Shown here: positions 1-32,477 of the stretch, piece after piece
Layout: every line of letters begins with the position of its first letter
How positions within the stretch are numbered: the first letter of the stretch is position 1
DNA from: Candidatus Rokuibacteriota bacterium
Lineage (GTDB): Bacteria; Methylomirabilota; Methylomirabilia; Rokubacteriales; CSP1-6
Assembly: GCA_003220225.1 (NCBI GenBank)
Contig: QHRU01000049.1
Coordinates: 85,430-117,906, forward strand
Length of the DNA: 32,477 nucleotides
Direction of reading: 5' to 3'
Translations under genes and position numbers: made by a program
The notes under the pieces: generated by a model
The model's input: only the letters and a program-made list of their open reading frames with translations
Told to the model about the DNA's origin: nothing
Databases searched by the model: none

Positions 1-1
1 G

Positions 2-823
2 ACGCGTCTGGCCCTCAAGCTGGGCGAGATCGTCGTCACCGAGGCGGGCTTCGCGAGCGACCTCGGGGCCGAGAAGTTCCTCGACATCAAGTGCCGCACG
101 GCGGGGCTCGTGCCGTCGGTGGCCGTGATCGTGGCCACCGTGCGCGCGCTCAAGATGCACGCCGGGGTGGCGTTGACGGAGCTGCCGGGGGAGGACGTCG
201 GCGCCGTGCGGCGCGGCTGCGACAACCTCGCCAAGCATGTGGAGAACGTGCGGCTCTTCGGGCTGGCGCCGGTGGTCGCGCTCAATCACTTCACCGGCGA
301 CACCGACGCGGAGGTGGCGGCGGTCCTCGAGACGTGCCGCGGCTGGGGCGTGCCCGCGGAGATCTCGCGCGGCTGGGCCGAGGGCGGGGCGGGCACGACG
401 GATCTCGCGCAGATGGTCCTCGACACGATCAAGGGCGCCGACCGCACGGCGTTCCGCTTCCTCTATCCCGACGACCTGCCGCTCGAGCGGAAGATCGAGG
501 TCATCGCAACGCAGGTGTACGGCGCCGCCGAGGTTCGGCTGCAGCCCGCGGCGGCGCAGAAGCTCGCGCGCTGGCAGACGATGGGCCACGGGCGGCTGCC
601 GGTGTGCATGGCCAAGACCCAGAACTCGCTGTCCGACGACCCGAAGAAGACGGGCCGCCCGCGCGGCTTCACGCTCACCGTGCGCGACGCGCGGCTGTGC
701 GCCGGCGCCGGCTTCGTGGTCGCCTACGCGGGCGACGTCCTCACGATGCCGGGGCTGCCGAAGGTGCCCGGCGCCGAGGGCATGGACGTGGACGCCACGG
801 GCCACGTCACCGGGCTCTTCTGA
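2..823 (+). CDS. fhs: Formate-tetrahydrofolate ligase, C-terminal part (5' end outside window)
   Basis: The enzyme makes 10-formyl-tetrahydrofolate from formate, ATP and tetrahydrofolate in cytoplasmic one-carbon metabolism. The open frame enters from the left edge and supplies the last 273 residues of a protein normally about 550-560 long. The distal family blocks are clear: YPDDLPLERKIEVIATQVYG in the middle, and AGFVVAYAGDVLTMPGLPK near the end followed by the usual short tail ending in GLF. The N-terminal half with the glycine-rich ATP site lies upstream, so start and promoter cannot be judged. The stop is followed after 2 bases by the ATG of the TPR lipoprotein, so the two are probably cotranscribed. 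No frame damage was seen. Identity is near certain; the physiological direction cannot be told from this window. Confidence 0.96.
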   Translation, partial: TRLALKLGEIVVTEAGFASDLGAEKFLDIKCRTAGLVPSVAVIVATVRALKMHAGVALTELPGEDVGAVRRGCDNLAKHVENVRLFGLAPVVALNHFTGDTDAEVAAVLETCRGWGVPAEISRGWAEGGAGTTDLAQMVLDTIKGADRTAFRFLYPDDLPLERKIEVIATQVYGAAEVRLQPAAAQKLARWQTMGHGRLPVCMAKTQNSLSDDPKKTGRPRGFTLTVRDARLCAGAGFVVAYAGDVLTMPGLPKVPGAEGMDVDATGHVTGLF

Positions 824-825
824 GG

Positions 826-1575
826 ATGCGGCGCGCGAGCGGGATCGCGCAGACGGCACTGGTCGTCGCGTTCCTCGCCACGGCCGTGAGCGGTTGTGAG
901 CAGGGCGGCCCGGCGTCGACGTCGCCCGCCTCGACGGCAGCGACGAAGGCCGCGGGCTCGCTGAGGGCGCGCGCCGACGAGCTGAGCCAGCGCGGGCAGT
1001 ACGAGGAAGCGCTTGCCGCGTACCGGGAGGCGCTGCGGCAGGAGCCGAACGACCTCGCCCTCCGCTACGCCGTCGCCGTCACCCTCGCATCCCTGAACCG
1101 TCGCGCCGAGGCGACCGAGGCGTACCGGTGGGTGTTCTTCAACGGTCTGCCGGGATCGGAGCTCGTCGAGAAATCCGAGACGTGGCTGCGTGCCGCCGGC
1201 GCCCTGGCGACGACGACCGAGCCGGTCCCCGACAAGGCGATCGAGAAGACCGCGACCGACACGCGAATCCGCGGCCACATCACGTGGGCCAACGTCGATC
1301 CCGGACGGCCGGCGCCGCGCGTCCACCTGCGGCTCGAGGGCACCGACGCGAGCAACAAGGGGACGGTCTACAACACCGTGGCCAGCTTGAACGCCGACTA
1401 CGAGTTCGCCTCCGTGCCGCCGGGCTCCTACCGGCTCACCGCTCAATCGCCGCTGATCGCCGTACGCTTGTGGGAGCTGAACGTCACGGTCGAGGAAGGC
1501 ACCGCCACCGTCGTCGACCTCAGCGAGGCCTCGAGCGTCGCCCCGGGCACGTCCTTTGCCGTGAAACCTCGCTGA
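826..1575 (+). CDS. TPR lipoprotein with C-terminal carboxypeptidase-regulatory-like domain
   Basis: A 249-residue protein of unknown exact role. The N-terminus is a lipoprotein signal peptide (residues 1-23) with lipobox VSGC, so Cys24 is the likely lipidation site and the protein is membrane-anchored on the outer side. Residues about 48-110 look like one or two TPR units (RADELSQRGQYEEALAAYRE, then an alanine-rich helix pair). Residues about 150-225 look like a beta-sandwich of the carboxypeptidase-regulatory/CNA-B type (VHLRLEGTD, YEFASVPPGSYRLTA). It has the same two-part plan as the lipoprotein at 2797-3519 and is probably its paralogue. The ATG is 2 bases after the fhs stop, with GAGG lying too close to it to be a good ribosome site, so coupling to fhs is likely. 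It converges on the 1585-2763 gene. Confidence 0.8.
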   Translation: MRRASGIAQTALVVAFLATAVSGCEQGGPASTSPASTAATKAAGSLRARADELSQRGQYEEALAAYREALRQEPNDLALRYAVAVTLASLNRRAEATEAYRWVFFNGLPGSELVEKSETWLRAAGALATTTEPVPDKAIEKTATDTRIRGHITWANVDPGRPAPRVHLRLEGTDASNKGTVYNTVASLNADYEFASVPPGSYRLTAQSPLIAVRLWELNVTVEEGTATVVDLSEASSVAPGTSFAVKPR

Positions 1576-1584
1576 GCCGGACGC

Positions 1585-2763
1585 TCAGCGCGCGGCGTTG
1601 AGCTGCGCCAGCCGTGTCGAGGCGCACTCCCAGAGCAGCGGAATCGCCCCCGCGATCGCCCGTCCACGCGCCTGCGCGTTGTTCTGGCCCGCGCGCTCGG
1701 CGACGTAGGCGACGTTCTTGACGGGCGCGCAGAGGTCGAGGGCGGGGCTGCGCGAGACCGGCTCCCACGCCTGGGGCGTGTCCACCGCGCGGAGCCGCCA
1801 GGCGGCGACCGCGAGGAGGTGCAGGTCGAGGATCGCGCGCGCATCGCGTTTCACGTCGGGCGGCGCGTCGCTGTCCAGGTATCGACCGACGACCGTCTGT
1901 GCGACGCTCACGTGCGCTTCGTAGGAGGGCAACGAGGTCGTCGGTCCGCTTGTGGCCTGCACCCGGCGCAACACGCGAACCGCGTTGCCGAAGGTTCCGG
2001 CCATGTTCTGCGCCGCCGCCGCGCCGGGGTCGGGCGACGGGGTGGACGCCGCAGCGACCGGAGACTCGGGCTCGGGTGCGTTGCCGACGTAAAGGACGGC
2101 GCCGGTGCCGGCGAGGACGACGAGCGCGGCAAGGCCGAGCCACATCGTGCGGGACCTCGGTCGATCGGGCGCGGCGGCCTTCGTGAGGTCATCGCGCAAA
2201 CGCTCCTGCTCGCGCAGCGCCGCTCTCACGGTCTCGGCGACGTTGGCCGTTCGCGCCGGCCCGGCGGCGCGCTTCGCCGACGCCGGCTTCCTGGGCTCGA
2301 GCTCGGCGGCCGATGCGGCGACCGCCCGCCGGAGCACCTCCTCGAGCTCCGGGCTGGGAGCCTTCCGATCGCGTGTGTCCGTCGGCGGTGCCGCGGGCGT
2401 CGCGGGGGCTCGCCGCGCCGCGGGGGCTGGCGTCGCCGCCGCCGCGGCCTCCTCGGCCTCGAGCGCCTCGCGCATCGCGCGCTCGAGCTCGGGGCTCGGC
2501 GTCAGTCGCGGCGGATCGGGCTTGCGCGGCGCCGTCGGCGCTGCGACGACAGGCCGGGGTGGCGGCGCCGACGGCGGTACGCCGGCCAGGAAGGGCGCGT
2601 GCATCGCCTCGTCAGCGGTCACCCGGCGGTCCAGGAAGGCCCCGCACGCGCACGTCAGCGTCAGCAGATACCCTCCCGAGGGTTGCGGGGTGACGGCGGG
2701 CGCGACGCTCCCGCACGCGCGGTGCGTCTCGGCGAAGCGCATGACGTCGGAGAAGTCGACCAT
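1585..2763 (-). CDS. Single-pass membrane protein with N-terminal Cys cluster, function unknown
   Basis: A 392-residue protein with no family I can name. Residues 14-40 hold His14, Cys17, Cys38 and Cys40 in a zinc-ribbon-like spacing (HRACG, then TCACG). Residues 65-200 are Pro/Ala-rich and probably disordered, with two similar acidic segments, PSPELERAMREALEAEE (89-105) and PSPELEEVLRRAV (136-148), that could be docking motifs. Residues 207-226 form one hydrophobic segment. The C-terminal 165 residues are probably helical and extracytoplasmic, with two cysteines. It follows the pilin-associated lipoprotein on the same strand after 33 bases, so it may be the last gene of the minor-pilin locus, perhaps an anchoring or regulatory part. 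The ATG start has no strong ribosome site. The coding call rests on length, the clear transmembrane segment and context. Confidence 0.72.
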   Translation of the reverse strand: MVDFSDVMRFAETHRACGSVAPAVTPQPSGGYLLTLTCACGAFLDRRVTADEAMHAPFLAGVPPSAPPPRPVVAAPTAPRKPDPPRLTPSPELERAMREALEAEEAAAAATPAPAARRAPATPAAPPTDTRDRKAPSPELEEVLRRAVAASAAELEPRKPASAKRAAGPARTANVAETVRAALREQERLRDDLTKAAAPDRPRSRTMWLGLAALVVLAGTGAVLYVGNAPEPESPVAAASTPSPDPGAAAAQNMAGTFGNAVRVLRRVQATSGPTTSLPSYEAHVSVAQTVVGRYLDSDAPPDVKRDARAILDLHLLAVAAWRLRAVDTPQAWEPVSRSPALDLCAPVKNVAYVAERAGQNNAQARGRAIAGAIPLLWECASTRLAQLNAAR

Positions 2764-2796
2764 CCGCGGCGCCGCGCTCAGGGTGCCGGTGTGGGA

Positions 2797-3519
2797 TCAG
2801 CTCGACTTGGGGAAGTCGTCGCGCGTCTTGAGACTGTTGTCGGGGCCGAGCTCGATCAGGGCATCCTCGCCGGGCCGCAGCACGACCTTGAGACGCCATT
2901 TCGGGGTGCCCACGTTGTCGTCGGTCATCTTGTACGTGCCCGCCGGAATCCTCTCGAACTTGTAGTTGCCCTCGCGATCGCTCCGCACGTGGAAGCTCAT
3001 TCGCTTCGACGTGCCGTCCTCCTCGAGGGCATAGAGATGGATCTGAGCGCGCTTGAGCGGCTGCGTGCCCTGACCTTCGTCCCAGACGATGCGCCCGTGC
3101 ACGCCGCTGTCACCGACTCTCTCGTCCCTGACCGCCGTGTCGGCGACGGCAGCACCCGCGCGAGCCGCGCTGCGGCTGCGTGCGCCGGCCAACCAGTCGC
3201 GGGCCACGCGCGCCTCGTCGGACGTGACGGCTGCGTGAGCGACCACCCATTCGAACTCGGTCATCGCCTCGTCCCGTCGGTCCAGCCACGAGCTGGCGAT
3301 GGCCAGACGGTAGTGGAGGAGGAGATCGTCCGGGCTCTTCTGGATGGCGACTCGGTAAAGGGAGGCGGCGGTGCCCCAGTCCCGCTGCTCGAAGGCTCTG
3401 TGGCCCGCGGCGGCGTGATCGACCTCCGCCGTCGGCGGCGCTGACGGGGCGGACCGCTGCTGGCAGCCCGCCGCGGTCAGGGCGATGATGGCGAGCAGGG
3501 CGAGGCCGGCGAGTCTCAC
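2797..3519 (-). CDS. TPR lipoprotein of the pilin-like locus
   Basis: A 240-residue predicted lipoprotein. The GTG start at 3519 overlaps the stop of the upstream PilX-like gene as GTGA, so it is translationally coupled; a longer open frame upstream lies inside the pilin gene and is not used. The signal peptide is residues 1-18 with lipobox TAAGC (Cys19). Residues about 45-120 contain a TPR-like pair (RAFEQRDWGTAASLYRVAIQ). Residues about 135-215 resemble a carboxypeptidase-regulatory beta-sandwich (YKFERIPAGTYKMTDDNVG). The architecture matches the lipoprotein at 826-1575. Its position directly behind a PilX-like gene suggests a role in assembling or anchoring the pilin-like complex, as TPR lipoproteins such as PilF do, but there is no close resemblance to PilF. 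A decayed start of a second copy lies at 4717-4848. Confidence 0.83.
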   Translation of the reverse strand: MRLAGLALLAIIALTAAGCQQRSAPSAPPTAEVDHAAAGHRAFEQRDWGTAASLYRVAIQKSPDDLLLHYRLAIASSWLDRRDEAMTEFEWVVAHAAVTSDEARVARDWLAGARSRSAARAGAAVADTAVRDERVGDSGVHGRIVWDEGQGTQPLKRAQIHLYALEEDGTSKRMSFHVRSDREGNYKFERIPAGTYKMTDDNVGTPKWRLKVVLRPGEDALIELGPDNSLKTRDDFPKSS

Positions 3520-4709
3520 GTGCCGGAGACCTCCTTGTACGTTCCGGGCTTCACAAACCAGTTCTGCGGGATCGTCCCGCCGCCGGTGCGTACGGACGGG
3601 CAATTATACGTGATCGGCGCGTTGCCGATGTCATCGGTGTCGACGTTCGTCGAGGCCGCATCGACCCGATTCGTCGAGATCACCGCGCCCGTGATGCTGC
3701 CGGCGCCCGCCCCGCGCAGCGACACATCGTTCTGCGCGTAGATCAGTCCGTTCATCGTGATGTTGCCGCTGATATCGATAGTACCGGCGACGACGAGCCA
3801 GCCGTTCCAGCCCGAGCTCCAGTTGCCGCGGACATTGACGGTGATGAGGTCGCTGCTGGGCGAGCTGTTCGTCAGCACGTTACCGGACGGCGTATCGACG
3901 AAGACGATGCCGTTCGGCGGCGGCGACGTCCACTGCTGGCTCCCCTGGTAATACGTCCCGTTCTGTCTCGCGAGCGACTTCAGCATCGCGATGTCGCTGT
4001 CGCTGAACTGGAAGCTGCCGAAGCTGGAGTTCGGCTGGTTCGGAGCGACGTCCGATCCGCCCGCCGGCCCCGTGATGTTCGGCCGGCCGTTCGTGTTGAT
4101 CGGCCCCTGCGCGTAAGCGGCGGCCGTCGGCGTGACGCCGGCGCAGTACTGCGCGCCCTGCGCCGTCGAGGCGGTGATCGACGCCGAGCCGCCGACCTGG
4201 ATCTGGGTGCTCGTTCCCGGCGGCTGCTCGCCGCCCGCGCACACCGCGCACGGCGGGTCGAGGAACTTCACCTTCGTCACGGTCGTCTGGATCTTCTTGA
4301 TCGCGATCGGGTTGACGTTGTTGGGCACGTAGCCGACGGCGGTGATGTTCCGCTCGTTGGCCGCGCCGCCGTTGGTGACGGTGACGATGAAGCCACCGAC
4401 GCCCGCCGCCACGTACTGCGAGCCGTCGTACGGCACGGGCACCGGGTTGGGTAGCGGATCCGCCAGGGCGCCGGTGGCGGCGGGGTTGGCCTCACCTTTC
4501 GTCAGCGCCCACAGCGCGCGCTCGAGGCCCGACTCCGCGATGGCCCGCGCCTGCGCGTTCGCCATCTGGTTGCTGGCGATGAAGGGCTCGGTGGAGGTGA
4601 AGGCCAGGACGGCCACGGTCAGCGCGGTGATCAGCGCCATGATGATCAGCGTCATCGGCACCACGATGCCGGCGTCGGATCCGTGTCGGCGTGCGGGTGA
4701 GGCGTTCAT
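3516..4709 (-). CDS. PilX-like minor pilin / pilus assembly protein, copy 1
   Basis: A 397-residue protein whose N-terminus fits PilX-type minor pilins: a short basic leader, a glycine at 14, a transmembrane helix at about 15-37 and the family stretch NAQARAIAESGLERALWAL (residues 51-69). The rest is an exported domain ending in Gly/Asn-rich beta repeats (about 305-345). Four cysteines are shared by all three paralogues here: Cys154 and Cys157 (DPPCAVCAGGE), Cys189 and Cys370, suggesting disulfides. It is about twice the length of ordinary PilX. GAGGAACCT precedes the ATG, and the same sequence stands before copy 2. It lies downstream of the decayed remnant and overlaps the lipoprotein start by 4 bp. 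PilX proteins prime or cap type IV pili and pseudopili; whether this builds a pilus or a secretion pseudopilus cannot be told. Confidence 0.85.
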   Translation of the reverse strand: MNASPARRHGSDAGIVVPMTLIIMALITALTVAVLAFTSTEPFIASNQMANAQARAIAESGLERALWALTKGEANPAATGALADPLPNPVPVPYDGSQYVAAGVGGFIVTVTNGGAANERNITAVGYVPNNVNPIAIKKIQTTVTKVKFLDPPCAVCAGGEQPPGTSTQIQVGGSASITASTAQGAQYCAGVTPTAAAYAQGPINTNGRPNITGPAGGSDVAPNQPNSSFGSFQFSDSDIAMLKSLARQNGTYYQGSQQWTSPPPNGIVFVDTPSGNVLTNSSPSSDLITVNVRGNWSSGWNGWLVVAGTIDISGNITMNGLIYAQNDVSLRGAGAGSITGAVISTNRVDAASTNVDTDDIGNAPITYNCPSVRTGGGTIPQNWFVKPGTYKEVSGT

Positions 4710-4716
4710 AGGTTCC

Positions 4717-4848
4717 TCAGGCGACGACGAGGGGCAGCGTGTTGACGCCGCCGATCATCCTCGCGGCGACGGACGGCGCTGACCGCTGCTGGCGGCCAGC
4801 AGCGGTCAGAATGATGCCGAGGGAGCGCGACGGCCGCGCGAGTCTCAG
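4717..4848 (-). pseudogene. Fused remnant of a TPR-lipoprotein start and a PilW-like 3' end
   Basis: This 43-codon frame lies between PilX-like copies 2 and 1. Its first 28 codons match the signal peptide of the intact lipoprotein at 2797-3519: LTAAGRQQRSAPS here against LTAAGCQQRSAPS there. The lipobox Cys is now Arg, and the GTG start that overlapped the pilX stop has become CTG. The rest (IGGVNTLPL) matches IGGVNALVL inside the PilW-like protein, and then comes the same TGAGGAACCTATG junction that introduces the next pilX. The nucleotide match extends through both halves. The simplest history is a tandem duplication of pilW-pilX-lipoprotein followed by a deletion that joined the lipoprotein 5' end to the pilW 3' end. 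It is very unlikely to make a working lipoprotein. Confidence 0.82.
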
Positions 4849-6041
4849 GATGTCCCGGGGACCTCTTTGTACGTTCCGGGCTTCACGAACCAGCCCTGGG
4901 GGATGGTGCCGCCCCCGGTGCGCACGGACGGACAGTTGTAGGTGATCGGCGCGTTCCCGATGTCCTCCGTGTCGACGTTCGTCGAGTTCGTGTCCACGCG
5001 GTTCGTCGAGATCACCGCGCCCGTGATGTTGCCACCGCCCGTGCCGTGCAGGGTCACGTCGTTCTGCGCGTAGACGAGCCCGTTGAGCGCGGTGTTGCCG
5101 CTGATCTGGATCGAGCCCGCCACGACGAGCCAGCCGTTCCAGCCCGAGGGCCAGTTGCCGTGGACGTCCACGCCGATCATGTCGCTGTTCGGCGAGCTGT
5201 TCGTCAGCGGGTTGCCGGACGGCGTATCGACGAAAATGATGCCGTTCGGTGGCGGTGACGACCAGCTCTGGTTGCCCTGGTAATACGTCCCGTTCGCCTT
5301 CGCGAGCGACTTCAGGGTGACCATGTCGCTGTCGGTGAACAGGAACGGGGCGAAGTTGGCCGCCGGCTGGTTCGTGAGGATGTTCGAGCCGCCCGACGGC
5401 CCTGTGATGCTCGGGTTGCCGTTCGTGTTGACCGATCCCGCCGAATAGGTGGCCGCCATCGGCGTGACGCCGGGGCAGTATTGGGCGCCGTTCGCCGTCG
5501 AGGCGGTGATCGACGCCGAGCCGCCCACCCGGACGTTCGTCGGGTCGCCTGGCGGCGCCTCGCCGCCCGCGCACACCGCACACGGCGGATCCAGCCACTT
5601 TATCTTGGTCACCGTCGTCTGGATCTTCTTGATCGCCACCGGGTTGACGTTGTTCGGCACGTAGCCGACGGCGGTGATCGTGCGCTCGTTCACGACGCCG
5701 CCGGGACCGACCGTCACGATGAACCCGCCCACGCCCACGGCCACGTACTGCGAGCCGTCGTACGGCGCGGGCACCGGCGCCGGCAGCGGGTCCGCGAGTG
5801 AGCCGGCCGCGCCCGGGACCGCGTCACCCTTCGTCAGCGCCCAGATCGCGCGCTCGACGCCCGATTCCGCGATCGCCCGCGCCTGGGCGTTCATCATCTG
5901 GTTGCTGGCGATGGCGGGCTCGGTCGAGGTGAAGGCCAGGAAGGCGACCGTCAGCGCCGTGATCAAGCACATGATGATGAGCGTCATCGGCAGCACGATG
6001 CCATCCTCTGATCCGCGTCGGTGTACGAGTGAGGCGTTCAT
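4845..6041 (-). CDS. PilX-like minor pilin / pilus assembly protein, copy 2
   Basis: A 398-residue paralogue of the proteins at 3516-4709 and 7315-8514, collinear along its whole length. It has the basic leader, the transmembrane helix at about 15-37, NAQARAIAESGVERAIWAL, the DPPCAVCAGGE cysteine pair, the later single cysteines (QYCPG and YNCPS) and the C-terminal beta-repeat region ending VKPGTYKEVPGTS. Its ATG overlaps the stop of the PilW-like gene as ATGA, and GAGGAACCT serves as ribosome site, so it is coupled to pilW. Its own stop overlaps the former start of the lipoprotein remnant (now CTGA), mirroring the live pilX1-lipoprotein junction. It is probably a membrane-extracted minor pilin or pseudopilin. 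The divergence from copy 1 is spread over the whole protein, so the duplication is not very recent. Confidence 0.85.
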   Translation of the reverse strand: MNASLVHRRGSEDGIVLPMTLIIMCLITALTVAFLAFTSTEPAIASNQMMNAQARAIAESGVERAIWALTKGDAVPGAAGSLADPLPAPVPAPYDGSQYVAVGVGGFIVTVGPGGVVNERTITAVGYVPNNVNPVAIKKIQTTVTKIKWLDPPCAVCAGGEAPPGDPTNVRVGGSASITASTANGAQYCPGVTPMAATYSAGSVNTNGNPSITGPSGGSNILTNQPAANFAPFLFTDSDMVTLKSLAKANGTYYQGNQSWSSPPPNGIIFVDTPSGNPLTNSSPNSDMIGVDVHGNWPSGWNGWLVVAGSIQISGNTALNGLVYAQNDVTLHGTGGGNITGAVISTNRVDTNSTNVDTEDIGNAPITYNCPSVRTGGGTIPQGWFVKPGTYKEVPGTS

Positions 6042-6595
6042 AGGTTCCTCAGGCGAACGCGGTCCTCGAAGACCGCCCGCTGGTTCGCCAGATTGTACCC
6101 GCCCAGGCCCGTGGCCTGGGGTTGAGTGGTGACCTGGATGTCCACCACCCGCGCGTTGGCCGCCGTCGTCGTCAGGACGTTGGTGTTGTCGTAGTAGGTC
6201 AGGACGAGCGCGTTGACGCCGCCGATCAGCGTCTCGGGCTGCGCCGCCGCCGGCACGGGGTTGGTCTGGTTGCGCTGCAGGTTCGTGCCGGCGAGGGAGT
6301 ACTGGACCGTGACCGTCGCGCCCGTGTCGTCGATGTACTGGAAGGTCACGCTCGTCGCGCTACACGCCGTCACGACTGAGCCCGAGCGCAGGTCGTGCGC
6401 CATGCGGTCGACCGCCGTCCGCGCGTTTTGCTGCACCTCGACCCGTCCGGAGCCGTACTGGTAGGCGTTCTGGCCCCCCTGCAGCGCCACGAACGTGCCC
6501 GCCAAGACGACCCCGACCACCGCGCAGGCGATCAGAAGCTCGGTGAGGGTGAATCCGCTCTGATTCCTGAGGGTCGTCAGCCTGGTGGTCTTCAT
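6038..6595 (-). CDS. PilW-like type IV prepilin
   Basis: A 185-residue prepilin-like protein. The N-terminus gives a prepilin peptidase site, QSG|FTLTELL (cleavage after Gly14, Glu at +5), followed by a hydrophobic helix to about residue 35. The segment GRVEVQQNARTAVDRMAHDL is typical of PilW/PulJ-like minor pilins, followed by a beta-rich globular domain. The start at 6595 places the cleavage site normally; a much longer frame runs upstream through the neighbouring genes and is not real. It begins 5 bases after the PilV-like stop, and its own stop overlaps the next PilX-like ATG. The order V-W-X matches minor pilin operons of type IV pili. An internal piece of a second copy survives in the 4717-4848 remnant. 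Confidence 0.88.
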   Translation of the reverse strand: MKTTRLTTLRNQSGFTLTELLIACAVVGVVLAGTFVALQGGQNAYQYGSGRVEVQQNARTAVDRMAHDLRSGSVVTACSATSVTFQYIDDTGATVTVQYSLAGTNLQRNQTNPVPAAAQPETLIGGVNALVLTYYDNTNVLTTTAANARVVDIQVTTQPQATGLGGYNLANQRAVFEDRVRLRNL

Positions 6596-6600
6596 GGTGT

Positions 6601-7146
6601 TCACCGTTGGGCGAGGATCATGCTGACGGTCACGGTCTTGGCGGCTGCCGCCGTCGTCGTCGACGTCAACGGCTGGAAGGTCACGGCCACCGTGACCACG
6701 CGCATGCCGGAATCGGTGATGCCCGCGCACGCCGTGACCCCGCAGTCGGTGATGCGCGTGGTGCGCGAATAGCCGTTGAAGCCGGTGATGGCGGTCGAGC
6801 TCTGGTCCGCGAACCACGTCAGCGCACCGCCCGAAGCCACGTTCACCGCGCCGAGCGTGCACGACTTGCCGGCGGGGACGGTCGGTGCGGAGGTGGGGTT
6901 GGCCGAGACGCCGAGGCAGTCGTTGTCGGGAGTCGAGGTCCACGGGATGTTCTTCGCCTCTTCCATCTTCTGGTTGGCGAGGAACGTCGCGGTGGACGTC
7001 TGGTTGCCGCCCTGGACCGCGGACGTCGAGTACGGGATCACCGAGAGCAGCGCGACGAAGGCGATCGTGATGATGACCGCGGCCAGCAGCACTTCGGCGA
7101 GCGTGAACCCTGCTTCGGACCGGCGGACCCTTCCCTTTGGAGACAT
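6601..7146 (-). CDS. PilV-like type IV prepilin
   Basis: A 181-residue prepilin-like protein with cleavage site EAG|FTLAEVL (after Gly13, Glu at +5) and a hydrophobic helix to about residue 35. The following QKMEEAKNIPW is typical of PilV/PulI-type minor pilins, where a methionine-rich helix end leads into the globular domain. Four cysteines in the C-terminal half could form disulfides. I chose the ATG at 7146, which gives a 13-residue leader and sits 7 bases after a good -10 box (TACGAT). An in-frame ATG at 7164 would be upstream of the transcript start if that promoter is real. It lies downstream of PilX-like copy 3 with a 168-base gap and is followed by pilW after 5 bases. Confidence 0.87.
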   Translation of the reverse strand: MSPKGRVRRSEAGFTLAEVLLAAVIITIAFVALLSVIPYSTSAVQGGNQTSTATFLANQKMEEAKNIPWTSTPDNDCLGVSANPTSAPTVPAGKSCTLGAVNVASGGALTWFADQSSTAITGFNGYSRTTRITDCGVTACAGITDSGMRVVTVAVTFQPLTSTTTAAAAKTVTVSMILAQR

Positions 7147-7153
7147 GTGTGGA

Positions 7154-7183
7154 ATCGTATGCAACGCCGGTGCCCTGCCGCAA
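7154..7183 (-). promoter_or_regulatory. Putative promoter of the PilV-like gene
   Basis: Reading on the minus strand, TTGCGG (7183-7178) is followed after 18 bases by TACGAT (7159-7154) and then, 7 bases later, the ATG at 7146. This gives the V-W-X2-X1 block its own start besides readthrough from the pilX3 promoter. The transcript would have almost no leader. It is a consensus match by eye only. Confidence 0.45.
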
Positions 7184-7314
7184 GACGCTTTCAGATACGT
7201 GGAACTTCGGCTCGTTACGGCTGGTGGAGCGGACGGCGGTGGTCAATTCTAGACCAGTCCGAGTGACAAGAAACGCGCCGTGAGGCCGAGTTGTCCCGAA
7301 GGGTTGTCCAGACG

Positions 7315-8514
7315 TCAGGACGTCCCGGGCACGTCCTTGAACGTCCCCGGCTTCACGAACCAGCCCTGCGGGATCGTGCCGCCACCATCGCGCACGGCCG
7401 GGCAATTGTACGTGAGCGGCGCGTTGCCGATGTCGTCGGTGTCGACGTTCGTCGACGACGTGTCCAGCCGGTTCGTGGAGATGACGGCGCCGCTGATCCT
7501 GCCGCCGCCCGCGCCGTGCAGCGTCACGTCGTTCTGCGCATAGATGAGCCCGGTCAGGTTCATGTTGCCGCTGATCTGGATCGAGCCCGCCACCACGAGC
7601 CAACCGCTCCAACCCGAGCGCCAGTTGCCGTGGATGTCCACGCCGATGATGTCGCTGTCGGGCGAGTTGTTCGTGAACGGATTGCCGGACGGCGTATCGA
7701 CGAAGATGACGCCGTTCGGCTGCGGCGAGGTCCAGTGCTGGTCCCCCTGGTAGTACGTCCCGTTCGCCTTCGCGAGCGACTTCAGGATGGCCATGTCGCT
7801 GTCGGTGAACAGGAACGGAGCGAAGCTCGACGCCGGCTGGTTGGCGGCGATGGCGACCCCACCCGGCGGCGCCGTCAGGTCCGGGTGGCCGTTCGTGCCG
7901 ATGGAGCCTGATGCATAGGCGGCGGCCGTCGGCGTGACGCCGGCGCAGTACTGGGCGCCCGACGCCGAGGAGCCGTTGATCGAGGCCGAGCCGCCGATCT
8001 GGATCTGGCTCGCCGTTCCCGGCGGATTCTCGCCGCCCGCGCAGATCGCGCACGGCGGATCCAGGAACTTCACCTTGCTCACCACCGTCTGGATCTTCTT
8101 GATCGCGATCGGATTGGTGTTGTTGGGAACGTACCCGATCGAGGTGACGACCCGGTCGTTGCTCGCCGCGCCGTCGGCAACGGTCACGATGAAGCCGCCG
8201 GCGCCCATGGCGACGTACTGCGATCCGTCGTACGGCGCGGGCACCGGCGACGGCAGCGGATCGGCCAGCGCGCCCGTCGTGCCCGGGGCGGTCTCACCCT
8301 TCGACAGCGCCCAGATCGCGCGCTCGAGCCCCGACTCGGCGATGGCGCGGGCCTGGGCGTTCATCATCTGATTCATCGCGATGGATGGCTCGCTCACGGT
8401 GATGGCCAGGAAGGCGAGCGTGAGGGTCGTGAGCAGGCCGAGCACGATGAGCGCCATGGGCAGCGCGATACCGCTCTCGGACGATCGGCGCCGCGACCCC
8501 AGTGAGCCTTTCAT
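7315..8514 (-). CDS. PilX-like minor pilin / pilus assembly protein, copy 3
   Basis: A 399-residue third paralogue of the PilX-like proteins at 3516-4709 and 4845-6041, first gene of the minus-strand pilin locus. It has the same parts: basic leader, transmembrane helix at about 15-37, NAQARAIAESGLERAIWAL, the cysteine pair DPPCAICAGGE, later cysteines in QYCAG and YNCPA, a Gly/Asn-rich beta region (NLTGLIYAQNDVTLHGAG) and the ending VKPGTFKDVPGTS. The ATG at 8514 has GAGGAACCC just upstream, nearly the same as the other two copies. Unlike them it stands before pilV, not after pilW, and no lipoprotein or remnant follows it. A promoter with a leader of about 57 bases is predicted upstream. Confidence 0.85.
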   Translation of the reverse strand: MKGSLGSRRRSSESGIALPMALIVLGLLTTLTLAFLAITVSEPSIAMNQMMNAQARAIAESGLERAIWALSKGETAPGTTGALADPLPSPVPAPYDGSQYVAMGAGGFIVTVADGAASNDRVVTSIGYVPNNTNPIAIKKIQTVVSKVKFLDPPCAICAGGENPPGTASQIQIGGSASINGSSASGAQYCAGVTPTAAAYASGSIGTNGHPDLTAPPGGVAIAANQPASSFAPFLFTDSDMAILKSLAKANGTYYQGDQHWTSPQPNGVIFVDTPSGNPFTNNSPDSDIIGVDIHGNWRSGWSGWLVVAGSIQISGNMNLTGLIYAQNDVTLHGAGGGRISGAVISTNRLDTSSTNVDTDDIGNAPLTYNCPAVRDGGGTIPQGWFVKPGTFKDVPGTS

Positions 8515-8578
8515 GGGTTCCTCGGGCGAATCGGTGATCCATCCCTACTCACGACCCGGTCTTCGGGCCGGTCAGCGG

Positions 8579-8607
8579 ACACTAGCCGACCGACAGCGGA
8601 TGGTCAA
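8579..8607 (-). promoter_or_regulatory. Putative promoter of the pilin-like operon
   Basis: On the minus strand TTGACC (8607-8602) is followed after exactly 17 bases by TAGTGT (8584-8579). Transcription would begin near 8572, giving an untranslated leader of about 57 bases before the pilX3 ATG with its GAGGAACCC ribosome site. Two direct 16-base repeats abut the -35 box on its upstream side. Confidence 0.55.
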
Positions 8608-8642
8608 GCGGGCAAGTCGAAGAGCGGGCAAGTCGAAGAGCG
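8608..8642 (-). repeat. Two 16-bp direct repeats upstream of the pilin promoter
   Basis: The 16-mer GCGGGCAAGTCGAAGA (plus-strand reading) occurs twice in direct succession at 8608-8623 and 8624-8639, followed by a further GCG. It fills most of the gap between the BT1 transporter stop (8644) and the -35 box at 8602-8607. The placement fits a tandem activator site, but it could also be a simple local duplication at the 3' end of the transporter gene. Confidence 0.7.
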
Positions 8643-8643
8643 T

Positions 8644-10122
8644 TCACGCGCGCCGGCGCGCGGTTGGCTGGCCTGCGCCACGCCTTGGCGGGAAGGCCGC
8701 CGGCTCCGCCGTCGACACGACGGCGGAGCTGGGCGCGGTGCGCTCCTGACGCCACAGCAGCGGCAGCGCGAGCAGCGGCACGAGGCCGATCGCGCCGACG
8801 CTGACCATCAGGCGGCCGAGATTCGAGTAATCGTGCTGGGTCACGGCGAAGGCCTCGTTCAGGTACTGCGTGAACAGCTGGCTGGCCGAGAGCGCCAGGT
8901 TCATGAGCGAGGCCATGATCGCGAACATCGTGGCCTCGCCGCCCGGCGGCGCGGTCTTGGCGATCAGCACGAGCATCGGCACCATCGCGAGCTGGTTGAG
9001 CGGCGCCGAGATCGTCGTGTCGATCAGCGCGAGGCTCCGCGCCGAGATCCCGAGCCACTCGTGCAGCCCGTAGAAGAGGCCGATGTTCGGGAGATAGAGG
9101 ATGGTGCCGGCCACGATGACCCAGAACAGCGTGAAGCTCACCGGACGGCGCACGATCGTCTGCCTGAAGACGAGCAGTCCCACGAGGCCCAGCACCGACG
9201 ACACCTGGGCCAGCAGACCCAGGAACCGCTCGTCGAAGCCGAGGCGGTCGATGGCCCAGTAGCTGTAGCCCTGGCCCACGTCGGGCGTCGCGCGGAAGAT
9301 GAAGATCACGAGCGCGGCCACCATCACCGCGCGCGTGACGCCCATGCGTGTCAGCAGAAACGACAGGAGCGCCGCCGAGACGACGAGCACGATTTCCTGG
9401 GCCCCGGCTATGCCCGACATCTCGAGCGCGACGCCGAACACCGCGTACCCGAGGCCGACCAGCAAGACCAGCCGCGCGCGTCCGCCGCCGAGCACGTCCG
9501 CCGCGCGCGCCGCGGCCGCCGTCGCGTCGCGCCACCGGGGAATGAACACGACGCTCAGGGCGACGATGACCGGCAGCGCCATCGCGCACGTGAAGACGCC
9601 GCGCGGCCCGACGAGAGCCGCCAGCCAGCCCGAGGGAAGGCCGACCGCGATCCCCCCGGTCAGCGTCGCGATCCGCCCCAGCGTCTGGATCTGGCCGATC
9701 TCCTCGTCGTTCCGCGCGATCTCGACGCTGAGCGCGTCGGCGACCACGTCCTGGACCATGTAGCCGATCGTGACGAGCAGCGCGGCCGCGAGGTAGACGG
9801 ACTTCGTCCGCACGGTCGTCGCCAGCGCCGCGTAGCCGGCGAGCGTGCACAGCGCCCCGAGGATCAGGTACGCGCCGCGACGGCTGCCCAAGATCGGGCG
9901 CACGTCGGAGGCGACGCCGACGACCATCTTCATGCTCCAGGGCAAGCCGAGCCAGAAGGCGATCCCCGCCGCCTCCGCCGGACTCAGGCCGAGCGTCTCC
10001 TTCTCGAAATAGAGGAGGGCGATGCTGGTGACCATGCTCGCCCCGAAACAGAGATACGTGAGCAGGACCGGGAGGTAGGCGAGGCGGAAGCCGCCGAACC
10101 AGCGTCGAAGCGCCCCACCCAC
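8644..10122 (-). CDS. BT1 (folate/biopterin-type) MFS transporter
   Basis: A 492-residue polytopic membrane protein with about 12 hydrophobic segments. The early stretch SDVRPILGSRRGAYLILG and the later QDVVADALSVEIAR fit the BT1/folate-biopterin branch of the major facilitator superfamily, whose members have matching segments after helices 2 and 4. Characterised members carry folates or pterins, but many bacterial members have unknown substrates, so the substrate here is open. The C-terminus (about residues 465-492) is a hydrophilic Arg/Pro-rich tail. The start is GTG at 10122, seven bases after a TACGAT box on the minus strand; there is no ribosome site, which fits leaderless translation. 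It is divergent from the patatin-like gene across 148 bases. Confidence 0.85.
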   Translation of the reverse strand: MGGALRRWFGGFRLAYLPVLLTYLCFGASMVTSIALLYFEKETLGLSPAEAAGIAFWLGLPWSMKMVVGVASDVRPILGSRRGAYLILGALCTLAGYAALATTVRTKSVYLAAALLVTIGYMVQDVVADALSVEIARNDEEIGQIQTLGRIATLTGGIAVGLPSGWLAALVGPRGVFTCAMALPVIVALSVVFIPRWRDATAAAARAADVLGGGRARLVLLVGLGYAVFGVALEMSGIAGAQEIVLVVSAALLSFLLTRMGVTRAVMVAALVIFIFRATPDVGQGYSYWAIDRLGFDERFLGLLAQVSSVLGLVGLLVFRQTIVRRPVSFTLFWVIVAGTILYLPNIGLFYGLHEWLGISARSLALIDTTISAPLNQLAMVPMLVLIAKTAPPGGEATMFAIMASLMNLALSASQLFTQYLNEAFAVTQHDYSNLGRLMVSVGAIGLVPLLALPLLWRQERTAPSSAVVSTAEPAAFPPRRGAGQPTARRRA

Positions 10123-10129
10123 ATTTCAC

Positions 10130-10135
10130 ATCGTA
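10130..10135 (-). promoter_or_regulatory. -10 box of the BT1 transporter gene
   Basis: TACGAT on the minus strand, 7 bases before the GTG start at 10122. No convincing -35 hexamer was found at 16-18 bases. It belongs to the repeated pattern of -10 boxes placed next to start codons in this window. Confidence 0.35.
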
Positions 10136-10255
10136 CTACGCGGTAGGACGCGGTCTTGAGAGGGTACAGTCAGGGTGTGATGGGAAAGAACTTAGCGCCC
10201 GATTTGGGCGTTTACCGATCAGGGAGAAAGGCTGTTAAAACGTGATTTCAACATG

Positions 10256-10261
10256 TTATAA
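10256..10261 (+). promoter_or_regulatory. -10 box of the patatin-like gene in an AT-rich patch
   Basis: TTATAA at 10256-10261 lies 9 bases before the ATG at 10271, inside the most AT-rich stretch of the surrounding region (about 10235-10262). TGTTAA at 10233-10238 is a weak -35 at 17 bases. The rest of the 10123-10255 interval shows nothing else I can name. Confidence 0.4.
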
Positions 10262-10270
10262 GCGTACCCC

Positions 10271-11365
10271 ATGATTGGCAGGCCCTTTGCTAGACTTTTG
10301 AGCAGGATGCAATTCCTACATCGGGCCATCGGGCGATGGCGGTCCAAGCCGCGGCCGCGTTACGCGCTGGCCCTGGCCGGTGGGGGCGTCATCGGCGGCA
10401 TGTACGAGGTCGGAGCGCTGGCGGCCCTGGAGGAGCGGCTCAACGGCTCCGGCCGAGGCTTCGACGTCTACGTCGGCTGCAGCGCCGGCTCCGTGGTCGC
10501 CTCGCTCCTGGCGGGCGGGGTCCGCGCCCGCGAGATCTACCAGATCCTCGACGAGGACCTGGACGACCCGATCAACTTCGGTCGCAACGCCGTGTTCGCC
10601 GGCGACGCCTTCCGTCGCGCCTGCGGCCGTTTCGGCCGGCTGATCTGGGCCTTCGGCAAGAGCGCCATCCGCGGACGCGGCTCGATCCCCGACATGCTCG
10701 CGCGCGCGGAGCGCGACATGCCGCCCGGCTTCTTCTCGCTCGACGCCCTGGAGGAGTATCTGCAGACCGCGTTCGCCTCGCGCGCGCTCTCCAACACCTT
10801 CGCCGAGCGGTCGCGGACGCTGCTGATCCCCGCCATCGACCTCAACACCGCCGAGCGCGTGGTGTTCGGCGCCGGCGAGCTGCGCGACGTGCCGATCAGC
10901 AAGGCGGTGGCGGCGTCGTCCGCCATTCCCGGGTTCTTCGATCCGTACCCGATCAACGGCCGCGACTACGTCGACGGCGGCGTCGGCTTCAGCGGTCACG
11001 CCGACCTCGCGGCCGAGGCGGGCGCCGACGTGGTGTTCGTGGTGAACCCGCTCGTGCCCAACCTCCAGGACGGCAACGGCAACGCCTCGATGACCGCGCG
11101 CGGCATGTACACGATCATGGAGCAGGCAGGGCGGATCTACAGCCAGAACCTCCTGACGCTCGGCCTCGCGACGCTGGCCGTGAAGTTCCCGCGCACGGCG
11201 TTCTTCCTGCTCCAGCCGCCGCGCACCAACAGCCTGCTCTTCGGGCCCTCGATGGGCTTCGAGACGAGCCGGGCGGCCCTGCGCTATGGCTACACCTCGA
11301 CGAAGGAGTGGCTGGATCATCAGGGCGCGCCGCTCGTCCGGCGCCTGTCGGTCGCCGAGGTTTAG
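10271..11365 (+). CDS. Patatin-like phospholipase / acyl hydrolase
   Basis: A 364-residue protein of the patatin fold, which uses a Ser-Asp dyad to cleave acyl esters of phospholipids or related lipids. The motifs are intact: the oxyanion glycine run AGGGVIGGMYEVGAL (residues 36-50), the nucleophile elbow GCSAGS (Ser71 in GxSxG) and the catalytic Asp235 in DYVDGG. There is no signal peptide; residues 1-28 are basic and could touch membranes. The ATG at 10271 follows an AT-rich -10-like box by 9 bases; a second in-frame ATG at 10307 is possible. It is divergent from the BT1 transporter, and its 3' end runs straight into a copy of the dual-hairpin intergenic repeat. The substrate cannot be read from sequence. 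Confidence 0.9.
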   Translation: MIGRPFARLLSRMQFLHRAIGRWRSKPRPRYALALAGGGVIGGMYEVGALAALEERLNGSGRGFDVYVGCSAGSVVASLLAGGVRAREIYQILDEDLDDPINFGRNAVFAGDAFRRACGRFGRLIWAFGKSAIRGRGSIPDMLARAERDMPPGFFSLDALEEYLQTAFASRALSNTFAERSRTLLIPAIDLNTAERVVFGAGELRDVPISKAVAASSAIPGFFDPYPINGRDYVDGGVGFSGHADLAAEAGADVVFVVNPLVPNLQDGNGNASMTARGMYTIMEQAGRIYSQNLLTLGLATLAVKFPRTAFFLLQPPRTNSLLFGPSMGFETSRAALRYGYTSTKEWLDHQGAPLVRRLSVAEV

Positions 11366-11376
11366 GAACCGGTTAG

Positions 11377-11470
11377 ATGGGGGGCCCCGACATGGCCCCC
11401 CAAACCCCCCAAGCGCTCGGGCCGCCCCGGCGCAGCCGTGACGGCCCTCGTTATCCCGACAGGCTCCTGA
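11377..11470 (+). repeat. Dual-hairpin intergenic repeat, copy a
   Basis: Hairpin 1 is a G6CC arm and a GGC6 arm around CCGACAT, followed by a second C6 tract. Hairpin 2 has arms around a GCA loop with an outer stem GGGCCG/CGGCCC. The 3' edge CGACAGGCTCCTGA ends exactly at the sthA stop codon (11471, minus strand) and is shared with the copy at 20408. The element lies between the convergent patatin-like gene and sthA. It may act as a two-way terminator or mRNA 3'-end structure, but there is no U-tract. Confidence 0.8.
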
Positions 11471-12856
11471 CTAGCCGGCCGCGCGCCGCGCGAGCGCGCC
11501 GAGCCCGTCGTACGCCGCGTACTTGTAGGTGTCGCCGAGCGATGGGTAGTTGAAGACGGTGTTGATGAACGCGTCGATCGTCCCGCCCACCTGCAGCACC
11601 ATGAGCCCCACGTGCACGAGCTCGGCCGCGATCTCGCCGATGACGTGTACCCCGAGCAACGTCTTGTCGGGATAGCGGAAGACCAGCTTCAGCTCGCCGC
11701 CGAGATCCCCGGTGATCTGTCCGCGCGCGTTGGTGCGGTAGAGCGCGCGGCCCACGCAGTAGTCGATCTTCTTGCTGCGGCATGACTCCTCGGTCTCGCC
11801 CACCATCGCGATCTCGGGAATCGTGTACACGGCCAGTGGGAAGATCGGCGCCACCGCCGTCTTGTACTTGAGGTCGAACGCATGGACCATGGCGACCCGC
11901 GCCTGCTCCATCGAGGTGGAGGCGAGAGCCGGGAAGCCGATCACGTCGCCCGCCGCGTAGATGTGCGGCACCGCCGTCTGATAGCGCTCGTTGATCGTCA
12001 GCAGGCCGCGCTCGTTGACGGCGACGCCGGCGCGCTCGAGCGCGAGCCCCGCGACGTTGGCCACGCGCCCGGCCGCTACCAGCACCGCCTCCGTCTTGAG
12101 CGCGTCGCCGCCCTTGAGGTCGAGCCGGATGCCGTCGGCGTCTGCGTCGTAGCGGATCACCGTCTCGCGCAGCCGGACGTCGACGCCGAGCAGCTGCATC
12201 TGCAGCCGCAGGCGGTCGGCCACCTCGCCGTCGAGGAAGCCGAGGAGCCGGTCGCGGCCGTCGAGCAGCGTCACGCGAATGCCGAGCGCGGCGAAGATCG
12301 TGGTGTATTCGCAGCCGATCACGCCCGCCCCCACCACGGCGAGGCTCTGAGGCAGCCGCTGCATCGCGAGGATCTCGTCGCTGTCGTGCACGCGCGGGTC
12401 GCCGAAGGGCACCCCGGCCGGGCGCGTCGGCACCGATCCGGTGGCGATGAGGACGACACCGCCGTGCAGGCGGCGCTCGCCCACGCGTACGGTGTGGGGG
12501 TCGTCGAACGCAGCCTCGCCGCGGACGAGGTCGATCTGGTGGCGCTCGATGTTGGCGTTCACGACCTCGCGCAGCGAGCGGACGACCTCCTGCTCGCGGT
12601 ACATGAAGTCTTGCACGGTGAGGTCGGGCTTGACGGAGTAATCGACGCCGTAGAGCCCGCGCTGCCTGAGCCCGGAGAAATAGAGCGCGGTCTCGCGCAG
12701 CGTCTTGGACGGTACCGTGCCCGTGTTGATCCCGGCGCCACCCACGTGCGGCGCGCGCTCCACGAGGGCGACGCGCTTGCCGAAATAGGCGGCCTGCGCG
12801 GCGCCCTTTTCGCCGGCAGGCCCGGAGCCGATCACGATGAGGTCGTAGTGGTCCAC
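11471..12856 (-). CDS. sthA: Soluble (Si-specific) pyridine nucleotide transhydrogenase
   Basis: A 461-residue cytoplasmic flavoprotein of the pyridine nucleotide-disulfide oxidoreductase fold that moves reducing power between NADPH and NADH. FAD motif GSGPAGEKGA is at residues 11-20, the NAD(P) motif VGAGVIGCEY is in the middle, and IYAAGDVIGFP marks the second FAD contact. The redox-active CxxxxC pair of lipoamide and glutathione reductases is absent; the site reads NTGTVPSKTLRE, which is the mark of the SthA subgroup. Length is normal. The GTG start at 12856 lies 8 bases after TAGGGT, which pairs with TTGCGC at 18 bases, so the transcript is probably leaderless. The gene stands alone, divergent from the DUF2185 gene. 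Confidence 0.93.
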   Translation of the reverse strand: MDHYDLIVIGSGPAGEKGAAQAAYFGKRVALVERAPHVGGAGINTGTVPSKTLRETALYFSGLRQRGLYGVDYSVKPDLTVQDFMYREQEVVRSLREVVNANIERHQIDLVRGEAAFDDPHTVRVGERRLHGGVVLIATGSVPTRPAGVPFGDPRVHDSDEILAMQRLPQSLAVVGAGVIGCEYTTIFAALGIRVTLLDGRDRLLGFLDGEVADRLRLQMQLLGVDVRLRETVIRYDADADGIRLDLKGGDALKTEAVLVAAGRVANVAGLALERAGVAVNERGLLTINERYQTAVPHIYAAGDVIGFPALASTSMEQARVAMVHAFDLKYKTAVAPIFPLAVYTIPEIAMVGETEESCRSKKIDYCVGRALYRTNARGQITGDLGGELKLVFRYPDKTLLGVHVIGEIAAELVHVGLMVLQVGGTIDAFINTVFNYPSLGDTYKYAAYDGLGALARRAAG

Positions 12857-12864
12857 GCTCGGTT

Positions 12865-12894
12865 ACCCTACGTCGGAAGATGCGCCGGGCGCAA
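12865..12894 (-). promoter_or_regulatory. Putative sthA promoter
   Basis: On the minus strand TTGCGC (12894-12889), an 18-base spacer, then TAGGGT (12870-12865), 8 bases before the GTG start. The arrangement is the same as at the PilV-like gene (TTGCGG, 18 bases, TACGAT, 7 bases, ATG). Confidence 0.45.
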
Positions 12895-12906
12895 GCACTG
12901 GAGTGC

Positions 12907-12912
12907 TATGGT
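12907..12912 (+). promoter_or_regulatory. -10 box of the DUF2185 gene
   Basis: TATGGT at 12907-12912, 8 bases before a TTG codon at 12921. If real, it rules out the upstream GTG at 12903 as start. No good -35 was seen. Confidence 0.3.
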
Positions 12913-12920
12913 GGAAAGCG

Positions 12921-13265
12921 TTGGCCAAGCGGTATCGACTCAGCCCGCACGAGATCCTGCCGCTCGCGAGGGGACGGGGCTCGTGCCTTGCGAGCGACCA
13001 CATCACCGTCGAGGGGCGGCCCGTCGGCTTCATGTATCGCGAGGAACCCGACACCGAGTTCGACAGCGGCTGGCGCTTCCTGAGCGGGCTCGAGACCGAC
13101 GCCTACGTGAACGATCTCGCCAACGTCGGCCTCTACGACGTCAACACCATCGCCAACTACGATCGCGACATCATCCCGCTGCTGGATGCGCCGCCCGGCT
13201 CCGCCTTCGAGCGTGACGACGACGGACGGTTCGTGTCGGTCGCCTTCGAGCCGCCGGACGACTAA
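12921..13265 (+). CDS. DUF2185-family protein
   Basis: A protein of about 114 residues whose central block (CLASDHITVEGRPVGFMYRE, then DSGWRFLSG) and ending (YDVNTIANYDRDIIPLLDAP) match the DUF2185 family, sometimes grouped with Imm33-type immunity proteins. The biochemical function is unknown, and no toxin gene is nearby, so an immunity role is not supported here. The start is uncertain: TTG at 12921 lies 8 bases after a -10-like box, while GTG at 12903 would add six residues and overlap that box. The gene is divergent from sthA and its stop is followed at once by a copy of the dual-hairpin repeat, which separates it from the convergent SnoaL-like gene. Confidence 0.85.
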   Translation: MAKRYRLSPHEILPLARGRGSCLASDHITVEGRPVGFMYREEPDTEFDSGWRFLSGLETDAYVNDLANVGLYDVNTIANYDRDIIPLLDAPPGSAFERDDDGRFVSVAFEPPDD

Positions 13266-13269
13266 TAAG

Positions 13270-13355
13270 TGGGGGGCCCCGAAACGGGCCCCCCACACCC
13301 CCCCAGCGCTCGGCAGCGCCCCGGCGAAGCCGTGGCGCTCCTCGTCGCCGGCCGC
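13270..13355 (+). repeat. Dual-hairpin intergenic repeat, copy b
   Basis: Hairpin 1 here has a longer stem (G6CCC with GGGC6, loop CGAAAC) flanked by pairing GT and AC, followed by a C7 tract. Hairpin 2 has an AGCGCC/GGCGCT outer stem and a GAA loop. It lies between convergent genes (DUF2185 protein and SnoaL-like protein). The stem differs from the other copies but still pairs. Confidence 0.8.
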
Positions 13356-13368
13356 CCGGCGGCCTCCG

Positions 13369-13749
13369 TCAGGCGGGCTCCGCGTTCCAGATGTCGCGAT
13401 GCAGCCGCCACCGGCCGGCGGACCGCTGCCAGACGACGACGTACTTGACGTTCGCCGTGGCGCGCTGACCGCCCGGCGGCTCGAGGCTGAGCGTCGCGTG
13501 GCCCACCTCGCACGCGGTGTCACCGTCGACGTCGAGGTCGACGGTCTTCAGGGTGACGTCCCTGAGGCCCATGTCCTTCATCACGGTCGACCACAGCTGT
13601 CGGATGCCGTCCTGGCCGCGCACGATGGGGCCGTCGGGCGGCAGCGCCATGGCGGTCCCCGTGTACAACGACGCGAGTCGATCGGGATCCTGGGCGCGCA
13701 CCGCATCCTCGAACATGCGATTGACCTTGCCGATGTCGATCAGGCTCAT
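13369..13749 (-). CDS. SnoaL-like / ketosteroid-isomerase-fold protein
   Basis: A 126-residue protein of the NTF2-like fold: N-terminal helices with VRAQDPDRLASLYTGTAM, then a sheet-rich half ending YVVVWQRSAGRWRLHRDIWN. This fits the DUF4440/SnoaL-like group, which often has no known activity or acts in detoxification or ligand binding. The ATG at 13749 is 12 bases downstream of the GYD-domain gene stop, so the two form a small operon driven from the promoter near 14139-14168. Its 3' end faces repeat copy b. Family call is firm; the reaction, if any, is unknown. Confidence 0.82.
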   Translation of the reverse strand: MSLIDIGKVNRMFEDAVRAQDPDRLASLYTGTAMALPPDGPIVRGQDGIRQLWSTVMKDMGLRDVTLKTVDLDVDGDTACEVGHATLSLEPPGGQRATANVKYVVVWQRSAGRWRLHRDIWNAEPA

Positions 13750-13761
13750 GGTGTCGACTCC

Positions 13762-14082
13762 TCAGTGGCCGGGCGGTCGGTAGCCGATCTGCTTCTTCGT
13801 CGCCTGATCCATCTCGTCGGTGGTCAGCAACACCGTCGTCTTGACGCCGACGAGACCGCTCGCGTTGATCGCGAGCGACAGCGCGGCCGCCGTCACGTTG
13901 TCGGGCAGCTCGGCGATGCCGATGGCGTCGGCCTCGCCGAACGTGAAGTAGAAGGCCTCCAGGCGCCCGCCCTGCTGCTTGACGAGCGCCTCGAGGTTGG
14001 TGCGGCGCTGGCTGGCGCCCTCCTTCATGAGACCCTTCGTGCCTTCCGGTCGGTACGAGCCTTGGAAGAGATACTTGGGCAT
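13762..14082 (-). CDS. GYD-domain protein
   Basis: A 106-residue protein with the pattern of the GYD family: start MPKYLFQGSYRPEGTKGL, the middle GGRLEAFYFTFGEADAIGIA and a ferredoxin-like alternation of strands and helices. These small proteins are common in soil bacteria and their function is not established. The ATG is preceded by GGAGG at a good distance. A TTGACA/TACGTT promoter lies about 57 bases upstream. It is first of a two-gene unit with the SnoaL-like gene. Confidence 0.85.
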   Translation of the reverse strand: MPKYLFQGSYRPEGTKGLMKEGASQRRTNLEALVKQQGGRLEAFYFTFGEADAIGIAELPDNVTAAALSLAINASGLVGVKTTVLLTTDEMDQATKKQIGYRPPGH

Positions 14083-14138
14083 CGAGCACCTCCGTTCGGA
14101 TTGGACGTCCCTGACAGGGGCTCGGGAGAGAGGCCCTG

Positions 14139-14168
14139 AACGTATGCCCGGCCGTCCGCGCTTGTCAA
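14139..14168 (-). promoter_or_regulatory. Putative promoter of the GYD-SnoaL unit
   Basis: On the minus strand a perfect TTGACA (14168-14163), 18 bases, then TACGTT (14144-14139). Transcription would start near 14132, giving a leader of about 50 bases that carries the GGAGG ribosome site. It sits in the gap after the MFS gene stop at 14196. Confidence 0.6.
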
Positions 14169-14195
14169 CCGACGTTCAGCGCTGGTGCATCGCTC

Positions 14196-15404
<1,209 letters not shown>

Positions 15405-15409
15405 AGAGA

Positions 15410-16606
15410 CTACTCGACGACCTTCTTTGCGCGGAGGCCGGCGATCTCGGCGGCCGACATGCCGATGTCTCTGAGGACGACGTCGGTGTGCTCGCCGGCC
15501 AGGGGCGCCGCCGAGCGCACGCTGCCGGGCGTCTCCGAGAGCTTGATGGCCACGCCCACCTGGCGCACCCGGCCGTGCGTGGGATGCTGGGTATCGACGA
15601 TCATCTGCCGGTGGTTGATCTGCGGGTCGCGCACCATCTCCTCGACGTCGTAGACCTTGCCCACGCACACGTCGGCCTTCACGAGCAGGTCGTACCACTC
15701 GTCGCGATCGCGCGAGCGGATGATCTTCTCGATCTCCTCGCGGGCGGCCTGCTCCTCGCGGTTCGCGGCGCGCACGAACTGATCCGGCTGGCGCGCGAAG
15801 CGCTCGAAGTCGGGCCGGCCGATGGCGCGGCAGAAGTTCGCCCAGAGCCACGGCTCGGTGCAGCCGATGGTCAGCAGCTTGGCGTCGCGCGTCTCGTAGA
15901 TCGCATAATAAGGATAGGAGCCGCCCAGGAAGCCCTCGCCGCGCTTCGGCGCCTGGCCGTCGGAGAAGAAGAACCGCATGTTGGGCGTGGCCGCGAGCAG
16001 CGAGACCGTCGTGTCGAGGTACGACACATCCACGTGCTGGCCGCGGCCGGTGCGCTCGCGTCCGAACAGCGCCAGCACGATGCCCAGCGCGCCGTGCAGG
16101 CTGGCGCCGGCGTAGTCGGCGACCAGGTTGAGCGGGATCACCGGCTTCGTGCTCCCCGCGTCCCCGATGAGGTTCAGCACGCCGGCCAACGAGAGATAGT
16201 TCATGTCGTGCGCCGGATAGTCGCGGTACGGGCCGTCTTGCCCGAACCCCGAGAGCGAACAATAGACGATTCGGGGATTCAACGCCCGGATCGTCTCGTA
16301 ATCCGCCCCCAGTCGCTTCATCACGCCGGGCCGGAAGCCCTCAACGATGACGTCCGCCGTCGTGGCGAGCGTGCGGAAGATCGCCTGGCCCTCGGGCGCT
16401 TTCATGTCGAGCGTCATCGAGCGCTTGTTGCGGTTGGTGAAGGCGTGGATGGTGCGGCGCACCCACTCGTCGCCGGCGGGCCGCTCGGGGTCGGGCGAGT
16501 CGATCTTGAGGACTTCGGCGCCCATGTCGGCCAGCATCATGGCCGGCATCTCCGCGGGCGGGACGCGCGCCAGCTCGAGGATCTTGATCCCGTCGAGAAC
16601 GCCCAT
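15410..16606 (-). CDS. CaiB/BaiF-family enzyme, alpha-methylacyl-CoA-racemase-like
   Basis: A 398-residue cytoplasmic enzyme of family III CoA-transferases. The stretch PAHDMNYLSLAGVLNLIG (residues 131-148) and LNLVADYAG (159-167) match the racemase branch, where His133 and Asp164 correspond to the His/Asp proton-transfer pair. Asp198 in HVDVSYLDTT occupies the place of the acyl-accepting Asp of true CoA-transferases, so sequence alone does not settle racemase against transferase. AGGAG stands before the ATG, and only 4 bases separate it from the MmgE/PrpD stop. With that neighbour and the MFS carrier it forms an operon for uptake, CoA activation and dehydration of a branched or hydroxylated carboxylic acid (inference). 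Confidence 0.9.
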   Translation of the reverse strand: MGVLDGIKILELARVPPAEMPAMMLADMGAEVLKIDSPDPERPAGDEWVRRTIHAFTNRNKRSMTLDMKAPEGQAIFRTLATTADVIVEGFRPGVMKRLGADYETIRALNPRIVYCSLSGFGQDGPYRDYPAHDMNYLSLAGVLNLIGDAGSTKPVIPLNLVADYAGASLHGALGIVLALFGRERTGRGQHVDVSYLDTTVSLLAATPNMRFFFSDGQAPKRGEGFLGGSYPYYAIYETRDAKLLTIGCTEPWLWANFCRAIGRPDFERFARQPDQFVRAANREEQAAREEIEKIIRSRDRDEWYDLLVKADVCVGKVYDVEEMVRDPQINHRQMIVDTQHPTHGRVRQVGVAIKLSETPGSVRSAAPLAGEHTDVVLRDIGMSAAEIAGLRAKKVVE

Positions 16607-16610
16607 CGCG

Positions 16611-17975
16611 CTACTCCTGCTCCGCGACGAGCCGCGAGGTGAGCGCGCGGACGTCCGGCACGTCCTCGAGGCGGCGGATCTGCTCGGCCACGCCCTCCGC
16701 GGCGTCGGCGCCCAGCACCGGCACGGCGCAGCCGAGGAACTTGGCGTGCAGCTCGGCGTCGCTGAGCGGCGTCGCCGGATGGCCCGCGGCGCCGCGCGGC
16801 GTGGACTCGAGCGTGGTGCCGTCGGCCAGGCGCACGGTCACGCGGCTCCACGCGTGCTGCTCCAGCTCGTTGGGCAGCACGGGATCGACGACCATCCTCA
16901 CGCGCTCCATGAGGTCCCGCGTGGCGGTGTCGCGCACGGGCCCTGGCTCGAAGTCGGCCAGGCCGACGGCGCCGCGGGCCAGGGCAGCGGCCGCGCAGTA
17001 CTGCATCGAGAACTTCCGCTCCAGCCCGTTCGACGGCCGCGCGTGGCGCAGCACGTCCGGCACGACCGCGTTGACGCCGACCTCGACGGCCGCCACCTTC
17101 GCGGGATCGATCCGGTGGCGCGCGCGCAGCTCGAGCAGCGCGTCGATCGCCGAGTGTGTGAGCGCGCACGAGGGATACGGCTTCACCGCGATGCCGGAGG
17201 CGGTCAGCTCCCAGCGCGTCCCGAGCCGGTCCAGCGCGTCGGCCGGGAGCGTCGCGCCGGAGAACGCGGCCACGTAGCCCTGGCGGCCCTCGAGCGCGGC
17301 GTCGGAGGCCGTCAGGCCTTCACGCGCGAGCTGCGCGGCCCGGATGCCGCTCTGCGCGGCGTGGCCCGCGTGGTACGGCTTCGTCATCGAGCCGAAGTTC
17401 TCCTTGAGCCCCGACGCCATCGAGGCGGCGATGCCGAGGGCGTGGCGCGTCTGGTTGACGTCGAGTCCGAGGAGCCTGGACGCGGCCGCGGCGCAGCCGA
17501 GGGTGCCGATGGTGGAGGTCGCGTGCCAGCCGCGCGTGTAGTGGCCGGGATTCAGCGCGATGCCCAGCGCGACGTCGATCTCGAAGCCGATGACGTACGC
17601 GAGGACGAGCGCGCCGCCGTCGGCCGTCTCGGCCTCCGCGCCCGCCAGCGCGGCGGCGAAGAGGGGCACGCTCGGGTGGCCCATGAGGGCGAAGTTCGTG
17701 TCGTCGAAGTCGTGGGCGTGACCCGCGGCGCCGTTGGCGAGGGCTGCCCACCCCGGCGCCGCCCGCAGCGAGGTGCCGAGCACCGTGCAGAGGGCAACGC
17801 CGCCTTCCGCGCGCGCGACCGCGCGCACGCTCCTCGCGACGGGCTCCGTCGCCCCCGCGACCATGACGCCGATCGAGTCGAGCGCGGCGCGTCGCGTCTG
17901 CGCCAGCACCGCGTCGGGACAGTCGCGCAACGACGTCTTGACGACGAACTCGGCGAGGCGGGTGGTGGCTGTCAT
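16611..17975 (-). CDS. MmgE/PrpD family protein
   Basis: A 454-residue enzyme of the family containing 2-methylcitrate dehydratase and cis-aconitate decarboxylase. Family marks are HAHDFDDTN (about residues 89-97), GHPSVPLFAAALAG, the helical FEIDVALGIALNPGHYTRGWH, and KPYPSCALTHSAIDALL in the small domain. Length is normal. No other methylcitrate-cycle gene is near, so a true PrpD role is not supported; the link to a CaiB/BaiF enzyme and a carrier points to another tricarboxylate or itaconate-like substrate. The ATG at 17975 follows a TATCGT box by 7 bases and has no ribosome site. It is first gene of the operon and divergent from the oxidoreductase at 18042. Confidence 0.9.
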   Translation of the reverse strand: MTATTRLAEFVVKTSLRDCPDAVLAQTRRAALDSIGVMVAGATEPVARSVRAVARAEGGVALCTVLGTSLRAAPGWAALANGAAGHAHDFDDTNFALMGHPSVPLFAAALAGAEAETADGGALVLAYVIGFEIDVALGIALNPGHYTRGWHATSTIGTLGCAAAASRLLGLDVNQTRHALGIAASMASGLKENFGSMTKPYHAGHAAQSGIRAAQLAREGLTASDAALEGRQGYVAAFSGATLPADALDRLGTRWELTASGIAVKPYPSCALTHSAIDALLELRARHRIDPAKVAAVEVGVNAVVPDVLRHARPSNGLERKFSMQYCAAAALARGAVGLADFEPGPVRDTATRDLMERVRMVVDPVLPNELEQHAWSRVTVRLADGTTLESTPRGAAGHPATPLSDAELHAKFLGCAVPVLGADAAEGVAEQIRRLEDVPDVRALTSRLVAEQE

Positions 17976-17982
17976 GGCAGGC

Positions 17983-18034
17983 ACGATAGCGGAGGGTCCG
18001 GGCGGTTGCAAGGGACGAGCGGGTGGACGACAAT
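17983..18034. promoter_or_regulatory. Divergent promoter with one shared palindromic -35 box
   Basis: TTGCAA at 18006-18011 is its own reverse complement. On the plus strand it is followed after 17 bases by GACAAT (18029-18034), then 7 bases and the ATG at 18042. On the minus strand it is followed after 17 bases by TATCGT (17988-17983), then 7 bases and the ATG at 17975. Both genes would be leaderless and compete for the same -35 contact. Confidence 0.55.
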
Positions 18035-18041
18035 CCCGGCC

Positions 18042-19076
<1,035 letters not shown>

Positions 19077-19078
19077 CG

Positions 19079-19486
19079 TCACGCCGACGGCGGCAGGAGC
19101 GGCGGGCGACCGAATCGCGCGCGGAGCCGGTTCACGGTGGCCAGGATGCCGGGGCGCCGAGCGAGCGCCTTCTCGACACGCCGCCGGCCGGGGAAGTCGA
19201 CGAGCATCAGGCCGATCAGCACCATGAGCAGCCCCTGTCCCGGCACCCCGGGGACCGACAGCAGCACGCCGAGCAGGATCAAGATCACCCCGAGGGCGTT
19301 TCGTCCCAGGCCACGCGGCGAGCGCCACGACGCGGCCCGCGCTGCGTGGGCGGCGTCGTCCTCCGAGAAATAGGTCACCGGCAGTCGCAGCACCACCATG
19401 GTCGCGACGGCAAGGGTGAGCGCGGTCGCGCCGAGCCACAGCGCAAGGGCGAGCAGCAGCGTGACCGGCGACAGGCAGAACGCCAT
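19079..19486 (-). CDS. Small membrane protein, PGPGW-like
   Basis: A 135-residue protein with two hydrophobic regions: about residues 8-35 and a hairpin at about 64-95 whose middle, SVPGVPGQGLLMVLIGLMLVD, resembles the PGPGW family of small membrane proteins. A basic C-terminal tail follows (PGRRRVEKALARRPGIL). Function is unknown. The ATG at 19486 is chosen because the frame upstream overlaps the radical SAM gene; it lies 8 bases after a TACGAT box. The gene converges on the oxidoreductase (2 bases between stops) and is divergent from the radical SAM gene with only 25 bases between the start codons. Confidence 0.75.
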   Translation of the reverse strand: MAFCLSPVTLLLALALWLGATALTLAVATMVVLRLPVTYFSEDDAAHAARAASWRSPRGLGRNALGVILILLGVLLSVPGVPGQGLLMVLIGLMLVDFPGRRRVEKALARRPGILATVNRLRARFGRPPLLPPSA

Positions 19487-19494
19487 TCCGCTCG

Positions 19495-19504
19495 ATCGTA
19501 TACT
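19495..19504. promoter_or_regulatory. Overlapping divergent -10 boxes
   Basis: Within ATCGTATACT the minus-strand reading gives TACGAT (19500-19495), 8 bases before the ATG at 19486, and the plus-strand reading gives TATACT (19499-19504), 7 bases before the ATG at 19512. The two boxes share two bases, so both genes could hardly be initiated at once. No clear -35 boxes were found, and those positions lie inside the coding regions. Confidence 0.4.
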
Positions 19505-19511
19505 GAAGGGC

Positions 19512-20405
19512 ATGTCGGTCGAGTTTCGCGAGGAGCCCTGCCGCAGCGCGCTGAACCGCGTGCAGGGCATGCCCTTCAAGTGGTCGCTCAACCCGTACAT
19601 GGGTTGCGCCCACCGCTGCACGTTCTGCTACGTGCGCGGCTTCGAGCGGCGCGCGGACCGCCCGGCCGGCGAGGCGTATGGCCGCTCGGTCCGCGTGAAA
19701 GTCAACGTGGCCGAGGTGCTGCGCCGCGAGCTGGGGCGCAAGTCCTGGCAGCGCGAGGTCGTCGCCATCGGCGCCGCCACCGATCCCTACCAGCCCGCCG
19801 AGGGCCGCTATCGGCTCACGCGCGCCTGCCTCGAGGTCTTCGCCGATGCCCGCAGTCCGTTCAGCATCATCACGCGCGGCCCGATGATCGTGCGCGATCT
19901 CGACGTGCTCCGCCGCGCCGCGACGCGCGCCGAAGTGCACGTCACGTTCTCGGTCCCGACGCTCGACACGGAGATCTGGCGGCGGACCGAGCCCGGCACC
20001 GCGCCGCCGCGCCAGCGCCTGCGCGCGCTGCGGATGCTGATCGACGCCGGCATCGACGCGGGCGTCGGCATCGCCCCCGTGCTGCCGGGGATCTCGGACC
20101 GTCCCGAGCTGCTCGCGGACGTCGTGCGCGCCGCGCGCGACGCCGGAGCGACCAACGTCTGGTGCAACGTCCTCTATCTGCAGCCCGGTACGCGTGAGCA
20201 CTTCATGGAGCACCTGGCGCGCGACTGGCCGGAGCTGGTCCCGAGCTATCTCGCGCTCTACCGGCGGCCGTATCCGGGCCGCGCGACAACGGAGCCGGTG
20301 AAGGGCACCGTGGCCGCGCTCAAGAAGCGGTTCGGCGTCGCTGACCGCCGTGTCCGTCCGCTCGAGCCGTCGCCCGCCGCCGAGCAGCTCGCGCTCGCTA
20401 TCTAG
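19512..20405 (+). CDS. Radical SAM protein (SPL / Rv2578c-like)
   Basis: A 297-residue radical S-adenosylmethionine protein. The iron-sulfur cluster motif is CAHRCTFCY (Cys32, Cys36, Cys39; CX3CX2C), preceded by SLNPYMGC. Later marks are AIGAATDPYQPAEGRYRLTR and VTFSVPTLDTEIWRRTEPGT, as in spore-photoproduct-lyase-like proteins and the Rv2578c group. The reaction of this group is unknown; a DNA-repair role is only a family-level suggestion, although recQ follows on the same strand. The ATG at 19512 lies 7 bases after TATACT and has no normal ribosome site. The gene ends directly at the repeat element and hairpin array at 20408. Confidence 0.9.
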   Translation: MSVEFREEPCRSALNRVQGMPFKWSLNPYMGCAHRCTFCYVRGFERRADRPAGEAYGRSVRVKVNVAEVLRRELGRKSWQREVVAIGAATDPYQPAEGRYRLTRACLEVFADARSPFSIITRGPMIVRDLDVLRRAATRAEVHVTFSVPTLDTEIWRRTEPGTAPPRQRLRALRMLIDAGIDAGVGIAPVLPGISDRPELLADVVRAARDAGATNVWCNVLYLQPGTREHFMEHLARDWPELVPSYLALYRRPYPGRATTEPVKGTVAALKKRFGVADRRVRPLEPSPAAEQLALAI

Positions 20406-20407
20406 TA

Positions 20408-20687
20408 AATTGGGGGGCCCCGAAATGGCCCCCCAAACCCCCCAACCGCTCGTCGCGCCCCGGCGAAGCCGTGGCGCGCCTCGACCGCCCAACCGCTCGT
20501 CGCGCCCCGGCGAAGCCGTGGCGCGCCTCGACCCCCGCGCGCTCGTCGCGCCCCGGCGAAGCCGTGGCGCGCCTCGACCCCCGCACGCTCGTCGCGCCCC
20601 GGCGAAGCCGTGGCGCGCCTCGACCCCAACCGCTCGTCGCGCCCCGGCGAAGCCGTGGCGCGCCTCGATACTGCGACAGGCTCCTGA
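20408..20687 (+). repeat. Dual-hairpin intergenic repeat, copy c, with five tandem hairpin-2 units
   Basis: Hairpin 1 (20411-20433) has the C6 partner tract behind it as in the other copies. Hairpin 2 is then repeated five times: the 38-bp core starting CGCTCGTCGCGCCCCGGCGA begins at 20447, 20494, 20540, 20586 and 20631 (periods 47, 46, 46 and 45). The cores look identical, while the 7-9 bp linkers differ. Each core folds as CGCGCC/GGCGCG plus an inner stem with a GAA loop. The 3' edge CGACAGGCTCCTGA matches copy a. It fills the 338 bases between the radical SAM stop and the conserved start of RecQ; nothing else is recognisable there. Confidence 0.92.
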
Positions 20688-20743
20688 TACGTCTCTTCCG
20701 CGTCACGCTAGGCGGCGCGCGGCGCGTCGGCTATCATCGCCGC

Positions 20744-22591
20744 ATCATCCAGACGGAGTTCCTGCACGAGACGGTCCGACGCATCTGGGGTTATGATCGC
20801 TTTCTTCCGCTACAGCAGGAGGCGATCGAGGGTGTTCTCGCCGGCCGCGACTCGCTCGTCGTCCTGCCCACCGGCGGTGGCAAGTCGCTCTGCTACCAGG
20901 CGCCCGCCGCGCACCTGCGGCGTCTCGCTGTCGTCGTCTCGCCGCTGATCGCGCTCATGAAGGACCAGGTGGACGGCCTGCGCCAGGCCGGCGTGCCGGC
21001 GGCGATGGTCAACAGCAGCCAGACGCCGGCCGAGCGCGCGGCCGTCATGCGCGCCGTCGACGGCGGCGGCGTGCAGCTGCTCTACGTCGCGCCCGAGCGC
21101 CTGGTGATGGACGGGTTTCTCGAGCGCCTGCGGCGCGCGCAGCCGGCCTTCGTGGCGGTGGACGAGGCCCACTGCATCAGCCAGTGGGGCCACGACTTCC
21201 GGCCCGAGTACCGCCAGCTCCGCGTGATGCGCGAGGCGTTGGGCGCGCTCGCCGTCCACGCCTACACGGCCACGGCCACGCCGGCGGTGCGCGACGACAT
21301 CGTCGCCGAGCTGCGGCTGCGCAATCCGCTGGTCCTCGTCGGCTCCTTCGACCGCCGGAACCTCGTCTACCGCGTGCGCCCACGCACCGATCGCCTCGCG
21401 CAGGTGGTCGCCGCGATCAACCGGCACCGAGACCAGGCGGGCATCGTCTACTGCATTCGCCGCAGCGAGGTGGACGAGCTGACGGCGGCCCTCACGCGGC
21501 GCGGCTTCCGGGCGCTGCGCTACCACGCCGGGCTGATGGACGAGGAGCGCCGCGCCAACCAGGAGGCGTTCGTCAACGAGCGCGCCGACATCGTCGTGGC
21601 CACGGTCGCATTCGGCATGGGCATCGATCGCTCGAACGTGCGCTACGTGATCCATACCGGCATGCCGAAATCGCTGGAGCACTACCAGCAGGAGGCGGGC
21701 CGCGCCGGCCGCGACGGCCTGGAGGCCGAGTGCCTGCTGCTCGTCAGCGGCGGCGACTACGGCCTGTGGAAGTCGGTGCTGGCCCCCGACGGCGCGGAGC
21801 TCCCGCCGGGCGCGCTGCGCAAGCTGGGCGAGATGTACGCGTTCTGCCAGCAGGCGGTCTGCCGCCACCGCGCGCTGGTGACGTACTTCGGCCAGGCCTA
21901 CGAGCGCGAGGACTGCGGCGCGTGTGACGTCTGCCTCGGCGAGACGGTGCAGGGCGACGCCGCCTCGGACGCGGCCGTGCGCCTGCTCGAGGCCGTCGAG
22001 GCGCTGCGCGGCCGCTTCGGCGCCATCCACGTGGCCGACGTGCTGGTCGGCGCCGCGACGGGACGCATCGCGCAGCTGGGCCACGACCGCCTGGCGGCCT
22101 ACGGCGCGCTGCGCGGCGAGAAGAAGGCGCAGGTGCGCGCGTGGATCGACCAGCTGATGGCCCAGGGACTCCTCGCCCGGACGGAGGACGAGTACCCGAC
22201 CGTGACGCTGACGGAACGGGGCCGGGCGGTCCTGCGCGGCGAGGCGGCCGCGCCCGCGCTCACCAGCGCCGGCGCCGTGCGGGCCACGGCGGCGGATGCG
22301 GCGGAGGCGGCGGGCCGTGAGCGGGCCGCCCGCCCGACGCCAAACGGCGCCGGGGACGACCGGCCGCTCTTCGACGAGCTGCGCGGGCTGCGGCGGCGCG
22401 TGGCCGAGGAGCGCGGCGTGCCGCCGTATCTCATCTTCAGCGACGCCTCGCTCCGCGACATGGCGCGCCTGCGCCCGACGACGCTCGCGCAGTTCCGCGA
22501 GGTCAAGGGCGTCGGGGACTGGAAGCTCGAGACCTTCGGCGAGCGCTTCCTGGCCGTGGTCCGACACGCCGTCGCCGGCGTCCCCGACTAG
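20744..22591 (+). CDS. recQ: ATP-dependent DNA helicase RecQ
   Basis: A protein of about 615 residues that unwinds DNA 3' to 5' in recombination and repair. Domains in order: helicase core with Walker A TGGGKS (residues 43-48), VDEAHCISQWGHDFRPEY, then TVAFGMGIDRSNVRYVIH and QQEAGRAGRDG; RecQ zinc-binding region with Cys residues in FCQQAVCRH and CGACDVC; winged-helix region; HRDC domain at the C-terminus (SLRDMARLRPTTLAQFREVKG). The frame is open back to 20471, but between the repeat array and the conserved domain there is no in-frame ATG, GTG or TTG. I placed the start at ATC 20744, which lies 6 bases after a TATCAT box; CTG at 20762 or GTG codons inside the array (20471, 20564) are alternatives. 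Confidence 0.93.
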   Translation: MIQTEFLHETVRRIWGYDRFLPLQQEAIEGVLAGRDSLVVLPTGGGKSLCYQAPAAHLRRLAVVVSPLIALMKDQVDGLRQAGVPAAMVNSSQTPAERAAVMRAVDGGGVQLLYVAPERLVMDGFLERLRRAQPAFVAVDEAHCISQWGHDFRPEYRQLRVMREALGALAVHAYTATATPAVRDDIVAELRLRNPLVLVGSFDRRNLVYRVRPRTDRLAQVVAAINRHRDQAGIVYCIRRSEVDELTAALTRRGFRALRYHAGLMDEERRANQEAFVNERADIVVATVAFGMGIDRSNVRYVIHTGMPKSLEHYQQEAGRAGRDGLEAECLLLVSGGDYGLWKSVLAPDGAELPPGALRKLGEMYAFCQQAVCRHRALVTYFGQAYEREDCGACDVCLGETVQGDAASDAAVRLLEAVEALRGRFGAIHVADVLVGAATGRIAQLGHDRLAAYGALRGEKKAQVRAWIDQLMAQGLLARTEDEYPTVTLTERGRAVLRGEAAAPALTSAGAVRATAADAAEAAGRERAARPTPNGAGDDRPLFDELRGLRRRVAEERGVPPYLIFSDASLRDMARLRPTTLAQFREVKGVGDWKLETFGERFLAVVRHAVAGVPD

Positions 22592-22637
22592 CCCTCAGTT
22601 CGCGACGTTCGCCGTCCGGATGGACCTCAGCCCGCGT

Positions 22638-22643
22638 TAGACT
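22638..22643 (+). promoter_or_regulatory. -10 box and ribosome site of the RDD gene
   Basis: TAGACT at 22638-22643 lies in the gap after recQ. A GGGAGG ribosome site follows at about 22660-22665, then the ATG at 22672. Unlike most neighbours this gene would therefore have a short leader of about 20 bases. Confidence 0.35.
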
Positions 22644-22671
22644 CCCGGCAATCGAGTCCCGGGAGGGCGCC

Positions 22672-23316
22672 ATGGCTGACGAGACGACCCCCACCACGCC
22701 GCCACCGTCGCCGGCCGGCTTCTTCTCGAAGCCGCCGCAACGTCCCGGTGTGACTCCGCCGCTCCGGCCAGCCGCGCCGCCGCCTGCGAAACCGAGTCCG
22801 AGAGTCGGCGAGGCCGCCGAGCCGCATCCGTGGACCCGCTACTTCGCGCGGATGACGGACATCATCCTCTTCAGCCTTGCCTCGGGCATCGTCCTCGGAC
22901 TGGTCGCGCCGGTCGTGGTCAAGACCGTCAACGGCTACCTGCTCGGCCTCCTCATCGTCTTCGCGTGGGTCTTCGTCGAGAGCGCGCTGCTGGCGACATG
23001 GGGAACGACGCCCGGAAAGTGGCTGCTCGGCATCACGCTGCGCGCGCGCGGCGGGCGGCCGCTCGAGGGCGGCGCCGCGCTCGGCCGGTCCTTTTCCGTC
23101 TGGCTCCGCGGTCTCGGCCTCGGCCTGCCGATCGTCAGCCTCGTTACCCTGATCAAGGGGTACAACCGCCTCAAGCAGACGGGCGCGGCGTCGTGGGACG
23201 CGAAAGGCGGATTCGAGGTGACGCACCGGCCGCTCAGCGGCGGCCGGCTCGCGCTGCTGATCGCGATCGCCGCCCTGTTCGTCGTGTTCGCGCTGATCGG
23301 CGCGCTGGCCGGCTAG
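22672..23316 (+). CDS. RDD-family membrane protein
   Basis: A 214-residue membrane protein. Residues 1-55 are Pro-rich, hydrophilic and probably cytoplasmic. The RDD domain follows: RYFARMTD (Arg and Asp of the family) before the first helix (about residues 64-85), a second helix (about 90-110), WGTTPGKWLLGI after it, a third segment at about 140-160 and a last helix at about 190-214. RDD proteins are widespread and some transport ions or small solutes, but no role can be given here. GGGAGG stands 7 bases before the ATG. The stop is followed immediately by an inverted copy of the dual-hairpin repeat. Confidence 0.87.
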   Translation: MADETTPTTPPPSPAGFFSKPPQRPGVTPPLRPAAPPPAKPSPRVGEAAEPHPWTRYFARMTDIILFSLASGIVLGLVAPVVVKTVNGYLLGLLIVFAWVFVESALLATWGTTPGKWLLGITLRARGGRPLEGGAALGRSFSVWLRGLGLGLPIVSLVTLIKGYNRLKQTGAASWDAKGGFEVTHRPLSGGRLALLIAIAALFVVFALIGALAG

Positions 23317-23317
23317 A

Positions 23318-23404
23318 CAGTGTCGAGGGGCGCCCCGGGTTCCCCGGGGCGCTCCGAGCGTTGGGGGGTGTGGGGGGCCATGTCGGGGCCCCCCACGCAC
23401 CACA
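23318..23404 (-). repeat. Dual-hairpin intergenic repeat, copy d (reverse orientation)
   Basis: Read on the minus strand it has hairpin 1 (loop CCGACAT, flanked by pairing GT and AC), a second C6 tract, then a hairpin 2 with a nearly perfect stem GCGCCCCGGG/CCCGGGGCGC around a GAA loop. The C/T mismatch conserved in the other copies is repaired here. It lies between the RDD gene and the convergent hydantoinase gene. Confidence 0.8.
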
Positions 23405-23420
23405 CGCGTGATCGAGGAGC

Positions 23421-23625
23421 GCCACGATTTGGCGACGCTCGCGCTGTTCCAGGCGTAGGAGGCGCTCGTCGCGGTGCCGGAGGTCGTGTAGACCCGCGTC
23501 GAGTCCAGGCTGAGCGTGAAGGAGATGGGCGTGCCGCTGGTGCCCGTCTCCGACATGCCCACCGTGACGCTGCCGGTGACCGTCGCGCCGTCGGCCGGGC
23601 TCGTGGAGCCTCTGCACAACGCGGG
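23421..23625 (-). pseudogene. Fragment of a bacterial Ig-like domain gene
   Basis: The minus-strand frame reads an Ig-like segment: SPADGATVTGSVTVGMSETG, then FTLSLDSTRVYTT and SYAWNSASVAKSW. The order of a PADGATV start, a SLDSTRV strand and a YAWN strand is the usual shape of the repeated Ig-like domains of large secreted bacterial proteins. There is no start codon of its own (the frame only opens inside the hydantoinase 3' end), no signal peptide and no stop at a sensible place; the frame runs on through the repeat element. It is best read as one leftover domain of a lost surface protein. Together with repeat copy d it accounts for the 325-base gap between the RDD and hydantoinase genes. 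Confidence 0.6.
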
Positions 23626-23641
23626 CGACGGCCAGGTCGGT

Positions 23642-25129
23642 TTACGTCGTCGGCGTCGGACGGCGCAGATATCGCCCGCGCGGCGGGCCGACGGCGCGCC
23701 CGTCCTCCCACGCGAGTTCACCGCGCAAGAACGTCGCGGTCACCTGGCCGGTGAGCCGCTGGCCCTCGAAGGGCGTGTAGCCCTGGCCCGAGGGCGAGTC
23801 CGCCGCGCTCACCGTGAACGCGCGGTCGGGATCGAGCAGCGCCAGGTCGGCGTCGAAGCCCGGTGCGAGGTCGCCCTTGGCGAGGAGACCGTAGCGCCGC
23901 GCCGGGTTCCACGCGGTCAGCGCCGCGATCCGGTGCAGCGGCAGCCCGCGCCGCCGGCCCTCGCTGAACACCCCGGCCAGGAGGTACTCGGTCCCTCCGA
24001 ATCCCGACTTCGCGAGCCAGATGTCGCCCCGTCCGCCCGCCCCCGCGCCCTTCGTCTCCGCGGCGCAGCACGCGTGATCGCTGACGATCCAGTCCACCTG
24101 GCCCTCGAGGACCGCGCGCCACAGGTATTCCACGTCCTCCCGCGGGCGGATCGGCGGGTTCACCTTCGCGTAGGTGGCGCTCGGCGCGTCCACGTCGAGC
24201 AGCAGGTGGCCGACGGTGACCTCGCGCCGGAAGCTCACGTTCGGGAAGGCCCGCGCCATCGTGAGCGCGCTCTCGACCGCCTTTCGTGACGACAGGTGGA
24301 GAAGATTCACGTTCACGCACGCGGTCTCGTGCGCGAGGTACGCGGCGACGGCGACGGCGAGGCCCTCGGCGTGAGGTGGCCGCGCCGCGCTGTAGGCGGC
24401 GAGGCCGGTGAGCGACGTGTCCTTCTGCACCAGGCGCGTGTAGGCGTTGAGGATGTCGGCCATCTCGCAGTGCAGGCTCACGCTGACGTGCTCGGCCAGG
24501 CGAGGGTGCCGGGCGCGGATGAGCGCGGCCGCGCGCATGACGAACTCGAAGTGGGCGAGGTCGTAGTGGTCCTCGGGCCCGATCATCAGGAAGCGGCGCT
24601 GCTCCTCATCGCCCGCCGTGCCGTGCAGGCCGTAGCCGCCGTAGAACATGAAGATCTTGAACGACGGCACGCCGTGCGTCGTCGCCAGCGCCTCCATCTC
24701 GTCGACGTGGCCGGCGGCGATCGGCGCCAGGTGATAGCCGTAGTCGCAGTGGTAACGGCCCTCCGACAGCTTCAGGACCTCGGGAAAGAGCTCCGCGTAG
24801 CGGCCGCCGCGGTTCAGGTAGTACTGGCCCGTGCGGAAGTAGGTGAGCATCGTCGTCACGCCGCCCGACACCGCCGCGCGGCTCTCGTGCACCGCGTCCT
24901 CGGCGAGCGGCCCGTAGATGCCGACGTGCGTGTGCGCGTCCACCACGCCCGGAAACGCGAGCCGGCCGCGCCCGTCGTAGACGCGGCGCGCCTCGGCGGC
25001 GGCGATCTCCGGCGCCACGCGCGCGATGCGGCCGTCCCTGACGCCGATATCCCCGCGCTCGACCTCGGGCCTGGTCGGCCGCACCACGCGCACGTTCTTG
25101 ATCAGGAGGTCCAGCGCGGGCTCGGCCAT
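23642..25129 (-). CDS. Dihydropyrimidinase / hydantoinase / allantoinase-family amidohydrolase
   Basis: A 495-residue cytoplasmic metal-dependent hydrolase that opens cyclic amides such as hydantoins, dihydropyrimidines or allantoin. The binuclear metal site is complete: DAHTHVG (His66, His68), the bridging lysine in SFKIFMFYGG (Lys158), His220 in SLHCE, His278 in NLLHLSS and Asp351 in IVSDHACC. The substrate cannot be fixed from these. The start at 25129 is the first ATG giving a normal N-terminus (LDLLIKNVRVV); the open frame extends upstream into the divergent amidase gene. It is divergent from an amidase with paired promoters, which fits a two-step route in which the ring is opened and the product deamidated. 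Confidence 0.92.
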   Translation of the reverse strand: MAEPALDLLIKNVRVVRPTRPEVERGDIGVRDGRIARVAPEIAAAEARRVYDGRGRLAFPGVVDAHTHVGIYGPLAEDAVHESRAAVSGGVTTMLTYFRTGQYYLNRGGRYAELFPEVLKLSEGRYHCDYGYHLAPIAAGHVDEMEALATTHGVPSFKIFMFYGGYGLHGTAGDEEQRRFLMIGPEDHYDLAHFEFVMRAAALIRARHPRLAEHVSVSLHCEMADILNAYTRLVQKDTSLTGLAAYSAARPPHAEGLAVAVAAYLAHETACVNVNLLHLSSRKAVESALTMARAFPNVSFRREVTVGHLLLDVDAPSATYAKVNPPIRPREDVEYLWRAVLEGQVDWIVSDHACCAAETKGAGAGGRGDIWLAKSGFGGTEYLLAGVFSEGRRRGLPLHRIAALTAWNPARRYGLLAKGDLAPGFDADLALLDPDRAFTVSAADSPSGQGYTPFEGQRLTGQVTATFLRGELAWEDGRAVGPPRGRYLRRPTPTT

Positions 25130-25139
25130 CAGGCCTGGA

Positions 25140-25168
25140 ATCGCACCATCGGCGCCGCGCGCTGTCAA
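25140..25168 (-). promoter_or_regulatory. Putative hydantoinase promoter
   Basis: On the minus strand a perfect TTGACA (25168-25163), 17 bases, then TGCGAT (25145-25140), 10 bases before the ATG at 25129. Confidence 0.5.
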
Positions 25169-25234
25169 GGCGCGCGAGACGACCCGCCGCGTTGACAGCC
25201 CGCGGCGAGCCGGGTACGGTTGGCGCGCCTTGAC
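25164..25234. promoter_or_regulatory. 12-bp inverted repeat framing the divergent promoters
   Basis: GTCAAGGCGCGC at 25164-25175 and its exact reverse complement GCGCGCCTTGAC at 25223-25234 are 47 bp apart. The left arm overlaps the hydantoinase -35 box, and the right arm ends one base before the amidase ATG. This is a plausible two-site operator for a shared regulator. Confidence 0.5.
25192..25220 (+). promoter_or_regulatory. Putative amidase promoter
   Basis: A perfect TTGACA (25192-25197), 17 bases, then TACGGT (25215-25220), 15 bases before the ATG at 25236. Confidence 0.5.
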
Positions 25235-25235
25235 G

Positions 25236-26630
25236 ATGGAGCTGACGGCCGCGGCGATGGTGGACGCGGTGCGCGCGAAGCGCGTCTCGCCGGTGGAGCT
25301 CGTGCGCGAGTGTTTGGCGCGCATCGAGCGCCGCAACCCGGTGCTGCGGGCGTTCATCACCGTGGACGCCGACGGCGCGCTCGCCGCCGCACGCGCGCTG
25401 GAGGCGGAGGCCGTGGCCGGCCGCTTCCGCGGCCCGCTGCACGGCGTGCCCGTGGCTCACAAGGACCTGTGCGTGATCCCGGGGCTGCCGACCTCGTGCG
25501 GCACGCGCACGCGCGACTACTTCCGCAGCGGCGTGCCGTGCACGGCGGCGACGCGGCTGGCCGCGGCCGGCGCGATCCTGCTCGGCAAGACCAACATGAC
25601 GGAGCTCGCCATGGGCCCGTTCGGCGACAACGCTCATCACGGCGACGTGCAGAACCCGTGGAAGCCCGGCCACGCCGCCGGCGGCTCGTCGAGCGGCTCG
25701 GCAGCGGCGGTGGCCGCCGGGCTCGTCGCCGGCGCGATCGGCAGCGACACCGGCGGCTCGATCCGGCTGCCCGCGGCCTGCTGCGGCGTGGTCGGGCTCA
25801 AGCCGACGTACGGCCGCGTGAGCCGGGCCGGGGTGATGCCGCTGTCGTGGACGATGGACCACATCGGGCCGCTGGCGGCGACGGTGACGGACGCCGCGCT
25901 GCTGTTCACTGCGATGGCCGGACACGACGGCGCGGATCCGACCTCGAGTCCGCGGCCGGTGGACGACGTCGTCGGTGGGCTCGAGGCGCCGGTCACCGGC
26001 CTGCGCGCCGCGGTGCCCGAGGCGCACTTCTTCCATGACCTGCACGCCGACGTGGAAACGGCCGTGCGCACCGCGATCGGCGCCGTGCAAGCGCTCGGCG
26101 TTCGGGTCGGCGGGGTGAAGCTGCCCGACGTGTGGACGCTGACGCAGGAGTGCAACGTGCCGATCGTGAGCGCGGAGGCGGCCACCGAGCACGCGCCGCT
26201 GCTGCGAGAGCGGCGCGACGAGGTGCAGCCCGTGGTGTACGCGCGGGCGTCGGCGGGGTTCTCGGTGTCCGCCGTGCAGTATCTCCAGGCGCAGCGCGTG
26301 CGCGAGCGGTTCGCGCGGGACTTCGTCGCCGCCGCATTCGCCGACGCCGACGTCTTACTGGTGCCCACCATCCCGGAGCCCGCGCCGGCCTACGCCGCCG
26401 CCAAGGCGGGCAGCGTGGACGATATCGTCGCGCGCATGGGCCGCTTCTCCCGGCTCACGCGCGTGTTCAACACCGCCGGTCTGCCCGCGCTCTCGGTGCC
26501 GTGCGGCTGGACCGCCGACGGCCGCCCGCTCGCGCTGCAGATCGTCGGCCGGCCGTTCGACGAGGCCAACGTGCTGCGCCTGGGCCGCGCGTACGAGCGC
26601 GCGACGGACTGGCGCCGCCCGCCGCCCTGA
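25236..26630 (+). CDS. Amidase-signature hydrolase
   Basis: A 464-residue amidase of the Ser-Ser-Lys type (GatA / fatty-acid-amide-hydrolase fold), which hydrolyses a carboxamide to acid and ammonia. The catalytic lysine is Lys76 in PVAHKDLC, the bridging serine lies in AAGGSSSGSAAA (151-153), and the nucleophile is Ser175 in GSDTGGSIRLPA. GVVGLKPTYGRVSR is also present. It is probably not GatA because no gatB or gatC is near and the length suits a catabolic amidase. The ATG at 25236 gives the usual amidase N-terminus (LTAAAMVDAVRAKRVSPVEL). The gene is divergent from the hydantoinase and converges, 5 bases apart, on the 2OG oxygenase gene. Confidence 0.92.
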   Translation: MELTAAAMVDAVRAKRVSPVELVRECLARIERRNPVLRAFITVDADGALAAARALEAEAVAGRFRGPLHGVPVAHKDLCVIPGLPTSCGTRTRDYFRSGVPCTAATRLAAAGAILLGKTNMTELAMGPFGDNAHHGDVQNPWKPGHAAGGSSSGSAAAVAAGLVAGAIGSDTGGSIRLPAACCGVVGLKPTYGRVSRAGVMPLSWTMDHIGPLAATVTDAALLFTAMAGHDGADPTSSPRPVDDVVGGLEAPVTGLRAAVPEAHFFHDLHADVETAVRTAIGAVQALGVRVGGVKLPDVWTLTQECNVPIVSAEAATEHAPLLRERRDEVQPVVYARASAGFSVSAVQYLQAQRVRERFARDFVAAAFADADVLLVPTIPEPAPAYAAAKAGSVDDIVARMGRFSRLTRVFNTAGLPALSVPCGWTADGRPLALQIVGRPFDEANVLRLGRAYERATDWRRPPP

Positions 26631-26635
26631 CCGCG

Positions 26636-27346
26636 CTATTTCGCGTCGTGGAAGATGACGCCGAGCGTGTAGCGCAGGCCCTTCGTCACGCGGCTCACGC
26701 CGTGGCGCATGGCCGCGCGGTAGACGCCGCGCGTGCCCTCCACCGGGCGGTGACGCGTGGTGAAGATGACGATCTCGCCCTGCTCGGTGGCGATGGACTC
26801 GCCGCGTGACTGCGCCCGCGGCCGCTGCTCGACGAGGAGGAAGTCGCCGCCCTCGTAGTCGACGCTGCGGCGGCTGAGGAAGCACGTGAGCTGGAGCGGA
26901 AAGACGACGTCGCCATAGAGGTCCTGGTGCAGGCAGTTGTAGCCGCCCGCTTCGTAGCGGAGCATGAGCGGCGTCGGCTTCGTCTGGCCGTGCTTGCGGC
27001 AGCGTCGCAGCAGCGCCGCGAGATCCGCCGGGAAGAGGTCGGGGTCGCCGAGGGCCGCCTGCCACTGGTTGGCGATGGCGGCCAGCGGCGGGTACGCGCG
27101 CTCGCGCAGCGCCTCCACGAGCGGCGGCAGCGGCGCCGCGAAGTATTTGTACTCGCCGACGCCGAAACGGTACCGGGCCATGTCGATCCGGCTGCGGAAG
27201 CGGCCCTCGTCGCCGTAGAGCGCCGCGAGGTCGGCGCACTCGTCCGGCGTGAGCACGGGCGGTGTCTTCGCGTAGCCGTACTCCCACATCGAGCGCTCGA
27301 TGGCCGACCAGTCGAGGGCGTTCAGTCGCTTGCCGATGTCCGTCAC
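26636..27346 (-). CDS. 2-oxoglutarate/Fe(II)-dependent oxygenase (prolyl-4-hydroxylase-like)
   Basis: A 236-residue non-heme iron oxygenase. The iron ligands are His140 and Asp142 in LHQDLYGD and His215 in RHGVSRV; Arg225 in KGLRYTLGVIFHD is the expected 2-oxoglutarate anchor. GGDFLLVEQRPRAQSRGE fits the bacterial group of unknown substrate related to prolyl 4-hydroxylases. The start is uncertain: GTG at 27346 gives a compact N-terminus (TDIGKRLNALDW), while a frame from TTG 27391 would add 15 residues across the palindrome in the divergent intergenic region. It converges on the amidase gene and is divergent from the DUF6496-like gene. Confidence 0.88.
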   Translation of the reverse strand: MTDIGKRLNALDWSAIERSMWEYGYAKTPPVLTPDECADLAALYGDEGRFRSRIDMARYRFGVGEYKYFAAPLPPLVEALRERAYPPLAAIANQWQAALGDPDLFPADLAALLRRCRKHGQTKPTPLMLRYEAGGYNCLHQDLYGDVVFPLQLTCFLSRRSVDYEGGDFLLVEQRPRAQSRGESIATEQGEIVIFTTRHRPVEGTRGVYRAAMRHGVSRVTKGLRYTLGVIFHDAK

Positions 27347-27370
27347 GCGCTTACTTTGCCACGGCGCCAG

Positions 27371-27384
27371 CCGTGTGCACACGG
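27371..27384. promoter_or_regulatory. Perfect 14-bp palindrome in a divergent intergenic region
   Basis: CCGTGTGCACACGG is its own reverse complement. It lies 25 bases upstream of the oxygenase GTG and 58 bases upstream of the DUF6496-like ATG, a typical place for a dimeric repressor site. Confidence 0.45.
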
Positions 27385-27441
27385 TTTGCAATACTCGCGG
27401 GAGGCGTCAACCGGGAAGACTCTCATCAGGAGGTGGCGGAG

Positions 27442-27726
27442 ATGGCGCGGTACGGCAAGAGCGCGGGCACGATGGTCAAGTCGGCGATGCGGCGGCGCAA
27501 GAGCGGCACGCTCAAGAGTGGGCGCAGCGGCAAGCGGGTGACCAGCCGCAAGCAGGCGACCGCCATCGGGCTCAGCGAGGCGCGCAAGAAGGACGCGCAG
27601 GTCCCGCGGCGCGACAAGCGCCCGACTAGTGACATGGGGGGCCCCGAAATGGCCCCCCATACCCCCCACACGCTCGGGGCGCCCCGGCAAAGCCGTGGCA
27701 CCCCTCGATACCCGACAGCCGACTAG
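27442..27726 (+). CDS. Small basic DUF6496-like protein with repeat-encoded tail
   Basis: A 94-residue very basic protein. The first 60 residues (ARYGKSAGTMVKSAMRRRKS, then GKRVTSRKQATAIGLSEARK) match the small Lys/Arg-rich family often labelled DUF6496, which may bind nucleic acid. Homologues end soon after the ARKK...VPRR stretch; here the frame continues for about 30 residues (from SDMGGPEMAPHTPH) that are wholly encoded by a copy of the dual-hairpin repeat, until TAG at 27724. The TAG supplied by the element edge at 27626-27628 is out of frame. AGGAGG lies 8 bases before the ATG. It is divergent from the 2OG oxygenase and convergent with the lactonase gene. Confidence 0.8.
   Translation: MARYGKSAGTMVKSAMRRRKSGTLKSGRSGKRVTSRKQATAIGLSEARKKDAQVPRRDKRPTSDMGGPEMAPHTPHTLGAPRQSRGTPRYPTAD
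27630..27720 (+). repeat. Dual-hairpin intergenic repeat, copy e
   Basis: Hairpin 1 (27636-27658) is flanked by pairing AT and AT, then comes the second C6 tract. Hairpin 2 has a GGGG/CCCC outer stem and an AAA loop. The edge CGATACCCGACAG resembles copies a and c. It lies between convergent genes and overlaps the 3' end of the DUF6496-like frame. Confidence 0.8.
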
Positions 27727-27727
27727 G

Positions 27728-28483
27728 CTAGCGATACGCCTCGGGCGCCTGCTTCACTGTCTGCCAGAAGACGGGGTCGTGGCTGGGGAAAATTTTCCCG
27801 CCGGTGAGGCGGGCGATGGTCTTGAGCTTCTTGATCGAGTGCAGCGCCCGCGTCGGGTCCCAGACCACCCCGGGCACGCGCTCCTGGTCGATGTGCTCCT
27901 GCCAGTAGCACGAGTCGCCGGCCAGGACCACGGGCCCGCTCTCGGGTAGCTCGACGAGCAGCGACTGGTGACCGGGCGTATGACCGTCCGTGCGGAGGAC
28001 GGTCACCCCCGGCACCAGCTCGGTATCGCCGTCGAGCAGCCGCCACCTGGATCCCGGCAGGTCGAAGTTCTTCCGGTAGTAGAAGGGCGCGAAGAACGGG
28101 GCGGGGTAGTGGGCGTACGCGTACTCGTCTTTCTGCACGACGAGCTCGGACTCCGAGAACAGCGCGGCGCCGCCGGCGTGGTCGTAGTGAAGGTGCGACA
28201 GGACCACGAGATCCACGCGTGACGGCGACAGGTCGAGGCCATCGAGCCGGTGCACCAACAGATCTTCGTCGGTGAACCGCGCGAACGGGTCGTTGCGCAT
28301 GAGGCCCGGCACCGCGCGCGGCGCCACGCCGGTGTCGAACAGGATGATGGCGTCGGAGGTGCGCACGACGTAGCAGGTGACCGGGATCTGAGTGCGCGCC
28401 TCCGAGTACTCGCCGTAGAACAGCAGCGAGCGCTGGGCGCCCATGAAGCCGTTCTGCAGCGCGTAGAGTCCCTGGACCGCCAT
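27728..28483 (-). CDS. Metallo-beta-lactamase-fold hydrolase, N-acyl-homoserine-lactonase-like
   Basis: A 251-residue binuclear zinc hydrolase. Ligands visible are His97, His99, Asp101 and His102 in SHLHYDHAGG, His172 in TDGHTPGHQS, Asp190 in VLAGDSCY and His235 in IFPSHDP, the complete set. Layout and length match the AttM/AiiA-like lactonase group, which opens lactone rings of quorum-sensing signals or related esters; the actual substrate is unknown. There is no signal peptide. The ATG at 28483 lies 9 bases after TAGAAT, whose bases overlap the stop codon of the YIP1-like gene, so it may have its own promoter even though it sits right behind that gene. Confidence 0.88.
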   Translation of the reverse strand: MAVQGLYALQNGFMGAQRSLLFYGEYSEARTQIPVTCYVVRTSDAIILFDTGVAPRAVPGLMRNDPFARFTDEDLLVHRLDGLDLSPSRVDLVVLSHLHYDHAGGAALFSESELVVQKDEYAYAHYPAPFFAPFYYRKNFDLPGSRWRLLDGDTELVPGVTVLRTDGHTPGHQSLLVELPESGPVVLAGDSCYWQEHIDQERVPGVVWDPTRALHSIKKLKTIARLTGGKIFPSHDPVFWQTVKQAPEAYR

Positions 28484-28492
28484 CGCGCCGCG

Positions 28493-28522
28493 ATTCTACC
28501 CGAGCGTCCGCCGTAGGACCAA
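28493..28522 (-). promoter_or_regulatory. Putative lactonase promoter inside the YIP1-like 3' end
   Basis: On the minus strand TTGGTC (28522-28517), 18 bases, then TAGAAT (28498-28493), 9 bases before the ATG at 28483. The -10 box contains the TAG stop of the preceding gene. Confidence 0.35.
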
Positions 28523-29005
28523 GAAGCCGACGACCTGAAGGACCCAGCCGATGAGGCACACGCCGAGGGCACGGGGCAGCGAGCGATAGTCCAGCGCCTG
28601 ACGCACGGCGACCACCGTCGCGATGAGCACCCAGACGTCCGTGGCGGCGCGCACAAAGTGGCCGAGGACCGGGACGATGCCGAACACGCGCAGCAGACCC
28701 GGCGCCTGCGCGAAGCCGACGGTGCGCGCCACCTCGCCCCAGTCGGCGTGGGTATCCTGTTCGGGCAGCAGCCTGGTCCCGATCGCGTAGACGAGGGCGG
28801 CCCAGATCGCCCACAGCACGATCGACGCCACGGTGTTGATGATCAGCCCGCGCAGGCCAGCGCCGAGGCCGATGCCGGCCGCCACGGAGCTCAGCACGAC
28901 CACGCCGAGGGCCTGGGCCGTGGCCGTCCTGTCCCGCTCGACTTCTTCGTACGTTGTGCGCTCCAGGAGCGCCGCGCCCAACATCCGTTCGGTCAAGGTC
29001 GCCAT
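28496..29005 (-). CDS. YIP1-like membrane protein
   Basis: A 169-residue membrane protein with about five hydrophobic segments (near residues 33-50, 55-77, 98-112, 120-137 and 146-163). The N-terminal MATLTERMLGAALLERTTYEEVERDRT followed by helices, with the cytoplasmic WGEVARTVGFAQAPGLLRVF loop, matches the bacterial YIP1-domain pattern. The function of bacterial members is unknown. GGGAGG lies 6 bases before the ATG. The gene is divergent from the acyl-CoA dehydrogenase with 42 bases between starts, and only 12 bases separate its stop from the lactonase start. Confidence 0.8.
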   Translation of the reverse strand: MATLTERMLGAALLERTTYEEVERDRTATAQALGVVVLSSVAAGIGLGAGLRGLIINTVASIVLWAIWAALVYAIGTRLLPEQDTHADWGEVARTVGFAQAPGLLRVFGIVPVLGHFVRAATDVWVLIATVVAVRQALDYRSLPRALGVCLIGWVLQVVGFLVLRRTLG

Positions 29006-29026
29006 GCCGTCCTCCCGTCGCGCCCT

Positions 29027-29041
29027 ATCCTACGTTAGAAT
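29027..29041. promoter_or_regulatory. Adjacent divergent -10 boxes
   Basis: Plus strand TAGAAT (29036-29041) stands 6 bases before the acyl-CoA dehydrogenase ATG at 29048. Minus strand TAGGAT (29032-29027) stands 21 bases before the YIP1-like ATG at 29005. No good -35 boxes were seen. Confidence 0.35.
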
Positions 29042-29047
29042 CCGGCA

Positions 29048-30211
29048 ATGGACTTCGCGCTGACCGAGCAGCAGGAAATGATCCGCAAGGAAGTCGCCAC
29101 GCTCGCGCGCTCGTTCTCGCTCGACTACTGGCTCGAGAAGGACCGCAAGCACGAGTACCCGTGGGACTTCGTCAAGGCGTTCGCGCGCGCCGGCTGGCTG
29201 GGCGCGATCATCCCCGAGGCGTACGGCGGGTCGGGACTCGGCGTGACCGAGGCGGCCATCCTGCTGCACGAGATCTGCGCGTCCGGCGCCGGCACCAGCG
29301 GCGCCTCGCCGATCCACTTCTACGTGTTTCCGCCGATGCCCGTCATCAAGCACGGCTCCGAGCGGCTCAAGGAGAAGTACCTGCCGAAGATCGCGACGGG
29401 CGAGATCGTGATGTCGTTCGGCGTCACCGAGCCCAACGTCGGCAGCGACACCTCGCGGATCCAGACGCGCGCCGTCAGGCAGGGCGACCGCTGGGTCGTC
29501 AACGGCCGCAAGGTCTGGAACACCAACGCCCGCAACGCGACCCATATATTGTTACTGGCGCGCACGGATGAGCGCGACCCGAAGAAGCCCCTCAAGAACC
29601 TCACGCTGTTCTTCACCGAGTTCGATCGCGCGAAGATCACCGTGCAGGAGATCGAGAAGCTCGGCCGCGCCGCCGTCGACAGCAACGAGATCTTCATCGA
29701 CGGCCTCGAGATCCCCGAGGAAAACGTCGTCGGCGAGGTGGGCAGCGGCTTCTACCACATCCTGGACTCGCTCAACCCCGAGCGCATGCTCACGGGCATC
29801 GAGGCGGTCGGCATCGGCCGCGCCGCGCTCGGCCGGGCGGTGGAGTACGCCAAGCAGCGCGTCGTCTTCGACCGGCCCATCGGCCAGAACCAGGCGATCG
29901 CCCACCCGCTCGCGATGGCGTGGGCCAAGCTCGAGGCGGCGGAGGCGATGTGCCTGAAGGCCGCGTGGCTCTTCGACCACGGCCAGCCGTGCGGCGCCGA
30001 GTCCAACGTCGCCAAGCTGCTGGGCGCCGAGGCCGGCTTCGAGGCCTGCGACGTCGCGCTGCAGACGCACGGCGGCTACGGTTACGCCAAGGAGTTCTAC
30101 GTGGAGCGGCTCTGGCGCGAGGTGCGCCTCTACAAGATCGCGCCCGTCTCCCAGCAGATGGTGCTCAACCACCTCGCCGAGCACGTGCTGGGGCTGCCGA
30201 AGAGCTACTGA
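29048..30211 (+). CDS. Acyl-CoA dehydrogenase
   Basis: A 387-residue FAD enzyme of acyl-CoA oxidation. Marks in order: EQQEMIRKEVATLAR at the N-terminus, FGVTEPNVGSDTS (FAD/substrate loop), VVNGRKVWNTNA, FDRPIGQNQAIAHPLA, and QTHGGYGYAKEFYVERLWRE near the C-terminus. Length is standard. The position of the catalytic Glu of medium-chain enzymes (usually YEGT) here reads YKIAPVSQQ, so the base must come from elsewhere, as in other members with a YRIAPVS-type ending. The ATG lies 6 bases after TAGAAT with no ribosome site. It stands alone, divergent from the YIP1-like gene. Substrate length or branching cannot be told. Confidence 0.94.
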   Translation: MDFALTEQQEMIRKEVATLARSFSLDYWLEKDRKHEYPWDFVKAFARAGWLGAIIPEAYGGSGLGVTEAAILLHEICASGAGTSGASPIHFYVFPPMPVIKHGSERLKEKYLPKIATGEIVMSFGVTEPNVGSDTSRIQTRAVRQGDRWVVNGRKVWNTNARNATHILLLARTDERDPKKPLKNLTLFFTEFDRAKITVQEIEKLGRAAVDSNEIFIDGLEIPEENVVGEVGSGFYHILDSLNPERMLTGIEAVGIGRAALGRAVEYAKQRVVFDRPIGQNQAIAHPLAMAWAKLEAAEAMCLKAAWLFDHGQPCGAESNVAKLLGAEAGFEACDVALQTHGGYGYAKEFYVERLWREVRLYKIAPVSQQMVLNHLAEHVLGLPKSY

Positions 30212-30266
30212 CGTATCGGAATGAAGACATGTTCTGATCAAGCAGCGTTCGTAATAATGAGGCGCG

Positions 30267-30500
30267 ATGCGCTTCCGGATCATCCGCCTGTCAGGGAAAC
30301 GAGAGACGATCGCAGAAGGGCGGGGCATCCGGGAGTTGTCGAGGCTGAACAAGGCGTACGGTAACGGACGGTGGCGGAAGCTGAAGGGAGTCGCGCTCAT
30401 CGAGCTGTCCAACGGCACGACGCGAAGGGCCGAACTTCACTGGTATGAGGCGCATGGCATTGGCCGCAAGGAAATCAAGCGCAAGCGGTATGTCGACTAG
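30267..30500 (+). CDS. Small hypothetical protein, 77 aa
   Basis: A basic 77-residue protein I recognise only as a conserved-looking hypothetical: FRIIRLSGKRETIAEGRGIR at the start, WRKLKGVALIELSNG in the middle and AELHWYEAHGIGRKEIKRK at the end. It has no signal peptide or membrane segment. GAGG precedes the ATG closely, and TAATAA at 30252-30257 is a possible -10 box. Its last 11 bases overlap the start of the next gene, so the two are coupled. This is the left edge of a patch with visibly lower GC and less biased third positions than the rest of the window. Confidence 0.7.
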   Translation: MRFRIIRLSGKRETIAEGRGIRELSRLNKAYGNGRWRKLKGVALIELSNGTTRRAELHWYEAHGIGRKEIKRKRYVD

Positions 30501-30759
30501 GCTCATCAAGAGCCGGCCGCAATCCGGCGCGAGCTTCGTTCTCTGTGTCGACAATTCGGAGTATCCCGCGTCGCTCGAGCTCCACAAGATCTATCGAGTG
30601 ATCGCTGACCGAGGCGCCTTGGAAAGTGGCGACCTTAGAGTCGTCGACGAGAGCGGAGAGGACTATCTGTACCCTGCTGACTGGTTCATTCCGATCGATT
30701 TGCCGCCTGACATCCGTGTGAAGTTGACGCGCGGACCGCGGCGCTCCTCGAAAAGATAG
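30490..30759 (+). CDS. Small hypothetical protein, 89 aa
   Basis: An 89-residue protein with the compact pattern FVLCVDNSEYPASLELHKIY, then DLRVVDESGEDYLYPADWFI and PIDLPPD, which looks like a small beta-barrel of a widespread uncharacterised family. The ATG at 30490 is preferred because it overlaps the stop of the 77-residue gene by 11 bases and brings the protein to its conserved part quickly; an in-frame ATG at 30445 lies deep in the upstream gene. Function unknown. It is part of the lower-GC patch. Confidence 0.7.
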   Translation: MSTRLIKSRPQSGASFVLCVDNSEYPASLELHKIYRVIADRGALESGDLRVVDESGEDYLYPADWFIPIDLPPDIRVKLTRGPRRSSKR

Positions 30760-30779
30760 CCCTTCCCAAGCAGATCGAA

Positions 30780-30869
30780 GTGCGGGCGGTGATCGGACGT
30801 GCTCTGCTCTTGGTCTCGCTGGCCGTCGGCTCGTCATCCCTCGCGCAGAAGGCCGGCGTCACCTTATGA
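30780..30869 (+). pseudogene. Orphan signal-peptide-like fragment
   Basis: A 29-codon frame from GTG 30780 encodes RAVIGRALLLVSLAVGSSSL followed by AQKAGVTL and a stop. This is a textbook Sec signal peptide with an Ala-Gln cleavage point but almost no mature protein. The stop TGA overlaps the ATG of the next gene (ATGA). It may be the 5' remnant of a secreted protein whose body was deleted, or a very small exported peptide. There is no clear ribosome site. Confidence 0.35.
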
Positions 30870-31654
30870 CCGTGATCATTGTCATGGCGATCTTCGGTCT
30901 CGTGACGGGGTTCTCGACCGTTCGAGTTGGTCACAGCCTTCCGATCAGTATCGTGCGCGACTCCCGTTTGAAAGGCATGACAGCCGGCGGCGTCATGTTG
31001 CTGATCGGGGTCATCGGCCTCGCTCTCGTGTGGCCTCTGATGAAGGAAGGTGTTCGACAGTGGGCGCTCAGCTATGTCCCTGCGTATGCGGCCGGGATGC
31101 TCGTCGCGTCGTACGCGAGAGTCGACAAGAACGGCGCCTCGGTCATGGGGCTTCCAGGTCCCGCGTGGCGGCAGATAGGTCTCGCTCCAAAGCTCTTCGT
31201 CGCGGTGTTGCTCCTCACCGGACCGTTGTATCTCCTGGTGACGGCTTTCGCCCCGACCGGGGGGCCATTGGTCACGCTGACGTGCATGGTCGTATTTCTC
31301 GTTCTGACGATATGGCTGCAACGGTTGGCGGTGCCCTGCATGTGGTCGAAGGTTTTTTGGCCCGGGAGCTTACTGGGCTTACTGGAGCGAGCGCTGCGCC
31401 TTCTGCGGCTCCAGACGTCCAAGGAGTGGGGACGTCAGATCCGGCGATCGTACACGGTGAACTCGACCAGATTGTCGTCGGGATCACGGAAGTACACGCT
31501 GGTCGACACGCCGCGCGCGCAGGTGCGCGGCCCGGGGCCGGCTTCGGCGACGATACCCTGGCGTTTGAGCAGTGCCACCACCTCCTCGACCGTGCCCTCC
31601 CATTCGAGACAGAAGTCGGCGCCGCCCGGCGTCGGCTGCCGCGCTCCGAGATAG
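30866..31654 (+). CDS. Predicted polytopic membrane protein with abnormal 3' end
   Basis: The first 175 residues contain about five membrane segments: MTVIIVMAIFGLVTGFSTV, GVMLLIGVIGLALVWPLM, YVPAYAAGMLVASYA, LFVAVLLLTGPLYLLVTAF and VTLTCMVVFLVLTIWLQRL. I do not recognise the family. After about residue 190 the frame enters the antisense of the VOC gene (from 31435), and the translated text becomes Arg/Ser-rich and low in meaning, so the natural C-terminus is probably lost and the stop at 31654 is accidental. The ATG overlaps the stop of the signal-peptide fragment. Composition is lower in GC than the neighbours up to about 31430. Confidence 0.55.
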   Translation: MTVIIVMAIFGLVTGFSTVRVGHSLPISIVRDSRLKGMTAGGVMLLIGVIGLALVWPLMKEGVRQWALSYVPAYAAGMLVASYARVDKNGASVMGLPGPAWRQIGLAPKLFVAVLLLTGPLYLLVTAFAPTGGPLVTLTCMVVFLVLTIWLQRLAVPCMWSKVFWPGSLLGLLERALRLLRLQTSKEWGRQIRRSYTVNSTRLSSGSRKYTLVDTPRAQVRGPGPASATIPWRLSSATTSSTVPSHSRQKSAPPGVGCRAPR

Positions 31655-31845
31655 CCGGGCCGCGCCGGCGCCTCGGGCCCGTGGACGTTGATCTTCTGCG
31701 CGGGATTGATCCGGATCGTCGCCATGTCCGGGCGGCCCGGTCGCTTCTCCCATGCGATCGTGAAGCCGAGGCGCTGGTAGAAATCTAGCGTGCGCTGCAG
31801 ATCGCCCGCGACGATGACCCAGTGGTCGATGGCCTTGATTCCCAT
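31435..31845 (-). CDS. VOC-family (glyoxalase/dioxygenase-fold) protein
   Basis: A 136-residue protein of the vicinal oxygen chelate fold: IDHWVIVAGDLQRTLDFYQR at the start, then INPAQKINVHGPE, and the closing TSVYFRDPDDNLVEFTVYD. Candidate metal ligands are His7, a His in the middle (INVHG) and the Glu of LVEF. Members include glyoxalases, fosfomycin-resistance-type transferases and extradiol dioxygenases; this short single-domain form is not assignable. AAGGAG stands about 8 bases before the ATG at 31845, and a longer upstream frame overlaps the preceding gene. It is last in a minus-strand run with the HEAT-like protein and the luciferase-like enzyme. Confidence 0.88.
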   Translation of the reverse strand: MGIKAIDHWVIVAGDLQRTLDFYQRLGFTIAWEKRPGRPDMATIRINPAQKINVHGPEAPARPGYLGARQPTPGGADFCLEWEGTVEEVVALLKRQGIVAEAGPGPRTCARGVSTSVYFRDPDDNLVEFTVYDRRI

Positions 31846-31864
31846 CACCGGCTCCTTGCTGCGT

Positions 31865-32296
31865 TCAATGCGCGGCTGCGCCGCAGCCGCGGAGGCGCTT
31901 GCGCTCGCGCTCGTCGAGCGGAAATGCGCTGAGCGGGCGCCGCGCCGGATCGTCCGCCTCCCGCAGCGCGTCCTGGATGGTGCTCCGTGCACGGTACTCC
32001 GTGGCTTCCGGCAGGGCGCTGACCAGCGTGGCGCGGCCGCCGGCGCCCATGTCCACGAGAACGCCGGCTGCGCTGAGCTGTGTCACGTAGTCGCGGTCGA
32101 AGAGCAGCCGACGCAGGACGGGCAGGTCCGCGTCGGTCACGCACGAGCGCAGGGCGATGAGCGTGTACATGTTCATGCCGCGCGTCATGTGGGCGAAGCC
32201 GGTGTTGCGATTGATGACGCGCTTGAGCTCGTTTTCGCGGGAGGCCGCGGCCGCGACATCCGCAACGGCCAGAACCATCAGCGCCGCCAGCGCCAC
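31865..32296 (-). CDS. Secreted HEAT-repeat-like protein
   Basis: A 143-residue protein with a likely signal peptide (ALAALMVLAVADVAAAAS, cleavage near residue 18). The mature part is helical, with a HEAT-like repeat around ADLPVLRRLLFDRDYVTQLS and AAGVLVDMGAGGRATLVSAL. It ends Arg-rich. Function unknown; such proteins often act as scaffolds in the periplasm. The start is GTG at 32296, 11 bases after the stop of the luciferase-like gene, with no good ribosome site; an earlier non-standard codon could add an Arg to the signal peptide. It is followed after 19 bases by the VOC gene, so all three may be one operon. Confidence 0.65.
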   Translation of the reverse strand: MALAALMVLAVADVAAAASRENELKRVINRNTGFAHMTRGMNMYTLIALRSCVTDADLPVLRRLLFDRDYVTQLSAAGVLVDMGAGGRATLVSALPEATEYRARSTIQDALREADDPARRPLSAFPLDERERKRLRGCGAAAH

Positions 32297-32307
32297 GCGC
32301 AGGCCGT

Positions 32308-32477
32308 TTATCGCCCGACCCCCGCGGTCTCGTCGACCTCGGCGTCCTCGCGGAAGTGCGGCATGACCTCCTCGGCGAAGAGCTGCATCATCTCCAGCGT
32401 CGCCTCGTGGCTGCCGCCGTTCATGCCCGAGCAGACGATGCCGGCCTTCAGCTCGTCCGAGAAGACCTTCAGCTTGT
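32308..32477 (-). CDS. Luciferase-like (LLM-class) flavin-dependent oxidoreductase, C-terminal end
   Basis: Only the last 55 codons are in the window, read leftwards from the right edge (first full codon at 32475). The peptide KLKVFSDELKAGIVCSGMNG is followed by SHEATLEMMQLFAEEVMPHF, an acidic tail and a TAA stop. The helix EMMQLFAEEVMPHF is the typical end of bacterial-luciferase-family enzymes that use FMN or F420 to oxidise small organic substrates. The active-site region is outside the window, so cofactor and substrate cannot be judged. It is first of a likely three-gene run with the HEAT-like and VOC genes. Confidence 0.75.
   Translation of the reverse strand, partial: KLKVFSDELKAGIVCSGMNGGSHEATLEMMQLFAEEVMPHFREDAEVDETAGVGR

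Follow-up and report, generated by a model that had tools for sequence, protein, structure and literature searches.

Junctions of tandem segmental duplications, together with the gene remnants found at them, are known from bacterial operons. At such a junction the 5′ part of a downstream gene is newly joined to the 3′ part of an upstream one, and an intact copy of the duplicated gene lies on either side. Among minor pilins, the FimU-PilV-PilW-PilX clusters of Myxococcus xanthus have been multiplied three-fold (PMC7541494), and in E. coli template switching at quasipalindromes has been documented at the thyA hotspot and in lacZ reporters (PMC7202029). A literature search on the minor pilins of Rokubacteria returned no directly relevant paper.

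The locus described here lies in a 32,477-nt stretch (the window) on contig C48 of the 6.03-Mb genome of a Candidatus Rokuibacteriota soil bacterium. The system resembles that of M. xanthus in its FimT/GspH-V-W-X gene order and in the presence of several clusters in one genome, but the M. xanthus clusters are complete with PilY1, whereas here it is mainly pilX alone that has multiplied, with a TPR lipoprotein gene (lip) in the cassette and no PilY1 seen adjoining (PMC7541494). On the minus strand the genes follow the order pilX3, pilV, pilW, pilX2, a 132-bp spacer, pilX1 and lip (Table 1), with pilX1 and pilX2 sharing 82% nucleotide identity. The name pilX rests mainly on gene order: the proteins score 17.2 and 19.3 bits against PilX_N (PF14341), below the curated Pfam cut-off of 25.5, and the genes occupy the PilX position in the FimT-PilV-PilW-PilX order, so that their place after pilV and pilW supports a PilX-like role. 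pilX3 stands ahead of pilV, where relatives carry a FimT/GspH-like gene, and no such gene was seen in the window locus. A plasmid search with positions 3400-6600 as query found no match.

Table 1. Genes of the minor-pilin locus and elements of the pilX2-pilX1 spacer, in window coordinates
Feature	Position	Strand	Remarks
lip, TPR / CarboxypepD_reg lipoprotein gene	2797-3519	-	source of the head piece
pilX1	3516-4709	-	397 aa, intact, downstream of the scar; 78% aa identity to pilX2; dN/dS 0.37
pilW last codons TCGCCTGAGGAACCTATGA	4706-4724	-	overlaps pilX1 ATG; 19/19 identical to the pilW-pilX2 boundary
Stem-loop 2	4721-4764	-	20-nt arms, 17/20 paired, loop CAAC; MFE z -3.0 to -3.3
11 nt without source in pilW or lip	4725-4735	-	part of the 3′ arm of stem 2
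Internal pilW fragment (IGGVN motif) TGATCGGCGGCGTCAACACGCT	4736-4757	-	21/22 identical to pilW 6207-6228
Breakpoint zone GTCGCCGCGAGG	4759-4770	-	assignable to neither lip nor pilW with certainty
lip head (lip′)	4771-4848	-	78 nt; length and frame as lip 3442-3519 up to the lipobox; CTG start; lipobox Cys to Arg
Stem-loop 1	4779-4809		perfect 15-bp inverted repeat, 1-nt centre; RNA MFE -27.6 kcal/mol, z -7.2
pilX2	4845-6041	-	398 aa, intact, upstream of the scar; PilX_N match below cut-off
pilW-like minor pilin	6038-6595	-	source of the pilW pieces; N_methyl E 4e-8
pilV-like minor pilin	6601-7146	-	N_methyl E 3e-5; cassette order
pilX3	7315-8514	-	399 aa, third copy; 74% aa identity to pilX2; retains TTCGCCcGAGGAACCcATGAA from the pilW end

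The spacer between pilX2 and pilX1 consists, in order, of about 78 nt from the start of lip, a 22-nt internal stretch of pilW and the 19 nt that end pilW. The preliminary description had recognised here a remnant joining the start of a TPR lipoprotein to pilW sequence between two pilX-like genes, and all of these elements lie where it placed them. Its expectation that the scar would align to lip better than chance was borne out, the DNA of the lip head giving a local alignment score of 97 against 33 +/- 5.5 (maximum 59) for 1000 dinucleotide shuffles, and the replacement of the lipobox Cys by Arg is confirmed by the aligned peptides (LTAAG[R]QQRSAPS in the scar, LTAAG[C]QQRSAPS in lip). Over 13 codons the reading frame is kept and five of the six differences are synonymous. 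The proposed change of a GTG start to CTG is upheld as to the CTG itself; its direction is not, with pilX2, pilX3 and a further pilX copy on contig C49 all ending in ..CCTGA, as against ..CGTGA in pilX1.

The pilW part had been read as the end of that gene, IGGVNTLPL, but this is an internal motif (LIGGVNxL in relatives); at up to two mismatches the 22-mer occurs in the whole 6.03-Mb genome only in the scar and at pilW 6207-6228. The true end of pilW lies in the final 19 nt of the scar, read in another frame (..RLRNL*), so the pilW part is two pieces separated by an internal deletion, about 130 bp of pilW being missing between them. This tail holds the presumed Shine-Dalgarno GAGG of pilX1 at 4715-4718, 5 nt before the ATG. 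As the preliminary description had noted, TGAGGAACCTATG stands at both pilX starts (4707-4719 and 6039-6051); it represents the final codons of pilW, and it loses its value as independent evidence for an ancestral array since it carries the apparent Shine-Dalgarno of pilX. It is retained, with changes, at every pilX copy, presumably because pilX uses a ribosome-binding site in the final codons of pilW, and within the scar only this ribosome-binding tail still has a clear job.

Across 57 family genomes, with about 50 loci, the usual cassette is FimT/GspH-pilV-pilW-pilX-lip (L044-L047, L054, L056, L061, L077, L080 and L081), and a single unduplicated copy of it is found in L044-L047, L054 and L056. 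Tandem arrangements are frequent (L043, L048, L049, L076, L083 and L090): L049 is a whole-cassette tandem (F-V-W-X-F-V-W-X-lip), L076, L083 and L090 carry V-W-X tandems, L048 is X-X-X, and L043 is X-lip-X-lip, with an intact lip and no pilW between its pilX copies. In L063 the order is F-V-W-lip-X. pilX stands alone in many genomes, and the label of cassette or solo switches many times on the tree.

The genome holds four pilX copies, of which the window contains three and contig C49 the fourth. Together with a copy from AR29, a genome of the same genus, they form one clade (SH-aLRT 98), so the duplications are recent and date to roughly the level of the genus. All four copies of this genome are open and intact, with dN/dS of 0.36-0.47 and dS of 0.31-0.51, indicating that all four have been kept as genes. 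The AR29 copy is broken (L008 8001-9009), with part of its N-terminal segment missing and a frame shift. The extra copies have a pilW tail ahead of them without pilW: about 75 nt (score 89) for the C49 copy, a similar tail for the AR29 copy and about 20 nt for pilX3. Short tail-like ends, read by eye, precede the second pilX of L043 and that of L042, so these copies too probably carry a pilW tail only. Taken with these tails, the 11 nt of the lip start that close the C49 copy indicate that the spreading unit is a pilX-centred segment with its ends inside pilW and lip. A candidate similarity, CTGAGACTCGCG..AGGATG, is shared by the scar and the downstream end of the C49 copy; the match is very short, and it would make the C49 copy a possible descendant of pilX2 that arose after the scar had formed. 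No homologous pilX2-pilX1 spacer was found in two other genomes of the genus, AR29 and G002; the AR29 contig starts inside lip, so that the spacer region is absent from it, and the sole cassette of G002 is a diverged V-W-X-lip one.

Taken together, the junction, the monophyly of pilX and the many rearranged cassettes of the family support well a tandem duplication of a pilW-pilX-lip segment, and the 132-bp spacer is very probably its decayed junction. The pieces occur in the order expected between copies, close paralogues lie on both sides, and the unduplicated state is present in relatives. As in duplication junctions of other operons, the 5′ part of the downstream gene is joined to the 3′ part of the upstream one and the duplicated gene is intact on either side; unlike typical junctions, the pilW tail persists because it contains the ribosome-binding site of the gene that follows, and the lip head has become a perfect palindrome. 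The structure is well supported and of a known kind, with its surviving end explained by the overlapping gene layout.

For the number and order of events, we lean towards a single duplication over an array followed by a deletion. Its left breakpoint would fall within pilW, either at the IGGVN codons or upstream of them, and its right breakpoint within lip after roughly 28 codons, giving in one step pilW-pilX2-[lip head / pilW 3′ part]-pilX1-lip. A later loss of about 130 bp inside the pilW fragment would have followed, with drift of the remainder, while the last 19 nt would have been retained since a viable pilX copy must bring the pilW tail with its ribosome-binding site. The lip head may then have been turned into a perfect palindrome by template switching.

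This last step concerns stem-loop 1, the longest perfect short-loop hairpin in the window. The homologous stretch of lip (3450-3480) pairs at 12 of 15 positions, compared with 15 of 15 in the scar, and beyond these two no further site in the genome comes within three mismatches. Scar and lip differ at four of the 31 bases; three of these differences complete the pairing and the fourth is the central base. Pairing-completing changes would arise by chance with a probability of 2.1e-5 for random sets of four changes, or 3.2e-4 for random third-position sets of three, values that belong to a test framed post hoc. The changes thus raise the complementarity of an existing imperfect inverted repeat, and template switching at a quasipalindrome would be the best account of stem 1. 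As in the E. coli quasipalindrome mutations, an imperfect inverted repeat appears to have been perfected by changes copied from the other arm; unlike those cases, the scar is compared across two paralogous sequences without an outgroup, and the changes sit on both arms (PMC7202029). The lipobox DNA of scar and lip is shared by no relative, hence there is no outgroup by which to polarise the palindrome, and the presence of changes on both arms implies either more than one template-switch event or the loss by lip of an originally perfect repeat.

The preliminary description had proposed an ancestral array of pilW-pilX-lipoprotein units with a deletion between two of them. The tandem copying stands, but the deletion step is not needed, as one duplication gives the same join directly. 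In the array version, a complete pilW-pilX-lip (or FimT-V-W-X-lip) array would have lost a second lip and pilW through a deletion joining lip at about codon 28 to pilW, a course of events that we consider possible but rather unlikely. Whole-cassette tandems do occur in relatives (L049, L076, L083 and L090), and L043 retains an intact internal lip in its X-lip-X-lip arrangement. The kept frame and mostly synonymous differences of the lip head could likewise point to a lip′ gene that was translated and working for a time; however, three of the five synonymous changes are those that make the palindrome, so palindrome correction explains them and the codon pattern is not decisive. The array also requires one event more than the single duplication, and in neither this genome nor AR29 does an extra pilX copy retain pilW sequence beyond the tail. 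Of the intact second pilW and lipoprotein that had been suggested as something to look for between pilX copies in relatives, L043 has the lip and no pilW, L049 the pilW and no lip. Neither a lip remnant in the L049 gap between units nor further pilW sequence in the L043 lip-X spacer gave an alignment above chance level. The family shows both kinds of product, which leaves the array model some plausibility beside the single duplication.

A different reading treats the spacer as a structured leader or processing element, in which stem 1 would protect or end the pilX2 message and stem 2 would mask the Shine-Dalgarno of pilX1. The whole spacer folds with an MFE of -75.9 against -60.5 +/- 4.5, stem 1 is unusually long for the window, and stem 2, which includes the 11 bases without known source and whose predicted extension pairs the pilX1 Shine-Dalgarno and may cover it, was matched in quality by only 6 of 2000 shuffles. 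A perfect 14-bp hairpin also follows directly on the pilX stop in AR29 (L008 9018-9048). To this reading a 13-codon frame, MIGGVNTLPLVVA, with its stop inside the Shine-Dalgarno, could be added as a possible coupling peptide, although GAGG touches the ATG of this mini-frame, which is poor spacing. The scar has no T-run or terminator-like site that would mark an intrinsic terminator, and an Rfam search of it matched no family. The folding evidence comes from a single sequence, and palindromes arise by template switching without selection. A leader or processing role is improbable, and it is a shade less probable again that a two-hairpin regulatory leader controls the relative amounts of the two PilX-like proteins, with one hairpin masking the ribosome-binding site that pilX1 would have inherited from pilW.

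That the 43-codon frame encodes a real small protein is hardly credible and was rejected: no stop interrupts it between the pilX2 stop and 4717, and in frame its residues match those of lip, but it has CTG instead of a start codon, has lost the lipobox Cys, passes from lip into pilW sequence and then leaves the frame of pilW, and has no counterpart in the 50-odd family loci. It is equally far-fetched that paralogous repeats were misjoined when the metagenome was assembled, for while relatives' contigs do break inside pilX (L041, L050, L055, L073 and L088), the scar pieces carry substitutions relative to lip and pilW that a chimeric join could not produce, and the longest exact match shared by the pilX copies is 33-53 bp. 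Of the outcomes that the preliminary description had held to speak against a scar, namely a frame conserved in relatives as a small protein and alignments at chance level, neither was found.

The duplication junction illustrates, clearly and in a form that can be dated, how gene overlap limits the possible remains of a duplication. Because the presumed ribosome-binding site of pilX comes from the end of pilW, and that of lip from the end of pilX, a cassette gene that is duplicated or deleted leaves the final codons of the gene next upstream. The same rule for leftovers applies in another genus: in L063 (8300-8356) pilW is followed by the terminal ~35 nt of a pilX that has been lost (score 66; shuffle maximum 30) and then by lip, with pilX downstream of lip, a second, independent scar of the same style. 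The conversion of a gene scrap into a perfect palindrome also provides raw material for regulatory RNA, and the copies as a whole show how a family of pilX-like genes has multiplied and spread in Rokubacteria.

Several further features surround the locus. A dispersed repeat of intergenic type, about 75 bp long, occurs in the window at 11378-11458, 13266-13363, 20405-20517, 23323-23395 (reverse) and 27635-27712; some copies contain tandem units of ~45 bp and one a hairpin, GTGGGGGGCCCCGAAACGGGCCCCCCAC. It has 59 scored matches in the genome, from 414 first-look candidates, is also present in AR29 (L008 85-194), and appears REP/MITE-like. On the opposite strand from the cassette, window 862-1542 (+) encodes a second TPR lipoprotein, 28% identical to lip. 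It more closely resembles the lip found in the diverged V-W-X-lip cassette of G002, of the same genus, and is a putative orphan from another cassette type. The contig that carries this G002 cassette also matches the RecQ-type helicase gene of the window at 92% (L103 1-947 against 20686-21632); here that gene is situated ~12 kb from the cassette, and a relocation is possible. In AR29, lip is directly followed by the gene of window 2-823 (L102 1-1330 against window 2-824 and 2792-3292), which implies that window ~830-2790, containing the second lipoprotein and a 392-aa gene, is either an insertion here or a deletion there.
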